Assembly (NCBI RefSeq): GCF_000379945.1
Contig: NZ_KB904151.1
Coordinates: 1 to 64,000 of the forward strand
Length of the DNA stretch: 64,000 nt
Reading direction: 5' to 3'
Source: Porphyromonas macacae DSM 20710 = JCM 13914
Lineage (GTDB): Bacteria > Bacteroidota > Bacteroidia > Bacteroidales > Porphyromonadaceae
A program made the translations under genes and the position numbers. The notes under the pieces are model-generated. The model was not told the origin of the DNA, ran no database searches, and saw only the letters and a list, made by a program, of their open reading frames with translations. Below are positions 1 to 64,000 of the stretch, in pieces; position 1 is the stretch's first letter, and each line of letters begins with the position of its first letter.

Positions 1-148
1 GACCTTGGATTGATTCTAAATTCAGCGAATCTACAATGCTGTTGACCAGGCGCACAGGGTCATTGGCATCAATATCTTGACCAAGTTCTGCAGGAAATAG
101 CAGGATGGGGTCGGATATGTAAGGACGAAAGTGTAACTTTGTATTCAT
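1..148 (-). CDS. IS1182-type transposase, N-terminal fragment (cut by window edge)
   Basis: Reads leftward from an ATG at 148 and runs off the window after 49 codons. The N-terminus (MNTKLHFRPYISDPILLFPA, then a DPVRLVNSIVDSL stretch) resembles the start of IS1182-type transposases, which commonly open with a 'F.PY...LLFP' motif and a 'NDPVR.V..I.D' motif before the DUF772 region. The catalytic DDE core lies outside the window. The probable terminal repeat of the element is the GGGGCTGTGTCAAAA-type sequence near 270-285, about 130 bp upstream, reading in the same direction. Whether the element is intact cannot be seen. Confidence 0.65.
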   Translation of the reverse strand, partial: MNTKLHFRPYISDPILLFPAELGQDIDANDPVRLVNSIVDSLNLESIQG

Positions 149-240
149 TAAGTAATTGATATTTGCTAAGTTACTCAAACTTAGTGAACGAACGAAGCCC
201 TAGCTTGTGAAAGTTGGGGCTTTGTCGTTGGATGAGGAAT

Positions 241-284
241 AAAAAAAGGAGGCTGCCCCAAAAATGAATTTTGACACAGCCCCT
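241..284 (-). terminator. Intrinsic terminator downstream of dnaK, possibly also an IS end
   Basis: Read on the minus strand, an AGGGGCTG...CAGCCTCCT hairpin with inner CAAAA/TTTTG pairing is followed by seven T residues, 25 nt after the dnaK stop. The same GGGGCTGTGTCAAAA core recurs at 4155-4200 and, modified, near 13530. As it lies just upstream of the transposase fragment and points the same way, it may be the terminal repeat of that element doubling as a terminator. Confidence 0.6.
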
Positions 285-308
285 TTAATCGTTTTTCGAT
301 GAACGAGG

Positions 309-2222
309 CTATTTGACCTCTTCGAAGTCGGCGTCGGTGACGTCCTGGGCTGTGCTGCCGCTGTCGCTTGCTCCTCCCTGGAAGCCTGAAGCATCAGGGC
401 CGGGTTGGGCACCCTGAGCGCCTGCGTTCTTATACATCTCTTCACTGGCTGCATGGAATACCTGATTCAATTCGGCCATTGCGGCATCGATACCGGCAAT
501 ATCCTGCCCTTTGTGGGCCGTTTTCAGTTTTTCCAGAGCTGCTTCAATCGGGGCTTTCTTGTCGACCGGAAGCTTGTCGCCCAACTCTTTGAGCTGCTTC
601 TCGGTTTGGAAGATCATGCTGTCGGCCTGATTCAGCTTGTCGATACGCTCTTTCTCTTTTTTGTCAGCATCGGCATTGGCTTCGGCCTCGGCTTTCATTC
701 GTTTGATTTCGTCTTCGCTCAAACCGCTGCTTGCCTCGATACGGATAGCCTGTTGCTTACCGGTGGCTTTGTCCACAGCCGTTACATTCAAAATACCGTT
801 GGCGTCGATGTCGAAAGTGACCTCGATCTGAGGTACCTGACGCGGAGCCGGAGCAATACCGTCCAGATTGAAACGTCCTATGCTCTTGTTGTCTTTTGCC
901 AAAGAACGCTCGCCCTGCAGTACGTGTATCTCTACCGAAGGCTGGTTGTCCACTGCCGTGGTAAACACTTCGCTCTTCTTGGTCGGGATGGTGGTGTTGG
1001 CATCGATCAGGCGAGTCATCACGCCACCCATCGTTTCGATACCCAGAGAAAGCGGGGTAACGTCGAGGAGCAACACGTCTTTGATTTCACCCGTGAGCAC
1101 GCCACCCTGAATAGCCGCACCGATAGCCACCACTTCATCGGGGTTGACTCCCTTGGACGGCGTTTTGCCGAAAATACGCTCTACGATTTCCTGAACCGCA
1201 GGGATACGTGTCGAACCACCTACGAGGATTACTTCGTCGATGTCGTTTTTGCTCAAACCGGCATCTTTGAGGGCTGTTTCGCACGGAGCCACACAAGCCT
1301 GAATCAGACGGTCTGCCAGTTGCTCGAACTTGGCACGTGAAAGCGTTTTTACCAAGTGCTTGGGTATGCCGTTTACCGGCATGATATAAGGCAGATTGAT
1401 TTCGGTAGAGGTGGTGCTTGAAAGCTCGATTTTAGCTTTTTCCGCAGCCTCTTTCAGACGTTGCATCGCCATCGGATCCTTACGCAGGTCGATACCTTCG
1501 TCTGCGAGGAACTCCTCTGCCAGCCAGTCGATGATAACGTGGTCGAAGTCATCGCCACCCAGGTGCGTATCGCCGTTGGTCGATTTCACTTCGAATACTC
1601 CGTCGCCCAATTCCAGAATAGAAATATCGAACGTACCGCCACCAAGGTCGAATACCGCAATCTTCATATCCTTATTGGACTTGTCCAAGCCGTAGGCCAA
1701 CGATGCCGCCGTGGGTTCGTTTACGATACGGCGCACTTTAAGACCGGCGATTTCTCCGGCTTCTTTAGTAGCCTGTCTCTGAGAGTCGTTGAAGTATGCC
1801 GGTACGGTGATCACCGCTTCGGTTACCTCCTGTCCCAGATAGTCTTCGGCTGTTTTTTTCATCTTTTGCAGGATCATGGCCGAAATCTCCTGCGGCGTAT
1901 AAAGACGTCCGTCGATGTCTACGCGCGGTGTATTGTTGTCACCACGAACCACTTTGAAGGGGGTGCGTTCAGCCTCTTTAGAAATCTGGTCGAATGTTTC
2001 ACCCATGAAACGTTTGATCGAGTAGATGGTTTTTGTGGGGTTGGTGATAGCCTGCCGTTTGGCCGGATCTCCCACTTTACGCTCGCCGCCCTCTACGAAT
2101 GCTACCACAGAGGGGGTGGTGCGCTTACCTTCGCTGTTTGCGATAACGATAGGCTCGTTACCTTCCAGTACTGCCACGCATGAGTTGGTCGTACCTAAGT
2201 CTATTCCAATAATCTTTCCCAT
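309..2222 (-). CDS. dnaK: Molecular chaperone DnaK (Hsp70)
   Basis: Encodes a 637-residue cytosolic Hsp70 that folds client proteins in ATP-driven cycles with DnaJ and GrpE. The ATPase domain opens with [21 protein letters not shown]; phosphate motif [18 protein letters not shown] and [11 protein letters not shown] are present. The substrate-binding domain follows ([20 protein letters not shown]), then a helical lid and a C-terminal tail ending DADFEEVK, the usual EEVK-like terminus. The frame stays open 39 codons further upstream, but the ATG at 2222 gives the canonical N-terminus and is chosen. No dnaJ, grpE or hrcA lies beside it. A promoter-like sequence is at 2309-2340 and a terminator at 241-284, so it is probably monocistronic. 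Confidence 0.98.
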
Positions 2223-2308
2223 AATATTTATTTGTTTTAATTGTTTATTCCTGTTTTTTAATTCAAGTTTTTTGCTTGTTTTCGATAAAATCCGTGCAAA
2301 GGGTATGC

Positions 2309-2340
2309 CAAAACGTATATGTATTGCCGAAACCGACAAA
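2309..2340 (-). promoter_or_regulatory. Candidate dnaK promoter (Bacteroidetes -33/-7 type)
   Basis: On the minus strand, TTTG at 2340-2337 is followed after 19 nt by TACGTTTTG (near TAnnTTTG) at 2317-2309. This would start transcription near 2302 and leave a leader of about 80 nt before the dnaK ATG. No CIRCE-like inverted repeat was seen. Confidence 0.4.
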
Positions 2341-2565
2341 TTGTCATACTCTCTGTTCGGGACAATGTGACACGGTGAAGGCTGATTTTTTCAAAAAGAA
2401 GTATGAAGGGATAATGATTGTTGCTTATATTCGGTTCGATAGCCTCTCTCACCGAAGACGGCATTTGTGTTTACGCTATCTTCTAAGGCAGGCTATTTTT
2501 TTGTTTTCGGGTAATTTTGAAGTCTTTTGTAAAAGCCTATTAGGCAGAGACTTACAGGGCATGAG

Positions 2566-2673
2566 AATTCTCTGCCTGATGGTTGGAAATTCTTCAGGCA
2601 AAGGATTTTCAACCAAGTTAACTTGGTTTTTTATTTTCCTTAACAAAAATTTTGAACGAACAGGCAGAGAATT
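2566..2673 (+). repeat. 108-bp palindromic repeat, copy A (MITE-like)
   Basis: Bounded by perfect 13-bp inverted ends AATTCTCTGCCTG (2566-2578) and CAGGCAGAGAATT (2661-2673). Inside are the family's nested GCCTGA/TCAGGC inversion and central AAGTTAACTT. This copy is the most diverged: the internal TCCGTAGCGCTACGGA palindrome of copies B and C is lost. A stray TAGGCAGAGA at 2541-2550 could be part of another end. No protein is encoded. It sits in the 838-bp gap between dnaK and the next gene (2223-3060), which otherwise holds only the dnaK promoter, a pair of direct repeats and a -7-like box. Confidence 0.8.
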
Positions 2674-2839
2674 TTTGGCTGTCTGCAGATACATAGAAAA
2701 CGATGTTTTTCGAGGCAATCAAGTAGCCTGATTATCGTATACCCGATTCGGATAAAAGATTTCTTTTGCAAACCCCATGTGCCGGAATGGGTCGACTGTC
2801 GGACAACCGTCCCGGTGCCTATGTCCGCTAAAAACGTCC

Positions 2840-2935
2840 CTCTCCCAAATATCCTGTTGCCCGTACCGCGTATTGACTTGTAGGAGGATTGATAAATGAT
2901 ACAGGTCTCTCCCAAATATCCTGTTGCCCGTACCG
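2840..2935. repeat. Pair of 29-bp perfect direct repeats
   Basis: The same 29 bp (starting CTCTCCCAAATATCC and ending GCCCGTACCG) occur at 2840-2868 and 2907-2935, 67 bp apart. A weaker similar stretch precedes them around 2800-2830. The spacer is unique. The two copies are too few for a CRISPR call. No function recognised. Confidence 0.8.
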
Positions 2936-2989
2936 CTGCTGTGGAAGTGACACATCTTCTGCTGCATGCAGCATTCGCACAATAATTTT

Positions 2990-2997
2990 TATATTTG
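2990..2997 (+). promoter_or_regulatory. Candidate -7 box for the lipoprotein gene at 3061
   Basis: TATATTTG fits the Bacteroidetes -7 consensus TAnnTTTG and would start RNA near 3004, 57 nt before the ATG. No good -33 TTTG was found at the expected distance. Confidence 0.3.
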
Positions 2998-3060
2998 ACA
3001 GATAAATGGCTGTTTAATCATGAACGAGCCTTTAGTATTATTCATTTAAGCATTAAATCC

Positions 3061-3399
3061 ATGAAGAAATTACTTTTTATTCCGTTTGCGATGTTCCTTT
3101 TGGTTTCTTGTAGCAGTGGCCCGAAGAAAACAGCTCAAAAATTTACTGAAAACGTGGCTAAAGGAAAAATAGAAGAGGCCAAAAAATATGCCACCGAATC
3201 TGCCGGAAAACTTCTTGATCTCGGCTCTTCTTTGGGCACAATGCCTTTAGACCCTAATTTTAAGTTTGAATTTGTCAAAGATTCTATTGTGGAGAATAAA
3301 GCATGGGTAACTTATAAGGATCAGAATGGCAAGGAATCGACCATAGACTTGGTTAAGATAGACGGGAAATGGTTGGTGCACCAGGAGTTCAAAAAATAG
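3061..3399 (+). CDS. Small DUF4878-like lipoprotein
   Basis: A 112-residue exported lipoprotein: signal peptide MKKLLFIPFAMFLLVSC with the lipobox cysteine in LVSC, then a compact domain with 'AQKFTENVAKGKIEEAKKYA' and a closing 'DLVKIDGKWLVHQEF'. This is the pattern of DUF4878/NTF2-like lipoproteins, which carry a short helix, a strand-rich core and a DGKW motif. The frame is open 22 codons upstream, but the ATG at 3061 begins the signal peptide. The downstream gene starts inside its last codons, which suggests translational coupling. Ligand and role are unknown. Confidence 0.75.
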   Translation: MKKLLFIPFAMFLLVSCSSGPKKTAQKFTENVAKGKIEEAKKYATESAGKLLDLGSSLGTMPLDPNFKFEFVKDSIVENKAWVTYKDQNGKESTIDLVKIDGKWLVHQEFKK

Positions 3400-4004
3400 C
3401 ACGAATCCATCTGTTCATACCGGCCGTTTTTATCATTCTTGCGTTTTGTGCCTGTAATGCGAAAGAGGCCGGCAGCAAGAAAAATGTCAGGCAGATAAAA
3501 CCCGAAAAACTATTTACCAATCTTTCGGAAGGCGATTTGGTTTGCCGGCTGGGTAGCGGTTTTTTTTCGAATCATTTCAGAAAACACGCTTCGCAGGAAA
3601 AACGTTTTTCTCATATCGGTATTATTTCCCGTGAGGGAGAGCATCTGTATGTTTACCATACCGAGGCCAGCGAACTCACGGGCCAAGGGAGCGTGAAGAA
3701 AGAGTCTTTGGAAACTTTTCTGAAAGGATTGGACACCTATGCTTTTTACCGTCTGGAATTACCTGTGGAGACAAAGCTGCGGATCATTGCTCAGGCAGAG
3801 CTTTATTTTCGTGAAAAAGTGCCTTTCGATTTGGCTTTCGATACTTTTGATGACCGCAAAATGTATTGTACGGAGTTTGTGGCGAGATGTATCAATAAGG
3901 CTTGCGACAGCACTGTCATTGTACCTGCGCTAACTATTAACGGAAAGTCTTTTATCGGCCTCGACGATATTTATAAGCATCCCCTTTGCCGGGAGGTAAG
4001 TTAG
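3369..4004 (+). CDS. YiiX/YaeF-type permuted papain-like (C92) lipoprotein
   Basis: A 211-residue protein with an N-terminal hydrophobic segment and cysteines at 27 and 29 (LAFCAC) suited to lipidation. The mature part has the permuted NlpC/P60 order of the YaeF/YiiX family: 'SEGDLVCR', then His82 in FSHIGII and Cys167 in KMYCTEF, the probable catalytic pair. These proteins are thought to act as amidases or hydrolases on peptide or lipid-amide bonds in the envelope; the substrate here is unknown. The only reasonable start is the ATG at 3369, overlapping the DUF4878 gene by 31 bp in another frame, so the two are likely co-translated. Confidence 0.7.
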   Translation: MVGAPGVQKIARIHLFIPAVFIILAFCACNAKEAGSKKNVRQIKPEKLFTNLSEGDLVCRLGSGFFSNHFRKHASQEKRFSHIGIISREGEHLYVYHTEASELTGQGSVKKESLETFLKGLDTYAFYRLELPVETKLRIIAQAELYFREKVPFDLAFDTFDDRKMYCTEFVARCINKACDSTVIVPALTINGKSFIGLDDIYKHPLCREVS

Positions 4005-4030
4005 CATTTGGGATTGAAGAGAAATGAAAA

Positions 4031-4150
4031 CGACGGTGTGTCATGATCGCAAATTCCCGCGCTCCTTGCGACATTCGGCTTCGTTCACATTCTTCAGCAC
4101 ACTCCCTTGAGCCTCAGGCCTGGCACCCTGTACTTTACGCATTTTTACAC
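4031..4150. repeat. Second repeat type (about 120 bp), copy 1
   Basis: Similar over its length to 13403-13524: shared blocks CTTGCGACATTCGG, CCCTTGAGC and TGTACTTTACGCAT in the same order and spacing. In copy 2 the ends form 19-bp inverted repeats; here they are eroded. Both copies are followed within about 15 bp by a GGRRCTGTGYCRAAA motif. Read on the minus strand there is a short frame beginning MRKVQGARPEAQG that is shared with copy 2, but it breaks there, so I do not call a gene. MITE- or REP-like. Confidence 0.65.
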
Positions 4151-4154
4151 ACTT

Positions 4155-4200
4155 AAACGGGACTGTGCCGAAAACGCATTTTGACACAGCCCCGTTTTTT
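4155..4200. terminator. Strong hairpin, probable bidirectional terminator
   Basis: AACGGGACTGTG (4156-4167) pairs with CACAGCCCCGTT (4185-4196) with one imperfect pair, and inner AAAACGCATTTT extends the stem. Six T residues follow on the plus strand, fitting termination of the gene ending at 4004; the imperfect pair becomes G-U on the minus strand, fitting the gene ending at 4245. The core matches the hairpin downstream of dnaK. Confidence 0.65.
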
Positions 4201-4244
4201 CGTATCAAGAGGCTTTATGGAGAGCCTCGGCCGACATGCTATGC

Positions 4245-5618
4245 CTATTTTGCCAGCAGGCCGTCGATTAACGTGATGACTTTTTCCTCGGAAGGACGGG
4301 GAGCAAAGGCATCGATAATGTTGAAATCCTTATCGATGAGAATGAACCGGGGAATACCCAGTAACATCCAATCGTTTTTCAGTGCTAAATCTGTAGAATG
4401 ATACTGTGTCAGTTCCTTTTTATGCTCTGTGAGGAATGCCAGCCAGGGTTCCCGGGTGGTATCGGTGGAAATGGGAATAAAGACGATATCCTTACCGGCG
4501 TATTGCTTGCTGAGCTTTTCGAATGCCGGAGCTTCCTGCAGGCAGGGGCCGCACCAGGTAGCCCAGAGGTCTATGTAAATATGTTTGCCTTTGAAGTCGG
4601 ACAGTTTTTTTACATTCCCCGCAACATCGGTTATTTCCAAATCTATGGCAGGTTGTCCGCGGAGAAGTTTGGAGTTTTGGGCTATTTTTTCTTCGATTTC
4701 TGCGGCAAAATCTTTGTTTCGGATCGTTTGCAGGAAGCTTTTGGCTTCATTGATAACTTCTTCTGAAACACCTTCTCGGAGTTTGCCGATCATCGTTGCA
4801 CTGGCAAAAAGTTCCTGTGTACGGGTCGGTAGCGTGATATTTTTGAACCATTTTTCATTGAGCATGGAATCCTGATGGCGTGAAATTACATCGCGTACTA
4901 CGGCCACATCCAAAAACTTCTCATCCAGAATTTCCTGAAGTTTGGGTGTAATGTATGCACTTATCGAGGTCGCATATTCTTCCCATTTAGCCTGCATTTC
5001 TTCTTTGTTCTTTACATCGTTGAAGAAGTTGGAATAGTTGGCGTAGTGCATGTAGCTGTTAATTACATCGGCTTTGATGCGAGCAGCTTCCTGTTGCTTA
5101 AACTCATCCGAAACACCGGTTAAAGCCTTCAGTTCACCCATACGTACTTCGGCCAGACTGTCCACGAACATCATTGTAGAGGAGAGGTCGCTTTTAACAT
5201 TATCTCCGCCTTTCAGGAAAGAGCCGCCTTTGGGGAATAACCGCTCTTTCATGTAAATGTTGGCTTCGGCTCCCTGTCCCTCGAATTCGGCTTCTGTATT
5301 CAAAGGGGTGATTTTCATCGTCAGATCATCACCCGGGGTGAGGTACAGCGTGTTACGTGCGATATTAAAATAAGCCGGTTCGTTCAGTACGAATGTCGTG
5401 TCGGCATTACCCGCAGAGTCTATTTTCAGTATTATATCCCGGCTTTCGCCCAAAACGGCCGCTGCTCCGTTGTAGCTCATCCGCACAAAATCTTTGCCGA
5501 TATCGATGAATCGGCCCTTGATGTGCACAGTGGAAGCTGCCGTTTTTTCTTGTTTTTTCTCTGTTTTGCAGGCCAGTAAACTGAGTGCTGCCAATGTAAA
5601 AGTTATTATCCGTTTCAT
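4245..5618 (-). CDS. TlpA/AhpC-type thioredoxin-fold lipoprotein with N-terminal extension
   Basis: 457 residues. Lipoprotein signal ends at LLAC (Cys17). Residues about 30-320 form a strand-then-helix region like the DUF4369-type N-terminal part common in Bacteroidetes thiol-disulfide oxidoreductases. The C-terminal 140 residues are a redoxin domain with active site WATWCGPC (Cys356 and Cys359), followed by 'FIPISTD' and the cis-Pro region GIPRFILI. It should act as a periplasmic or surface thiol reductase. It is the last gene of fecR-susC-susD-tlpA, with only 4 bp between the susD stop and its ATG, so it is co-transcribed. Possible roles are redox handling of an imported substrate or maturation of the transporter; neither is shown by the sequence. 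Confidence 0.85.
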   Translation of the reverse strand: MKRIITFTLAALSLLACKTEKKQEKTAASTVHIKGRFIDIGKDFVRMSYNGAAAVLGESRDIILKIDSAGNADTTFVLNEPAYFNIARNTLYLTPGDDLTMKITPLNTEAEFEGQGAEANIYMKERLFPKGGSFLKGGDNVKSDLSSTMMFVDSLAEVRMGELKALTGVSDEFKQQEAARIKADVINSYMHYANYSNFFNDVKNKEEMQAKWEEYATSISAYITPKLQEILDEKFLDVAVVRDVISRHQDSMLNEKWFKNITLPTRTQELFASATMIGKLREGVSEEVINEAKSFLQTIRNKDFAAEIEEKIAQNSKLLRGQPAIDLEITDVAGNVKKLSDFKGKHIYIDLWATWCGPCLQEAPAFEKLSKQYAGKDIVFIPISTDTTREPWLAFLTEHKKELTQYHSTDLALKNDWMLLGIPRFILIDKDFNIIDAFAPRPSEEKVITLIDGLLAK

Positions 5619-5622
5619 TTTT

Positions 5623-7017
5623 CTATCGTTTGTTAGGAATCATATTGGGGTTAAAGCGTAATACAGTGGGAGGTATGGGAAGGATATATTTGGGGTCGTT
5701 GGGCAACAGCGTATGTTTGGTTCCGTCGACATCATGGACGATGGTTTTTGCAAATCGAGGTTCACGATTGAGACGTTTCAGGTCGATCAGTCGGGTACAC
5801 CCCTGAAACACCATTTCCCTCCGCCTTTCGTCCAATACTTGACGCAGGGCATCCTCTTCGTCTGTAGCTTTCAGCGGTTTATTATCGATGATACGGTGAT
5901 CCCTTAGCGTATTAAGGTAAGATATCGCTTTGTCTTTATTTCCCAGGCGAGCTTCGCATTCCGCTGCAATCAGGTAAATCTCCGGGGTTGCCACAGCCAT
6001 ATTTGCATAAATAAACGGCGCCCAAAGGTCATATTCGGTGGTGGTGCTGCCGATACGTCTGGTAAAGTAGAGAAGGAAGCGCTTGTCTTTTTCTTTATCG
6101 TACAGGTTTATCAACTCTTCGGAGCCGTATACGCTACTGGACAGACCGAACACATAAGGAGCCAGTCGGATATAGGTATTCTCCGGATTATCGGCATTTT
6201 GAGGCACATCGATCCGGCCGATATATTTTCTCGGATCCACCACTTTATAAGGTTTAAGATCCAGAAGGTTTGAATTGTGCTCGAGCGATTTGCGGGCATT
6301 ATCCAATGCTTTTTGATAATCTCCCATATAGAGATACATACGTGCCAGCAGCCCGAAACCTACGGGTTTGGAAGCCCGGAAAGCATTGGCAACCGGTCTT
6401 TCCGGCAAATATTTGGCAGCCTCATTCAGATCTGCTTTTATCTGATCGTATACTTCTTGAACAGAAGCTCTCTTCAGATCTTTTTTATTGATATCCTGAT
6501 CCAATAACAGAGGTACTCCGGGGTCTTTCGCTGCCGTAGCCGGATCATAGTGATTGCCATAGGCATTTACCAGCGTGAGGTATTCGAAAGCCCGTCCCAT
6601 CAGAGCTTCTGCTCTTACCTGATTTTTGTGCTCTTCGGTGGCATCTGTGGACCCCAAGACCTCTTGAACGATAACATTATAAGTATAAATACGATTGTAG
6701 GAAAAATTCCATAAACCGTCTTTTTCGCCATCGCCATATACTTCCGAATCGAAGGAGTAGAGACGCTTCAGAGGCAAAGCGAGGTTTTCAATGCCTCTTG
6801 TAACCACATCTTTCTGCGGCAAGAAAACATCATCGGTGATATAATTCGGATAAGAATCCGAAGATTTCAGCAGTTGTGGAAAATTCAACAGCGTTTCGTA
6901 GTGTTCGCACTTTTCGGGAATCACCACTCCTTTGGGTCTGACATCGAGGAATTTGTCGCAAGAGGTGAGTGCAAGTATTCCAAGACAGGAAAATAATACT
7001 TTATATATTGTTCTCAT
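5623..7017 (-). CDS. SusD/RagB-family surface nutrient-binding lipoprotein
   Basis: 464 residues, signal peptide ending LALTSC followed by DKFLDVRPKG, the standard SusD opening 'C.dfLd..P.g'. Later motifs include 'RAEALMGRAFEYLTLVNAYG' (a SusD helix), 'GFGLLARMYLYMGDYQKAL' (TPR region), 'YLNTLRDHR' and 'VLDERRREMVFQGCTRLIDLKRL', then a C-terminal 'LPIPPTVLRFNPNMIPN'. It should cap the SusC barrel and capture substrate at the cell surface. It starts 11 bp after the susC stop. The absence of glycosidases in this operon means the ligand may not be a glycan; peptides, iron or haem complexes are alternatives. Confidence 0.93.
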   Translation of the reverse strand: MRTIYKVLFSCLGILALTSCDKFLDVRPKGVVIPEKCEHYETLLNFPQLLKSSDSYPNYITDDVFLPQKDVVTRGIENLALPLKRLYSFDSEVYGDGEKDGLWNFSYNRIYTYNVIVQEVLGSTDATEEHKNQVRAEALMGRAFEYLTLVNAYGNHYDPATAAKDPGVPLLLDQDINKKDLKRASVQEVYDQIKADLNEAAKYLPERPVANAFRASKPVGFGLLARMYLYMGDYQKALDNARKSLEHNSNLLDLKPYKVVDPRKYIGRIDVPQNADNPENTYIRLAPYVFGLSSSVYGSEELINLYDKEKDKRFLLYFTRRIGSTTTEYDLWAPFIYANMAVATPEIYLIAAECEARLGNKDKAISYLNTLRDHRIIDNKPLKATDEEDALRQVLDERRREMVFQGCTRLIDLKRLNREPRFAKTIVHDVDGTKHTLLPNDPKYILPIPPTVLRFNPNMIPNKR

Positions 7018-7028
7018 TTTTTCCGGAT

Positions 7029-10000
7029 TTAAAAGTTAAGTGATAATCCCAGCGTATATGTGGCCGGATTGGGTAATGTGCGCCAGCCTCTGCCATAGCC
7101 GATCGTAGTGTAAGCTTCGGGGTCTATGTCTCCGTTTGCAGCCCACCACCAGATATTGCTTATCTGGCAGGTTAAGGAAGCATTGCCGATAGACAGTTTG
7201 TTCAACAGTTTTTTAGGCAGATTATAAGTCAAAGAAATATCTCGGAGTTTGATATAATCCGCTTTTTTAACATGTACATCGGCCGAATACCAGGTTTGCA
7301 TTTCCGTATAGTAAATATTTGTGTTAAGTGCGGGGGCTACTCCGGCAATCTTTTCGTCGCCCGGTTTTCTCCAGTGATTGAGAGCCTTCCGGTCAATATT
7401 TGTGCCGGGTGCACCGGTCAGGTAATCCGAAACGACATCGCGTATTACGTGTCCGCCGTAATAAACGAACATGAAAGAGAAGTCGAAATCGCCGATACCG
7501 AAAGAGTTTTTCAAGGAAGCTGTGTACTTGGGGTCTCTGGTGCCCGAATAAACCAAATCTTCCACCGAGCCGACGTTTTTAACTTTTTCTCCTTTACGGT
7601 TATATACCAGCACACTGCCGTCTTTAGGGTCCAGACCGGCATAGCGATAACTGAAAAGGCTGTTTATGGGGCGTCCTACGGTTTGTACATTTCTTGCCGT
7701 ATAATCGAATACACTCTCCTTTGTGCCTTTCAGATTTGTCAATTCATTCTTATTGTAGCTGAACATCCCGCTGATATTCCAGCTGAAGTTCCGGGTTTTG
7801 AAAGGCATGCCTTGCAGAGAAAGCTCGATACCTTTGTTTACCATGGATCCGTAATTGACCATCAGGGTAGGCCAGCCTAACGTGGGGTCTGCATTACGTT
7901 CACCCAGCAAATCCGAAGTATTCTTGTGATAATAGTCGATACTTCCGCCCAGACGGGAGTTGAACAAATCGAAGTCGATACCGATATTGGTGGAAACCGT
8001 TTTTTCCCAGCGGAGCTCGGCATTGGGCGGATAAGATATTCTTGATCCGAACTCGCCGACCAAAGGATTGTATCCGGTGTTGATAATATTCAGGTACGGA
8101 CCTACCGTTTTCGGTACATTACCTCCCACGCCCGAAGTCAGACGCATATTCAAGCGGTTGATCCATGACACCTCTTTCATAAACTCCTCATTGGCTATAC
8201 GCCAGCTGCCTCCTAAGGACCACAAAGGCCTGTATTGATATTTGGGGTCGGTACCGAAGAGGTTCGACTGATCTATACGTATGCTGCCGGTAAGAGCATA
8301 GCGGTTGTCGAATGTATAAGAGGCGTTTGCATAGAATGATACGAAACGGTCTTCCAGATGTTTTAAGTAATTATAGGTATCATAGACCCAGGTAAATGCA
8401 CCCGACAAGGATTCGGTGCCTCTCAGCGGATCCAAAATCAGCGGATTGATAGGTTTGATACCCAAACTGTTGTCATCGTAACCCATATAGTAGCTTCTGG
8501 TACCTGTGCTGCGAACAAGGCGCCTTTCGGCACCGGCCAATGCTGCAATTTCGTGTTTACCGTATGTGCGGTTGAAGTTAAGTTGCGAACGTAAGGTGTA
8601 AGAGTAAAAATCCGAACGTGTTTCGTCCAACTGTCCTCCGTCAGGAACATTTAATGTCAGATTTTTTGTTTGAGGGTTGTACTGAGCGGCATCGTTGATC
8701 ATATTCCTGACCTTGAAAGAGTTTACAGTATAAATCTGACGATTTTTGATATGGGTGTTTTCTGTCTGATATTTGAGGTCAAGATTTAACCCTTCAGCCA
8801 GATTTACTTTCAAGCCGGCTTGAATGCGCAAATAGTTTTCGGCATCCCGGAAAAATTCTTCGGAGCGATTTCTTATGGGAGAAAAGGTCTGGTCCTTGAG
8901 TCCGATGGATTTTAACCGTTCTATTTCATATTCGGACTTCAGTTGCCGTAACGGAATAGGGTTGCCTGCTTCATCACGCAGCATATAATAGCCGGGATAA
9001 CCGGAAATCAGGTCCATGTAACTATTTACGCCGTTGTCTCCCGAGTTTCGGTAGAAACTTCCGGCAACACCGAAGTCGGCGGATAGCCATTCGAAGAATT
9101 TGATATCATCTTTCAGACTGAAACCGATACGGCTTCTCTCCCGGAATTTTTCATTACCATAATCACCCAGATAGTTCAGAGTGGCTATATAACGGTTTGC
9201 CTGCGTACCTCCGGAGACGGAAAGATTATGCTGGTGCACAAAACCGGTGCGTGCAAACTCTTTTTCTATTTGACTGCGGTTATCCAATCCGCGATATACA
9301 GCAAGGGCTTTTTTGAGTTCGTCATCGGAAAGCTCCTTTTTCTCGTGTTTATAAAGAAGAGCGATCACCGGATTTAATGAATAGCGTTCATTTAAGTCAT
9401 CGAACTTGGCATGGTAAAAATTAAACCCTTCTATCTGCATGTCCACCAGCTCCGAGTTATTCATCAAATTCAAATAGCTCAAGTCGGGTTTGGGGATAAA
9501 TTTTGCAGAACCGTTATAGCTGACACGGGTTTTACCTTCCTGGCCGCGTTTTGTTGTGATGACGATAACGCCATTGGCAGCTCTGGCACCATAAATAGAA
9601 CTGGCAGAAGCATCTTTCAGTACGGTTATGTTCTGAACATCCGTAGGGTTGATTGCATCCAAATTCCCCTGATATGGCATACCGTCCACGATATACAGCG
9701 GGTTTTGCTCTCCGTGTATCGTGGTGATACCGCGAATAACGATGTCCTTGTCTTTGCCGGCGCTTTTATTGATACCTGCCACCAACCCTTCTATGCGGGA
9801 GAGCACGTTCGTTTCCAGTTTACCTTTGGTGTGTTTGTCGGAAATTACGGCATAGGAACCGGTGGCGCGTTCTTTGGACAGAGTCTGGTATCCCGTTACC
9901 ACCACTTCTTTCAGCAACGTTGCGCTGGATTGCATCTGCACATCGACCGTTTTCTTGTTCCTGTCGGCTTTGATTACCTGATCGGCCATGCCGACATAGG

Positions 10001-10511
10001 TAAATGAGATCATGTCTCCGGGCGATACCTCCAGGCTGTACTGGCCGTTTTCGTTTGTCCAAACACCTTTCTGTGTGCCTGCAATGGATACGGTTGCACC
10101 GATAATGGTTTCTCCTGTTTCGTCTCTGACTGTTCCGGTCATGGTAAAAGTACTTTTCGGGGTGCCGGTCTTGCCTGTAAAGAGGAGGATCAAATCCCTT
10201 TTTATTTCGTATTTCAACGAAGTTTGTCTGCAAAAATCATCCAATACGACACTCAAAGGTGTTTGTACATAAGAGAGCGTTACTCTTTTTTGAGCATCGA
10301 TGATTTCTTCATCGTAGACAAAGTGTGTTTTTGCTTCTTTTTGCAATTGTTCCAACGCTGTGCGGATAGGAACGTCGTTCACGTCTATTGAAACTTTCCT
10401 GTCCGATTGTGCCATAAGCAATCCAATCGAACAGAAAGCTACAATCAATGTCATAAAGGAACGAACGATGGCTCCTCTATGACCGGTTGATACATGGGTA
10501 AATTTCGTCAT
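7029..10511 (-). CDS. SusC/RagA TonB-linked outer-membrane receptor with STN signalling domain
   Basis: 1160 residues. Signal peptide (to about 35), STN domain (about 38-112, from KVSIDVNDVPIRTALEQL) that touches the anti-sigma factor FecR, a carboxypeptidase-regulatory beta-sandwich (TGTVRDETGETIIGATVSI), then plug motifs 'VVVTGYQTLSKERATGSYAV', 'YIVDGMPYQGNLDAINPTD', 'VLKDASASSIYGARAANGV' and a barrel ending in Phe (TLGLSLNF). It imports a substrate by TonB energy and, through the STN domain, should signal to the FecR protein encoded 45 bp upstream. It is a receptor of the FecR-controlled class rather than the hybrid two-component class. Confidence 0.95.
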   Translation of the reverse strand: MTKFTHVSTGHRGAIVRSFMTLIVAFCSIGLLMAQSDRKVSIDVNDVPIRTALEQLQKEAKTHFVYDEEIIDAQKRVTLSYVQTPLSVVLDDFCRQTSLKYEIKRDLILLFTGKTGTPKSTFTMTGTVRDETGETIIGATVSIAGTQKGVWTNENGQYSLEVSPGDMISFTYVGMADQVIKADRNKKTVDVQMQSSATLLKEVVVTGYQTLSKERATGSYAVISDKHTKGKLETNVLSRIEGLVAGINKSAGKDKDIVIRGITTIHGEQNPLYIVDGMPYQGNLDAINPTDVQNITVLKDASASSIYGARAANGVIVITTKRGQEGKTRVSYNGSAKFIPKPDLSYLNLMNNSELVDMQIEGFNFYHAKFDDLNERYSLNPVIALLYKHEKKELSDDELKKALAVYRGLDNRSQIEKEFARTGFVHQHNLSVSGGTQANRYIATLNYLGDYGNEKFRERSRIGFSLKDDIKFFEWLSADFGVAGSFYRNSGDNGVNSYMDLISGYPGYYMLRDEAGNPIPLRQLKSEYEIERLKSIGLKDQTFSPIRNRSEEFFRDAENYLRIQAGLKVNLAEGLNLDLKYQTENTHIKNRQIYTVNSFKVRNMINDAAQYNPQTKNLTLNVPDGGQLDETRSDFYSYTLRSQLNFNRTYGKHEIAALAGAERRLVRSTGTRSYYMGYDDNSLGIKPINPLILDPLRGTESLSGAFTWVYDTYNYLKHLEDRFVSFYANASYTFDNRYALTGSIRIDQSNLFGTDPKYQYRPLWSLGGSWRIANEEFMKEVSWINRLNMRLTSGVGGNVPKTVGPYLNIINTGYNPLVGEFGSRISYPPNAELRWEKTVSTNIGIDFDLFNSRLGGSIDYYHKNTSDLLGERNADPTLGWPTLMVNYGSMVNKGIELSLQGMPFKTRNFSWNISGMFSYNKNELTNLKGTKESVFDYTARNVQTVGRPINSLFSYRYAGLDPKDGSVLVYNRKGEKVKNVGSVEDLVYSGTRDPKYTASLKNSFGIGDFDFSFMFVYYGGHVIRDVVSDYLTGAPGTNIDRKALNHWRKPGDEKIAGVAPALNTNIYYTEMQTWYSADVHVKKADYIKLRDISLTYNLPKKLLNKLSIGNASLTCQISNIWWWAANGDIDPEAYTTIGYGRGWRTLPNPATYTLGLSLNF

Positions 10512-10556
10512 TGCTGTTTATTTATAAGTGAATAGTTTTTGCCGTATCGAATTGGG

Positions 10557-11621
10557 TTAACCTATATAAATGGTATTTCCGGATCTGATAAACCGGATAT
10601 TGGAAACTTTCCGGAACACTTCGATCGAAAGATCTAAATCTTCCTGTTTGAAAATAACGCCGGTAAATCGCTTTTTCTTCAATGATTCTTTGTTGAAAAT
10701 AAATTCCACATCATACCAGCGGGACATTTGCGCCGTAATCTCCTCAAGTGATGTGTTCTTAAACTCATAAGTACCTTTGATCCAGGAAGAAAACCGGGAG
10801 GCCTCTACTTCCCGTTTCGTTATGCTTTGGGTTTCTTTGGTTATCGTTGCCTGCTGATTGGGATGCAGGATTACGGATGATTTTGAAGTGACTACTTTTA
10901 ATTTGCCTTCGGAAAGGGTTGTATGTTCAGCTTGGCCGGGATATGCGGAAACATTGAAGCTGGTACCCAAAACTTCCACATGATGCACACCTGCATGTAC
11001 GATAAACTTCCGCTTGTTGTCTTCGGCTACATCGAAGAAGGCTTCGCCTTCCAAATAGACTTCCCGTATATCTTTGGCAAAATAAGAAGGGTAGCACAAC
11101 TTGCTGTCCGAATTCATCCAAATTTTGGTGCCGTCGGAAAGTTCCAGCAGATATTCGCTCCCTCTCGGTACGTGCAGAGTGTTGTTTTGGGGAGGAACTC
11201 CCTCTTCCTGCTTTGTATTTTTGTATGTTAAGGATTGATTGGCTTTGTTGCTGATGATAATTTCTTCTCCGTTTTCTATGTTCCCATTTGTGGCGGACAA
11301 GTTAACCTGCTGCCCATTACCGAGTGTCAGCGTTACTTCCTGTTGCAATGGCCGTTCCGTTTTTACGGCAGACGCCATTTTCGAAATCTTTTCCGTGGGT
11401 TTGGATAGAAAAACGGTATTCAGTCCGATTGCAAAAACGATAACGGCAGCAGCTGTGGAGATGCTGTACAGGCCGATACGCATCGTTTGTCGCCGTTTTA
11501 TTCTCTTTTCTAACTTCCCCCACGCCTTTTCGTGGTTATAGTTCTGTTCGAACTCCTCCTGTCTTTCGGCAAGATAACGCTCGAAATACTTTTTTTTGTT
11601 TTCTTGATTTTTCTGGCTCAT
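10557..11621 (-). CDS. FecR-family anti-sigma factor/regulator
   Basis: 354 residues: N-terminal cytoplasmic helix region (to about 45), a single membrane span (about 49-71, MRIGLYSISTAAAVIVFAIG), then periplasmic FecR domain (NTLHVPRGSEYLLELSDGTK ... EVYLEGEAFFDVAED ... GTSFNVSAYPG) and a C-terminal DUF4974 domain (GTYEFKNTSLEEITAQMSRW). It should transmit the substrate-bound state of the STN receptor to an ECF sigma factor. Unusually, no sigma-70 gene lies upstream: the next 310 bp and the plus-strand gene beyond contain none. It therefore works with a distant sigma factor or is a remnant of a larger locus. Confidence 0.92.
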   Translation of the reverse strand: MSQKNQENKKKYFERYLAERQEEFEQNYNHEKAWGKLEKRIKRRQTMRIGLYSISTAAAVIVFAIGLNTVFLSKPTEKISKMASAVKTERPLQQEVTLTLGNGQQVNLSATNGNIENGEEIIISNKANQSLTYKNTKQEEGVPPQNNTLHVPRGSEYLLELSDGTKIWMNSDSKLCYPSYFAKDIREVYLEGEAFFDVAEDNKRKFIVHAGVHHVEVLGTSFNVSAYPGQAEHTTLSEGKLKVVTSKSSVILHPNQQATITKETQSITKREVEASRFSSWIKGTYEFKNTSLEEITAQMSRWYDVEFIFNKESLKKKRFTGVIFKQEDLDLSIEVFRKVSNIRFIRSGNTIYIG

Positions 11622-11747
11622 TACAAATAATATCTTCTTTATTTTAGTAAGAGACGTTTTTCAAGAAAACGGGTGACAAAAAATGGAGAAAAATTACGAA
11701 AACCTTCGCTTGACAATGCTATGGGATGGAAAATGGCATTAAAAACC

Positions 11748-11778
11748 TTTGTCTGTATAAGAAAGTTCTTTAACTTTG
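11748..11778 (+). promoter_or_regulatory. Bacteroidetes-type promoter for the BACON/LRR gene
   Basis: TTTG (11748-11751), a 19-nt spacer, then TAACTTTG (11771-11778): a very good match to the -33/-7 consensus. Transcription would start near 11785. Confidence 0.65.
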
Positions 11779-11784
11779 ATGATA

Positions 11785-11931
11785 GAATATATGAATTGCC
11801 GAAAAACATTACTAATTTATTAAAATCGTTTAATTATCGGCAACACAAAAAAGCATTTAGATTTTTTGATAAAATAGATTTCGAACCATATTTATTAGAA
11901 AAACCAAATAGAAATAAAAATATCAGATATT
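11785..11931 (+). other. Untranslated leader (about 147 nt) and rest of the fecR/BACON gap
   Basis: From the predicted start near 11785 to the ATG at 11932 the sequence is AT-rich and holds no convincing gene, terminator or known riboswitch. The remaining gap, 11622-11747, has no other recognised element. Confidence 0.4.
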
Positions 11932-13340
11932 ATGATTTGTATGCGTTGTAATTCTAATACCCAAACAGTGAATGTGTTCGGATTATTTGTTATTCTTCTT
12001 ACTATGATCTCGTGTACGAGTGTGAAAGAAGATCCGATCTCAATGACTTTATCTGAGACAAAACTCACTTATGCAAAAGACGGCGGTTCTAAAATCGTAA
12101 ATGTACTTGGCAATGCTGAAGGAGAGATTACCTGGAGTGAACTGCCCGGTGGTATTGAAATTGTAAAGGATGGTAATGACTTAACAATTACCGCTGCTTC
12201 CAATCCTACTCCTTATGAGTGGGAAAAAGAGATATTCATCATCAGAGGTGGCATTTCAGTTCCTTTACTCATTAAAAAAAAGGCCGGAGATGTGCATATC
12301 GATACTGACGAAAAAGAGTTGGAACTGAGCAACAGAGCCGGAAGCAAGTACTCGATCCCGATAAAAACCAATGCAAAAGAAATCACGATTAAAGAGAAAG
12401 TATCCTGGGTTGAGGCTTCTTTAAGCAAAGACAATATACTCTTTATTACCTCAACGGATAATCCAAGTAAGGAAGAACGTAGTGGGAAGATTGTGCTAAT
12501 GGCAGAAGGAAAAGATTTTGAGATATCGATAACGCAACTTGGCGTTCCGTACATCGAGCTGTCTGTGTCTGAAATCACTTTCCCGATGGAAGGCGGAGAA
12601 AAGAAGATAAGGTTTAAGATGAACAGGTCTATGGAAGCGCTGGAAGGTACAATAAGAAAAAATGATGAAATTTCTGTCCACGTCTCTTTTAAGGAAAGTA
12701 CCATAATAGTAAAAACAGCCAGAACATTCAGGAAGAAAGAGATGATTTGGGACATCCCGATCGGCTTTGTGGATGAATATGGGGAGACTAAAAATCAGAT
12801 ACTTAGAGTTAAGCAAGCTCCTGACACAAGGGAAGAAGATCTCAAGAAAATACTTGAAGAATTCTATTATGCCATGGATGGCAAACACTGGAAAAACAAT
12901 ACTAACTGGCTATCAAATAAATCTCCTGATGAATGGTATGGCATTATCTACGATGACTGGAATGAATTGTCAGTATAAATCTGCAGGACAATGGCCTCAA
13001 AGGCACTATACCGGCTTCATTTTATGAATTAAAGTCTATCTCCAGAATTAACTTGGCAAAGAATGATATACGAAGCGACTTATCTCCAAATCTTGCAAAA
13101 CTGACTTCACTGACCTCACTTCAATTAAATGACAATAATATTACAGGGGTGATTCCCAAAGAGTTAGAACCTTTAGTAGACAGGGGAGTCTTTTTGATCT
13201 TAAGAGGTAATAAGCTTCATGGCGAATTGCCACCGGCAATACTGAAAAAGGCGGAAGGAAACAGGCAGGTATGGTTGAAATTCCTTTGTCCTCAACAAGA
13301 AGGCTATGGATTTAGCAACTTCGGTCCTGATGAGTTTTGA
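11932..13340 (+). pseudogene. BACON-domain plus leucine-rich-repeat lipoprotein, broken by a frameshift
   Basis: Frame 1 (11932-12978) has a lipoprotein signal (lipobox TMISC) and three immunoglobulin-like BACON-type segments (about 36-115, 120-205 and 208-295), then 'EEFYYAMDGKHWKNNTNWLS', the usual lead-in to LRR repeats ('DG..W..NTNWLS...EWYG'). It stops at 12976-12978. The LRR continues without pause in the frame one base back: VSINLQDNGLKGTIPASF, then repeats to 13340, ending QQEGYGFSNFGPDEF. A one-base indel between about 12951 and 12975 explains this. No homopolymer or slippery heptamer is present, so programmed shifting is unlikely. A sequencing error is possible. The intact form would be a surface protein of roughly 465 residues. 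Confidence 0.8.
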
Positions 13341-13402
13341 GCATTTGTATTTCCTGTCTTAAACAAGCATTAACGGTTTAGACGGTATTGCTTTTTTGAA
13401 GA

Positions 13403-13524
13403 CGGTGGGTCAGAATGCTTAAAGTACTGTGTTGCTTGCGACATTCGGTTTCGGTTACGTATTTTTCAGTACGGTCCCTTGAGCTTCAGTCTTAGCGCCT
13501 TGTACTTTACGCATTCTGACTTAC
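13403..13524. repeat. Second repeat type, copy 2, with terminal inverted repeats
   Basis: GTCAGAATGCTTAAAGTAC (13409-13427) and GTACTTTACGCATTCTGAC (13502-13520) are inverted repeats matching at 18 of 19 positions. The interior matches copy 1 at 4031-4150. Next to it, GGAGCTGTGTCAAAAC (13530-13545) resembles the hairpin cores at 241 and 4155. No coding capacity. It lies in the 550-bp gap 13341-13889. Confidence 0.7.
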
Positions 13525-13580
13525 CCAAAGGAGCTGTGTCAAAACTCCATTCTCCCTAAATCAACTATCATTTGTAAAGA

Positions 13581-13627
13581 ACAATCGCTATCAAAGAGCT
13601 AAAAACTCAATGATAGCGATTGTTTTA
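13581..13627 (+). terminator. Intrinsic terminator
   Basis: A perfect 13-bp stem, ACAATCGCTATCA (13581-13593) with TGATAGCGATTGT (13611-13623), followed by a T-rich tract (TTTATT). It would end plus-strand transcription coming from the BACON/LRR gene 240 bp upstream. Confidence 0.7.
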
Positions 13628-13686
13628 TTGGGTTAGAAAGGGCGGTAACTATGGATATGAAAGGAGATTTCTCCCAATTCCATGTT

Positions 13687-13866
13687 TTAACACACCCCTA
13701 TTTGTAAACGTTGATTTTCTTTCTGCCGGTGTATCTCTTTCAGTATTTGAGCATACTGCATCTTAAGCAAACATTGCAGGATTTTGGATGAAGCTTTTTG
13801 TATAATCTCTACCTGGTAATAAAAACGTTTGTAATGGGGTTGTATTTGAGAAATGGCAGGTATCTT
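13687..13866 (-). other. Possible coding remnant without a start codon (59 codons)
   Basis: Downstream of nfo on the same strand a stop-to-stop frame of 59 residues reads 'KIPAISQIQPHYKRFYYQV ... LLKMQYAQILKEIHRQKEN ...' and ends GVC. The composition is helical, charged and protein-like, and resembles the C-terminal end of a longer protein. There is no ATG before residue 36, and I do not recognise the family. It could be a decayed gene end or chance. Confidence 0.25.
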
Positions 13867-13889
13867 TCAGTGCCGTTTTACATCCCGGT

Positions 13890-14735
13890 TTACTTCTGTA
13901 AGGCATAGAGCAAAGCGATTTCTTCAGCCCAGAGCGACTCGTCCGGTGTTTCCAGAATGATGGGAATATCATCCAGATGCGGGTCATTCATGATCAGGCT
14001 GAACAGCTCCATACCCATTACGCCTTTACCCACGCTGTCGTGCCGGTCTACGCGCGAACTCAACTCTTTCTTCGAGTCGTTCAGATGGATACCGCGCAGG
14101 TACTTGTAGCCCACGATGCGGTCGAACTCCGCCCACGTCTGTCTGTATGCAGGCTCCGTCCGTATGTCGTATCCTGCTGCCAGTGTATGTGCAGTGTCGA
14201 TACACACGCCTATACGGCTTTTATCCTCTACCTTATCTATCAGGTAAGCCAAATGTTCGAACTTATATCCCAGATTGCTGCCTTGCCCTGCAGTGTTTTC
14301 GATTACGGCCGTTACCCCTGAGGTTTCGTTCAGTGCACGATTGATTCCATCTGCTATGAGATTCAGACATTCTTCATCGCTAATCTGTTTCAGATGGCTG
14401 CCCGGGTGAAAGTTGAGCAAAGTCAAACCCAGCTGTTCGCACCGCTGCATTTCGTCAAGAAACGCCATGAAGCTTTTTTCCCGTGCATCGGGATCGGGGT
14501 TTCCCATATTGATCAGATAACTGTCATGCGGTAAGATGTGCGCAGGAGCATATCCGAATTCCGCTATACGGGCTTTGAACAAGTCGATGCTTTCCTGTTT
14601 TAACGGTGGCGGGGTCCACTGTCTCTGATTGCGTGTAAAGAGGGCAAAGGCTTTTGCCCCGATAGCCCGGGCATTTTCCGGAGCATTTTCTACTCCTCCC
14701 GAACTGCTGACATGTGCGCCTACATATTTAGCCAT
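13890..14735 (-). CDS. nfo: Deoxyribonuclease IV (AP endonuclease IV)
   Basis: 281 residues, the normal size of endonuclease IV. It cleaves DNA 5' of abasic sites in base-excision repair using three zinc ions in a TIM barrel. Metal-binding motifs are visible in order: '[14 protein letters not shown]', '[10 protein letters not shown]', '[14 protein letters not shown]', '[15 protein letters not shown]', '[20 protein letters not shown]' and 'PIILETPD'. The start at 14735 gives the family N-terminus ([14 protein letters not shown]). It is transcribed divergently from the small membrane gene at 14785. Confidence 0.97.
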
Positions 14736-14757
14736 AATGATTCCTTCAAATTCTTAT

Positions 14758-14765
14758 TATCTTTG
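14758..14765 (+). promoter_or_regulatory. Candidate -7 box for the 14785-16060 unit
   Basis: TATCTTTG is an exact TAnnTTTG match lying 20 bp before the ATG at 14785. No clear -33 element is visible, as that position overlaps the start of nfo. Confidence 0.35.
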
Positions 14766-14784
14766 AAACTATATAGATAATCAA

Positions 14785-15060
14785 ATGTTCAATGTACAAA
14801 AAAGTGCGATGACACGAAAGAACTATATATTTCTTGCTGCTCTTCTTGTTTATATCATCACCATGGCTGTGCTGGGTTATCCCCGTGAACGTTATACGTC
14901 AGACGGCACCGACAGGATGACAAGCTATGCCATCTCTTTGGGGTTATCCCTGATTGTACTGGTTATGCTGGCTCTGGTTATTGTCAGGAGAAATAAATTG
15001 CGTCGCCGGAGAGAAAACGAATTTGAAGAGGAGAATAGAAAAAGAGACCGAAACCATTAA
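14785..15060 (+). CDS. Small two-span membrane protein, unknown function
   Basis: 91 residues (or 83 from the second ATG at 14809, which starts MTRKNYIFLAALLVY). Two hydrophobic spans, about 13-32 and 46-67, are separated by a short polar loop with YPRERYTSDGTD; the C-terminus is strongly charged (RRNKLRRRRENEFEEENRKR), so both ends should face the cytoplasm. No known family recognised. It precedes manA by 13 bp and is likely co-transcribed with it. Confidence 0.6.
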   Translation: MFNVQKSAMTRKNYIFLAALLVYIITMAVLGYPRERYTSDGTDRMTSYAISLGLSLIVLVMLALVIVRRNKLRRRRENEFEEENRKRDRNH

Positions 15061-15073
15061 CATAGAATTAACA

Positions 15074-16060
15074 ATGAATACACCTTTGTATCCCCTTACA
15101 TTCCGTCCGTTACTGAAAAGCGTAATCTGGGGTGGGGCGGAAATTCGACCTTTTAAGGGGTTGGAACCCAATGCCGAGAAGATCGGTGAAAGCTGGGAAG
15201 TATCCCATGTGCCGGGTTATTTCAGCATTGTGGAAAACGGAGCTTTGGCCGGTAAGTCTTTGGATGAACTTATTGCAGAATATGGCGACCGGCTGGTCGG
15301 TAAACCGGTTCGAGAGAAGTTCGGAGAACGTTTCCCTTTGCTGATTAAGTTTATCGATGCACGGGATGATTTGAGTATTCAGGTACATCCAGATGATACC
15401 TTGGCCAAAGAGCGCCACAACTCTTTCGGGAAAACCGAAATGTGGTATGTGATCAAAGCTAAGGGAAATGCACATCTTTATAGCGGTTTTGCCCGTCAGA
15501 GTTCGCCGGAAGACTACAAAAAGCGGATAGCCGACGACACTTTTACGGATACGCTGGCCAAATACGAAGTCAAGGCCGGTGATGTTTTTTTCTTGCCGGC
15601 AGGGCGTGTGCATGCCATCGGTGCCGGGTGTTTCATTGCCGAAATTCAGCAGACGAGCGATATTACTTATCGTATCTACGATTATAACCGTCGCGATGCC
15701 GCAGGAAATACGCGTCAATTACATACCGACGAAGCAGCTGAAGCTATTGATTATACCGTGCATGAGGACTATCGTACCCATTACGAACCGGAAATAAATA
15801 CAGCTGTAGAACTGGTCGAATGCCCGTATTTCCATACCAATTTGTTGGATTTGGATAAGACCATCGCCCGGGACCACTCCGGTCTGGACAGTTTTGTTAT
15901 TTATATCTGTATGGAAGGAACCCTCGAACTTGCCATGGAGGGAGCTGATCCCGTGGAACTTCATCAGGGGCAAAGCGTACTTCTTCCGGCCACAACGAAG
16001 CATATAGCCTTGACACCGGCCCCGAAATGCAAGTTGCTGGAAACTTATATTCCTGTTTAG
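15074..16060 (+). CDS. manA: Mannose-6-phosphate isomerase, class I
   Basis: 328 residues. Interconverts mannose-6-phosphate and fructose-6-phosphate with a bound zinc. Cupin metal-site motifs seen: 'DDLSIQVHPDD', 'GKTEMWYVI' and 'PAGRVHAIGAGC' followed by 'EIQQTSDITYRIYDYNR'. The chosen ATG gives MNTPLYPLTFRPLLKSVIWGG, the usual short-form N-terminus; the frame is open 40 codons upstream but overlaps the previous gene. It can link mannose catabolism (see the GH130 gene at 22091) with glycolysis and GDP-sugar synthesis. Confidence 0.95.
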   Translation: MNTPLYPLTFRPLLKSVIWGGAEIRPFKGLEPNAEKIGESWEVSHVPGYFSIVENGALAGKSLDELIAEYGDRLVGKPVREKFGERFPLLIKFIDARDDLSIQVHPDDTLAKERHNSFGKTEMWYVIKAKGNAHLYSGFARQSSPEDYKKRIADDTFTDTLAKYEVKAGDVFFLPAGRVHAIGAGCFIAEIQQTSDITYRIYDYNRRDAAGNTRQLHTDEAAEAIDYTVHEDYRTHYEPEINTAVELVECPYFHTNLLDLDKTIARDHSGLDSFVIYICMEGTLELAMEGADPVELHQGQSVLLPATTKHIALTPAPKCKLLETYIPV

Positions 16061-16283
16061 TTCTTTTTGTTTAGAATTAAACCGAATGTTTTCTCTGCCG
16101 TATGTATGCTGTGCCGGGAAAATGTTTTTGAGAGAGTGACGGAAGAAATTTCTGTGAGATTGCAGATACCGTATCTTTTTCGATATTGTTTTATCTTAGT
16201 CGGGAAGGATTTTTAGGCGGTATTTTTCGTTGTGTGAAAAAACGGACTGAATGAAGAGTTTTTTTCTTTGAGAAAGAACAAAA

Positions 16284-16315
16284 TTGCTCATTTATGCCCA
16301 AAATGTGTAAATTTA
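16284..16315 (+). promoter_or_regulatory. Candidate promoter of the serine palmitoyltransferase gene
   Basis: TTG (16284-16286), 21-nt spacer, TAAATTTA (16308-16315), a partial -7 match. The rest of the 310-bp gap 16061-16370 shows no other recognised element. Confidence 0.3.
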
Positions 16316-16370
16316 CACCCTCAATTGCAACGAGTTTGTGCAATAATGAGTTTCAAATAACGATTGATTG

Positions 16371-17558
16371 ATGAAGCAATTGCAAAAAAAGTTGGCGCGC
16401 TATACTGCGCCACAAGAAGCTCAAGATGCAGGTATTTATCCTTATTTCAGATGCATCGAGAGTGAACAGGACACGGAGGTGGTTATTAGTGGTCGTAAGG
16501 TTTTGATGTTCGGCTCGAATGCCTATCTCGGTCTTACCAATCACCCAAAAGTAATTGAAGCTGCAGTTCAAGCTACCAAAAAATATGGCACCGGTTGCGG
16601 TGGCAGCCGCTTTTTGAACGGTACATTGGATACCCACATGCAGCTTGAGGAGCGTTTGGCAAAATTTGTCGGGAAAGAGGAGGCAATTGTTTTTTCTACC
16701 GGTTTCCAAGTCAACTTAGGTGTGGTTTCCTGTCTGACAGGGCGCGAAGATTATATTATTTGGGATGAACTCAATCATGCCTCTATCATCGATGGGATGC
16801 GCTTGTCTGTGAGTAATAAGCTCAAATTCAAGCATAACGATATGCAGGCCTTGGAGCGCAGGCTGCAGCAGTGCGATCAGAATAAGATCAAACTGATTGT
16901 GGTGGATGGCGTATTCAGTATGGAAGGCGATCTTTGCAACTTACCCGAAATAGTTGCTTTGGCGGATTATTACAATGCTTCTATCATGGTGGATGAAGCG
17001 CATGGTATCGGTATTATGGGAGACCATGGACGAGGGGTTTGCAATCACTTCGGACTTACCGATCAGGTAGATCTGATTATGGGTACGTTCAGTAAATCGC
17101 TGGCTTCACTGGGAGGCTTTGTTGCCGCGGATAAAGAGACGATAAACTACCTCCGCCACCATGCACGCAGCTATATTTTCAGTGCCAGTTGTACCCCTGC
17201 CAGCACCGCAGCAGCCGATGCGGCCCTAACCATTATGCTGAACGAGCCTGAAAGACTTGAAAGTTTGGGTAAGAAGACCGAATACTGTTTGAATGTTTTG
17301 CGTAATTTAGGTTTCGAGATCGGCAACACTTCGACACCTATCATACCTCTTTTTATTCGTGATAACGATCTGACATTCCAGATTACGCACGATCTTTTTG
17401 AAGAGGGTTTATTCGTAAATCCTGTGGTGGCACCGGCCGTAGCGCCGGGAAGCACACTGATACGTTTCTCTTTGATGGCTACGCATACTTATAAGCAGCT
17501 GGATTATGGTATCGATAAGCTTGCCAAGGTTTTCCGTAAATACAATTTGATCCCATAA
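16371..17558 (+). CDS. spt: Serine palmitoyltransferase (sphingolipid synthesis)
   Basis: 395 residues, an alpha-oxoamine synthase of fold-type I using PLP. It condenses serine with a long-chain acyl-CoA to 3-ketosphinganine, the first step of Bacteroidetes sphingolipids. Motifs: 'GSNAYLGLTNHPKVIEAA', 'YGTGCGGSRFLNGTLDTH', 'NHASIIDGMRLS', 'VDEAHGIGIMGDHGRG' and the PLP lysine in GTFSKSLASLGGF (Lys242). The related enzymes KBL and BioF share this fold; the GTGCGGSRFLNGTLDTH and IMGTFSKSLASLGG pattern and lone context favour SPT. The ATG at 16371 is preferred over an in-frame TTG one codon earlier. Confidence 0.88.
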   Translation: MKQLQKKLARYTAPQEAQDAGIYPYFRCIESEQDTEVVISGRKVLMFGSNAYLGLTNHPKVIEAAVQATKKYGTGCGGSRFLNGTLDTHMQLEERLAKFVGKEEAIVFSTGFQVNLGVVSCLTGREDYIIWDELNHASIIDGMRLSVSNKLKFKHNDMQALERRLQQCDQNKIKLIVVDGVFSMEGDLCNLPEIVALADYYNASIMVDEAHGIGIMGDHGRGVCNHFGLTDQVDLIMGTFSKSLASLGGFVAADKETINYLRHHARSYIFSASCTPASTAAADAALTIMLNEPERLESLGKKTEYCLNVLRNLGFEIGNTSTPIIPLFIRDNDLTFQITHDLFEEGLFVNPVVAPAVAPGSTLIRFSLMATHTYKQLDYGIDKLAKVFRKYNLIP

Positions 17559-17811
17559 CCCTTTGGGGAAGAAAAACCGGCAAAAGAGAATTTTAATAAT
17601 ATGGTGTGCTCAATGTCGTTCGGTGTTTGCCGGATGATATCGGGCATACGTTTTTTAAGGGATCCGGTTTCAACTCTGCACATAATTGTTTCCTTTCTCT
17701 TCAGATAACTTTGATGGGTGTGTTTACAGTGGCAGCAGTAAAAAAGGATGTTTTTCTTATCCTCCTGTGATACAAAGAATTGGGTGGGTTTGAATGCTAT
17801 TTGGATGAGGT

Positions 17812-17842
17812 AATTGGTCAGATTGCCTGCATTCGTTATCTT
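17812..17842 (+). promoter_or_regulatory. Bacteroidetes-type promoter for panD-ffh
   Basis: TTGG (17812-17815), 19-nt spacer, TATCTTTG (17835-17842, exact -7 consensus). Start of RNA near 17849, about 100 nt before the panD ATG. The preceding stretch 17559-17811 shows nothing else I can identify. Confidence 0.55.
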
Positions 17843-17950
17843 TGCCGTCGGAAAAGCAAAAGTCTTTAGACAAATACCATATATTAATATAGTGTGTTGT
17901 GTTTTTAGTGTTTTGCATTCCTTTTGCAGATGCTTGATTTAATAAAGAAG

Positions 17951-18301
17951 ATGTACGTACAGATATTAAAATCGAAGATACACCGTGTTACCATTACGGA
18001 GGCCAACCTCTCTTATATCGGCAGTATCACAATAGACGAAGAGCTGATGGATGCCGCCGGTATTTTGCGTGGCGAGCGGGTGCAGATTGTAGACAACAAT
18101 AATGGGTCTAGGTTGGAAACCTACGTTATTCCCGGAGAACGGGGGTCTGGTGTTATTTGTTTGAATGGTGCTGCAGCACGGATCGTACAACCGGGTGACG
18201 TCATTATTATTATGGCGTATGCCTGGATGACCGAAGAGGAAGCCAAAACATTTGAGCCGAAAGTGGTTTTCCCCGATACTGCAACCAATAGATTAGTTTA
18301 A
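17951..18301 (+). CDS. panD: Aspartate 1-decarboxylase (pyruvoyl)
   Basis: 116 residues. Makes beta-alanine from aspartate for pantothenate synthesis. The proenzyme cuts itself between Gly24 and Ser25; with the start at 17951 ([20 protein letters not shown]) the motif SYIGSITID places Gly-Ser exactly at 24-25, which fixes the start, although the frame is open nine codons upstream. '[19 protein letters not shown]' and '[20 protein letters not shown]' complete the barrel. The panB gene of the same pathway is at 57439; panC is not in the window. Confidence 0.97.
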
Positions 18302-18348
18302 CCGGTTTTATCGTTTTCATGATGCGGAACGATTAAAGATATAAACAG

Positions 18349-19686
18349 ATGTTTGAGAATTTAAGCGATAGACTGGAGCGGTCTTTCAAGCTCCTCAAGG
18401 GTGAAGGCAAGATTTCGGAAATCAACGTAGCCGAAACTCTTAAAGATGTGCGTCGCGCCCTGCTGGATGCCGACGTAAACTACAATGTGGCCAAATCTTT
18501 CACCGAAGAAGTGAAAGCCAAAGCTCTGGGTCAAAATGTGCTGAATGCCGTGCGTCCCGGGGAAATGATGGTGAAGATCGTACATGATGAACTGGCTGAA
18601 TTGATGGGCGGTAAGGCTGTGGAAATCAATGTAGAGGGTAATCCTGCCGTCATTCTGATGTCCGGTTTGCAGGGGTCGGGTAAGACTACTTTTTCCGGTA
18701 AACTGGCTAATATGCTCAAGTCGAAACGAGGTAAAAGTCCGATGTTGGTGGCTTGCGACGTTTATCGCCCTGCTGCTATCGAGCAGCTGAAAGTGCTGGG
18801 CACACAACTGGAAGTGCCTGTTTACAGCGAGCCGGAGAGCAAGGACCCGGTACAGATAGCCCGTCATGCTATCGATGAAGCGAAACGCCTGCACTGCAAT
18901 GTGGTAATTGTGGATACGGCCGGTCGTTTGGCCATAGACGAACAGATGATGCAGGAAATCGCCGCTATCAAATCGGCTGTCAAGCCTCAGGAAACGCTGT
19001 TTGTGGTGGACTCCATGACGGGTCAGGATGCCGTGAATACAGCCAAGGAATTCAACGAACGCTTGAATTTCGATGGAGTCGTGCTTACCAAACTGGACGG
19101 CGATACTCGTGGTGGTGCAGCCCTCTCCATTCGTACGGTGGTAGATAAACCGATCAAGTTTGTCGGTACGGGAGAGAAAATGGATGCGCTGGATGTATTC
19201 CACCCGGACCGTATGGCAGACCGTATACTGGGGATGGGTGATATAGTTTCATTGGTAGAGCGTGCCCAACAGCAGTATGATGAGGAGGAAGCCCGCCGTT
19301 TGGAGCAGCGTATTGCTAAAAATCAATTTGATTTCAATGACTTTTTGGCACAGATTCATCAGATCAAGAAAATGGGTAACTTCAAAGATCTGGCTTCGAT
19401 GATTCCCGGTGTAGGTAAAGCAATCAAGGATCTGGATGTGGACGATAATGCCTTTAAGAGCATCGAGGCCATTATCTACTCGATGACTCCGGAAGAACGT
19501 AAACATCCTGCTATCATTAACGGGCAAAGACGTAAGCGTATAGCCGAGGGTAGCGGAACATCGGTACCCGAAGTCAATCGTCTGATAACGCAGTTTTCAC
19601 AAACCGCCAAAATGATGAAGCAGCTGCAGGGAATGAAGATGGGCAAGTTGAAAGGAATGCCCAAGATGCCCAAGTTCAGACGTTAA
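18349..19686 (+). CDS. ffh: Signal recognition particle protein Ffh (SRP54)
   Basis: 445 residues. N domain (to about 90), G domain with 'GLQGSGKTTFSGKLANML', 'VACDVYRPAAIEQLK', 'VDTAGRLAIDEQMM', 'LTKLDGDTRGGAALSI' and 'GTGEKMDALDVFHPDRMADRI', then the methionine-rich M domain ending MKMGKLKGMPKMPKFRR. It binds signal sequences together with 4.5S RNA and delivers ribosomes to FtsY. It lies 47 bp after panD and is followed by a clear terminator. Confidence 0.98.
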   Translation: MFENLSDRLERSFKLLKGEGKISEINVAETLKDVRRALLDADVNYNVAKSFTEEVKAKALGQNVLNAVRPGEMMVKIVHDELAELMGGKAVEINVEGNPAVILMSGLQGSGKTTFSGKLANMLKSKRGKSPMLVACDVYRPAAIEQLKVLGTQLEVPVYSEPESKDPVQIARHAIDEAKRLHCNVVIVDTAGRLAIDEQMMQEIAAIKSAVKPQETLFVVDSMTGQDAVNTAKEFNERLNFDGVVLTKLDGDTRGGAALSIRTVVDKPIKFVGTGEKMDALDVFHPDRMADRILGMGDIVSLVERAQQQYDEEEARRLEQRIAKNQFDFNDFLAQIHQIKKMGNFKDLASMIPGVGKAIKDLDVDDNAFKSIEAIIYSMTPEERKHPAIINGQRRKRIAEGSGTSVPEVNRLITQFSQTAKMMKQLQGMKMGKLKGMPKMPKFRR

Positions 19687-19721
19687 TTTCTACCGTCATT
19701 CTTTAATAGAGATAATTAAAA

Positions 19722-19758
19722 GCGCGGATAGCCGAACTATTAGGCATCCGCGTTTTTT
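19722..19758 (+). terminator. Intrinsic terminator after ffh
   Basis: Stem CGCGGAT/ATCCGCG with inner GCC/GGC pairing, then six T residues, beginning 36 nt after the ffh stop. Confidence 0.85.
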
Positions 19759-19837
19759 ATATAGCAAAGCATATCTAATAGCCTGAGGGCAGGTTTGCAG
19801 ATAATAAGGTATCTTTACATATTAAAATTTTATATCT

Positions 19838-20734
19838 ATGAATATCGTACAGGGAGAGTTTCAAGTGTTAGACGGAAAAGCCACCTCTAAGGCTATCCGC
19901 GAAGAATTGAAAAAGAAAGTGGAGGAGCGTTTGGCCGAAGGAAAAAGAAGACCGCATTTGTCTGCCGTTTTGGTGGGACATGATGGCGGTAGCGAGGCTT
20001 ATGTAGCCTCTAAGATGAAGGCTTGTGAGGAGATCGGTTTTAAGAGTTCGTTGATTCGCTATGACGAAGATGTGACCGAAGAAGAATTGCTGGCTTGTAT
20101 AAAGAAGATGAATGAAGACCCGGGTCTGGACGGTTTTATTATACAATTACCTCTGCCTAAACATATCAATGAGCAGACCATTATCGAAGCTGTGGACCCG
20201 GCTAAGGATGTGGATGGTTTTCATCCGGTGAATGTGGGACGCCTGAGCATCGGCTTGCCGGGTTTTGTATCGGCTACGCCCAAAGGTATTATCGAACTTT
20301 TAAGAAGATACGGCATCCAGACGAAAGGCAAGCATGCAGTTGTACTGGGACGAAGCAATATCGTAGGAAAACCCATATCGCAATTGCTTTTATACAAAGG
20401 CACTCCCGGAGATTGTACCGTAACCGTTTGTCACAGCCGTACGGCAAATATCAAGGAAATTTGTCGTGAGGCCGATATTATAGTGGCAGCTTTAGGCAAA
20501 CCTCATTTTGTGACGGCCGATATGGTTAAGCCCGGAGCCGTGGTTATCGATGTGGGTACTACGCTTGTCGAGGATAAATCGACCAAAAGCGGATTTAAGC
20601 TGACCGGAGACGTCCTTTTCGATGAGGTAGCCCCGAAATGTTCTTATATCACTCCCGTTCCGGGTGGTGTGGGACCCATGACGATAGCTTCTCTGATGAT
20701 GAATACAATGGTAGCCGCCGAAAGCAGAGATTAG
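19838..20734 (+). CDS. folD: Bifunctional methylenetetrahydrofolate dehydrogenase/cyclohydrolase
   Basis: 298 residues. Oxidises 5,10-methylene-THF to methenyl-THF and hydrolyses it to 10-formyl-THF. Motifs: '[16 protein letters not shown]' (catalytic Lys region), '[17 protein letters not shown]', '[16 protein letters not shown]', '[18 protein letters not shown]' (NADP site) and '[18 protein letters not shown]'. The stop is only 8 bp before the next ATG, so folD and the MFS gene are probably on one transcript. A TATCTTTA box at 19810 may be its -7 element. Confidence 0.98.
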
Positions 20735-20742
20735 CTCGAATT

Positions 20743-22041
20743 ATGTCTTTTGTAAAGAGTAAAGTAGCGGGTAAGTCGATTTCGCCTATTCGTTGGGTAC
20801 CGTCGACTTACTTTGCCATGGGGTTGCCTTATGTGACCATTTCTATTGTGGCTCTGATCATGCTTGATGACTTCGGAATGCCTAATGATAAGATTACATT
20901 CTGGACATCTCTGTTGGTTTTGCCATGGTCATTGAAGCCTTTCTTCAGTGTGGTGATGGAACTGGTGGGCTCAAAGAAAATGTATGTGGTGGTCACGGAG
21001 TTGATTTGTTCTGTGGTTTTCGGTTTGGTGGCTTTTTCCATGCCTTTGCCGGATTTTTACAGTTTGGTTATTGCACTTTTGGCTGTAATGGCGTTCAGCG
21101 GATCCATGCATGATATTGCCGGCGACGGATTGTACATGGCAGAGTTGAGCACCGACCAGCAGAGTAAATTTGTCGGTTGGCAGGGTGCATTTTATAATCT
21201 TGCGAAAATTTTGGCTAATGGCGGGCTTATTTATTTAGCCGGAATTATGAGCCGGCAGATCGGCATCATAAAGTCCTGGATGGTCATTATGGTGATTTGT
21301 GCCGTTCTCATGGCTGTTATAGCCCTGTATCACATGGCCGTAATGCCTTCGGGCAAACGTAATGAGCATCAGGAAAAGAAAACTTTTTCCACAGGAATGG
21401 CCGAACTTTGGCTGGTAATAAAAACCTTTTTTCAGAAAAAGTATATCTGGTATTATTTGATTTTTATTATTCTATACCGTTTTGCCGAGGGCCTGGCTAC
21501 CAAAGTAGCGCCTTTATTCCTGAAGGCGCCGGTGGAGCAGGGAGGAATCGGTCTTACGAACGAGCAGTATGGCTTGATTTACGGTACAGGCGGAGCCTTG
21601 GCTTTTATTGTCGGCTCTATTTTGGGAGGTTATTATATTTCCCGTTTCGGGCTTCGTAAAGTGCTTTTTTCTTTGGCTTTGATTTTCAATGTACCTTTTG
21701 TTGTCTACTTGTTATTGGCTCTGTTTCGCCCCACATCTCTCTGGTGGATAGGTTCGGGTGTGGTATTCGAATACTTTACCTATGGTTTCGGGTTTGTAGG
21801 GCTTACATTATTTATGATGCAACAGATAGCCCCCGGTAAATATCAAATGGCACATTATGCTTTTGCCACCAGTATCATGAATCTCGGTGTCATGCTGCCC
21901 GGTATGATTAGCGGCAAGCTGAGCTTGATGCTTGGGTACAGAGACTTCTTTATCGTTGTGATGATAGCCACGATACCGGCATTGATTCTGACTTATTTTG
22001 TACCTTTTACCCATAAAGAAGCACAAGAAACGGTAAAGTGA
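20743..22041 (+). CDS. MFS transporter (AmpG-like), probable mannoside importer
   Basis: 432 residues with about 12 predicted membrane spans, starting IRWVPSTYFAMGLPYVTISI, the pattern of AmpG-like MFS sugar carriers. Characteristic segments: 'SGSMHDIAGDGLYMAEL' and 'FAEGLATKVAPLFLKAP'. The frame is open 35 codons upstream through folD, but the ATG at 20743 follows folD directly. A GH130 enzyme follows 50 bp downstream. In other Bacteroidetes such pairs import and phosphorolyse a mannosyl disaccharide, which gives the inferred substrate here. Confidence 0.85.
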   Translation: MSFVKSKVAGKSISPIRWVPSTYFAMGLPYVTISIVALIMLDDFGMPNDKITFWTSLLVLPWSLKPFFSVVMELVGSKKMYVVVTELICSVVFGLVAFSMPLPDFYSLVIALLAVMAFSGSMHDIAGDGLYMAELSTDQQSKFVGWQGAFYNLAKILANGGLIYLAGIMSRQIGIIKSWMVIMVICAVLMAVIALYHMAVMPSGKRNEHQEKKTFSTGMAELWLVIKTFFQKKYIWYYLIFIILYRFAEGLATKVAPLFLKAPVEQGGIGLTNEQYGLIYGTGGALAFIVGSILGGYYISRFGLRKVLFSLALIFNVPFVVYLLLALFRPTSLWWIGSGVVFEYFTYGFGFVGLTLFMMQQIAPGKYQMAHYAFATSIMNLGVMLPGMISGKLSLMLGYRDFFIVVMIATIPALILTYFVPFTHKEAQETVK

Positions 22042-22090
22042 TAACGTTTAATAAAAATAGAACAACCAAGTATTTAACTGATTTATATTT

Positions 22091-23089
22091 ATGAGTTCAC
22101 TGAAAATTATGGGTGAAGCCTTGCCCGGTATGCCCTGGCAGGAAAAACCTGCGGGGGTAAAAGATATTATGTGGCGTTATGATGCCAACCCTATTATCCC
22201 ACGTAATTTATTACCGACCTCCAATAGTATTTTTAACAGTGCGGTGGTGCCTTTCGGTAAAGGTTATGCAGGAGTTTTTCGCTGTGACGACACAAATCGC
22301 AGGATGAGGCTGCATGTCGGGTTTAGCGACGATGCTATTGATTGGAAGATCAATCCCGACCCCTTGCGTTTCGAGTGTGAAGATAAAGAGATCGGAGAGT
22401 GGGTTTACGGCTACGATCCTCGTGTGACTTATATTGAAGACCGTTATTATGTAACATGGTGCAACGGATATCACGGTCCTACGATCGGGGTGGCTTATAC
22501 GCATGACTTCAAGACTTTTCATCAATTGGAAAATGCTTTTTTGCCGTTTAACAGGAACGGGGTTCTTTTCCCTCGCAAGATAAATGGTCGTTTTGCCATG
22601 CTGAGCCGCCCGAGCGATAACGGACACACGCCCTTCGGCGATATTTTTTACAGCGAGTCGCCCGATATGGAGTTTTGGGGTCGTCACAGACATGTGATGA
22701 GTCCGGCTCCTTTTGAAGACAGTGCATGGCAGTGTACCAAGATCGGTGCCGGACCTATTCCTATCGAGACGAGCGAAGGATGGCTGTTGATTTATCACGG
22801 AGTTTTGGCTTCATGCAACGGTTTTGTTTATAGCTTCGGTTCGGCTCTTTTAGATATCCATGAGCCATGGAAAGTGAAGTATCGTAGCGGTCCGTATTTG
22901 ATTTCCCCTCAAAAAGATTATGAATGTATGGGGGATGTGCCCAATGTAACCTTCCCGTGTGCAGCTTTGGTAGATCCGGATACAAAACGGCTGGCTGTTT
23001 ACTACGGTTGTGCCGATACGGTTACCGGTTTGGCTTTCGGCTATGTGGATGAAATTATAGAATTTACCAAGAAGAATTCGATTATATAA
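22091..23089 (+). CDS. GH130 beta-1,4-mannoside phosphorylase
   Basis: 332 residues, cytosolic (no signal peptide). The five-bladed propeller of GH130 is indicated by '[20 protein letters not shown]', '[20 protein letters not shown]', '[20 protein letters not shown]', '[19 protein letters not shown]' and '[14 protein letters not shown]'. Such enzymes phosphorolyse mannosyl-GlcNAc or mannosyl-glucose to mannose-1-phosphate. With the adjacent transporter it fits N-glycan core or mannan scavenging. The exact acceptor (GlcNAc or glucose) cannot be read from the sequence. Confidence 0.92.
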
Positions 23090-23122
23090 TTTTATAACTC
23101 TGATCCTTGAAAAAAGAGGACG

Positions 23123-23157
23123 AAGTGGCAAGCTCGCAACAATGGCTTGCCACTTTT
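23123..23157 (+). terminator. Intrinsic terminator after the GH130 gene
   Basis: Perfect 11-bp stem AAGTGGCAAGC/GCTTGCCACTT with a short T4 tail, 34 bp after the stop at 23089. Confidence 0.65.
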
Positions 23158-23183
23158 GAAATATAAAAGAAAAATTTATTCTT

Positions 23184-24119
23184 ATGAGACAGATACGAGG
23201 TTTTTTAATGGGTATCGTGGCATCCGGCTCATTCGGTTTTTTGCCTCTTTTTTCTTTGCCTTTGATGAGCAGCGGGATATCCGTATCTTCTCTGCTGACT
23301 TATCGCCTGCTATTGGCTGCAGTTGCCATGGGAATTATTGTAAGGTTGCGTGGAGGCTCTTTGAGGATCGACCGGTACGAACTCTTCGAGCTGGCTGTAC
23401 TCGCTGTATGCTACTTCTCATCAGCCATGCTGCTGTTTATGGGCTATAATTATATGAATAGCGGTTTGGCTACGGTGCTGCACTTTTCATATCCTGTTTT
23501 TACGACTCTGATCATGTTCCTGTTTTATAGGCAGTATATTTCTCCTGTTACTTTGGCAGCCATGGTTATGGCCATTACGGGAGTATTGTTGTCGACAGGC
23601 GTGTTCGGGGCTTCGGGGATGATGGCCGAGCCTTTCGGTATATTTATTGTGGTTTTATCAGGATTGGCTTATGCCCTTTATATGGTACTGGTGAATAACA
23701 GGCCTCGCTTACGCGACATGGACAATCAGCGTTTGACTTTTTATGCGTTGCTGTTTAGCGGTATTTATTTTCTGGTATTTTCGTTGTGCAATCAAACGAT
23801 GATAATTCCTTCGGGGGTAAAGGTATGGGGTAATTTATTGGTTTTGTCTCTGTTTTGTACTTTATTGTCCAATATTACCCTGGTAGAGGCCTTGAAAAGT
23901 ATCGGCGCCACATTGGGAGCGGTATTGGGAGCAGTGGAACCTCTCACTGCTGTGCTTATCGGGGTGCTGTTTCTTGGTGAAACATTGAGTACCGGCGATA
24001 TTCTCGGCATGATTCTTATTATTATTGCTGTCGTTTTGATCGTTCTTTCTCCCCGTATCGACCGCCATATCGGCAAACGTCTGGAACGGTTCGATCGAAA
24101 CAGACAGACCCGGCATTAA
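23184..24119 (+). CDS. EamA/DMT-family transporter
   Basis: 311 residues forming ten hydrophobic spans in two EamA repeats (about 5-135 and 150-295). Features: 'GYNYMNSGLATVLHFSYPVF' at the end of repeat 1 and 'SIGATLGAVLGAVEPLTAVL' with 'GVLFLGETLS' in repeat 2, both standard for this family. The C-terminus is short, basic and cytoplasmic. Such proteins export metabolites or amino acids; the substrate is unknown. It lies alone between a terminator and the next lipoprotein gene. Confidence 0.9.
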   Translation: MRQIRGFLMGIVASGSFGFLPLFSLPLMSSGISVSSLLTYRLLLAAVAMGIIVRLRGGSLRIDRYELFELAVLAVCYFSSAMLLFMGYNYMNSGLATVLHFSYPVFTTLIMFLFYRQYISPVTLAAMVMAITGVLLSTGVFGASGMMAEPFGIFIVVLSGLAYALYMVLVNNRPRLRDMDNQRLTFYALLFSGIYFLVFSLCNQTMIIPSGVKVWGNLLVLSLFCTLLSNITLVEALKSIGATLGAVLGAVEPLTAVLIGVLFLGETLSTGDILGMILIIIAVVLIVLSPRIDRHIGKRLERFDRNRQTRH

Positions 24120-24160
24120 TATAAATTATGTTTATATTTGTTCTGAACAAATAAAATGTA

Positions 24161-24832
24161 ATGTACTCGAAACGTTATCCGATAGCTTTCATTCTGTTTT
24201 TACTGATCAGTCTGTCTTCCTGTGGAACTCGTGCAGAGGCTATGGCCAATAGCTCTGTCGAATATGAAAAGATGGTCAGAGACAGCCGACGATCTCCTGA
24301 TCAGTTGTATCCTACACCTTTGGTTATGGATTTTATTCAGGGTGTTATCAGTTATGGAGAAGATTTTTTGGGGCGAAGATACGGTTCAAGAGGGCCTAAC
24401 GGACGCAGGCTGGATTGTTCGGGTTATGTGAGCCTTCTTTTCGGGGAGTTCGGCATAGATATTCCTCATTCTTCCAAAGCTTTAAGTAAGATTGCCACGA
24501 AAGTATCGACACCTGTGCCCGGCGATTTGTTGTTTTTTACAGGTCGCAACGCCCGGTCTAAAACGGTGGGGCATGTGGCTCTTGTGGTTAGCAATGACAA
24601 TGGGAATATCCTGATGATGCACAGCACGAACAGCCGAGGTATTATAAAAGAATATCTGAATAAAAGTCCCTATTTCAAACGTCGTTTTTTATATGCCGGA
24701 AGAATACCCGAAATTTCTCAAATGTGGAAAGACGGTATAGACCCCGATGTCTTGATTCCTCCGATTTCTCGCCCCGGTATTTACGGCACCCAACTCTTCC
24801 CCTCTTTAACCTTACTGTTCAATTGTTATTAG
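24161..24832 (+). CDS. NlpC/P60-family lipoprotein, cell-wall peptidase
   Basis: 223 residues. Lipoprotein signal ending SLSSCG (Cys21). The NlpC/P60 domain covers about 58-190 with the catalytic Cys86 in RLDCSGYVSLLFG, His138 in GHVALV and His154 in MMHSTNSRG. It should cleave gamma-D-glutamyl-diaminopimelate bonds in peptidoglycan peptides. 'PGDLLFF' before the His is typical. The C-terminal tail (VLIPPISRPGIYGTQLF) is unusual and of unknown use. A TATATTTG box at 24133-24140 would start RNA just before the ATG. Confidence 0.93.
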   Translation: MYSKRYPIAFILFLLISLSSCGTRAEAMANSSVEYEKMVRDSRRSPDQLYPTPLVMDFIQGVISYGEDFLGRRYGSRGPNGRRLDCSGYVSLLFGEFGIDIPHSSKALSKIATKVSTPVPGDLLFFTGRNARSKTVGHVALVVSNDNGNILMMHSTNSRGIIKEYLNKSPYFKRRFLYAGRIPEISQMWKDGIDPDVLIPPISRPGIYGTQLFPSLTLLFNCY

Positions 24833-24938
24833 AAACGGCTTTTATTGCCGGATAATTTATTTGGAAACAGCCCGGAACGTCCTTTTTCGGGGATGAATGC
24901 TTACCTTATTTCTAATAAAGATTTTTTTCTTGAGATGG

Positions 24939-24968
24939 TTGTAAATTGGTAAATTCGTTGTTACTTTG
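24939..24968 (+). promoter_or_regulatory. Candidate promoter of the GATE-domain gene
   Basis: TTG (24939-24941), 19-nt spacer, TTACTTTG (24961-24968). It lies about 100 bp before the ATG at 25066 in a 233-bp gap with no other element seen. Confidence 0.45.
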
Positions 24969-25065
24969 TACCGATTTGTTTAAGCCTCTTTATTCTTCAT
25001 GAAAAAGAGGTTTTTGTGCTAATAATATCAAATCTGCTTTTTAAGGCAGGGATAAAATTTATACC

Positions 25066-26217
25066 ATGGTTTCAAAGACAAAAAAACAGAAAAGTTTCCT
25101 TCGTCAGCTCGTTGAAGCTGTCTCCTTTATTGTAATCTTTTTTGCTGTGTTTGGGTATATAGGCAATCAGATGGGATTGCCGAATATGCTGAATACGATT
25201 ATGCAGACATCGTATCGTTTGTTGATGGATACGGTGTTTTATATTATGGGTATAACCGTGTTGAGCGGCGCTTTGGGCGCTCTTCTCGTTGAGTTTCACG
25301 TGGTGGATATGCTGGAGAAAGTATTGAGGCCTATGATGAAACCTATCTATAACCTGCCCGGTGTTTCAGCTTTGGGCGGTATTCTGACTTTTTTGTCTGA
25401 TAATCCTGCTATTATTTCTCTGGCAAAGGATCGCAAATTCTGCCGTTATTTTAAGAAATACCAGTTGGTTTCGTTAACAAATTTTGGTACAGCCTTCGGT
25501 ATGGGGCTTGTGGTTATTATATTTATGGCCGGTCAGGGGTTTGGTATGGGAGCCCTGATCGGATTTGTCGGAGCCATTGCAGGCAGTATCATATCGACTC
25601 GGTTGATGCAGTATTTCACGCGCAAAAAATATCCCGAGCTTGATGAAAAAGTTGATTTGTATGGTTTGGAAGTCGAGCACGAAGCGGAGCATAAGGAAAA
25701 TGTCTTCTTACGGATGTTGAACTCTTTGCTTGATGGGGGTAAGACCGGTGTCGATTTGGGTTTGGCAATTATTCCGGGGGTACTGATTATTTCCACGGCT
25801 GTTATGATGATAACTAACGGTCCCGGGGATGATGGCGTATTCAGCGGGCAAGCCTATGAGGGTGTAGGTCTGTTGCCTGCCATGGCAGATAAAATCGATT
25901 TCGTTTTCCAGTGGTTGTTCGGGTTTCAGGATTCTCGTTTGATTGCATTTCCTATTACCACATTGGGTGCCGTCGGTGCTGCTTTGGGTTTGGTTCCTAA
26001 TTTTGTTTCTCAGGGAATTTTGGATGGCAATGCCGTAGCCGTTTTTACAGCGATGGGAATGTGCTGGAGCGGATTTTTGAGTACACATACCGCCATGTTG
26101 GATTCTCTCGGATATCGTAAGCTGATTACTCAGGCAATCGGTGCACATACCATAGGCGGGCTTGTGGCAGGTATATTTGCCCACTGGTTATTCGTTTTTG
26201 TGTCGATATTGTTTTAG
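25066..26217 (+). CDS. GATE-domain (nucleoside recognition-like) membrane protein, CD0519/CD1768 type
   Basis: 383 residues, mostly hydrophobic with about nine spans. Two similar halves each carry a GATE-like motif: 'PGVSALGGILTFLSDNPAII' in the first and 'FPITTLGAVGAALGLVPNF' in the second. A charged cytoplasmic loop (YPELDEKVDLYGLEVEHEAE) separates them. The family is thought to be a transporter or regulator related to nucleoside recognition and spore-maturation proteins A/B; the substrate is not known. Single-gene unit: promoter upstream and strong terminator directly downstream. Confidence 0.75.
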   Translation: MVSKTKKQKSFLRQLVEAVSFIVIFFAVFGYIGNQMGLPNMLNTIMQTSYRLLMDTVFYIMGITVLSGALGALLVEFHVVDMLEKVLRPMMKPIYNLPGVSALGGILTFLSDNPAIISLAKDRKFCRYFKKYQLVSLTNFGTAFGMGLVVIIFMAGQGFGMGALIGFVGAIAGSIISTRLMQYFTRKKYPELDEKVDLYGLEVEHEAEHKENVFLRMLNSLLDGGKTGVDLGLAIIPGVLIISTAVMMITNGPGDDGVFSGQAYEGVGLLPAMADKIDFVFQWLFGFQDSRLIAFPITTLGAVGAALGLVPNFVSQGILDGNAVAVFTAMGMCWSGFLSTHTAMLDSLGYRKLITQAIGAHTIGGLVAGIFAHWLFVFVSILF

Positions 26218-26233
26218 GAAAGTATAATTTTAT

Positions 26234-26298
26234 GCCCATCTGATAAAAAGAACCGGTAAAAATCCGTCTCAATAATTATCAGATGGGCTTTTCTTTTA
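26234..26298 (+). terminator. Intrinsic terminator
   Basis: Perfect 13-bp stem GCCCATCTGATAA (26234-26246) with TTATCAGATGGGC (26276-26288), then TTTTCTTTT. It ends the GATE-domain transcript. Confidence 0.85.
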
Positions 26299-26381
26299 TT
26301 CCTCTGTCCGGAAAACAGCGATTGGAAAAATATGAGTATCTTAAGCAATCGTATGACAGTACAGATTTAACTTGGAGAATT

Positions 26382-27305
26382 ATGCATAATATATTAATTA
26401 CCGGAGGAAGCGGATTAATCGGCAGACGGTTGACCGAACATCTGCAGGCCAGAGGTCATCGGGTCATGTGGCTTTCTCACAGTCATGCTGAAGGAACGGG
26501 TGTGTATCCGAATGGCGGGATATACCGATGGAATGTCAATAAAGGCTTGCTCGATGAAAGACCGCTGCGGACGGCAGATGCCATCATTCATCTTGCCGGT
26601 GTTAATATTGGGGATAAACCTTGGACGCCTTCACGTAAGCGGGAAATTATGAGAAGTCGTGTACTTGGTGCCAGATTGCTCTGTAATCAGTTGGAGAAAA
26701 TGTCGCACTATGTGAAAACATATATTTCTGCTTCCGCCATCGGCTATTATGATATGGAAGAGGGGCCGGCTATATTGACCGAAGATGCTCCTTTGGGGGC
26801 CGGTTTTTTGGCTGAAACCTGCAGGTTGTGGGAGCGCGAAGCGGACCGCTTTGAAAGCAGGCTTGGAGTGCGAAAAGTGATTTTTCGTAATGGTTTGGTG
26901 TTGTCTAACCGGGGCGGTGTACTCCGGAAAATGAGCAAGCCTTTTAAGTACGGATTCAACACTCCTGTGGGTTCCGGATTACAGTATTTTAACTGGATAC
27001 ACATCGACGATCTTTGCGGCATCTATTTATCGGCCGTGGAGAGAGAAGACATTAAAGGTGTATATAATGCGGTGTCTCCGGCTCCTTTAACGAATGATCA
27101 ATTTAATTATGCGATGGCTTATGTTTTTGGAGGCAATCATGTGCGTATCGCTATACCCGAGAAAGCCGTGCGTTTCGTATTGGGAGAAATGTCTTCTTTG
27201 ATACTGGAAGGAAAAAGAGTCTCTGCCGAAAAGATTATCGATACCGGGTTTGAGTTTGTTTACTGTTCTGTAAACCAGGCTTTGAGAAGTTTTCGTTCGA
27301 GGTAA
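26382..27305 (+). CDS. TIGR01777-family NAD-dependent epimerase (YfcH-like)
   Basis: 307 residues, short-chain dehydrogenase fold. Nucleotide site MHNILITGGSGLIGRRL at the N-terminus; 'ADAIIHLAGVNIGDKPWTP' and 'SASAIGYYDMEE' are the signature segments of TIGR01777. 'VVSPAPLTNDQF'-like and a C-terminal DUF1731-type portion follow. The frame is open 33 codons upstream, but this would cross the preceding terminator, so the ATG at 26382 is used. The substrate of this family is unknown. Confidence 0.9.
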   Translation: MHNILITGGSGLIGRRLTEHLQARGHRVMWLSHSHAEGTGVYPNGGIYRWNVNKGLLDERPLRTADAIIHLAGVNIGDKPWTPSRKREIMRSRVLGARLLCNQLEKMSHYVKTYISASAIGYYDMEEGPAILTEDAPLGAGFLAETCRLWEREADRFESRLGVRKVIFRNGLVLSNRGGVLRKMSKPFKYGFNTPVGSGLQYFNWIHIDDLCGIYLSAVEREDIKGVYNAVSPAPLTNDQFNYAMAYVFGGNHVRIAIPEKAVRFVLGEMSSLILEGKRVSAEKIIDTGFEFVYCSVNQALRSFRSR

Positions 27306-27340
27306 TCATTATTCTGTTTTTAGAAAATTATTATTGAATA

Positions 27341-27371
27341 TTTGGTAGAATAATGAAAAGTGTTATCTTTG
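27341..27371 (+). promoter_or_regulatory. Promoter of the tRNA-Glu/rpsT unit
   Basis: TTTG (27341-27344), 19-nt spacer, TATCTTTG (27364-27371): perfect match to the Bacteroidetes consensus. RNA start near 27378, about 50 nt before the tRNA. Confidence 0.75.
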
Positions 27372-27426
27372 CAATCGCTTAAGTAAATAACCTTTTTTCT
27401 GAAAGGGATAAATTTAAAGCTACATT

Positions 27427-27498
27427 GGCCCATTCGTCTATCGGTTAGGACGTGAGATTTTCATTCTCAAAAGAGGAGTTCGACTCTCCTATGGGCTA
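27427..27498 (+). tRNA. tRNA-Glu (anticodon TTC), copy 1
   Basis: 72-nt cloverleaf: acceptor GGCCCAT/ATGGGCT (first pair G-U), D arm with TCTATCGGTTAGGA, anticodon stem TGAGA/TCTCA with loop TTTTCAT (anticodon TTC), T arm AGGAG-TTCGACT-CTCCT, discriminator A. CCA is not encoded. The sequence is identical to copy 2 at 27869. Confidence 0.95.
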
Positions 27499-27526
27499 CG
27501 AAAGTTAAAAAAATAAGTAAATAAAA

Positions 27527-27787
27527 ATGGCAAATCATAAGTCATCTATCAAGAGAATTCGTCAGATTAATGCACGCCGTCTGCACAATCGCTATTACGC
27601 TCGCACAACCCGTAATGCGGTTCGTAACTTCCGTGCTTTGACAGACCGTGCCGAAGCTGAGGTAATGTTACCGAAGGTGGCTTCAATGCTCGATCGTTTG
27701 GCTAAGAAGAATATTATTCATAAAAATAAGGCTGCTAACTTGAAATCAAAGTTGGCTAAGAGCCTTAATCGTTTAGGCCAGGCGTAA
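27527..27787 (+). CDS. rpsT: 30S ribosomal protein S20
   Basis: 86 residues, basic and helical: [20 protein letters not shown] at the N-terminus and '[19 protein letters not shown]' at the end, typical of S20, which binds 16S rRNA early in assembly. It begins 28 nt after tRNA-Glu copy 1 and is followed 81 nt later by copy 2, so all three are probably cut from one transcript starting near 27378. Confidence 0.97.
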
Positions 27788-27868
27788 ATCTGCAATCTGA
27801 AAGAAGGGGGAAACCTTCTCTTTCATTAAGATTAAAATTGAAATTTCTGCTGTTTGATACAGCTTGTT

Positions 27869-27940
27869 GGCCCATTCGTCTATCGGTTAGGACGTGAGAT
27901 TTTCATTCTCAAAAGAGGAGTTCGACTCTCCTATGGGCTA
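27869..27940 (+). tRNA. tRNA-Glu (anticodon TTC), copy 2
   Basis: Identical over 72 nt to the tRNA at 27427, including the immediate CGA following the discriminator. No separate promoter is obvious; a terminator follows 5 nt later. CCA is not encoded. Confidence 0.95.
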
Positions 27941-27945
27941 CGAAG

Positions 27946-27977
27946 AGATCCTTTCAGAAATGAGAGGATCTTTTTTT
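27946..27977 (+). terminator. Intrinsic terminator of the tRNA/rpsT unit
   Basis: AGATCCT/AGGATCT stem extended by TTC/GAG-like pairs, with a small loop and seven T residues. Confidence 0.85.
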
Positions 27978-28002
27978 GCTTTTGGCAGTATATAAATAAC
28001 AG

Positions 28003-28032
28003 GGTTTTTCATTCGCATAATTTGCTAACTTT
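28003..28032 (+). promoter_or_regulatory. Candidate promoter of bamD-rpoZ-DUF4293
   Basis: TAACTTTG (28025-28032) is an exact -7 match; the -33 region (GGTTTTT around 28003) is weak. RNA start near 28039, 52 nt before bamD. Confidence 0.45.
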
Positions 28033-28090
28033 GTACGTTATTAGTATAAAGGGTATTATACCTTTCAAATAAGAATGCTGAAAAAGAAAT

Positions 28091-28918
28091 ATGTGGCATA
28101 ATAAATATTCGTGGGTCATAGCATCATTGATGACTTTAATATTTTTTACTTCGTGCGGTGAGTATTATGAGGTACAGAAATCTACCGACCTGAATAGAAG
28201 ATACTCCTATGCAAAGAAGTGCTATAATGAGAAAAAGTACGGAAGGGCAATCGTTTTGCTGGAAGATATTGTTCCTAGCTTAAGCAGTTCTGAAGAAGGA
28301 GCTCAGGCTTTGTATCTGCTTGCCGATTCTTACTTTAAAGATAAACGTTATACGGATGCTTCAATTTCTTTTGCTCAATATGCAAAACGTTATCCTAAAG
28401 ATATGCTGGCTGAGGAATCTCGTTATAATGCGGCTAAGAGTTATTACATGCTCTCTCCGGACGCCAGACTCGATCAGTCTTCTACTTTAGACGCATTAAA
28501 AGAGCTTAGAACATATTTGGAGTTTTATCCGGAAGGCAAATATGCTAAAGACGTTGAGAAAATGTTGTTCGATTTGCAGGATAAGTTGGCTTATAAAGAA
28601 TATTTGGCTGCTAAGTTATATTATAATTTAGGCCCATATATGGGAAATAATTACCGCTCCGCTGTCGTTACAGCAAAAGCTGCTGTTAAGGAATACCCTT
28701 ATTCCAAGTATAGAGATGATTTGGAGTTCTTGATTTTACAGGCTAAATACCAGGAGGCGACGAACAGTATTCTTTCCAAAATGCAGACTCGTTTCCGGGA
28801 GGTTGTCGATCAATACTATAATTATATAAACCTCTTTCCCGAAGGAAAGTATCTGAAACAGGCTAAGAAGATTTATGAAGAGATTTCCAGGCAATATGTT
28901 TCCGATGCGAATGCATGA
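28091..28918 (+). CDS. bamD: Outer membrane assembly lipoprotein BamD
   Basis: 275 residues. Lipoprotein signal ends FFTSCGEYYEVQKS, the usual BamD opening. TPR-like helices include 'GRAIVLLEDIVPSLSSSEEG', 'QALYLLADSYFKDKRYTDAS' and 'YPKDMLAEESRYNAAKSYY', and a second set near the C-terminus. It is the essential partner of BamA in folding beta-barrel proteins into the outer membrane. The bamD - rpoZ - DUF4293 order is the common Bacteroidales arrangement. Confidence 0.95.
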   Translation: MWHNKYSWVIASLMTLIFFTSCGEYYEVQKSTDLNRRYSYAKKCYNEKKYGRAIVLLEDIVPSLSSSEEGAQALYLLADSYFKDKRYTDASISFAQYAKRYPKDMLAEESRYNAAKSYYMLSPDARLDQSSTLDALKELRTYLEFYPEGKYAKDVEKMLFDLQDKLAYKEYLAAKLYYNLGPYMGNNYRSAVVTAKAAVKEYPYSKYRDDLEFLILQAKYQEATNSILSKMQTRFREVVDQYYNYINLFPEGKYLKQAKKIYEEISRQYVSDANA

Positions 28919-28960
28919 CAATAACAGATAAACGAAAATATTCTAATTACGATATTAAAA

Positions 28961-29290
28961 ATGGATTACAAAAAAATTAATGCTCCTCACAACACGATTA
29001 CCCGTGATATGGTGAAGTTAGGTTCAGACACCGGAAATATTTATGAAACAGTTGTGATTATTTCCAAGCGGGCTAATCAAATTGGACAAGAGATTAAGCG
29101 TGATTTGGAAACAAAACTGCAAGAGTTTGCTTCTTATTCGGAAAATCCCGAAGAGGTGAATGAAAATCGTGAGCAGATAGAAATTTCAAGATTTTACGAA
29201 AGATTGCCTAAACCCACTCTTCTGGCTACAAAAGAATATGAAGATGGGATGATTTACTATAACATGCCGGGCAAACACAGAAATAAATAG
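28961..29290 (+). CDS. rpoZ: RNA polymerase omega subunit, Bacteroidetes type
   Basis: 109 residues. 'ITRDMVKLGSDTGNIYETVV' then 'ISKRANQIGQEIKRDLETKL' matches the omega/Rpb6 fold (the 'KRA.QI' motif), followed by a Bacteroidetes-specific C-terminal stretch 'RFYERLPKPTLLATKEYEDG'. It stabilises beta' in RNA polymerase. It lies 42 bp after bamD and 6 bp before the DUF4293 gene. Confidence 0.88.
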   Translation: MDYKKINAPHNTITRDMVKLGSDTGNIYETVVIISKRANQIGQEIKRDLETKLQEFASYSENPEEVNENREQIEISRFYERLPKPTLLATKEYEDGMIYYNMPGKHRNK

Positions 29291-29296
29291 AGCTTT

Positions 29297-29755
29297 ATGT
29301 GGCAGAGAATTCAAACCTTATGGCTTTTGCTCGCCGGTATTCTGATGACACTCTTGCTTTTGAACCCTTTAGCAGTCTTCATTCAGCCGGATGGTACTTC
29401 TTACAGTTTGTTTGTCTCCGGCATACAGGAAATCGGAACGAAAAAGATGGTTACCCCGGCTTGGGGGCTGTTTGTTATTGATGCAATCATTGTGTTGATT
29501 TCTTTTATTACCATTTTCTTGTATAAGAAGAGAATACTTCAGATAAGACTTACTGTCTTTAATATGCTGGTTACTATCGGATTTATTATCTATCTTGCAT
29601 TGGTTTCCTGGCAATTCTGTTCCACTTATTCGGCTTCATTCGGTTTTAAGTTTTGGCTGGGAATACCTTTGATTTGTTTGATTTTTCAGTATCTGGCCAT
29701 TCGTAATATCGGTGCGGATGAAGCATTGGTAAGAGCATCGAATCGTTTGAGATAG
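29297..29755 (+). CDS. DUF4293 four-span membrane protein
   Basis: 152 residues with four hydrophobic spans (about 8-27, 55-75, 83-105, 118-137). The opening MWQRIQTLWLLLAGILMTLL is characteristic of DUF4293, a Bacteroidetes-only family of unknown function almost always found downstream of rpoZ. Ends before a strong terminator. Confidence 0.9.
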   Translation: MWQRIQTLWLLLAGILMTLLLLNPLAVFIQPDGTSYSLFVSGIQEIGTKKMVTPAWGLFVIDAIIVLISFITIFLYKKRILQIRLTVFNMLVTIGFIIYLALVSWQFCSTYSASFGFKFWLGIPLICLIFQYLAIRNIGADEALVRASNRLR

Positions 29756-29799
29756 CAAGTGAATAAACGATATAAAGGGCTTACTGCTCCTTAATCGAA

Positions 29800-29845
29800 A
29801 AGAGACATCCCTGAAAGGTCGACTTTTCAGGGATGTCTCTTTTTA
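29800..29845 (+). terminator. Intrinsic terminator after DUF4293
   Basis: A 16-bp stem AGAGACATCCCTGAAA with its complement and a short loop, followed by five T residues. Confidence 0.9.
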
Positions 29846-29885
29846 GTTCGTTAACAGTTTTATACCGAACGGGAAAGCATCGATT

Positions 29886-29926
29886 CAATCAAAAATGAGC
29901 CCGGTAAAAGCCGGACCCATTTTGAT
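29886..29926 (-). terminator. Intrinsic terminator of the oligopeptidase gene
   Basis: On the minus strand AAAATGGGTCCGG pairs with CCGGGCTCATTTT (two G-U pairs), followed by a T-rich tail, 27 nt after the stop at 29953. Confidence 0.75.
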
Positions 29927-29952
29927 GGTTTCAAACGTATTTGAAAAAGTGC

Positions 29953-32103
29953 TTATTCGTTTATACCCACACGGTTAAGAATGAAAGCATATTCAAAAGC
30001 GGTGTCTTTAAGCCTGTCGTAGCTTCCTGTAGCTCCGCCGTGCCCCGACTCCATATTCATATGCAGCAGCAGGATGTTATTGTCCGTTTTATTTGCTCTC
30101 AGTTTAGCCACATATTTTGTCGGTTCGTGGAAAAGCACTTGAGAATCGTTCAATCCTCCGGTAACCAGCATATTCGGATATTCTTTTCGCTCGATGTTGT
30201 CGTATGGAGAATAAGAAAGCATATAGTTATAGTATTCCTCTTCGTTCGGATTGCCCCATTCTTCATATTCACCCGTGGTCAGGGGCAGTGTATCGTCGAG
30301 CATCGTGTTGATTACATCCACAAAAGGAACTTGCGCCACAATCGTTTGATACAGATCCGGACGCATATTGGCCACGGCGCCCATCAGCAAGCCTCCTGCA
30401 CTACCGCCCATAGCCGCCAGTTTGCCGGCTGATGTGTATTTATCGGCAATCAGTTTTTCACTGCAGGCGATAAAGTCCGTAAATGTATTCTTTTTCTTGA
30501 GCAGTTTGCCGTCTTCATACCATTTCTCACCCATATCGCTGCCTCCCCGTATTTGTGCAATGCCGAACACAAAACCTCTGTCTACGAGGCTGAATACGGC
30601 ACTGTTGAAGTATACATCCGAGGTGGAGCCGTAACTTCCGTAAGAGTAGAGAAGAGCCGGAGCAGAGCCATCTTTTTTGAGCCCTTTTTTATAGATAATA
30701 GCCATCGGCACGTTCGTACCGTCCTTGGCTGTAGCCCAAAGTCTTTCCACAACGTAGTTTTCAGGATTGAAACCTGACGGAATCTCCTGTTCTTTCAGTT
30801 TGACGGTCTTATCGGTTACAATGTCGTATTCGTATAGTGTGGTCGGTCTGTTGAGCGAGGTGTACGAATACCGGACCTGGTTGATGTCAAAATCTCCGGC
30901 TGCCGTGGAATAAGCCGTGTATACCGGTTCGGGGAAAGATATTTTCTTTACCTCTTTGCCGTCCAAATCTTTAATGTGTGTTTCATTCAGCCCGTTTTTA
31001 CGCAAGTTCAGTACGACATAGTTTTTCAATACATCGATACCGTCCAAACGTACTTCTTCATTGTGTGCTGTGAAAACTTTCCAGGTATCCCGGTTTTCAT
31101 AGCCTTCTTTCGGAAGCCGGTAAATCATACCGTTAAAGTTCTCTTTATCCTTATAAGTCAGGAAGAACATATTTTCATGCGGTATAACCGAGTATTCCAC
31201 ATCCTGTACGCGTGGCATGAAAACCTTGAAATCGCCGTTTGCATCATCGGCGGAGAGCAAACGTATTTCGGATGTTGTAGAGCTATTGATCGAAATCATG
31301 ACATACTGCTTTGTGATTTCGCCATGCACATAAGCCGAAAATTTAGGGTCTTTTTCTTCGTAGATCAACTTGGCATCGTTGGCTCCCGGTGTTTGCCTGT
31401 ATATCTGATAAGAGCGTAACGTTTGGTTGTCGATTTTGCTGTAGAATATCGTTTTATTATCGTTAGCCCAAGCCATCGAGGCTGCTCCTTTTACGCTGAA
31501 CCCCGTATCTTCTCCTGTTTGCAGGTCTTTGATTTTCATTTCAAAATCGGCAAAAGAGCCCGTTTCGTTAAAGAGATAAGCTGCCTTTTGATTGTCGGGG
31601 CTTATGGAGTAAGAGCCGAAGATGTAGGCATTTTTCCCTTCTGCCATTTTGTTCACATCGAAAATCACTTCTTCCGGAGCTTCCATGGTTTCCTTTCTAC
31701 GGCAGTACGTTCTGTATTGTTTGCCTTTTTCTCTGCGGCTGTAGTAGTAATAGCCTTTTCTTTTTACCGGGTAAGATTCGTCATCTTCTTTTATCCGCCC
31801 CAGAAATTCGTCATACAATTTCTTTTGCAGATCTTTTGTCCCTGCCATTACCGTTTCCGTATAAGCATTTTCGGCCTTGATGTAATTCAAAACCTTTTCA
31901 TCCGATTTGTCTTTCATCCAGAAATAGTCATCGGTACGCTGTTTCCCGAAATTGATAAAAGTGTCGGTCTTTGTTTGTGCTACCGGTGGTGCCGTAAAAT
32001 TTGTCTGATCCAAAATTCGATTTTCTTTTTTGGTTTGATTACATGAAAAAGCGGTACCTGTCACTATTGCTGCAGTCAGCAGCCATGTATAACCCTGTTT
32101 CAT
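29953..32103 (-). CDS. Oligopeptidase B-type prolyl oligopeptidase (S9A), lipoprotein
   Basis: 716 residues. N-terminal signal with lipobox (TGTAFSCNQTKK), then a beta-propeller and a C-terminal alpha/beta hydrolase domain. Catalytic Ser in AAMGGSAGGLLMGAVANMRP, Asp in GGLNDSQVLFHEP and His in MESGHGGATG. The extended 'RGGSDMGEKWYEDGKLLKKK' and 'VPFVDVINTMLDDTLPLT' segments match oligopeptidase B, which cuts after Lys/Arg in short peptides. The signal peptide suggests the periplasm or outer membrane, where it can process peptides for an asaccharolytic lifestyle. A TATCTTTG -7 box lies upstream on the minus strand at 32136-32143. Confidence 0.93.
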   Translation of the reverse strand: MKQGYTWLLTAAIVTGTAFSCNQTKKENRILDQTNFTAPPVAQTKTDTFINFGKQRTDDYFWMKDKSDEKVLNYIKAENAYTETVMAGTKDLQKKLYDEFLGRIKEDDESYPVKRKGYYYYSRREKGKQYRTYCRRKETMEAPEEVIFDVNKMAEGKNAYIFGSYSISPDNQKAAYLFNETGSFADFEMKIKDLQTGEDTGFSVKGAASMAWANDNKTIFYSKIDNQTLRSYQIYRQTPGANDAKLIYEEKDPKFSAYVHGEITKQYVMISINSSTTSEIRLLSADDANGDFKVFMPRVQDVEYSVIPHENMFFLTYKDKENFNGMIYRLPKEGYENRDTWKVFTAHNEEVRLDGIDVLKNYVVLNLRKNGLNETHIKDLDGKEVKKISFPEPVYTAYSTAAGDFDINQVRYSYTSLNRPTTLYEYDIVTDKTVKLKEQEIPSGFNPENYVVERLWATAKDGTNVPMAIIYKKGLKKDGSAPALLYSYGSYGSTSDVYFNSAVFSLVDRGFVFGIAQIRGGSDMGEKWYEDGKLLKKKNTFTDFIACSEKLIADKYTSAGKLAAMGGSAGGLLMGAVANMRPDLYQTIVAQVPFVDVINTMLDDTLPLTTGEYEEWGNPNEEEYYNYMLSYSPYDNIERKEYPNMLVTGGLNDSQVLFHEPTKYVAKLRANKTDNNILLLHMNMESGHGGATGSYDRLKDTAFEYAFILNRVGINE

Positions 32104-32135
32104 ATTAAAATATTTGATTTATGGTTTGATTATAT

Positions 32136-32143
32136 CAAAGATA
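32136..32143 (-). promoter_or_regulatory. Candidate -7 box of the oligopeptidase gene
   Basis: TATCTTTG on the minus strand; RNA start near 32129, 26 nt before the ATG. No good -33 found. A plus-strand -7 box (TATTTTTG, 32224-32231) for the porin gene lies in the same divergent gap. Confidence 0.35.
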
Positions 32144-32258
32144 TGCAAATTAGTATTATTTATTTGGTTGTGTTTCTTGTTATTCTGATGTATGCGTATT
32201 TCTTATTATCGGAAAGTTCTCCTTATTTTTGTGAATCCATAAATTCAATACCCTGAAA

Positions 32259-33485
32259 ATGCTTCGTTTTATGAGAAAAACGCTGTTCCCGCTGTTCCTT
32301 TTTTTATCCTTTTGCAGTAACCTCTCTGCTCAGCAAAAAGGCAGTGAGGGCAGTTTTGAGAAAAGTCTTTTTGAAAGCATTGCACATCTTGAAAACAGGA
32401 GCAGGCGGTTTAACCTGCTTTTGAACATGCAGGGCGGTTTTGATGTAGAAGGGAATAGCCCGGCTCTCGGCGCAGGTAAAAATCATGCCCGTTTTAATAT
32501 GCGTCAGTTACGCATCGAGGCAAAAGGCGATATAAACGAACGCTTTTCTTTCCGTTGGCGTCAGCGTCTTAACGGTTCAAAGATTCCCGGAGTGGATAAT
32601 CTGCCCGCATCTATCGATGTTGCCGGTTTAGGCATTAAACTCGATAAGCGTTTTTCTTTGTTTGTGGGGCGTCAGTTCGCTTCTTTCGGTGGCTTTGAGT
32701 ACGATCTCAATCCCATAGATGTGTATGAATTCAGCGATATGTCGGAATATATCGGTTGTTTTCTTACCGGTATCAGCCTTACTTATCAACCTGTTTCGGC
32801 GCATCAATTCCATTTCCAGGTACTCAATGCGCTGAACGATCGTTTTTCAGAAACGTACCGGGTGCAGTACGATCCTTCTTTGCGTCCATCGAAGCTTCCG
32901 CTGTTATATACGGTCAATTGGAATGGCTGTATGTACGGAGGGCTGTTGCAGACACGCTGGTCTGCTTCGCTGTCTTCTCAGACTTCTCAAAATAAGATTT
33001 ATTATATAGCCCTGGGAAACAGTGTAAATATCGGTAGTCGGTTCGGTCTGTTTTTTGATCTGATGTATTCCCGTGAGGGGTTGGACAGTAAAGGCATTCT
33101 ATCCGATTTGATTTCGTCCGTCAGTGCCGATTCCTCATGGCCTGTAACCCGGTATACGGTAAAAAATACCGAGTATTTGAGTTTTTTGTCCAAAGCCAAT
33201 GTTCGTTTTGCTTCCCGTTGGAACTGGTTTGTGCAGGGTATGTATGAAACAGCGTCTGTTTATAAGGAGAGTATCGTTAAAAGAAAGATCGATGCCGGTA
33301 AGTATCGCACCGCTTTGGGTTATCTGACCGGTATAGAGTATTATCCCATGTCCGGCAGCAATTTGCATTTCTTTCTCACCTATGTCGGGCGCAGTTATAA
33401 ATTCGATGAAAAGCGTTCGTTGTCTCCGGATTATACCACCAACAGGCTGAGCTTGGGATTTATTTATCAACTTCCCATGTTTTAG
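32259..33485 (+). CDS. OprO/OprP-like porin (phosphate-selective porin family)
   Basis: 408 residues. Signal peptide (cut near LSAQQ), then a 16-strand-type barrel: 'ARFNMRQLRIEAKGDINERF' and 'RWRQRLNGSKIPG', 'LFVGRQFASFGGFEYDLNP', and a C-terminal strand 'RLSLGFIYQLPMF' ending in Phe. Bacteroidetes proteins of this type are usually called phosphate-selective porin O/P, but the substrate is not established and no phosphate genes are nearby. The ATG at 32259 is used; a second ATG four codons later is possible. Confidence 0.8.
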   Translation: MLRFMRKTLFPLFLFLSFCSNLSAQQKGSEGSFEKSLFESIAHLENRSRRFNLLLNMQGGFDVEGNSPALGAGKNHARFNMRQLRIEAKGDINERFSFRWRQRLNGSKIPGVDNLPASIDVAGLGIKLDKRFSLFVGRQFASFGGFEYDLNPIDVYEFSDMSEYIGCFLTGISLTYQPVSAHQFHFQVLNALNDRFSETYRVQYDPSLRPSKLPLLYTVNWNGCMYGGLLQTRWSASLSSQTSQNKIYYIALGNSVNIGSRFGLFFDLMYSREGLDSKGILSDLISSVSADSSWPVTRYTVKNTEYLSFLSKANVRFASRWNWFVQGMYETASVYKESIVKRKIDAGKYRTALGYLTGIEYYPMSGSNLHFFLTYVGRSYKFDEKRSLSPDYTTNRLSLGFIYQLPMF

Positions 33486-33584
33486 CAAATATCAATGGAT
33501 GAAAACGAGGTCTTAATTGTTCCCGTACCCTGATGATATAAGAGGTTTCGGAGCCTTGTTAGAGTGCGTCATATATAGTATTGA

Positions 33585-33692
33585 AATTCTCTGCCTGACC
33601 GTTGAAAATCCGTAGCGCTACGGATTTTCAACGAAGTTAACTTGGATTTTTATTCTTTGCCTGAAGAATTTTCAACCATCAGGCAGAAAATT
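33585..33692 (-). repeat. 108-bp palindromic repeat, copy B
   Basis: Ends AATTCTCTGCCTGA (33585-33598) and TCAGGCAGAAAATT (33679-33692) are inverted with one mismatch. Inside is a 32-bp perfect palindrome (33601-33632) centred on TCCGTAGCGCTACGGA, then GAAGTTAACTT. Orientation is opposite to copies A and C. It fills most of the 303-bp gap between the porin gene and the promoter of the PH-domain genes. Confidence 0.85.
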
Positions 33693-33735
33693 CTGAGTTT
33701 TCGAAAGGCTGTTTGTTTCGTTCAAAATACTTTGA

Positions 33736-33766
33736 TTTGGCAGTCATCCGAAACGTTTTATTTTTG
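33736..33766 (+). promoter_or_regulatory. Promoter of the PH-domain gene pair
   Basis: TTTG (33736-33739), 19-nt spacer, TATTTTTG (33759-33766): full consensus. RNA start near 33773, only about 16 nt before the GTG start at 33789. The repeat copy B ends 44 bp upstream. Confidence 0.65.
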
Positions 33767-33788
33767 TAGAAAACATTGAAGTAAAACC

Positions 33789-34310
33789 GTGGAAAATATA
33801 AAGCTGTTCAGTAATTTGGAAGTAGATCCGGTTACATTACCAAAAGTTCAGGATTTGGAGTATCAACCCTTGGAATCGAAGTTTATATATATGCTTCTTA
33901 TCGAGACTGTTTTGGGGTGGTTTACCCTCATCGGTTTCTTCTGGTTTCTCTATTATGTTGTGGAGCAAACACGATTTCTGCCCTGGGTAATAGTCCTTAC
34001 CATATTGATGTCTTTGGCTTTTCTGGTGAACCTTACTTTCTTGAAAAAAGCCTGTCGTGAAAGAGGGTATGCCGTTCGGGAAAAAGATATAACTTATAAA
34101 CGAGGTGTAATCCGAACCAGGCATATCACCATTCCCTATAATCGTATTCAGCAGGTGGTGGTGTCGCAAAATCTCATATTGCGTACAGTCGGTCTTTATA
34201 GCCTCAATATCAGAACGGCGGCACAAAGCTCTGACGGCATGGAAGTTGCAGGGCTGAAAAGAGAGCGTGCGCAGCAACTCAAGCAGATGATTTTGGATAA
34301 AATCAATTAA
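33789..34310 (+). CDS. PH-domain membrane protein, YdbS-like (bPH2)
   Basis: 173 residues, GTG start. Two adjacent hydrophobic spans (about 34-80) are followed by a bPH2 domain: 'CRERGYAVREKDITYKRGVI', 'TIPYNRIQQVVVSQNLILRT' and 'LYSLNIRTAAQSS'. This is the YdbS pattern; the next gene encodes the YdbT partner 9 bp downstream. In Bacillus the YdbST pair helps resistance to certain antimicrobial compounds; the role here is unknown. Confidence 0.85.
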   Translation: MENIKLFSNLEVDPVTLPKVQDLEYQPLESKFIYMLLIETVLGWFTLIGFFWFLYYVVEQTRFLPWVIVLTILMSLAFLVNLTFLKKACRERGYAVREKDITYKRGVIRTRHITIPYNRIQQVVVSQNLILRTVGLYSLNIRTAAQSSDGMEVAGLKRERAQQLKQMILDKIN

Positions 34311-34319
34311 TCTTCAATT

Positions 34320-35879
34320 ATGAAGAAGTCTAAAAGGCCGAGAAACTTTCGGGAGTTTAGCCGCATGGGAAGCGATGCCTTGTGGGTGATGCTTATAAAA
34401 GATATAAACCGGGTTTTTGTGAAAGCCTGGCCTGTAATTATTCTCGTCTTTTTCAATGATGCCGGTGTCGGGCGAAAAATGATGCAACTTTTACTCTTAG
34501 GATTGTCTCTTCTGGTGTTGGGTGCTTTATTTTCGGTCATCCGTTATTTTACCTCTTATTTTAAGATTGAAAATCAGTGTGTGGTTTTCAAACGGGCTTC
34601 TTGGGTGAAATCCGTTAAAACCATACCGTTGGAGCATATTCATACTATTCGTACGACGAGCGGTTTTTTTTACCGTCTTGTCGATATGGTTGCTGTCTGT
34701 TTCGACTGTGTAGTCCAAAAGGAGGCCGAAGTCGAGCTTCTTTTGAGTAAAACGGACCTCGAATTGTTACTGAAAACGATCAATGAAGAGGGCGGCTTTA
34801 CAATACCGGTCTCTTCCAACTTTCGGTCGAAGGATGCCGGATCGGCAGAAGAGCAGCATGTACATGCAAATGTCCGAAGCTATTCTTTTGGATTAAGGGA
34901 ACTTATACAGGGGGCTGTCACACAAAATCCTTTGAAAGGTTTAGGGGTGATTTTTGCCGTATTGGTGTATGTGTTCAACGAGTCCACCGATTTAATCATG
35001 AGATATCAGGACGTTATTGTGGACAATGTATCGAAGTGGTATGGGCACAGTACGTGGTCTATGCTGTTTTTTGTTTTTGTCGTTTCGTATCTGATTACTC
35101 TTCTGATTTGGATAGCCGTTGTCGTTATTCGTAAGTATGGATTGAGTGTTTCTTTAACTTCGGACAAGATTCATTATCAGGCCGGGATGTTTACCCGGCG
35201 GTCTGCTTTTGTAAGTAAAGACAAGATCGTGGGGCTTACATTCAAACAAAATATTTTGGAGAGAATCACCGGTGTGGAGACCGTATCGATAGAACAATCG
35301 GACTCTGTGGAGGGAGAGAAGGGAAAAGAGCGTATCGTTATTTATGGCTGGAAAGACCGGATTGCTTTAGAAAACGAGTGGTTCGGGGCAGAAGGGGTGA
35401 CCCGTGCCGGAAAAAGTGTTTCCGGTCAAGGGCTGTTTTGGTATCATCTGTTGGTACGCATATTCATTCTGATCATCCCATCTGGTACTTTAGTCTTTTT
35501 TGTTTATCCGCTGTTGCTCTGGGGGGTATTGCCTTTTGTGGCGGGAGTGAGTGTATTGGGAGCTTATCTGCGTTTCAAACGGAGTGCCATAGCTGTAGCC
35601 CCGGCTCATGTGCTTATTTACCATGGGCAATATTCCCGTAAACAAACTTTTTTGCCGATAAGGAAAATAGAGAGTGTTCTTTTGTGTCGGACTTTTATGC
35701 AGAAACGTAGCGGAAGAGTCCGTTTGAGCCTTAATACCATGGGAGGTCTTTTTACAGTGCGCAGCTTACCTCTTGATGAAGCCCGGGCAATCCGTGATTA
35801 TATCCTTTACAAAATGGAAATGCTGTCAGATGAAAATCCTACTCAGATCAAATCCGCCACAGAAGAGCCGGGTATGTAG
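34320..35879 (+). CDS. PH-domain membrane protein, YdbT-like (three bPH2 segments)
   Basis: 519 residues. Hydrophobic pairs near 36-75, 200-260 and 370-420 alternate with bPH2 segments: 'NQCVVFKRASWVKSVKTIPL', 'QAGMFTRRSAFVSKDKIVGL' and 'IYHGQYSRKQTFLPIRKIES'. This is the usual YdbT arrangement. Its 3' end overlaps the 3' end of the minus-strand ybaK gene by 37 bp, so both stop codons lie within the partner gene. Confidence 0.85.
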   Translation: MKKSKRPRNFREFSRMGSDALWVMLIKDINRVFVKAWPVIILVFFNDAGVGRKMMQLLLLGLSLLVLGALFSVIRYFTSYFKIENQCVVFKRASWVKSVKTIPLEHIHTIRTTSGFFYRLVDMVAVCFDCVVQKEAEVELLLSKTDLELLLKTINEEGGFTIPVSSNFRSKDAGSAEEQHVHANVRSYSFGLRELIQGAVTQNPLKGLGVIFAVLVYVFNESTDLIMRYQDVIVDNVSKWYGHSTWSMLFFVFVVSYLITLLIWIAVVVIRKYGLSVSLTSDKIHYQAGMFTRRSAFVSKDKIVGLTFKQNILERITGVETVSIEQSDSVEGEKGKERIVIYGWKDRIALENEWFGAEGVTRAGKSVSGQGLFWYHLLVRIFILIIPSGTLVFFVYPLLLWGVLPFVAGVSVLGAYLRFKRSAIAVAPAHVLIYHGQYSRKQTFLPIRKIESVLLCRTFMQKRSGRVRLSLNTMGGLFTVRSLPLDEARAIRDYILYKMEMLSDENPTQIKSATEEPGM

Positions 35880-36325
35880 TCTATGAGATCTTGCGGAGCA
35901 ATGCGCAGTTGCAGGCCGCGTACTCCCGCACTCACATAGATGTGCTCGAAATTCTTTATTGTTTGGTGAAAATAAGTAGGGAAATTTTTTTTCATTCCTA
36001 TCGGGCAACAGCCGCCCCGGATATATCCCGTAAGCGGGAGCAACTCTTTTTGGGCAATCAGTTCTACCTTTTTATTGCCTGATGCCCTGGCTGCTTTTTT
36101 CAGATCGACCTCTTCGGCTCCGGGGATTACGCACACCAGATGTTTGATTTTGTCACCCGATAATACAAGTGTTTTGAAGACCTGATTGACATCTTCATTC
36201 AGACTTTGGGCCACATGGATGGCCGAGAGGTCATTTTCGTCCACTTCATAAGTTACCAGCTCGTAGTTTATTCCGGCTGCATCCAACAAGCGCGCCACAT
36301 TGGTTTTAGGGATTTTCTTCGTCAT
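35843..36325 (-). CDS. ybaK: Cys-tRNA(Pro) deacylase YbaK/EbsC type
   Basis: 160 residues, cytosolic. 'TNVARLLDAAGINYELVTYE' start, 'VFKTLVLSGDKIKHLVCVIP' and 'KELLPLTGYIRGGCCPIGMKK' are the family signatures, including the catalytic-region Lys and the GGC-P-GMKK motif. It hydrolyses Cys mischarged on tRNA-Pro. Convergent with the PH-domain gene. Confidence 0.93.
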   Translation of the reverse strand: MTKKIPKTNVARLLDAAGINYELVTYEVDENDLSAIHVAQSLNEDVNQVFKTLVLSGDKIKHLVCVIPGAEEVDLKKAARASGNKKVELIAQKELLPLTGYIRGGCCPIGMKKNFPTYFHQTIKNFEHIYVSAGVRGLQLRIAPQDLIDYIPGSSVADLI

Positions 36326-36444
36326 ACCGGCTTTTCAAGAAAAAATTACTCCTGCAGTTCAAATTTAGGTATTTTGCGATGATACGCTATTTGAAAATCA
36401 TAATTATAGGGTATGGAAAAGCCTTAATATCCCTATGAATGAGT

Positions 36445-36476
36445 ATTGTGTTTGGTGGGTGATTGGAATAATTTTG
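36445..36476 (+). promoter_or_regulatory. Promoter of the HmuY-BspA lipoprotein gene
   Basis: TTG (36446-36448), 20-nt spacer, TAATTTTG (36469-36476). RNA start near 36483, 28 nt before the ATG. No Fur-like box was recognised by eye. Confidence 0.5.
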
Positions 36477-36510
36477 CCCCTGACTTTATAAAACTAATAC
36501 AAATATTTTT

Positions 36511-37971
36511 ATGAAAAAGAGTTTCAAATTTCTAACGCTGGGTCTTTATTTATTATCAACGTTGGCGTTAGTTTCCTGCGAAAAAAAGGAAGATGGTCCT
36601 AAAGCCGAAACAAAACCAGTGGGTACGGTTAATGCACAAATTAAAATTTCCGATGGTGCAGAAAAATCTGAGTTTGTTTATTTCTCTTTTATGAAAACGA
36701 AACAGGTTGCGATAGCTCCGGAAAAAGTAAAAACGGATACCGACTGGGATTTGGCTTTCCTGGATATTAACGGACGTACCAACGGCGGACAGAGCGGTGC
36801 CGGTAAAGCTGCCGTTTATCGCACGGAGTATGACGACTTTGAAGGTATTAAAAGTGCAGAACCATTTATTGCAGATAAGAGTGAATGGGTTTTAGATAAA
36901 GTTCAGGAAACAACTTCTTATGGAAAGATGCCGCCCAAACAAGTGAAAGATTCGTTCAATAAACACCTGATAAAAGGGTGGTACGAATTTGATATGAGCG
37001 GTGGTATGCCCCCGAAGTTTATTATCACCAAAGATGTGTATATCATCCGTACGGCAAAGGGCGACTACGTAAAACTTCAATTTCTGGCTGTCGAATATGA
37101 GAATAAGAAACTGTCTGCCATTAAGTTCAGATATGCTTACATCAGTGAAACCGGAAAGAATAATGTAACTCCGAAGAAGCGTGATGGCGAGGTCATTTTG
37201 TCGGAAGTGAAAACCGGGATGGTAGAAGAAGCTTTGAAAAATGAAAAAGTCGAAAACATTAAAATCTTGACCATAAAAAAGTCTACTCTTAATCAGGCAG
37301 ATATTAATGCGATAAAAAAACTGCCTAAGTTGGAAGAGCTTGATCTGCATAAAGCAACATTGTCCATAGACACTTATGATAAAGGCTTTAAAGACAGTAA
37401 AGTCATAAAAAAACTGATTGCTCCTCAGAATTTAGAGGCTACCGGTTTGGGTTGGTTCGGTTATATGTCTCAATTGGAAGAAATTGTTTTTCCGGGTACT
37501 GCGTTGAAGAGCATCGGTAACGGTACATTCTCGATGTCAAGAAAGTTGTCGAAAATAGAACTGCCCGAATCATTGGAAATTATAGAGCCGGATGCTTTTT
37601 ATGCAACGGCAATCGCGAAGATTAAGGTACCGGAGAAAGTGAAACATATTCCGAGCGGCTGTTTCTTTTACTGTAAACAGTTGAAAGAGGTTTATTTGCC
37701 CAAAAGTATCATTTCACTGGGGGACGCAGCCTTTGGAAGTTGCACAGAGTTGGAAAAGATCGTATTTGCATCTTCGACACCTCCGGCGTTTGCTATCAAC
37801 CCTGAAACGAAGAAGCCGGTCTTTCCGTTCAACGGGCTTACCTGGAAGAAGGGTGAAAAACGTTTCTTCTGCTTTTATGTGCCGAAAGGCTCTGTGTCTG
37901 CATATCTCAACAAATGGGGCTGGAAAGAAAAAGATGCTGCATATTTTGAAGAGTATGAGCCGAAGAAGTAA
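36511..37971 (+). CDS. Lipoprotein joining a HmuY-like domain to BspA-type leucine-rich repeats
   Basis: 486 residues. Lipobox ALVSCEKK (Cys23). Residues about 50-225 look like HmuY: 'TDTDWDLAFLDINGRTNGGQ' with 'SGAGKAAVYRTEYDDFEGI', and 'DVYIIRTAKGDYVKLQFLA' followed by 'KFRYAYISETGKN', the two regions conserved in HmuY and its homologues. HmuY binds haem; in relatives the axial ligands are His or Met. Met140, Met162 and Met166 lie where ligands might be, but this is a guess. Residues about 240-480 carry BspA-type LRR_5 repeats ('SIGNGTFSMSRKLSKIELPE', 'IEPDAFYATAIAKIKVPEKV', 'LGDAAFGSCTELEKIVF'). An esterase-like lipoprotein follows 38 bp downstream. No TonB receptor (HmuR) is adjacent. Confidence 0.8.
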   Translation: MKKSFKFLTLGLYLLSTLALVSCEKKEDGPKAETKPVGTVNAQIKISDGAEKSEFVYFSFMKTKQVAIAPEKVKTDTDWDLAFLDINGRTNGGQSGAGKAAVYRTEYDDFEGIKSAEPFIADKSEWVLDKVQETTSYGKMPPKQVKDSFNKHLIKGWYEFDMSGGMPPKFIITKDVYIIRTAKGDYVKLQFLAVEYENKKLSAIKFRYAYISETGKNNVTPKKRDGEVILSEVKTGMVEEALKNEKVENIKILTIKKSTLNQADINAIKKLPKLEELDLHKATLSIDTYDKGFKDSKVIKKLIAPQNLEATGLGWFGYMSQLEEIVFPGTALKSIGNGTFSMSRKLSKIELPESLEIIEPDAFYATAIAKIKVPEKVKHIPSGCFFYCKQLKEVYLPKSIISLGDAAFGSCTELEKIVFASSTPPAFAINPETKKPVFPFNGLTWKKGEKRFFCFYVPKGSVSAYLNKWGWKEKDAAYFEEYEPKK

Positions 37972-38009
37972 ACTGTTGTAATGTAATACAGCCTTAGAGA
38001 AAGGAAGAT

Positions 38010-39356
38010 ATGAAAGCTGCTTATCCCCTGTATTTCGTTTCATTTCTTTGTCTTGCCTTTTTATGGCAGGCATGCAGTGATGATAGGGAACCGGAGATCC
38101 AACGGGTACCGAAGGAAAACTATTTGTCTGACGCTATCCTGATCGACTACTTTCGGTCACAGTTAGATAAGGATTTGACAGCTTCGGCTCCCGAACAAAC
38201 ATATCGGGAGATTATACAGCCAACCGAGCGTAAATCTACTGAAGATGCTATGTGGAATCTGTGGAAAAAAGCCAATGCGGAAAGAATGTCTAAAGCAAAG
38301 TGGACTGTTTCTACGACTTCTAACGAAGTTGTTTGGCAGATTCCTCAAGAAGAAAAGATGCGTATAAAGTTATTTGCCAAAGGAGAAAAACCCCGAGGCG
38401 GATATCCGATGTTTATCAATCTGCATGGTGGAGGTTCTTACCCGGATGCTCCATCCGCATGGGGATCTACCATCAATGAAGAAGAATGGTTTGCTGCTCT
38501 TCGCCTTTCCCGGGAATATAAAGATGCTCCTTCTTTCTATTTTGTTCCACGCATGTCGGATGACAGAAAAGGACGCTGGCATTTTGCTCCGCAGCGTAAT
38601 GCTTTTAAGCGTGCCTATCAATTGGCAGTGCTGAGCGAAGAGATCGATCCGGACAGGGTTTACCTGATGGGAATATCCGAGGGCGGTTATGGAAGTATTC
38701 GTTTGGGCTTGTTTATGCCGGACTATTTTGCAGCCATAGGTCCAATGGCTGCGTCGACAAAAGTAGAGGGTACTGCTGTCAATATGAGAAATACGGCATT
38801 TCGGATGGATGTCGGTGAATTGGATTATATGTTTGGCCGCAACTATTATGTGTATGAATGGCTTGAAAAGATGCAGCAACTCAGAAATGAAAATCCCGGA
38901 GATTTCGAACATCTGGTTAAAGTACATCTGGGTTACGGGCATGGTATACCGTACCATGAGATGTCTCCATGGCTTATTAAGTACAGGCGCAGGACTTACC
39001 CCGCACGCATTACCTATGAATACTATAACATTGATGACGGCTACTCCGATGGCGTTTATTATTTGAGTTTCAGACAATTGAAACCTGAGACGGATGCCCG
39101 TATCTTATTCGATGTTAAACATCGGGACAATCACTTTGAAGTGACTGCTACTCCTCAGGAAGGTAAAGTGGCCGGGGTTTTGACATTGTATATCGATCGG
39201 GTTGATTTTTCAAAACCTGTTACCGTTTCTCTCAATGGAAAGAGAGTCTTTGACAAAAGACTTTTTATGAATCGTGGTACTATGATTGAAGCTATTGCGC
39301 AGTTTGGAGACCCGAGACGAATCTTTGCTGCCAAGGTCGATGTTCCTTTACAATAG
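38010..39356 (+). CDS. Alpha/beta-hydrolase (esterase-like) lipoprotein
   Basis: 448 residues. Signal peptide with lipobox LWQACSDD. A central alpha/beta-hydrolase core: oxyanion 'YPMFINLHGGGSYPDAPSAW', nucleophile 'VYLMGISEGGYGSIRLGLF' (GxSxGG) and a likely His in 'LGYGHGIPYHEMSPW'. The C-terminal 90 residues look like a beta-sandwich ('VTATPQEGKVAGVLTLYIDR'), possibly a binding module. It follows the HmuY-BspA gene with no terminator between and is probably in the same operon. Substrate (ester-bearing glycan, peptide or lipid) not predictable. Confidence 0.78.
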   Translation: MKAAYPLYFVSFLCLAFLWQACSDDREPEIQRVPKENYLSDAILIDYFRSQLDKDLTASAPEQTYREIIQPTERKSTEDAMWNLWKKANAERMSKAKWTVSTTSNEVVWQIPQEEKMRIKLFAKGEKPRGGYPMFINLHGGGSYPDAPSAWGSTINEEEWFAALRLSREYKDAPSFYFVPRMSDDRKGRWHFAPQRNAFKRAYQLAVLSEEIDPDRVYLMGISEGGYGSIRLGLFMPDYFAAIGPMAASTKVEGTAVNMRNTAFRMDVGELDYMFGRNYYVYEWLEKMQQLRNENPGDFEHLVKVHLGYGHGIPYHEMSPWLIKYRRRTYPARITYEYYNIDDGYSDGVYYLSFRQLKPETDARILFDVKHRDNHFEVTATPQEGKVAGVLTLYIDRVDFSKPVTVSLNGKRVFDKRLFMNRGTMIEAIAQFGDPRRIFAAKVDVPLQ

Positions 39357-39417
39357 CCTTATACGCAGAGAATTCTTTATATAAGAGCTCTTATTAAAAT
39401 TTAATAGTTTTATGCTT

Positions 39418-39456
39418 TACCCCGATACTGTATCTCTGTATCGGGGTTTCTTTTTA
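39418..39456 (+). terminator. Intrinsic terminator after the esterase gene
   Basis: Perfect stem ACCCCGATAC/GTATCGGGGT followed by TTCTTTTT. Confidence 0.88.
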
Positions 39457-39488
39457 TTGACTATTCTTAAAAAATATAGCTATCTTTG
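39457..39488 (+). promoter_or_regulatory. Promoter of the DUF4595-like lipoprotein gene
   Basis: TTG (39457-39459), 21-nt spacer, TATCTTTG (39481-39488). It begins where the preceding terminator ends. Confidence 0.5.
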
Positions 39489-39538
39489 AGGAGATTTACA
39501 ATTATAAGTTTATTTTTAATCACATTAAAATCTGATTT

Positions 39539-40420
39539 ATGAAGAAGATTGTTTTTTCTATAGTAACTATAATGATGTTACTTTTGGCATCATGTAAAAG
39601 TGATACGCCAACGCCTTCCGATGGGAACCAACCCGGAGGAGAAACCATTAATGTAGTGCGTTCTATAAATATCTCTTATCCTCCTGTATCTATCGGTGGT
39701 ATAAACAGCGATTTTACCCGTTTTGAATATGAATATGATAAAAAAGGCAGGCTGACCGAAATTGATTGGGAAGACTCTGAAGAGAATAAAGAAATAGATT
39801 TTGATATTCTCTATGATATAAATCGTATTCTCGTGAATATCGATGGAAACATCGATTATAAATCCGAAATGGACTTAAATGCTGACAATCAGGTGACGAA
39901 GCTCCAGATTAAAGGAAAGCAAATTCTGACTTCTGTTAATTTTACTTATGAAGGCAAAAAGTTGAAAAGCCATAGTTTCGTAAATCCAAAAAGCCCCAAA
40001 CTGAATCATGTTGAAGTGTTTGAGTGGAAAGGCGATAATCTGGTGAAGGTATATACCAAGGAGAGAGGCGATTTGGCAGATCAGGTTTCTATAAACATTG
40101 AATATTACCCCGATTTATTGAATACCTGTTTCCCGGATATTACCCAGCACTTCGATTTTATGCACCTTGAGAATAATAGAATAGAGAATTATGGCTTGGT
40201 ACCCGAATTGAGGTATTTGATGGGAATGCGAAGCCGGAATCTGCCTAAAAAAGTGATAACCGAAATCACGTCGGAATTCGGTGGGCATAAGCACCATATT
40301 TTTACGAAAGAAATCACCTATAAATTCGACAGTAAGGGACGTATAGACATTGTTTTTGTGACCTCTAAAGAGAAGAATAATACCAGGCCCTTTAAGTTTG
40401 AGGTTAAAATAAATTATTAA
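39539..40420 (+). CDS. DUF4595-like lipoprotein
   Basis: 293 residues. Lipobox LLLASCKSD. The mature protein has repeated 'YEYDKKGRLTEI' / 'YKFDSKGRIDIVF' strands resembling RHS-type beta repeats; together with 'FTYEGKKLKSHSF' and the late 'GLVPELRYLMGMRSRNLPKK' block this fits DUF4595, a Bacteroidetes family of surface lipoproteins with unknown function. Own promoter and terminator. Confidence 0.7.
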   Translation: MKKIVFSIVTIMMLLLASCKSDTPTPSDGNQPGGETINVVRSINISYPPVSIGGINSDFTRFEYEYDKKGRLTEIDWEDSEENKEIDFDILYDINRILVNIDGNIDYKSEMDLNADNQVTKLQIKGKQILTSVNFTYEGKKLKSHSFVNPKSPKLNHVEVFEWKGDNLVKVYTKERGDLADQVSINIEYYPDLLNTCFPDITQHFDFMHLENNRIENYGLVPELRYLMGMRSRNLPKKVITEITSEFGGHKHHIFTKEITYKFDSKGRIDIVFVTSKEKNNTRPFKFEVKINY

Positions 40421-40458
40421 TCACAGCTTTCTTAAGCGATATTTTAAGTGAATAAGAG

Positions 40459-40490
40459 AAAGCGGAGAGCCGACGGTTCTTCGCTTTTTT
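40459..40490 (+). terminator. Intrinsic terminator after the DUF4595 gene
   Basis: AAAGCG..GAGCC stem with GGTTC..CGCTTT (one internal mismatch pair), then TTTTTT. It abuts the end of the convergent ABC-F gene. Confidence 0.7.
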
Positions 40491-40492
40491 CT

Positions 40493-42430
40493 TTATTCTT
40501 CGATCAGGAGGGCTAATTCTTCCCAACGATTCATCGCCTCGTTTTGCTCTCTTTTCAGTTTGTCGTAGCGGGTAAAGAGTTCGTTGTTTGTGCTGTTTGC
40601 AGGATTGCTTAACGCTGTTTCCAACTCTTTTAATTCGGTTTCGAGTTTTTCGATACGATGTTCGATTTCCGAAAATTCTTTTCTTAACGCCCTGCTTTTT
40701 TTGGCTTCTTCTTTTTGCTGCCGGTAAGAGGGTATGCTCTCGGAGATTATTTCTTTGGTTTTATCTCTGAGCGGTTGTGAACAGACGGTGGAAAGCCTTT
40801 CGTTTATGTCTGCGGTTTCTTCCTCTTTTTTCCTGTTAATCCAGTCGTATATGCCGCCTAAATGTTCGATGACTTTACCGTGAGAAAATTCATAGACTTT
40901 GCTGACCAAACCCTGTAGAAACTCCCGGTCATGAGATACGAGGATTACTGTGCCTTCAAAATTGTTGATGGCTTCTTTAAGCACTTCTTTCGAACGGATG
41001 TCCAGGTGATTGGTCGGCTCATCCAGAATGAGCAGGTTTGCAGGTCTCAGCAGCAGTTTGATCATGGCAAGGCGTCCTTTTTCTCCGCCGCTGAGCACAC
41101 TGACTTTCTTTTCCGACTCCTCTCCGCCGAACATAAAAGCACCTAACAGATCATTTATTTTGAGGCGTATATCTCCCTGTGCCTCCCGGTCTATGGTTTC
41201 GTAAACGGTGAGATTAGGGTTTAATAATTGTGCTTCGTTTTGTGCAAAGTAACCGATTTCTACCAGATGTCCGAGCTCAAGTTTACCTGTATAGTCCGTA
41301 ATTTCTCCCATGATACATTTGACCATGGTCGATTTACCGGCACCGTTTTTACCTGCAAAGGCTACTTTTTCTCCCCGTTTGATGGTGATATTGGCGTGGT
41401 CGAACACGATGTGGTCTCCGTAAGCTTTCTGCAGATCTTCGATTATTACAGTATAAGAACCGGAGCGTGTGGCGGGAATAAAGCGGAAGTGCATGGAGCG
41501 CCGGTCTATCTCGTCCAGTTCGATTCGTTCGACCTTTTCAAGCTGTTTTATGCGGCTTTGCACCTGTACGCTTTTGGTTGCTTTGTAGCGAAACCGTTCG
41601 ATGAACTCTTCCGTGTCTTTGATCGCTTTTTGCTGATTTTCGTACGCACGCCGCTGTTGTTCCAGTCTTTCTTCCCGCAGTTGGATGTAATGGCTGTAGT
41701 TGGTCTTGTAATCATAGATCCGTCCCAGCTCTATCTCTATGGTTCTGTTCGTGGTGTTGTCGATAAAAGCTTTATCGTGGGATACCAGTAACATTGCACT
41801 CCGGCTGCGGGCAATGAAGCTTTCCAGCCATTGAATGGATTCGATGTCGAGGTGGTTCGTTGGTTCGTCCAGAAGCAGGATATCCGGCTGTCGCAGCAGT
41901 AGTTTGGCCAGTTCGATACGCATACGCCAGCCACCGCTGAATTCGGCTGTCGGCCGTTCGAAGTCGCTGCGTTCGAATCCCAGCCCGATCAGGGTTCTTT
42001 CGATTTCCGCATGATAGCTGCCCGTATTGAGTACGTTCATCCGTTCGTTCAGCGCGGTGAAGCGTTCGATCAGTTCCAGATAACTTTCACTGTCATAATC
42101 TGTTCTTTCCGAAAGCTCGCAGCTCATATTATCCAGATCGGCCTGCATGTTCCGTATGTGGGAGAATGCCGTTTCGCATTCGGCGTAAACGGTGTGCTCG
42201 TCCACCAGTTGCATATGCTGAGGCAGATAACCTGTGCGTAATTCTTTGGCGCGTGCTATATGGCCCGATGTCGGTTCGGCCAGCTTCGCTATCAGTTTCA
42301 GCAGGGTAGACTTACCGGCACCGTTACGGCCGACCAGAGCTATTTTATCTTTATTGGAAATAACAAAAGAAACATTATCGAAAAGCAGACGTGTGCCGAA
42401 ATCTACCGTTACATTGTTTACGGAAATCAT
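40493..42430 (-). CDS. ABC-F family ATPase (Uup/EttA-like)
   Basis: 645 residues, no membrane spans. Two nucleotide-binding domains: 'GRNGAGKSTLLKLIAK', signature 'FSGGWRMRIELAKLLL', 'DILLLDEPTNHLDIESIQWL'; then 'GKNGAGKSTMVKCIMG', 'LSGGEKGRLAMIKLLL', 'LLILDEPTNHLDIRSKEVL'. A charged linker (about 235-300) and a coiled C-terminal arm (about 540-645) match ribosome-associated ABC-F factors. Its ATG overlaps the stop of the TPR gene as ATGA, so they are translationally coupled. Confidence 0.95.
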   Translation of the reverse strand: MISVNNVTVDFGTRLLFDNVSFVISNKDKIALVGRNGAGKSTLLKLIAKLAEPTSGHIARAKELRTGYLPQHMQLVDEHTVYAECETAFSHIRNMQADLDNMSCELSERTDYDSESYLELIERFTALNERMNVLNTGSYHAEIERTLIGLGFERSDFERPTAEFSGGWRMRIELAKLLLRQPDILLLDEPTNHLDIESIQWLESFIARSRSAMLLVSHDKAFIDNTTNRTIEIELGRIYDYKTNYSHYIQLREERLEQQRRAYENQQKAIKDTEEFIERFRYKATKSVQVQSRIKQLEKVERIELDEIDRRSMHFRFIPATRSGSYTVIIEDLQKAYGDHIVFDHANITIKRGEKVAFAGKNGAGKSTMVKCIMGEITDYTGKLELGHLVEIGYFAQNEAQLLNPNLTVYETIDREAQGDIRLKINDLLGAFMFGGEESEKKVSVLSGGEKGRLAMIKLLLRPANLLILDEPTNHLDIRSKEVLKEAINNFEGTVILVSHDREFLQGLVSKVYEFSHGKVIEHLGGIYDWINRKKEEETADINERLSTVCSQPLRDKTKEIISESIPSYRQQKEEAKKSRALRKEFSEIEHRIEKLETELKELETALSNPANSTNNELFTRYDKLKREQNEAMNRWEELALLIEE

Positions 42431-44526
42431 TTATTCATCCGTTTAAGTATGTTATATGCCTGATAAAGCCCCAATTCACCGGCTTTGCTCAGATCTTTCA
42501 GGCCTTCTTTGGATTTGCCGCCGGCAAGATAAAGCAAGCCGCGATTAAAATAAGCGTCGGCCAAACCGGGACTCAAAGCAATAGCCTGCGTATAGTTTTC
42601 GATTGCTTTTGCTGTTTCGCCCTGCTGGGCATATATCCATGCCCTGTTATAATATGCGTAGGAAAAGTTGGCATCCAGCTGTATTGTTCGATCGAGGTCC
42701 TGTACCGGCGTATGCAAATCTGTCAAAGGCTTTTTCAGTCTGGCTTCGTTGGCTTTGTGTTCTGCTTCGTTATAGCCGAAAGCATTCTTTTTGCTTTCTC
42801 CCAAAATCAGTTTTCCCTGAGTGGACAGGTTTTCGCCCGTTACCGCTGCCATACGGTTTCTTTCCGCTTCCTGTTTCTTTAATAATGCCGTGGCACGAGC
42901 GAAAAGTACCAGAGGTTGATCGGGTTTCAAGTTCAGAGAAGAAGTGAAATCGCTGATTGCCTGTTCATGGTTTTGAAGCAAAAGATAGTCCAATCCCCGT
43001 CTGAACAGGTTATCGGCACTCATTTTTTCTGTGCCTGTGGCCTCTTCGATATCGGACTGATGCCTTTTAACCATCTCTTCATCCAGAGGGATTTCATGAT
43101 TGCTTAAGAGCAGCCTGAAGGGCAGGATGCCCTGTTTATTCAAACGGTCAACCAAAGCCGAGTAGGGAACATTCGGATTTATTTCTTCGGAGTCGAAACG
43201 GTGATAATAGGTCAGGACGTAAATATTTCTCGGCTCCACTTCAACATTCCTGTCCTGTACTTTTCCACGCACTTTACTGTTATACTGGGCCTTGGTCTCC
43301 TGCTCCGGTTCGGCTACTACCAGCATATTGTATTTCTCGATCGTCTCATCGTCCTCCTTGCGCGTTTCTTTGCTCTCAGAGTTTTCCTTTGCAGGCTGTT
43401 TATCTGTTTTTTTCTGCTTCTTTGCTTTTTCCTGCAGGTCTACGGCATGCCAGTAGTCCCGGTCTGCTCCCACGGCATTGCCCATCAGCTTTCGACTTTG
43501 CGAGCGCGCCAGCCAACCATTGATGAACTCCGGATATTGCTTGATTACGGCATTGTAGTCATTGATAGCCTCACCGTGTTTGCCTATGTCGGCCAGCAAG
43601 AGGCCACGGTTAAAGCGGGCGATATGATTCGACGGTTCTAATTTTATCAGGTGATTGAGGTCTGAAATCGCATTGTTCTTATCTCCCAGATATGAACGTA
43701 AGAGAGCACGGTTGAAAAGAGCAATTTTGTTGTTGGACGATATATCCAGCACATGGCTGTAATCATCCATTGCCCCTCGCAGATCATTGAGCTGGTAACG
43801 TATGATTCCGCGGTTTACATAAAGTGCCGGGTCTTCGTCTATTAGTTCAATGGCTTTGTTTATCCGCTTAAGGCTCTGCTTGTACTCCTTTTTCTCGTAT
43901 GCTATTTGCGAGCTGACGGCATAAGCCGGACCGAAGAAAGAATCTCTGCGCAGAATCGTGTCTATGTAGCTTTCGGAGCGTACCGTATCTTTTTGTTGCA
44001 AGGCAACGGCGCTTAGCAACAAGTAAGCATCCAGACTGCCCGGGGAGAATTTGAGCATCGTTTCCAATTCTTTTTGGGCTTCGTCGAATTTATCCCGCAG
44101 CAGTTCGGTCATGGCCAGATTGTAGCGCATACCCTCATCGTCCGGAGTTTGTCTTAGTCCCGTTCGATAGTCTTCGGCTGCCAAGTCGTATTTCTTCTGA
44201 TTTTGACGTGCTACGCCACGAACAAGGTATGCTTTCGGGATGAAGGCATTGCGTTCGATACATAAAGAGGCATCGGCCTCCGCTCCGCTGAAGTCTTCCA
44301 GGCTTACTTTGGCCACTGCACGGTAGAAGTAAGGTTCTGCCATCCATGAGCGCGAACCGATCACCTGATTGAAGTAACCGATAGATACCACATAGTCATT
44401 GAAGTACAGCGCATTTCTTCCTATTGTCATTACACGCGAAACATCAATCTGTGCATGCAGCAGCTGAGGCAGTAAAAGTGCCAAAGTCAGCAGTAGCGTA
44501 TGCAGGTATCCTGTTCGTTTTGTCAT
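42427..44526 (-). CDS. TPR-repeat protein, exported
   Basis: 699 residues with a signal peptide (cut near LLHAQ). About eight to ten TPR units run from residue 45 to 370 ('YVSIGYFNQV' to 'HGEAINDYNAVIKQYPEFIN'), a low-complexity Lys/Glu linker (about 385-430), and further TPRs from 490 to the C-terminus ('AIENYTQAIALSPGLADAYF'). Found downstream of ruvX-def in this operon. Likely a periplasmic scaffold; partners unknown. Confidence 0.88.
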   Translation of the reverse strand: MTKRTGYLHTLLLTLALLLPQLLHAQIDVSRVMTIGRNALYFNDYVVSIGYFNQVIGSRSWMAEPYFYRAVAKVSLEDFSGAEADASLCIERNAFIPKAYLVRGVARQNQKKYDLAAEDYRTGLRQTPDDEGMRYNLAMTELLRDKFDEAQKELETMLKFSPGSLDAYLLLSAVALQQKDTVRSESYIDTILRRDSFFGPAYAVSSQIAYEKKEYKQSLKRINKAIELIDEDPALYVNRGIIRYQLNDLRGAMDDYSHVLDISSNNKIALFNRALLRSYLGDKNNAISDLNHLIKLEPSNHIARFNRGLLLADIGKHGEAINDYNAVIKQYPEFINGWLARSQSRKLMGNAVGADRDYWHAVDLQEKAKKQKKTDKQPAKENSESKETRKEDDETIEKYNMLVVAEPEQETKAQYNSKVRGKVQDRNVEVEPRNIYVLTYYHRFDSEEINPNVPYSALVDRLNKQGILPFRLLLSNHEIPLDEEMVKRHQSDIEEATGTEKMSADNLFRRGLDYLLLQNHEQAISDFTSSLNLKPDQPLVLFARATALLKKQEAERNRMAAVTGENLSTQGKLILGESKKNAFGYNEAEHKANEARLKKPLTDLHTPVQDLDRTIQLDANFSYAYYNRAWIYAQQGETAKAIENYTQAIALSPGLADAYFNRGLLYLAGGKSKEGLKDLSKAGELGLYQAYNILKRMNK

Positions 44527-44554
44527 CCGTAATCTTTTTAGCCTGTTGCTCCGG

Positions 44555-45112
44555 TTATTTCTTCATCGGCGCTATACGGTAAGTGGTATATGCCTGGCCT
44601 TTCAATATTTTATTGAGCTTCCCTTTTATTAACTGTTTTCTTATAGGGGATATTTTGTCGATGAACAAACACCCCTCGAGATGATCGTATTCATGTTGTA
44701 CCACCCGTGCCGCAAAGCCCGTTAGATGCTCTCTATGCGAGGTAAAATGCTCATCCACATATTCGATAGTTACTTCCTGTGGGCGGATTACATTTTCCCC
44801 GATTCCCGGTAAGCTCAGGCATCCCTCGTATTCACTGCAGGTTTCCTCGCTGCTGCTTATGATGCGGGCATTGATCATGCAGCGTTTGAATCCTTTGCAT
44901 TCGGGAAAGTTTTCCGCCATCGGCTCCGCATCGATAACCAAAAGGCGTATGGCGCGGCCTATTTGCGGTGCAGCCAAACCGATACCGTCGGAGTGGTACA
45001 TGGTTTCCCACATATCCGAAATGAGTTTCTCCAATCCTTCGTATGCTGCATCGATGTCTTCGGATACTTTTCTCAGCACCGGCTGTCCATATAAATAAAC
45101 GGGTAATTGCAT
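44555..45112 (-). CDS. def: Peptide deformylase
   Basis: 185 residues. Removes formyl from the first Met of new proteins, using Fe or Zn. The three motifs are complete: '[10 protein letters not shown]', 'EGCLSLPG' and 'QHEYDHLEG' (metal ligands Cys, His, His and catalytic Glu). Lies 47 bp after ruvX and 28 bp before the TPR gene. Confidence 0.97.
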
Positions 45113-45159
45113 TTTTTATGATGTGAAAATGTGATCAAACTAAGTGTAATTTCTTCGGG

Positions 45160-45588
45160 TTATCTCCTGTTCATATCACGGGCATCCATATAGCTTTGTA
45201 AGATGATTACGGCACTGATCTCATCCACCAGACCTTTGTTTTCGCGGCGTTGCTGCTTCCCGATACCGCTCTCCAGGATCGTTTTTTGTGCCATGCTCGA
45301 TGTGAAACGCTCGTCGTAAAGCTCTATCGGTATTTGCGGGAAGCGCTTTTTGAAGCGATTGATAAACGGTCGGATGTAGGTCATGGATTCAGACTCTTCG
45401 CCGTTTGTTTGTCTGGGGTGTCCGATGACAACGCACTCGACTTCTTCCCGTGCAAAATAGTCTGTGAGCCATGCTTCCAACTGGTGTGCAGGCACTGTGC
45501 ACAAGCCGCCCGGCACCAGCTGCAGGATGTCGGTGGCAGCTATGCCGCAGCGTTTTCGCCCGTAATCTATAGCTATTATTCTACCCAT
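45160..45588 (-). CDS. ruvX: Holliday junction resolvase RuvX (YqgF family)
   Basis: 142 residues, RNase H-like fold. 'MGRIIAIDYGRKRCGIAATD' supplies the first catalytic Asp, 'VVIGHPRQTNGEESE' the strand 3-4 region, 'YDERFTSSMAQ' the Glu, and 'GLVDEISAVIILQSYM' the final Asp. First gene of ruvX-def-TPR-ABC-F. The family is implicated in pre-16S rRNA processing as well as recombination. Confidence 0.95.
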   Translation of the reverse strand: MGRIIAIDYGRKRCGIAATDILQLVPGGLCTVPAHQLEAWLTDYFAREEVECVVIGHPRQTNGEESESMTYIRPFINRFKKRFPQIPIELYDERFTSSMAQKTILESGIGKQQRRENKGLVDEISAVIILQSYMDARDMNRR

Positions 45589-45686
45589 AATTTCCTACAA
45601 AGATAACGAATAAGGAGATTAGAAGGTTGTGGTGAAGGTTTTAAGCCGGTGAAAATTAGACTGTTCGCCCGCTTTCGATGCCTGTT

Positions 45687-48140
45687 TTATCGAAATACGA
45701 TCTCTATGACACTGCCGGCTTTGCACCGAACGGTCAATAATCCGTTTTCTATGGAATAAGGTTCATTGCTGCTGCAACGTACGATACAACTCTTGCTGCT
45801 GTTCGGCGGCAGCTTGACCGTATGGGTATAATTGCTGAAAGCGTGCAACTTCATATAGGTAAGCGTATAGGGAGATGCCGTATCCCATTGCAGATCACAC
45901 TCGGCATTACCTACGGTGCGAAGTCCTTTCACGTATCCTTTGCTCCATAGTGTCGGCAGGGCAGGCAGAGGCGAGATGACACCGGATTCGCTGTCCAAAA
46001 GCATTTGCATAATTCCCCCTGCACCGCCGAAATTGCCATCGATTTGGAAGGGCGGGTGTGAAGAGAACAGGTTGGGTAGCGTACCGCCACCGCTGTTCTT
46101 CCTGTTTTCCGTGACGGGTTTGAGTAGCAGGCCTAATAATTCGAGCGCTTTATCGCCTCGTCCTAAACGAGCCCAGAAGTTGACTTTCCATGCCATAGAC
46201 CAGCTCGTACTGCTGCCGCCGCGCATCAAAAGCGTTTTTTCTGCCGCCTTGGCCAGCTCCGGTGTGTGCTCGACCGATATTTCGGAACCCGGATACAGGC
46301 CGAACAGATGAGATACGTGTCTGTGATGCGGCTCGGCTTCCCTGTATTCTTCCATCCATTCCATAATGCGCCCGTCTGTTCCTATGGTTGTGGGTTTGAG
46401 AGAATCCCGTTTTTGCAAAAAGATTTTGCCCCGATCGTCTTTTTTCCCCAATATCTGTCGTGCTTCGTAGATATTGTCGAAAAGTTCGCGCAAGATTTGG
46501 TTGTCTATGGTCGAGCCGGCCACAATGGAAACCGTTTTGCCATCAGGCATGACAAATGAGTTTTCCGGAGATGTGGTCGGAGCAGTAACCAGATAACCGT
46601 TGCGCGGATCTTCGACCAGCATATCGGCAAAGAAAACAGCAGAGCCTTCCATGACAGGATAGATGCGGTGCAGATAAGCCGTATCCTGCGTATAGCGATA
46701 ATGGTTGTATAAATGTTGGCAAAGCCATGCTCCGCCGGTATTCGTCGCTCCCCATGAAGGATGCTCCCCCGGAGCCGTAAACTGCCATACGTTCCCTAAA
46801 ATATGGGTAACCCATCCTCTCGAACGGTAAAAAGCTCTGGCCGTTTCATTGCCGGAGGGAACGATTTTTTCTACCCAGTCGGTCAGCGGATTCAGTGTTT
46901 CGGACATATTTCCCTGCTCTGCCGGCCAATAGTTCATTTGCAGGTTGATGTTCAGATGATAGTCGCCATTCCAGGGTGCTTGTATCCGGTTTGTCCATAA
47001 ACCTTGCAGATTCGGAGGGAGAGCCCCTTTGCGCGTGGAAGAAAGAAGCAGATAACGCCCCATTTGCAAATACAATGCAGGCAGGTTAATATCGTTTGCA
47101 GGATTTTCTTCGTAATTCCCCAGGCGTATGTCGATGGGCTTTTCCGATGCAATCTGATACGGTGCAAGGTTTAGGCAGACCCTGTCCATGTAGGAAGAAA
47201 ATGTTTTTTTCTGCTCTTGTTTCAAATGTTCCCAAGAGAGAGCCGAGATGCGATGAAGGGTTGAATTGCACAGGAGAAGAGGGTCGGCACCTTTTTTATA
47301 ATAATCGGTATGATGGGCGATGAAGAGAACGATTTCGGATGCACCGCTGACCTTAATTTTGTCTCTTAGTGTTTTGAGCTGTCCCGATTTCGACAGTGCG
47401 ATTTGTGCTGTTATGCCGTAAGCCAATCCCTGTCCGCCGTACCCGTCGTTCAATGTTCCCTGCATCCGGAGCCGGTTCCCTGAGGCGGAAACGACGGCGC
47501 GTTCCTCTCTGTTCAATGTCAAAGAGACATCCGGTAACATTCCTTCTTCGGCTTTTATGTGTATGACGTGTACATCTTTCGTATAAGAGCAGAATAAACG
47601 GCGTGTGATTTTTGTCGTACCTATGCGGAATGTTTCTGTGCTGATGCCTGTTCGCAAGTTCAGTTCTCTTCTATAATGCCGTGCCTCAGCTTGTGCGGGG
47701 ATATTCCAATCCATTTGCAGTGTGCCTCCGGCTTGATAGGAACCGTAAGGAGCATTCGCTCCGTTGCCGAGAGCCGAGCCGGAGCCGCCGCAGACAAAAG
47801 TGTCGTACATCAATTGCTGTGCACTGTCGTTTTTATTTTCGAATAACAATCGCCTGATTTCAGGCAGGTGATTTGCAGCTTCGGGATTCAAAGCCGCGGC
47901 ATCTGTGCTGCCGCTCCACATCGAGCTTTCATTCAGAGTAATACGCCAGTTTCTGATGCCGCCGTTCGATGTCAGCCCTATGCGTCCGTTGCCGAGCGGA
48001 AACTCTTCCGTCCATACGGCAGCCGGAGTATTCAGGTAATAACAGGTAGACGGATCGATCTTTGTTTGTTGGGCTTGCAGGGTTTGAAGCACAACACTTG
48101 AAAAAAAGAGGACAAGTAAAAAGGTTCGTTTTGTTTTCAT
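45687..48140 (-). CDS. GH95 alpha-L-fucosidase (secreted)
   Basis: 817 residues with a signal peptide (cut near LQAQQ). N-terminal beta domain 'WTEEFPLGNGRIGLTSNGGI' and 'NESSMWSGSTDAAALNPEAA', then an (alpha/alpha)6 barrel with 'GALPPNLQGLWTNRIQAPWN', 'HLNINLQMNYWPAEQGNMSE' (catalytic-site Asn pair) and 'QIDGNFGGAGGIMQMLLDS', and a C-terminal beta domain. It would release fucose from host glycans such as milk oligosaccharides or mucins. It is not part of a SusCD locus and no fucose catabolic genes are beside it; related GH95 enzymes can act on galactosides. Confidence 0.93.
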   Translation of the reverse strand: MKTKRTFLLVLFFSSVVLQTLQAQQTKIDPSTCYYLNTPAAVWTEEFPLGNGRIGLTSNGGIRNWRITLNESSMWSGSTDAAALNPEAANHLPEIRRLLFENKNDSAQQLMYDTFVCGGSGSALGNGANAPYGSYQAGGTLQMDWNIPAQAEARHYRRELNLRTGISTETFRIGTTKITRRLFCSYTKDVHVIHIKAEEGMLPDVSLTLNREERAVVSASGNRLRMQGTLNDGYGGQGLAYGITAQIALSKSGQLKTLRDKIKVSGASEIVLFIAHHTDYYKKGADPLLLCNSTLHRISALSWEHLKQEQKKTFSSYMDRVCLNLAPYQIASEKPIDIRLGNYEENPANDINLPALYLQMGRYLLLSSTRKGALPPNLQGLWTNRIQAPWNGDYHLNINLQMNYWPAEQGNMSETLNPLTDWVEKIVPSGNETARAFYRSRGWVTHILGNVWQFTAPGEHPSWGATNTGGAWLCQHLYNHYRYTQDTAYLHRIYPVMEGSAVFFADMLVEDPRNGYLVTAPTTSPENSFVMPDGKTVSIVAGSTIDNQILRELFDNIYEARQILGKKDDRGKIFLQKRDSLKPTTIGTDGRIMEWMEEYREAEPHHRHVSHLFGLYPGSEISVEHTPELAKAAEKTLLMRGGSSTSWSMAWKVNFWARLGRGDKALELLGLLLKPVTENRKNSGGGTLPNLFSSHPPFQIDGNFGGAGGIMQMLLDSESGVISPLPALPTLWSKGYVKGLRTVGNAECDLQWDTASPYTLTYMKLHAFSNYTHTVKLPPNSSKSCIVRCSSNEPYSIENGLLTVRCKAGSVIEIVFR

Positions 48141-48145
48141 ACTAA

Positions 48146-48182
48146 TAAAAAACTCCGTCCTTCAGAGAAAGGAGCGGAGCTG
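48146..48182 (-). terminator. Intrinsic terminator of the MsbA-like gene
   Basis: On the minus strand CTCCG..CCTT pairs with AAGG..CGGAG (one bulge), followed by six T residues and ATT. It lies just before the GH95 ATG and should separate the two genes. On the plus strand it is also followed by TTTTTT. Confidence 0.75.
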
Positions 48183-48187
48183 TTTTT

Positions 48188-50047
48188 TCAGGATGATGCG
48201 TTATTGAACTGCATATTGTAAAGAGCGGCATAGTGTCCGCCGAGAGCAAGCAACTCTTCATGCTTGCCCTGCTCCACGATTTCTCCTTCATGCAAAACGC
48301 AGATCAGATCCGCATTGATGATTGTGGAGAGGCGGTGTGCCACTACGATGGTCGTTCGGTTCGTCATTAAATTGTCCAAAGCATTTTGTACATAGCGTTC
48401 CGAAGTGGTGTCCAGAGCAGAGGTAGCCTCGTCAAGGATCAGAATGGGCGGATTCTTGAGTATGGCACGGGCTATGCTCAGGCGTTGTTTCTGTCCGCCA
48501 CTCAACCGCCCGCCGCGATCTCCAATGTTCGTTTCGTAGCCTTCGGGCAACTGATCTATAAATTCGTCGGCGTAGGCAATACGGGCTGCATTTTTGACTT
48601 CTTCTTCTGTTGTGTTGTTTACTCCGAAAGCGATGTTGTTGTACACGGTGTCGTTAAAGAGAATAGCTTCCTGATTGACGTTTCCCATAAGGGAGCGCAG
48701 GTCGTGTGTGGTTATATCTCTTATGTCGATGTCGTCGATGGTTATTTTGCCTTCCTGCACATCGTAAAAACGGGGCAGGAGGTCTACCAAAGTGCTCTTG
48801 CCGCTGCCGGAGTGGCCTACCAGTGCTACCGTCTGTCCTTTACAGACAGTCAGATTGATATTTCTGAGCACCCATTCATCGGCATATCTGAAAGATACAT
48901 TGTGAAAGGCTATCGCATTTTCGAAATGGACAGGTTTGGGGGTTGCCGGCTCCTCGATGCTCTGCTCCGCCATCAAAATTTTGTCGATGCGCGTCATGGA
49001 GGCCATGCCTTTTTCTATGGAATAGATCGAACGGCTGAAATCTTTGGCCGGGTTGATGATGCTGTAAAAAATAACGAGATAATAGATGAATGTGGAGGCA
49101 TCGATGCCGCTTTCGTTACTCAGGATCAGAGAACCGCCGTACCACAGAACGACAGCAATGGTGGCCGTACCCAGAAATTCGCTCATCGGGTGGGCAAGTA
49201 CATAGCGGGCTGTAACGTTGATGACCGATTTTCTGTACTTCTCATTGGCTTTTTCAAACCGGCGACGTATCTTCCCTTCGGCGTTGAAAGCCTTGATAAC
49301 CCGCAGGCCTCCCAATGTCTCTTCCACCTGACTCATCAGATCTCCCCACTGGTTTTGGGCATTGAGGCTGCTTCGTTTGAGTGTTTTGCCCACACGCCCC
49401 ATGATAAAACCGGCAATGGGCAGAAGGATGAAAACAAAAACCGTCAACTGCCAACTGATGGCAATCATGGCAATGAGATAGATGGTGATGAGTATCGGAT
49501 CTTTAATCAGAATATCCAAAGAGTTCATCACCGAGTTTTCCACCTCGTTCACATCTCCGGACATACGTGCCAGAATATCCCCTTTGCGTTCTTCGCTGAA
49601 AAAGGAGAGAGGCAGAGAGAGTATCTTCCGGTTCAGTTGATTGCGAATATCGCGTACAACCCCTGTGCGAATCGGTATCATGCTGTAAAGAGCCAGATAG
49701 GTGGCACCTACTTTTAGCAAAGTCATGATAACCAGATAGAGCCCTAACATAATTAAAGTGAACGAAGCCCCGCGTTCGTCTATGAGAGTGCTTACATACC
49801 ATGAGAAGTCGTTGACCAGTGCATTTATCCATCCTTTAATGCCTTCTACGGAAAACGAATAGCCCGAGAGCGGCATGTATTCTACCACACGTTTATCAAT
49901 GCGGAAAAGAATCCGCAGAATAGGCATGATCAGGGAGAAGGCCAGCAAATTGAGGATTGCGCTGAGGATATTGGAGATGATGCTTAATACCATATACCAT
50001 TTATAAGGCGGCAGGTAGCGTTTAAGCAGTTGAAAGAATTGTTTCAT
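48188..50047 (-). CDS. ABC exporter, MsbA-like (fused permease and ATPase)
   Basis: 619 residues. Six membrane spans between about 18 and 330, then the ATPase domain: Walker A 'LVGHSGSGKSTLVDLLPRF', Q-loop 'NVNQEAILFNDTV', signature 'GRLSGGQKQRLSIARAIL', Walker B 'ILILDEATSALDTTSE' and H-loop 'TIVVAHRLSTI'. Homodimeric lipid/lipid-A flippase type. In Bacteroidetes this gene class often serves lipid A or other lipid export; multidrug export is an alternative. Confidence 0.92.
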   Translation of the reverse strand: MKQFFQLLKRYLPPYKWYMVLSIISNILSAILNLLAFSLIMPILRILFRIDKRVVEYMPLSGYSFSVEGIKGWINALVNDFSWYVSTLIDERGASFTLIMLGLYLVIMTLLKVGATYLALYSMIPIRTGVVRDIRNQLNRKILSLPLSFFSEERKGDILARMSGDVNEVENSVMNSLDILIKDPILITIYLIAMIAISWQLTVFVFILLPIAGFIMGRVGKTLKRSSLNAQNQWGDLMSQVEETLGGLRVIKAFNAEGKIRRRFEKANEKYRKSVINVTARYVLAHPMSEFLGTATIAVVLWYGGSLILSNESGIDASTFIYYLVIFYSIINPAKDFSRSIYSIEKGMASMTRIDKILMAEQSIEEPATPKPVHFENAIAFHNVSFRYADEWVLRNINLTVCKGQTVALVGHSGSGKSTLVDLLPRFYDVQEGKITIDDIDIRDITTHDLRSLMGNVNQEAILFNDTVYNNIAFGVNNTTEEEVKNAARIAYADEFIDQLPEGYETNIGDRGGRLSGGQKQRLSIARAILKNPPILILDEATSALDTTSERYVQNALDNLMTNRTTIVVAHRLSTIINADLICVLHEGEIVEQGKHEELLALGGHYAALYNMQFNNASS

Positions 50048-50117
50048 AAACAGAATTTACAGCACCGAACAGTGTGGAACATGAATACAAAGATAATAAG
50101 TGTGACGTGTACTGAAA

Positions 50118-50225
50118 AAATCTCTGCCTGATGGTTGAAAATTTTTCAGGCAAAGAAAAAAAATTCAAGTTAACTTCGTTGAAAATCCGTAGCGCTACGG
50201 ATTTTTATCCGTCAGGCAAAGAATT
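50118..50225 (+). repeat. 108-bp palindromic repeat, copy C
   Basis: Ends AAAATCTCTGCCTGA and TCAGGCAAAGAATT are inverted with few mismatches. Contains TTCAGGCAAAG, AAGTTAACTT, and the perfect 16-bp palindrome TCCGTAGCGCTACGGA (in 50187-50204). Its left flank GTGACGTGTACTGAAAAA is shared with the outer flank of copy D, so these two copies form a longer unit. It lies in the 392-bp gap 50048-50439; the rest of the gap (50226-50398) is AT-rich with nothing recognised. Confidence 0.85.
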
Positions 50226-50398
50226 TTTGATTTTTATAAGTATCTGTATCAAAGAGCTTTATGAGAATGATCGAAAAATTAAAAGTAAGAAGGACTTTAT
50301 TACTTTGTTTTTATTGCAAATCAATTTCTTTGTTCGATACCGGATGTTCAAATGTGAGATTTCTGCATGCCGTTTCCGGATTAGTCAATGTAAATCTC

Positions 50399-50406
50399 TA
50401 TATTTG
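50399..50406 (+). promoter_or_regulatory. Candidate -7 box for the gene at 50440
   Basis: TATATTTG, exact consensus; a TTTC 22 nt upstream could be a weak -33. RNA start near 50413, 27 nt before the ATG. Confidence 0.4.
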
Positions 50407-50439
50407 TTCAATCCGTATCAAAGCAAAAACAATATTTGA

Positions 50440-50949
50440 ATGAGTATTGATAAAGAACTCATAAGCCGGATAGAGAACCAAATAAAGGATTTGGAGGGTT
50501 TATTCTCTTTGTACGACGGAGCCGACGGCGACAGTCATAAAAGAATGCTCGTCGCATTGGCCGAATTGCAACGTCTTCAGGGCAATATGCTCAAATGTAT
50601 GGCCGAAAAAACAAAGTCGATGCCTTCTGTTGACATTCGAGAACAGCCTCCTGTTTCCACTCATATGGAGAGTGTGCAATCACCCGTCGAAAAGAAGGAA
50701 GAAAGTCCCGTCTTTAATTTGAAGCAGCTGGTTTCGATAATGGACTATTACCGTTTTTTGAAAGTCTTGTTTCATAACGATAATGCTTTGCTTGATGATT
50801 TGAGCTCTTTTATAAACGGTACGCCGGAATATCCTCAGGTGTTGGAGTATGTGGACGAACGTTTTGTTTGGGATGAAGATGAAGACACGATGTCGGAGTT
50901 TATGGGTATAGTGGAAAAGTTCTACTATACGCACTACGGCAGAAAATGA
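50440..50949 (+). CDS. Conserved Bacteroidales protein of unknown function
   Basis: 169 residues, soluble, acidic. An N-terminal helix (MSIDKELISRIENQIKDLEG), a Ser/Glu/Lys-rich linker (about 60-95), and a C-terminal helical domain 'FNLKQLVSIMDYYRFLKVLF ... SSFINGTPEYPQVLEYVDE ... SEFMGIVEKFYY'. This C-terminal pattern ('ISLNDRFRF..ELF...' then 'A..YL...F.W...') is, as I recall, common in uncharacterised Bacteroidetes proteins. Directly precedes rsmI. Confidence 0.6.
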   Translation: MSIDKELISRIENQIKDLEGLFSLYDGADGDSHKRMLVALAELQRLQGNMLKCMAEKTKSMPSVDIREQPPVSTHMESVQSPVEKKEESPVFNLKQLVSIMDYYRFLKVLFHNDNALLDDLSSFINGTPEYPQVLEYVDERFVWDEDEDTMSEFMGIVEKFYYTHYGRK

Positions 50950-50983
50950 TCTTGTGGTATAAGGTTGAAGGAAAAGCAAATAA

Positions 50984-51667
50984 ATGTCTAAATTGACCGT
51001 AGTACCCACACCGGTGGGTAATTTGGAGGATATTACGCTTCGTGCTCTCAGAGTGTTACGCGAGTGCGATTTGATTTTGGCCGAAGATACGCGCACCAGC
51101 AGCGTATTGCTTAACCATTACGAGATAAAGAAACCGATGCTGAGCCACCATAAGTTTAACGAGCATCGTACGGCAGATGCCATTGTACGGCGGATAGCTG
51201 CCGGAGAGTGGGTTGCTTTGGTCAGCGATGCCGGTACCCCGGGAATCAGTGATCCCGGTTTTATGCTGGTTCGTGCCTGTTTGGAGCAGGGAGTAGAAGT
51301 AGAATGCCTGCCCGGTGCCACTGCTTTTGTGCCCGCCCTTGTAATGTCCGGTTTGCCGGCTGACCGCTTCTTTTTCGAGGGTTTTTTGCCCGTAAAAAAA
51401 GGTCGCCGTACACGTCTTGAGGAGTTGGCACGTATGCAATGTACGGTTATTTTGTATGAGTCTCCTTTTAGAATTTTTAAAACGCTCACTCAACTTATCG
51501 AACATTTCGGGGATGATTGCCCCATTGCAGCTTGTCGTGAAATAAGTAAACTGCATGAAGAGGCCGTCAGAGGAACGTTGAAAGAAGTTTTAAAACATTT
51601 TGAAGAAACAGTTCCTAAAGGTGAATTTGTGTTAATTATCGGAAGAAGTCTTATATTTGATAAATAA
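50984..51667 (+). CDS. rsmI: 16S rRNA 2'-O-ribose C1402 methyltransferase
   Basis: 227 residues. SAM-dependent methyltransferase of the tetrapyrrole-methylase fold. 'MSKLTVVPTPVGNLEDITLR', 'CDLILAEDTRTSSVLLNHY', 'HHKFNEHRTADAIVRRIAAG', 'VSDAGTPGISDPGFMLVRAC' and 'LPGATAFVPALVMSGLPADR' are diagnostic. It methylates the ribose of C1402 in the decoding centre. The length is shorter than the E. coli protein because the C-terminal domain is absent, as is usual in Bacteroidetes. Confidence 0.96.
   Translation: MSKLTVVPTPVGNLEDITLRALRVLRECDLILAEDTRTSSVLLNHYEIKKPMLSHHKFNEHRTADAIVRRIAAGEWVALVSDAGTPGISDPGFMLVRACLEQGVEVECLPGATAFVPALVMSGLPADRFFFEGFLPVKKGRRTRLEELARMQCTVILYESPFRIFKTLTQLIEHFGDDCPIAACREISKLHEEAVRGTLKEVLKHFEETVPKGEFVLIIGRSLIFDK
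51626..51659 (+). promoter_or_regulatory. Candidate promoter inside the end of rsmI
   Basis: TTTG (51626-51629), 22-nt spacer, TATATTTG (51652-51659); RNA start near 51666, 20 nt before the lipoprotein ATG. It may give the next genes transcription of their own. Confidence 0.4.
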
Positions 51668-51685
51668 ACTTAGACATTGAAGAGT

Positions 51686-52540
51686 ATGAAAAAGAAATTA
51701 GTATTAATCGTTGCCTCGGTATTGGCTTTGGCATCGTGTGGCAAGAATTCTAAGTCTTATAAGGATCTTAAGGTTCAATATGACTCTATAGCACTGGTGA
51801 ATGAGCAGTATGAGGAAGACCTGAGAGAAACAGACTCTTTGGTAGCAACCGTACTGACGAATTTCCAGGAAATCTCTGCCGTGAAAGGTATGATCAACGT
51901 AAACCCCATGAGCGGTGATTTCAAGAAAACCGACAAGGATCGTATTCGAGACAATATGCAATTGCTTGCCGATAAATTACAGGCGAGCAGCGATGCTCTG
52001 AAAAAACTGGAAGAAAAAGCGGCGAGCACAGGAAAGGAAAACAATCGTTTGCGTCAGACGATCGTGGCTCTGAGTAAACAACTCAACGAACAGAAGAAGC
52101 TTGTAGTGGAACTTACGGAAGAGCTGGAGCGTAAGAATGTGGCTATCGGCTCTTTGGATGCTGTAATCAACAATTTGTATACAGATAAAAATGCCCTTAA
52201 GGAAGCAACGGCCAAACAGGCGGAGGCAATTGCCGCACAGGACAGAGAACTCAATACGGTGCGCTTCTGTATCGGTACGGCAAAGGATCTGAAGGATATG
52301 AATTTGCTGAAAAACGGTAAAGTCGTTACCTCGGATGCCAATATGAACTATTTTACAACTACGGACAAGAGAGAGTTGAATGCCATACCGACCATGGCCA
52401 AGCGTGCCAAACTTCTGACATTGCACCCTGCCGATGCCTATGAGTTTGTGCGCGGTGACGACAAGATGGTTACGCTCAATATCAAAGATCCCGAAGCTTT
52501 CTGGAGTAATTCCAGGATATTGATTATCCAAGTTGACTGA
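51686..52540 (+). CDS. Coiled-coil lipoprotein
   Basis: 284 residues. Lipobox ALASCGKN. Residues about 90-185 are a long coiled coil ('LLADKLQASSDALKKLEEKA', 'LRQTIVALSKQLNEQKKLVV', 'LKEATAKQAEAIAAQDREL'); a small C-terminal domain follows ('LPAD'-like 'HPADAYEFVRGDDKMVTLNI'). The start is ATG at 51686 rather than the in-frame TTG at 51677. A common Bacteroidales family without known function; perhaps a periplasmic spacer. Confidence 0.8.
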   Translation: MKKKLVLIVASVLALASCGKNSKSYKDLKVQYDSIALVNEQYEEDLRETDSLVATVLTNFQEISAVKGMINVNPMSGDFKKTDKDRIRDNMQLLADKLQASSDALKKLEEKAASTGKENNRLRQTIVALSKQLNEQKKLVVELTEELERKNVAIGSLDAVINNLYTDKNALKEATAKQAEAIAAQDRELNTVRFCIGTAKDLKDMNLLKNGKVVTSDANMNYFTTTDKRELNAIPTMAKRAKLLTLHPADAYEFVRGDDKMVTLNIKDPEAFWSNSRILIIQVD

Positions 52541-52558
52541 TAATAAATCATTCGCAGT

Positions 52559-53257
52559 GTGATTAAAACTCTTTTCATAGACCTGGACGATACGCTCTGG
52601 GCTACTTTTGAGAATAACCGCGAAAGCTTAAAAGAAATTTATACTGCCCTCGATTGGGGGCAGTATTTTATTTCATTCGATGCCTTTTTTGATGTTTTTA
52701 TGCCCCATAATGAATTCTTATGGAGCGAATATCGTAGGGGAACGCTCGATAAGCAGGAATTGACTCTGGAACGGTTTCGATACCCGTTTCGGAAAGTTCG
52801 AAAGTTGGCCGATGATGAAATCCTATCGATCAACGAACTGTTTTTGAATACCTGCTCATCCAAGAAAGGGCTTTGTCCCGGAGCTGTGGATGTTCTTAAG
52901 TATCTGTATAAACGTTATTCTTTGTGTATCCTCAGTAACGGCTTTCGTGAGGTTCAACAAAGAAAAATGGATAGATCCGGGTTATCTCCTTTTATTTCCA
53001 ATATCGTTCTTTCCGAAGATGCCGGTGTCAATAAACCTCATAAAGGTATTTTTGATTTTGCTTTTGAGCATACCGGTGCTTTGCCCGAAGAAACGCTGAT
53101 GATCGGCGATAGCTGGGAGGCCGATATCGAGGGGGCTCATCGTGCAGGCATACCTTCTATCTGGTATAATCCCAAGGGGGCAGAGATGCCGCAAGGGGAG
53201 CAGGCACGTCCGGCCCACATCATTTCTCATTTGAAGGAGTTAAAAGAACTGTTGTAA
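52559..53257 (+). CDS. HAD-family phosphatase (YjjG-like nucleotidase)
   Basis: 232 residues, GTG start. HAD motif 1 'LFIDLDDTLWATFENNRESL', motif 2 'CILSNGFREVQQRKM', motif 3 Lys in 'AGVNKPHKGIFDFAF', motif 4 'TLMIGDSWEADIEGAHRAGI'. YjjG-type enzymes dephosphorylate pyrimidine nucleotides, including non-canonical ones. Its stop TAA is directly joined to the recO ATG (TAAATG), indicating coupled translation. Confidence 0.9.
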   Translation: MIKTLFIDLDDTLWATFENNRESLKEIYTALDWGQYFISFDAFFDVFMPHNEFLWSEYRRGTLDKQELTLERFRYPFRKVRKLADDEILSINELFLNTCSSKKGLCPGAVDVLKYLYKRYSLCILSNGFREVQQRKMDRSGLSPFISNIVLSEDAGVNKPHKGIFDFAFEHTGALPEETLMIGDSWEADIEGAHRAGIPSIWYNPKGAEMPQGEQARPAHIISHLKELKELL

Positions 53258-54019
53258 ATGTTCCTGACCACCCGGGCTGTCGTACTGCATCAGACTCAAT
53301 ATAATGACCGTTATGGCATTGTGCACTGTTATACCAGAGAGAGCGGCAGAATGAATTTTCTGGTGCCCAAGCCGGTATCTGCAGGCGGGCGCAGACGTGC
53401 TCCGTCGCAATGGGTGCAGATGCAGCCGTTGTCAGAAGTAGAGCTGACATCCGAACTGAAACCCCGCCGTGAGCTGCATTATATAAAAGAGTTGAGAGTA
53501 CTCAATGGACATATTCGGATCGGAGTATCCGGCATAAAGACATCCATCGGTATTTTTCTTAGCGAACTTTTATACCGTATTCTTACCATAGGAGAGGCAG
53601 ACATTGCTGTTTATGAATATCTGTGCAGCTCCTTCGATGTTTTGGAACGTGAAACCGACAGCCGTGCCGTGGCTAACTTTCATCTTTGTTTTATGTTCCA
53701 TTTGCTGCCCCTGTTGGGGGTAGAGCCCGAAGTGAATTTTTTACAAAAAGAAAGCGTTGATTACTGGTTCGATTTACGGGAAGGTGTTTTCCTGCCCGGC
53801 TGTCCTTTTCATAACGAAGCATTGCCTCCGGAGGAAGCCGAGTATGTAAAGCTCTTTTCACGTATACGGTTTGACAATATGAGACTGTTCAGACTGAACC
53901 GGATACAACGGGCGCGTATATTGGATATTCTTATTCTTTACTACCGTTTGCACCTGCCTCCTTTCGGCTCATTGCATTCACCGGAAATACTCAAAGGTAT
54001 TTATGATTCCCGGGCATGA
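53258..54019 (+). CDS. recO: DNA repair protein RecO
   Basis: 253 residues. N-terminal OB fold ('TTRAVVLHQTQYNDRYGIVH', 'TRESGRMNFLVPKPVSAGGR'), then a helical domain ('FHLCFMFHLLPLLGVEPEVN'). It loads RecA at gaps with RecR. No zinc-binding cysteine cluster is present, as in many Bacteroidetes RecO proteins. Followed by a terminator. Confidence 0.93.
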   Translation: MFLTTRAVVLHQTQYNDRYGIVHCYTRESGRMNFLVPKPVSAGGRRRAPSQWVQMQPLSEVELTSELKPRRELHYIKELRVLNGHIRIGVSGIKTSIGIFLSELLYRILTIGEADIAVYEYLCSSFDVLERETDSRAVANFHLCFMFHLLPLLGVEPEVNFLQKESVDYWFDLREGVFLPGCPFHNEALPPEEAEYVKLFSRIRFDNMRLFRLNRIQRARILDILILYYRLHLPPFGSLHSPEILKGIYDSRA

Positions 54020-54038
54020 GGTACCGTTATTTCGGAAC

Positions 54039-54084
54039 AAAGGCTGAAAATCTTGTCATATTAGATTTTCAGCCTTTATTTTTT
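54039..54084. terminator. Bidirectional intrinsic terminator
   Basis: Perfect 15-bp stem AAAGGCTGAAAATCT/AGATTTTCAGCCTTT followed by ATTTTTT on the plus strand, between convergent recO and the MBL hydrolase. Confidence 0.9.
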
Positions 54085-54097
54085 ATCGAAAGCTAAT

Positions 54098-54907
54098 TTA
54101 TGGCTCCAGTAAATAGAGAGGGCTGCTGCTTGTGCGTCGCAAAGCGGTAAGACTGATATCTTTTCCCACGCGTATGCCTTCGCAAAAGAGGCGGTATTCG
54201 ATGGTTTTCCAGCACAGCTCCGGATGGTTGTTGTCCTTGCTCAGGTGGCACAGCCAGATATTTTTCATTCCCGGGTGGTAGATTCCCGCCAGAAGCTCTG
54301 CCGTAGTCTGGTTACTGAGGTGTCCGTTCGGTCCTGCTACTCTGTCTTTAAGAAACTGCGGATATATGCCGTCGCGAAGCATCTCCACATCGTGATTGGC
54401 CTCGATGACCAGATGCTCTGCCAGCGAGGCATAGTGTTTGATTTCAGGGGTTACGTGTCCTGCGTCTGTGATCAGAGTAAAACGAAAGCCCGGGGCGGTG
54501 ATATGGTAGCCTACGTTTTCACTGGCATCATGCGGAACGGGGAAAGGTGTTATTTCAAAACCGCCCAAGTTGAACGTTTTACCGCAAACGATTTCATTGC
54601 GATGCCCGAAAAGAGAGTCGTTTACAAATCGGCTGCGTTCTATTCCGTCGAGTACTTTTTTCGTTCCGTAAATCTGCATGTGGTGCACGCAGCCCAAGAC
54701 GCCCACCGTACGTATATGGTCGGCATGGTCGTGTGTCACAATAACCCCTTTGATATGAGAGCCGTCCGGAGCAATACCCTCCTTTTTCAATGTTTTGGTT
54801 ATGGTGCGTATCGGTATGCCGGCATCTATCAGTATCCCCTGTTCATCATTTCCCAAATAATAACAGTTGCCGCTGCTACCACTGGAAAGACTCATAAATC
54901 TGATCAA
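54098..54907 (-). CDS. Metallo-beta-lactamase-fold hydrolase (YycJ/WalJ type)
   Basis: 269 residues. 'SLSSGSSGNCYYLG' opening, 'GILIDAGIPIRTI', metal motif 'VIVTHDHADHIRTVGVL', then 'GHRNEIVCGKTFNLGGFEI', 'PVPHDASENVGYHI' and 'LVIEANHDVEML'. YycJ-type exonucleases are tied to DNA mismatch repair. The first codon is TTG (54907), giving MIRFMSLSSGSSG; the conserved IRF supports it, but ATG at 54895 is an alternative. Confidence 0.92.
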   Translation of the reverse strand: MIRFMSLSSGSSGNCYYLGNDEQGILIDAGIPIRTITKTLKKEGIAPDGSHIKGVIVTHDHADHIRTVGVLGCVHHMQIYGTKKVLDGIERSRFVNDSLFGHRNEIVCGKTFNLGGFEITPFPVPHDASENVGYHITAPGFRFTLITDAGHVTPEIKHYASLAEHLVIEANHDVEMLRDGIYPQFLKDRVAGPNGHLSNQTTAELLAGIYHPGMKNIWLCHLSKDNNHPELCWKTIEYRLFCEGIRVGKDISLTALRRTSSSPLYLLEP

Positions 54908-54995
54908 AGTAGAAATCTCCTATATCTTAAAAGGCCGGTTCTTTCGGTTGAAAAGTTGCCGTCCTGTCAATCTCAATTATTATGCAAAAATAAGC

Positions 54996-55029
54996 AAGCC
55001 GACTTATACTTTTCGTATAAACCGGCTTT
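54996..55029 (-). terminator. Intrinsic terminator after ansA
   Basis: On the minus strand AAGCCGGTTTATAC pairs with GTATAAGTCGGCTT (short loop) and a T-rich stretch (GCTTATTTTTG) follows, 54 bp after the ansA stop. Confidence 0.75.
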
Positions 55030-55082
55030 TCCTTTTTTATTTTCATTTTGCGAGGGAGGTTCGTCAGTGTCGGAGAAGTTGT

Positions 55083-56129
55083 TTATCTGCTTATCTCTCC
55101 CCGTAAAGACTGTTCCATGAGCTGTTTCACTTTTTCGTTCGAATATCCCTGCCCCAACAGATACATCAGTTTAACCAAGGCGCATTCGGTTGTCGTATCG
55201 TATCCGCTCAACAAGCCTGTATTCATCAGTTGGTGCCCCGTTTCATAGCGCATCATATCCACATAGCCCGTTACACATTGGGTAACGTTTATGATTACCA
55301 CGCCCCTTTTCACGGCATTGCTCAGTGCATTTAAGAACCATTCGTCCATGAAGGCATTACCGCTCCCGAATGTTTCCAATACCACGCCTTTGAGGGTGGG
55401 AATGGATAAGATCGCTTCGACCACTTCGCGTGTGATGCCGGGGAATATTTTCAGGATGGCTACGTTTGCATCCATATTCGGTTTTACTTCCAGCGATTTA
55501 TTCCAGTTTGCCGGATAGCGTATTACGGAGTCGTTGTATTTTATGTCTATGCCTGCATAAGCCAGCTTGGGGTAGTTGTAACTTTCAAAGGCGTTGAACT
55601 GGTCTGCACTGATTTTACTCGTTCTGTTGCCTCGCATCAGATGATTTTCGAAGAAGATGCACACTTCCGGTACGCGTGGATGTCCGTTGATTGTTGCCGC
55701 AGCAATTTCAATGGCCGTAATGAGGTTCTCTTTTCCGTCGGTTCGGAGTTTGCTGATCGGTAGCTGCGAGCCTGTAAGGATAACCGGTTTGGTCAGGTAT
55801 TTGAGCATGAAACTCAGAGCCGAAGCCGTATATGCCATCGTGTCTGTACCATGCAGTACCACGAATCCGTCGTATCTATCGTAGTTGTCCTGTATGATCA
55901 GAGCCACTTTTGCCCATAAGTCGGGCTTGATGGCCGATGAGTCTATGGGAGGAGTGAACTGCTCGATAGTTATGTTACAGCCAATATGCTGTAGTTCCGG
56001 AATATTATGGTTCAGGTATCCGAAGTCGAAAGGCTCCAAAACGCCTGTTTTCGGATTTTCAACCATACCTATGGTACCGCCGGTGTATATGATTAATATC
56101 GAAGACTCAGTATTGGCATTGTTTAGCAT
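55083..56129 (-). CDS. ansA: Type I (cytosolic) L-asparaginase
   Basis: 348 residues, no signal peptide. Catalytic motifs 'IIYTGGTIGMVENPKTGVLE' (Thr16 region) and 'GFVVLHGTDTMAYTASAL'; 'VILTGSQLPISKLRTDGKEN' and 'GVVLETFGSGNAFM' complete the family signature. Converts asparagine to aspartate and ammonia. A TATATTTG -7 box lies upstream on the minus strand (56193-56200). Confidence 0.95.
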   Translation of the reverse strand: MLNNANTESSILIIYTGGTIGMVENPKTGVLEPFDFGYLNHNIPELQHIGCNITIEQFTPPIDSSAIKPDLWAKVALIIQDNYDRYDGFVVLHGTDTMAYTASALSFMLKYLTKPVILTGSQLPISKLRTDGKENLITAIEIAAATINGHPRVPEVCIFFENHLMRGNRTSKISADQFNAFESYNYPKLAYAGIDIKYNDSVIRYPANWNKSLEVKPNMDANVAILKIFPGITREVVEAILSIPTLKGVVLETFGSGNAFMDEWFLNALSNAVKRGVVIINVTQCVTGYVDMMRYETGHQLMNTGLLSGYDTTTECALVKLMYLLGQGYSNEKVKQLMEQSLRGEISR

Positions 56130-56287
56130 GGTTTTTTCTTTTGCGATGTTTCCATTAACTATGACTGTATGGCATAACCGTTAACAATATTACAAATATA
56201 AAATAATTGTGTTTATCTCCTCCGGATTTCTGTCAAAATAATTCAATCAAATGGTTATTTTTATGAATCCGATAAAAATTATTTATT

Positions 56288-56668
56288 ATGAATTTTTTAG
56301 GCAATATTATCTGGGTCGTTTTTGGCGGTCTCCTCATCGCATTCGAATACTTCGTTGCCGGATTTGTGATGATGCTGACCATTGTAGGCATCCCGTTCGG
56401 TCTGCAATCTTTTAAGCTCGGCCTTGTGGCTCTGTGGCCTTTCGGTACGAAGATCGGTCCCCGTACGGAGGGTATGCAGGGATGCGTCAATACGCTGTTG
56501 AATGTATTGTGGTTCTTTTTAGGCGGAGTATGGATTATGCTTACTCATCTGGCTTTTGCCCTGTTGTTTTTTGCGACTGTTGTCGGTATCCCGTTCGGCA
56601 ATCAGCATCTTAAGCTTGCCCGTGTGGCGTTGCATCCTTTCGGGCGCAACATTATTTCGGAGCTTTAG
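56288..56668 (+). CDS. yccF: YccF-family membrane protein
   Basis: 126 residues with four hydrophobic spans forming two similar halves; each contains 'TIVGIPFGLQSFKLGLVALW' or 'TVVGIPFGNQHLKLARVALH', followed by 'PFG'. This double IPFG-Q pattern is YccF (DUF307). Function unknown. Its end overlaps the convergent gene at 56652 by 17 bp. Confidence 0.93.
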   Translation: MNFLGNIIWVVFGGLLIAFEYFVAGFVMMLTIVGIPFGLQSFKLGLVALWPFGTKIGPRTEGMQGCVNTLLNVLWFFLGGVWIMLTHLAFALLFFATVVGIPFGNQHLKLARVALHPFGRNIISEL

Positions 56669-57314
56669 AATGTTTGTGCATCACATCTCCTTTGAATGTG
56701 GGGATGCTGATATGATAAAGAGCCGATACGATTCGAATGATGACCACGGAAGCCGCTGAAATCAACTGAATGATGTGCGGCGATGCCAGCCCCAAATGAA
56801 GCATCGCTACATAGATGGCTCCCCCCAGCACACAGGCAATGGCATAAATATCTTTGCGGAAAATGAGCGGCACTTCGTTGATTAGCGTATCCCGGAGCAT
56901 ACCGCCGAAAGAACCGGTAATGGTGCCCATGATAATGGCTACCCACCACCCGAAACCATTGTCGAAAGCTTTTGCTACTCCCACTACGGTAAACAGTCCC
57001 AGGCCGATGGCGTCGAACAGGAATAAAGTGTTGTCCAGACGAACAAGTGCACGGCTGAAAGCAATAGTGAAAATCAGTGCCAGCCCCGTAATGATCAGAT
57101 ATGAGGGTTGAAGCATCCAAAACGGTGTAAGGTTGAGCATCATATCCCGTAGAGACCCCCCTCCCACAGCCGTTACAAACCCTACCACATAGGCGCCGAA
57201 CCAATCGAAACGTTTGGCTGCAGCCAGACGTATGCCGCTGATGGCAAAGGCGAAAGTACCCAAATAATCTGCCCACAGTACAAACTCCGTGGCATTGTTA
57301 GGAATGGAGATCAT
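56652..57314 (-). CDS. YicG/YadS-like UPF0126 membrane protein (TRIC-like cation channel)
   Basis: 220 residues, about seven spans in two repeats: 'ADYLGTFAFAISGIRLAAAK', 'GFVTAVGGGSLRDMMLN' and 'DAIGLGLFTVVGVAKAF', 'GTITGSFGGMLRDTLINEVP'. The 'GGGSLRD' and 'GGMLRD' motifs define UPF0126. Relatives form trimeric cation or glycine channels; the substrate here is unknown. Confidence 0.92.
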   Translation of the reverse strand: MISIPNNATEFVLWADYLGTFAFAISGIRLAAAKRFDWFGAYVVGFVTAVGGGSLRDMMLNLTPFWMLQPSYLIITGLALIFTIAFSRALVRLDNTLFLFDAIGLGLFTVVGVAKAFDNGFGWWVAIIMGTITGSFGGMLRDTLINEVPLIFRKDIYAIACVLGGAIYVAMLHLGLASPHIIQLISAASVVIIRIVSALYHISIPTFKGDVMHKHSKAPK

Positions 57315-57438
57315 AGTTCCCGGTTATCTTTGTTCAATAGTAAAGAAATTTTTCGGGCAGCCTTCCCGGCCCCTTTTTATTGTAAGTTTCTTCTATTAAA
57401 AAAGGCGAAGAGTTTCTAAGAATGATATTCGTATGTTT

Positions 57439-58263
57439 TCAATAAGACTCCTCGGCAGAGGGGAAAGACACGTTCTTAACATCACTCACATAGTGCGATA
57501 CGGCATTGCCGATCTCTTCGGCCAGATTGGCATATTGCCGTAAAAACTTCGGTTTGAAGAGTGTATTCATCCCCAGCATATCCTGCAATACCAGCACCTG
57601 ACCGTCTGTACCTGCCCCGGCTCCGATGCCGATGGTGGGGATATTCAGCTCCGAAGCTATACGGGTAGCCAGAACGGCCGGAATCTTTTCAAGCACCAGT
57701 GCACAGCAGCCGGTTTCTTCCAGAAAGTGTGCATCTTTAATCAATTGAGCCGCTTCGGCTTCTTCTTTGGCTCTGACACCATAAGAGCCGAACTGATTGA
57801 TACTTTGCGGGGTCAGTCCCAAATGTCCGACGACCGGTATGCCTGCTGTTATAATGAGTCTGAGCGCTTCGCCGATGGCTTGTGCTCCTTCCAGTTTTAC
57901 GGCATCGGCTCCGGTCTCTTTCATTATTTTTATTGCATTGTCCACTGCATGATAGGGATTGCTTTGATAGCTGCCGAAAGGCATATCCACCACCACAAAA
58001 GCCCGTTTCGTTCCGCGTACCACAGATTTTGCGTAAACGATCATTTCCTCCGTTGTGACAGGCAATGTGGTTTTATTGCCCTGCATCACGTTCGAGGCCG
58101 AATCTCCTATCAGAATAACATCCACGCCGGCCGCATCCACCAATGTTGCCATGGTGTAGTCATAAGCGGTGATCATGGCTATTTTTTCTTTCTGCTCTTT
58201 CATCTCTTTCAGCCGCTTTGTGGTCACTTTCCGATTTTCGGCCGAATTCAGTTGTGTTGACAC
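57439..58263 (-). CDS. panB: 3-methyl-2-oxobutanoate hydroxymethyltransferase
   Basis: 274 residues, GTG start. Adds a hydroxymethyl group from methylene-THF to ketoisovalerate in pantothenate synthesis. 'MITAYDYTMATLVDAAGVDV', 'ILIGDSASNVMQGNKTTLPV', 'VVDMPFGSYQ', 'AVKLEGAQAIGEALRLIITA' and 'GIPVVGHLGLTPQSINQFG' are diagnostic. A TACCTTTG box on the minus strand at 58371-58378 is a possible promoter. panD is elsewhere (17951). Confidence 0.97.
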   Translation of the reverse strand: MSTQLNSAENRKVTTKRLKEMKEQKEKIAMITAYDYTMATLVDAAGVDVILIGDSASNVMQGNKTTLPVTTEEMIVYAKSVVRGTKRAFVVVDMPFGSYQSNPYHAVDNAIKIMKETGADAVKLEGAQAIGEALRLIITAGIPVVGHLGLTPQSINQFGSYGVRAKEEAEAAQLIKDAHFLEETGCCALVLEKIPAVLATRIASELNIPTIGIGAGAGTDGQVLVLQDMLGMNTLFKPKFLRQYANLAEEIGNAVSHYVSDVKNVSFPSAEESY

Positions 58264-58435
58264 TGCTGTATAGTCCTTTAGATTGATTATTTCTGAAAAA
58301 AGTCCATGCGCAGGCTTTTGTTCCGTGCAGGCAGAATAGAAGCCGTATGCTTAAGTCTCTTAGTGAGAGACAAAGGTACTATAAAAATCAACTTAATAAG
58401 AAATTTTTTTAATATATGCGAGACTCTTTTTCTTT

Positions 58436-58579
58436 TCATTCTCTTTTTCTGTTTATGGAGTTTTCCCGTTCTTTCAGCATTACATGCACTTTTTCTGCCG
58501 GTTTTTCGATATAAGCGCCGCCCATATCCGGCACCTTGCATATCACGGCATCGAACTCATAGATTTTACCGTTAATCAT
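58436..58579 (-). pseudogene. Truncated DUF1905 gene fragment
   Basis: 47 codons from an ATG at 58579: 'MINGKIYEFDAVICKVPDMG' then 'GAYIEKPAEKVHVMLKER' and a stop. The start matches DUF1905 proteins ('YEFDA.I.KVPDM.GAY.E.P'), which are usually 90-150 residues. After about residue 28 the similarity is lost, so the gene is cut short or frameshifted. It lies between guaA's terminator and panB on the same strand. The rest of the gap (58264-58435) holds only the possible panB -7 box. Confidence 0.6.
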
Positions 58580-58593
58580 GATCCCCTATTATT

Positions 58594-58638
58594 AAAAAAG
58601 GATGTAAGGTTTTTTCGGTCGATTTTCCTTACATCCTT
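58594..58638 (-). terminator. Intrinsic terminator of guaA
   Basis: On the minus strand a perfect 12-bp stem AAGGATGTAAGG/CCTTACATCCTT is followed by TTTTAATAAT. It begins 16 nt after the guaA stop. Confidence 0.88.
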
Positions 58639-58654
58639 GATTTTTTTGTTTCTG

Positions 58655-60181
58655 TTATTCCCACTCGATGGTGCTGGGCGGTTTGGAGGAAATGTCGTAA
58701 ACAACTCGATTTACACCGCGAACCTTGTTGATAATCTCATTGCTTACTTTTGCCAGAAAATCGTAAGGCAAATGTGCCCAGTCGGCAGACATGGCATCCG
58801 TGCTGGTTACGGCACGCAGGGCAATGGTGAATTCGTAGGTGCGTTCATCGCCCATTACACCCACCGAACGAATCGGTAGCAGTATGGCACCTGCTTGCCA
58901 TACTTTGTCGTACAAGCCCCATTCCTGCATCAGGCTCATATAAATATGATCCGCTTCCTGCAGGATACGTACTTTTTCCGGAGTGATTTCCCCCAGAATG
59001 CGTATCCCCAAACCGGGACCGGGGAATGGGTGGCGATGAATCAGCCCCGGCCGCATGCCCAGTTCTAACCCTACACGCCGAACTTCATCCTTGAATAAAG
59101 TGCGCAACGGCTCTACCAGTTTCAGGTTCATACGTTCGGGCAGCCCCCCCACATTGTGGTGGCTTTTGATTACCATGCCGGTTATATTGATGCTTTCGAT
59201 AATGTCGGGGTAAATCGTTCCCTGTCCCAACCATTTGATGTCTTTGAGCTTATGTGCTTCTTCATCGAATACGTCGATGAAACCTTTGCCGATGATTTTG
59301 CGTTTTTGTTCCGGATCCGTTACTCCGGCCAGTGCCTTCATAAACTTATCCCGGGCATTTACGCCTGTTACATTCAAGCCCAAATGCTCATAGTCTTCGA
59401 GCACGCGTTCGAATTCTCCTTGACGTAGCAGGCCGTGGTCTACGAAGATACAGGTGAGGTTTTTGCCGATGGCTTTGTTGAGTAAAACAGCTGTTACCGA
59501 CGAATCCACTCCGCCGGAAAGCGCCAGAATGACTTTGTCGTCACCCAATTGTTTTTTTAACTCTTTTACCGTTTGTTCGATAAAAGAGGCAGGGCTCCAC
59601 TGTCCTTTGATACCTGTACGGTCTACAAAATTTTCCAGTAATCTCAGCCCTTCTTCGCTGTGGTAAACCTCGGGGTGGAACTGTACGCCCCATGTTTCTT
59701 CTCCTTCGATTTGGAATGCTGCTGCCGGAACATCTTCGGTAGCGGCAATCAATCTGAAACCTGCCGGAATTTTCGTGATGGTATCACCGTGCGACATCCA
59801 AACAGTACTGCCTTCGGATATGTTTTTCAGCAGGGGATTGCCCGGTTCGTTGAGGTGCAGATGCGCACGTCCGTACTCCCGACTGTTGCTCGGCTCTACA
59901 TTTCCACCGGCCTGATGGACAAGACTTTGCGAGCCATAGCAAATACCCAGTAAAGGCAGTTTGCCGCGAAAGCGTGAAAGCTCCGTGTGGAAAGCCTTGC
60001 TATCGTATACGGAGTAAGGGCTGCCCGACAGGATCACCCCGCGTATGCCTGCCGCTTGCAAATCTTCAGGTGCTTTGTTGTAAGGTACAATTTCGCAATA
60101 GGTATTCAGCTCTCTTAACCGGCGACCGATCAGTTGTGTGGTTTGCGAACCGAAATCCAAGATTAGAATTTTCTCCTGCAT
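58655..60181 (-). CDS. guaA: GMP synthase (glutamine-hydrolysing)
   Basis: 508 residues. N-terminal glutamine amidotransferase with nucleophile Cys81 in GICYGSQSL and His/Glu in [18 protein letters not shown]-pyrophosphatase with '[16 protein letters not shown]'; C-terminal dimer domain with '[18 protein letters not shown]' and the closing 'KPPSTIEWE'. Converts XMP to GMP. A TACCTTTG -7 box lies upstream on the minus strand (60230-60237). Confidence 0.98.
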
Positions 60182-60459
60182 ATACCGTGTTTTGTTTGGA
60201 TAGGAATTGTTTGTTCGTTATTCATTGTACAAAGGTACGTAAAAACCGAAGTTCTTTATAGACCGTAGCCGGATGTTTATGTGTGTTTATGCAAAGATAT
60301 TGCCGGTAGCGGTTATTCTTTTTGTTGCAAGACCGGATGAGAGATATTATTTCTTTCGAGTTTTGATGCCGTTTGAAACTGATAATCCTTAATTTGCTGA
60401 CAAACAGACGTTTATCCGTTTGGAGAAGGCTGTTGAAAAAGAGCCTGAGCAGAATGGAA

Positions 60460-60567
60460 AATTCTCTGCCTGATGGCTGAAAATTTTTAGCGCTACGGAT
60501 TTTCAACGAAGTTAACTTGGATTTTTCTTCTTTGCCTGAAGAATTTTCAACCATCAGGCAGAGATTT
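60460..60567 (-). repeat. 108-bp palindromic repeat, copy D
   Basis: Ends AATTCTCTGCCTGA (60460-60473) and TCAGGCAGAGATTT (60554-60567). The internal palindrome is damaged (TAGCGCTACGGA only), while GAAGTTAACTTGG and TTTGCCTGAAGAATTTTC are kept. The right flank TTTTTCAGTACACGTCAC (to 60583) matches the flank of copy C in reverse. The preceding stretch 60240-60459 is otherwise unrecognised. Confidence 0.85.
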
Positions 60568-60590
60568 TTTCAGTACACGTCACCTGCCAG

Positions 60591-60836
60591 TTGTTGCTCT
60601 TAAGTATTGTGATACTGCTGTTCAAAAGAAAAGTTGCCATAAATGACTGGTACGAGATACCGGAGTGGTTGATTTTTCTCATCTTTTGCCTGAATTATAA
60701 ACAGATTTTCAGAAGAGATTGGTGGAATACATTTTGGCGTACGTTGCAATTTTTTGTTTACATCCTGCTGTTGGTTTTTGCATTGGCTGCTTTCGTCGTG
60801 ATGTTTTTGCTCTTGATAACGAAGTTTACTGCGTGA
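60591..60836 (+). pseudogene. C-terminal remnant of a membrane protein, possibly DUF3667-like
   Basis: The reading frame is open from 60540, inside repeat copy D, and ends at 60836; there is no ATG start, only TTG at 60591 and nearby. The 81 residues have two or three hydrophobic spans around 'YKQIFRRDWWNTFWRTLQFF', resembling the last part of DUF3667 proteins ('..RR.Y..SW..T..K...'). The 5' part seems to have been replaced by the repeat element. The family assignment is tentative. Confidence 0.45.
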
Positions 60837-60897
60837 TTCGCGAAAGGAAAATCTTGCTTAATAGAATCTTTGATAACAAATCTTTGACAATCAATCG

Positions 60898-60925
60898 TTT
60901 GATTGTTCAATCTTAATTACCTTTG
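60898..60925 (+). promoter_or_regulatory. Candidate promoter of the SGNH/MBOAT operon
   Basis: TTTG (60898-60901), 16-nt spacer, TACCTTTG (60918-60925). RNA start near 60932, 26 nt before the start codon. Confidence 0.4.
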
Positions 60926-60957
60926 TGAGCGAAATTTATAAAAACGTCTATTGAATT

Positions 60958-62412
60958 TTGAAAAAGAGAGAAGGCAATAACCTGCTTCGCTTCTGGTTAC
61001 TTTTATTGTTTGTAAGCGTCGGGTTAGTTCTATTATATTATTTGCCGGAGCAAATAGGTACGCTCGAAGTTAAAAAGATCGATATGCTTTCTTCGCTGCG
61101 CAAGGAGGATACGACAGCCGACTCATTGGTTTATGAGCAGTATATGAGTGTGGCAAAATCCGGTACAGGTATAGAGAAAGCAAAGGCAGAAGAACCTGAG
61201 GATGTACGGGTTGTGAAATCCGAAGAAGAACCGGTTTATCCCGAAAAGAAGGATTTGCCGCAAGGGGAAACAATACCGGATATACAAGAGGGGGATGGCT
61301 CCATAGAACCGGATTCCGATTCGTTGAAGTTTTTCTTCGATTACAGTACCGACGGGCGAGGGCTTTCCGGTTTTTTCAGCATGATGAAAAGAACGGAAAA
61401 AGAAGGTGCTTTGCATATTGCTTTTTGTGGCGATTCTTTTATAGAGGGAGATGTGTTCACAGGCAGCGTAAGAGAACTGTTGCATGCCCGATTGGGCGGC
61501 AGTGGTGTGGGATGGTTGCCGATAACTTCCGAAGTTGCCGGCTTTAGAAATACCGTTCAACACCGCTTTAAGGGCTGGAAAGATCATTCTATTCTGCATG
61601 ATTCGAAGCAGGCCTATATGCTCTCCGGGCACTGTTATCGACCCAATGATGGGGCTATGGTGGAGTATCGTTTGCCGGACAGGGTGGAGCCTTATCGGAA
61701 AGTCTCCATTTACTATAAGGCCGAAACGGATTCGGAGGTTCATATAAACAAAGACTCCATGGCTGTACGTTTACCTGCCACAGGCAGCTTTTTGAGCTCC
61801 ATAACTTTGTCGATGCACTCCCGGCATTTGAGGTTGTCGTTTTCTAAGCCGAAGGGATTGATGCTTTATGGTGTGGCTCTGGACGGTGACCGGGGTGTGG
61901 TGGTGGACAATTACTCTTTGCGCGGAAATGCCGGTTTTCAGCTCTTGGGTATGAATGAACAGACAGCCTCTGTGTATGCCCGGGTAAGACCTATGGATAT
62001 GATTGTATTGCAATACGGGCTTAACGTGGCATCGAGTAAACAGAAAGACTATGGTACGTATATTAAGCGCATGGGCAAAATGATTGATTATATGCGTAGG
62101 GTATATCCTGCTGCAACCATTGTGCTGATGGGTGTTTCCGATCGTGCCGAACGCTCTTCGGACGGATCTCTGCGCACCATGCCCGGCGTGCTCTATCTGG
62201 CCCGAGCCCAGCGCGAACTGGCTCAGGAAAAAGGTGTTGTTTACTGGGACACTCTGCGCGCCATGGGAGGCCCCGGCAGCATGATACGTTTTGCTCAACA
62301 GGGGCTTGCGGCTAAGGATTATACTCATTTGGGATTTGCAGGAGGGCGGGTCATCGCCCGTAGATTTGTGGAATCTCTGGAGAGAGAAAAGAATTATTAT
62401 GACGGTTTCTAA
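60958..62412 (+). CDS. SGNH/GDSL-family protein 1, membrane-anchored
   Basis: 484 residues, TTG start (60958). One N-terminal span (about 9-27), then a low-complexity acidic periplasmic linker (about 45-125) and an SGNH hydrolase domain: block I 'LHIAFCGDSFIEGDVFTGSV' (nucleophile Ser in GDSF), 'LRGNAGFQLLG', 'DMIVLQYGLNVAS' (an N/G-type block III) and 'AAKDYTHLGFAGGRVIARRF' (His in block V with the paired Asp). It probably transfers or removes acyl groups on an extracellular glycan. The next gene overlaps its end by 14 bp. Confidence 0.82.
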   Translation: MKKREGNNLLRFWLLLLFVSVGLVLLYYLPEQIGTLEVKKIDMLSSLRKEDTTADSLVYEQYMSVAKSGTGIEKAKAEEPEDVRVVKSEEEPVYPEKKDLPQGETIPDIQEGDGSIEPDSDSLKFFFDYSTDGRGLSGFFSMMKRTEKEGALHIAFCGDSFIEGDVFTGSVRELLHARLGGSGVGWLPITSEVAGFRNTVQHRFKGWKDHSILHDSKQAYMLSGHCYRPNDGAMVEYRLPDRVEPYRKVSIYYKAETDSEVHINKDSMAVRLPATGSFLSSITLSMHSRHLRLSFSKPKGLMLYGVALDGDRGVVVDNYSLRGNAGFQLLGMNEQTASVYARVRPMDMIVLQYGLNVASSKQKDYGTYIKRMGKMIDYMRRVYPAATIVLMGVSDRAERSSDGSLRTMPGVLYLARAQRELAQEKGVVYWDTLRAMGGPGSMIRFAQQGLAAKDYTHLGFAGGRVIARRFVESLEREKNYYDGF

Positions 62413-63634
62413 ACAATTCAAATATCATTTTCTGCGGCTGTGTATTGTTGTGTGCGGAGTATTGTTGGCAGCACCATCGTTTGCACAGCGTATAACAGAC
62501 CCCGGTCATACGCTCGATGCCGTTTGGAAACAGATAAAGGAGGGTAGTGAGCCGGTCAGTATTGTCCATTTGGGGGACAGCCATGTGCAGGCCGGTTTTT
62601 TTTCACAGCCCCTTAGAAGAACATTGGAACAGAAGTGCGATTTATCCGGCTACGGCTGGGTCGGGGGGCACAGGCTTTACGGCTCCAATCAAGTGGGAGA
62701 GCTGAAATTTCTGGCAACACCCCGACGGTGGGCTACGGAGCGGCTTACCCAGGTTGCGGGTTGCAGCACTCCCGGTCCCGGAGGTTTGGTCTTTAAGCCG
62801 GGTAATGCCCATCACCTCCTCAGCATAGAAACACAGGACGGAAGCCTGTTTAACCGGGTGCTGGTTTACAGAACGGCTGACACGGCGCCTATGCAGGACT
62901 ATGATAAAGCTATACTCAGAGGATCATGCCGGGTTAATGATATTGTTGTCGATACTTTGGAACTGCGAAAACCCTCATCTTCCATAACCTTGCAGGGGAA
63001 CGGGCGGAATGCAAAATATTTCGGCTGGCAGCTGATGAATACGGAGCAGAAGCTTTTGTTTCATGCGATAGGATTAAACGGTGCGCGGCTCGATCATTAT
63101 GCCGTTTCTCAGTATACCGATGCGTTGCAGGCTCTGCGCCCACGGCTCATTATCGTTTCTCTGGGCAGCAATGATGCTTACACGTATAAATGGGAGACTG
63201 CGGAGGTGGAATGGCGGGTGCGATCTTTAATACACCTGTTGAGAGAAAGCTGTCCGGATGCAAAATTATTACTGACAACACCTCCCCCGGCTTACATCCG
63301 TAAGGCTTATACCGTCAGGAGAAATAGAAAACGGGTTAAACAGTATCATCTGTATCCGAATGAGAATACCCGAAAAATGGCTGAATTGATTATGCGTATA
63401 GCCGGAAAAGAACACTGCGCTGCCTTCAATTTGTATGGAGTTTTGGGGGGAATAGAGGTTCTGCCTGCTATGAAGAAGTCGGGTGAAATCAGTGCCGATG
63501 GAATTCATTATACCCATCAGGGTTATGCCCGTCATGGCAAACTGTTGGCAACGGCTTTGCTGAAGTCGATGAATTCGGAGATAAAGACGAAGAGTTCTCC
63601 AATGTTATTCACATCTTCTCATCTTGATCGATAA
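62399..63634 (+). CDS. SGNH/GDSL-family protein 2, exported
   Basis: 411 residues. Signal peptide (cut near APSFAQR), then an SGNH domain: 'SIVHLGDSHVQAGFFSQPLR' (Ser in GDSH), 'LIIVSLGSNDAYTYKWETAE' (the Asn of block III), and 'ISADGIHYTHQGYARHGKLL' (Asp and His of block V). All catalytic blocks are intact. The frame is open 36 codons upstream, inside the previous gene, but the ATG at 62399 begins a normal signal peptide. Overlap of 14 bp with gene 1 and a 6-bp gap to the MBOAT gene indicate one operon. Confidence 0.85.
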   Translation: MTVSKQFKYHFLRLCIVVCGVLLAAPSFAQRITDPGHTLDAVWKQIKEGSEPVSIVHLGDSHVQAGFFSQPLRRTLEQKCDLSGYGWVGGHRLYGSNQVGELKFLATPRRWATERLTQVAGCSTPGPGGLVFKPGNAHHLLSIETQDGSLFNRVLVYRTADTAPMQDYDKAILRGSCRVNDIVVDTLELRKPSSSITLQGNGRNAKYFGWQLMNTEQKLLFHAIGLNGARLDHYAVSQYTDALQALRPRLIIVSLGSNDAYTYKWETAEVEWRVRSLIHLLRESCPDAKLLLTTPPPAYIRKAYTVRRNRKRVKQYHLYPNENTRKMAELIMRIAGKEHCAAFNLYGVLGGIEVLPAMKKSGEISADGIHYTHQGYARHGKLLATALLKSMNSEIKTKSSPMLFTSSHLDR

Positions 63635-63640
63635 ACTGAT

Positions 63641-64000
63641 ATGTTCGACTCTTTTTTTAATCAGATAGATTGGCAGTTGTTGCCCTCGATATTGAGCTAT
63701 AATGCACAAAGCCCGATTATCTTTTCTTCCGGGCTGTTTTTTGTGTTGATGCTGTTTTTTATTCCTGTTTATCTGTTGTTGCGGGGGAATACCACGGCGC
63801 GCATCATTTATGTAACGCTTTTCTCTCTTTATTTCTATTACAAGAGTAGCGGAGTGTTCGTACTGCTGCTTGTTTTTGCAGCCACGAGCGATTTTATCAT
63901 TGCTTCCCTGATGGATAAAAACAGCGGAAAACATCTCAAACGGAAAATTCTGCTAATCCTTAGTCTGATAATTAATTTGGGCGTTTTGTCTTACTTCAAG
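63641..64000 (+). CDS. MBOAT-family O-acyltransferase (AlgI/PatA-like), N-terminal part
   Basis: 120 codons from an ATG at 63641 to the window edge; 3' end not seen. The hydrophobic spans 'SSGLFFVLMLFFIPVYLLL', 'IIYVTLFSLYFYYKSSGVF' and 'VLLLVFAATSDFIIASLMD', then 'KRKILLILSLIINLGVLSYF' are the standard N-terminus of AlgI/DltB-type MBOAT proteins. These move acyl groups across the membrane; with two SGNH partners the system should O-acetylate a cell-surface glycan (exopolysaccharide or peptidoglycan). It begins 6 bp after the second SGNH gene. Confidence 0.85.
   Translation, partial: MFDSFFNQIDWQLLPSILSYNAQSPIIFSSGLFFVLMLFFIPVYLLLRGNTTARIIYVTLFSLYFYYKSSGVFVLLLVFAATSDFIIASLMDKNSGKHLKRKILLILSLIINLGVLSYFK

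Follow-up and report, generated by a model that had tools for sequence, protein, structure and literature searches.

The window analysed here, a 64,000-nucleotide stretch of DNA, comes from a 2.2-Mb genome of Porphyromonas type, whose genus also includes P. pasteri. Two plus-strand open reading frames span positions 36511-39356 exactly, the interval that the original prediction had singled out. The features of the locus and of its two products are listed below in window coordinates.

36469..36476, plus strand: TAnnTTTG element (TAATTTTG), candidate -7 box of a Bacteroidota promoter.
36511..37971, plus strand: HmuY-LRR fusion lipoprotein, 486 aa (ORF call, Pfam, AlphaFold2, Foldseek).
36577..36579, plus strand: lipid-attachment Cys23, then acidic EKKED; similar to a lipoprotein export signal.
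36667..37134, plus strand: HmuY domain, aa 53-208 (PF14064; structures 8b6a, 3h8t).
36928..36930, plus strand: Met140, candidate haem-iron ligand 1, in the first MPP loop (alignments).
37006..37008, plus strand: Met166, candidate haem-iron ligand 2, in the second MPP loop (alignments).
37459..37776, plus strand: top-scoring BspA-type leucine-rich repeat (LRR) stretch, aa 317-422 (PF13306).
38010..39356, plus strand: esterase-fold lipoprotein, 448 aa, a PHB depolymerase-/feruloyl esterase-like alpha/beta hydrolase with a C-terminal beta-rich domain.
38676..38678, plus strand: catalytic Ser223 in GISEGGYG, proposed triad; invariant in homologues.
38823-38825, plus strand: Asp272, proposed triad; invariant in homologues.
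38940-38942, plus strand: His311, proposed triad; invariant in homologues.
39419..39447, plus strand: intrinsic terminator hairpin followed by a T-run, closing the two-gene unit (-21.4 kcal/mol, z -6.3).

The two genes lie on the same strand and are separated by 38 nt. The upstream gene (35843-36325), which encodes a YbaK-type deacylase, is divergent, a strong terminator follows the esterase gene, and a separate TAnnTTTG box, at 39481, precedes the next lipoprotein gene (39539-40420). The fusion and esterase genes are therefore most simply read as one bicistronic operon, in agreement with what had been proposed. The box at 36469..36476 is weak evidence on its own, because 71 TAnnTTTG sites are observed within the window as compared to 55 expected. 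Matches to sigma-70-type promoters are no more frequent here than chance predicts and were rejected. The lipoprotein encoded at 39539-40420 gives only weak matches, to DUF4595 and to the BSAP5b N-terminus. As anticipated, the neighbours from ~30 to 48 kb, some of which were judged from sequence only, showed no TonB receptor. The two-gene unit contains no hmuSTUV genes, and none of the genes seen next to it points to polysaccharide utilisation.

The predicted combination of a HmuY-like domain with BspA repeats is borne out by Pfam, by structure prediction, and by Foldseek. The fusion protein matches PF14064 (HmuY) with an E-value of 1.9e-22 (80.5 bits versus a cut-off of 27) and PF13306 (LRR_5) with an E-value of 3e-27 (95.4 bits versus 27.7); its LRR half as a whole extends over ~aa 227-484. 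Structure prediction had been named beforehand as the check on the HmuY fold, and that fold was found. The AlphaFold2 model, built from ten homologues (mean pLDDT 87.5), has B. fragilis HmuY-2 (8b6a) as its top Foldseek match, with a TM of 0.82 by target length, and haem-bound P. gingivalis HmuY (3h8t) gives a TM of 0.74, also by target length. BspA-type LRR structures rank after the HmuY structures. The fusion has the fold and the lipoprotein type of the HmuY family (PF14064), within which HmuY-2 is nearest by both sequence and structure. It differs from that family in carrying leucine-rich repeats, in lacking an adjoining HmuR, in the replacement of the porphyrin tyrosines, and in forming a separate clade (see below). 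The repeat type and predicted fold are common to BspA-type LRR surface proteins (PF13306; 4fdw, 4fd0, 6mlx), whereas the N-terminal HmuY domain and the short repeat array set the fusion apart from them. Among fusion orthologues, mean pairwise identity is 44% in the HmuY half and 41% in the LRR half. The HmuY half is as conserved as the repeats, which argues that it is under constraint. A further BspA-type LRR protein is encoded elsewhere in the genome (G000:C2:94090-95004, a frame of 507 aa).

Both products have lipoprotein signals. The fusion carries a signal peptide and Cys23, a cysteine kept in full-length orthologues, and the lipid-attachment residue of the esterase is Cys22. Acidic residues follow the cysteine in each protein (CEKKED in the fusion, CSDDRE in the esterase) and resemble, but do not prove, the lipoprotein surface-export signal described in PMC5080379. 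Judged from these N-terminal residues, both proteins are probably outward-facing outer-membrane lipoproteins.

The gene following the fusion had been described as a GxSxGG hydrolase lipoprotein, and this description holds: Ser223 lies in GISEGGYG, and the model (pLDDT 93.1) adopts an alpha/beta-hydrolase fold. Ser223, Asp272, and His311 are invariant in 24/24 aligned esterase homologues. The core of the model matches thermostable, feruloyl, and acetylxylan esterases, and the nearest structures include Bacteroides feruloyl esterases as well as acetylxylan esterases. An alpha/beta-hydrolase core with Ser-Asp-His is common to this protein and to PHB-depolymerase-like, feruloyl, and acetylxylan esterases (3doh, 3wyd, BT_4077, Bacint_04212). 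However, the window esterase has an N-terminal helical part and a C-terminal beta domain, and it scores below the Pfam cut-offs and below those of curated NCBIfam families (35.8 bits versus 150 for NF050058; 31.6 versus 107.85 for TIGR01840). Among GTDB representatives, esterases of the same family also occur alone in other Bacteroidota and beyond.

A contig scan with a single protein as the query returned no matches, whereas a scan of GTDB representatives with the esterase alignment as bait succeeded and gave 80 loci. In nine of these, a repeat or fusion protein lies directly upstream of the esterase. Eight of the nine encode a HmuY fusion (P. canoris, FC4, four MAGs, Hoylesella marshii, and Prevotella DNF00663); the ninth, P. 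pasteri, encodes repeats only with the esterase. Two further fusions were found by genome searches (G027 and G142). The fusion-esterase pairing, which the original prediction had suggested surveying, thus recurs in Porphyromonadaceae, Prevotellaceae, and one further Bacteroidales family. In H. marshii and Prevotella sp. DNF00663 (L046/L047), the fusion and esterase are near-identical and equally spaced, as for the same species or a recent transfer. The architecture is rare: HmuY occurs in 105/393 Bacteroidales genomes, of which only two, the window genome and G142, were seen to carry the fusion, a rough rate from a partial sample, and within the window's own genus 1/26 genomes carries it. In a class-wide search with a fusion profile, the only full-length match was in the window genome, the remainder being repeats alone or HmuY alone. 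Long-frame HmuY matches in four other Bacteroidales genomes (G072, G097, G181, and G418) gave no LRR-profile match and were rejected as fusions. The HmuY gene of G097 (L160:4471-4854) appears to be broken by a stop codon. At the fusion orthologues, the flanks examined contain no recognised adjacent TonB receptor (HmuR).

A tree was built from 34 HmuY domains, with few stand-alone HmuYs from outside Porphyromonadaceae among them; a branch supported at 100/100 separates all 11 fusion domains from the others. The simplest reading of these sequences is a single fusion event, followed by spread or loss. The stand-alone HmuY of the window genome falls on the Tfo/Bvu side of the tree. This protein is encoded beside a TonB-dependent receptor elsewhere in the genome (L040:5380-8253) and has Met in both pocket loops. 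In P. pasteri, two tandem LRR-only lipoproteins precede the esterase (L041:3871-5937), with the HmuY half absent. A genome search found no HmuY anywhere in P. pasteri, as is also stated in PMC12106395.

The original prediction saw no obvious His ligand and proposed Met140, Met162, and Met166 as candidates. His coordination was rejected, as His152, the sole His in the HmuY region, is not conserved. In profile and multiple alignments, Met140 and Met166 lie no more than one residue away from the two ligand methionines of Tannerella HmuY (Tfo; 6eu8), and the 26-residue Met-Met spacing is equal in the two proteins. Met162 aligns to no known ligand position and was dropped. The Tfo chain residues Met123/Met149 were equated with M145/M171 of PMC12106395 by a numbering offset; an earlier paper (PMC6200708) gives the Tfo ligands as chain Met120 and Met149. 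Six of the ten fusions have both MPP loops, and a seventh, that of H. marshii, shows a looser match. The other three, from P. canoris, a MAG closely related to it, and a Bacteroides-labelled MAG, lack both Met residues.

In B. fragilis HmuY-2, Tyr89 and Tyr165 are needed for haem/PPIX binding (PMC12106395). The corresponding residues are Ile and Phe in the window protein, both tyrosines are replaced in all ten fusions, and Tfo likewise lacks them. Because Tfo binds haem without either tyrosine, their replacement lowers, but does not exclude, haem binding and is not decisive. HmuY-2, the closest solved relative, binds haem without iron coordination. Haem binding by the fusion HmuY domain is plausible from these alignments. 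hemE was not found in the window genome, which therefore probably needs outside haem. In the sister genus, hemE is present in all five fusion genomes, three of which keep the Met pair, and haem prototrophy was accordingly rejected as the cause of Met loss in P. canoris.

We tentatively favour, at somewhat less than even confidence, a reading in which the repeats hold a surface, the HmuY pocket takes haem or porphyrin for a separate HmuY-receptor system, and the esterase cuts an ester there. In the fusion, a BspA-type arm of leucine-rich repeats would carry the HmuY-fold pocket. The repeats would hold on to a protein, or to the surface of the host or of a bacterium, and the pocket would take a flat hydrophobic ligand from the held target. 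This ligand would most likely be haem or porphyrin, gripped by Met140 and Met166 where both are kept, and would then pass to the separately encoded stand-alone HmuY and TonB receptor. The co-transcribed esterase would cut an ester on that surface or substrate, perhaps in contact with the fusion. This enzyme partner is what the reading accounts for least well. Capture of haem is supported by the HmuY and LRR_5 domains and the fold match to haem-bound HmuY and HmuY-2, and by the Met pair at the Tfo positions, its spacing, and the MPP loops in most fusions. The constrained HmuY half, the single well-supported fusion clade, and the esterase pairing in several families also argue for it, as do the hmuY-TonB receptor pair elsewhere in a genome in which hemE was not found and the parallel absence in P. 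pasteri of any HmuY and of the HmuY half of its repeat proteins. Against it stand the replaced tyrosines in ten fusions, the loss of both Met residues in three, the lack of a TonB receptor or hmuSTUV in the unit, the repeats and esterase of P. pasteri without HmuY, and the fact that we know of no haem route that requires an esterase. The HmuY fold named in the original prediction stands, but the survey weakens a simple haemophore reading: some fusions have lost both Met residues, none keeps the tyrosines, and P. pasteri retains repeats and esterase without a HmuY part.

Several of these observations also fit an explanation that is possible, although we hold it with less confidence, in which the core is the LRR protein and the esterase. 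The target on which the repeats dock would be a glycan, lipid, or protein that carries an ester, the esterase would de-esterify it, and the HmuY fold would be re-used for substrate or product rather than haem. The two tandem LRR-only lipoproteins of P. pasteri, paired with the esterase and free of HmuY, are what such a core would look like, and the loss of Met in three orthologues, the replacement of the tyrosines in all, and a partner gene that encodes an enzyme rather than a receptor point the same way. The nearest esterase structures, Bacteroides feruloyl esterases and acetylxylan esterases among them, are consistent with such a substrate, and the fold of B. fragilis HmuY-3, which binds neither haem nor PPIX (PMC12106395), provides a precedent. 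However, the position and spacing of the Met pair match Tfo in most orthologues, no polysaccharide-utilisation genes are apparent next to the pair, and the loss of HmuY everywhere in P. pasteri fits a haem-linked loss. For P. pasteri itself, haem-linked loss and a core of repeats plus esterase are close in weight.

It is quite unlikely that the repeats target a host protein loaded with haem or iron (haemoglobin, ferritin), from which the haem domain strips or receives haem, with the esterase as a companion that takes no direct part in haem uptake. This logic is that of IlsA of Bacillus cereus, a NEAT-LRR-SLH surface protein (PMC2777315), and HupY, a haem-binding LRR adhesin of Streptococcus, is a looser functional parallel (PMC6593403). 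IlsA and the fusion both combine a haem-type domain with LRRs on a surface protein, a likeness of working only, with no homology claimed. The fusion has HmuY instead of NEAT, which is unrelated in sequence and gave no Pfam match in the protein, and a lipid anchor instead of SLH; IlsA has no described esterase partner. Host-protein binding and the function of the LRRs would here be carried over by analogy, and the conserved esterase pairing would be left unexplained. Very unlikely is a plain adhesin of BspA type in which the HmuY part serves only as a ligand-free stalk or cap: the pocket residues are more variable than a fixed ligand site would predict and some species lack both Met residues, but the HmuY half is as conserved as the LRR half and distant orthologues keep the paired MPP loops.

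The favoured capture of haem can be extended to a bolder proposal, doubtful as a whole, that the fusion is a counterpart of IlsA in Bacteroidota that has not been described before. A Met-Met HmuY on an LRR arm would capture haem from a target, of host or bacterial origin, to which the protein is bound, a dedicated esterase would loosen or unmask that target, and the haem would feed the separate hmuY-receptor system.

A literature search to which most subscription journals were closed found no description of a HmuY-LRR fusion, and domain databases may list the architecture. The two-gene unit of HmuY-LRR fusion and esterase, rare yet recurring in several Bacteroidales families, is apparently undescribed. 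Each domain type is already known; what appears new is a HmuY fold joined to BspA-type repeats and paired with an esterase. HmuY proteins are studied as haemophore-like proteins that stand alone and supply the receptor beside them. The conserved fusion of HmuY to adhesin repeats, together with an enzyme, across Bacteroidales families, with oral Porphyromonas and Hoylesella among their members, suggests that the HmuY fold has another task as well or captures in a targeted way. Orthologues with and without the Met pair, together with a lineage lacking the HmuY half, provide a natural series for direct tests of the ligand.
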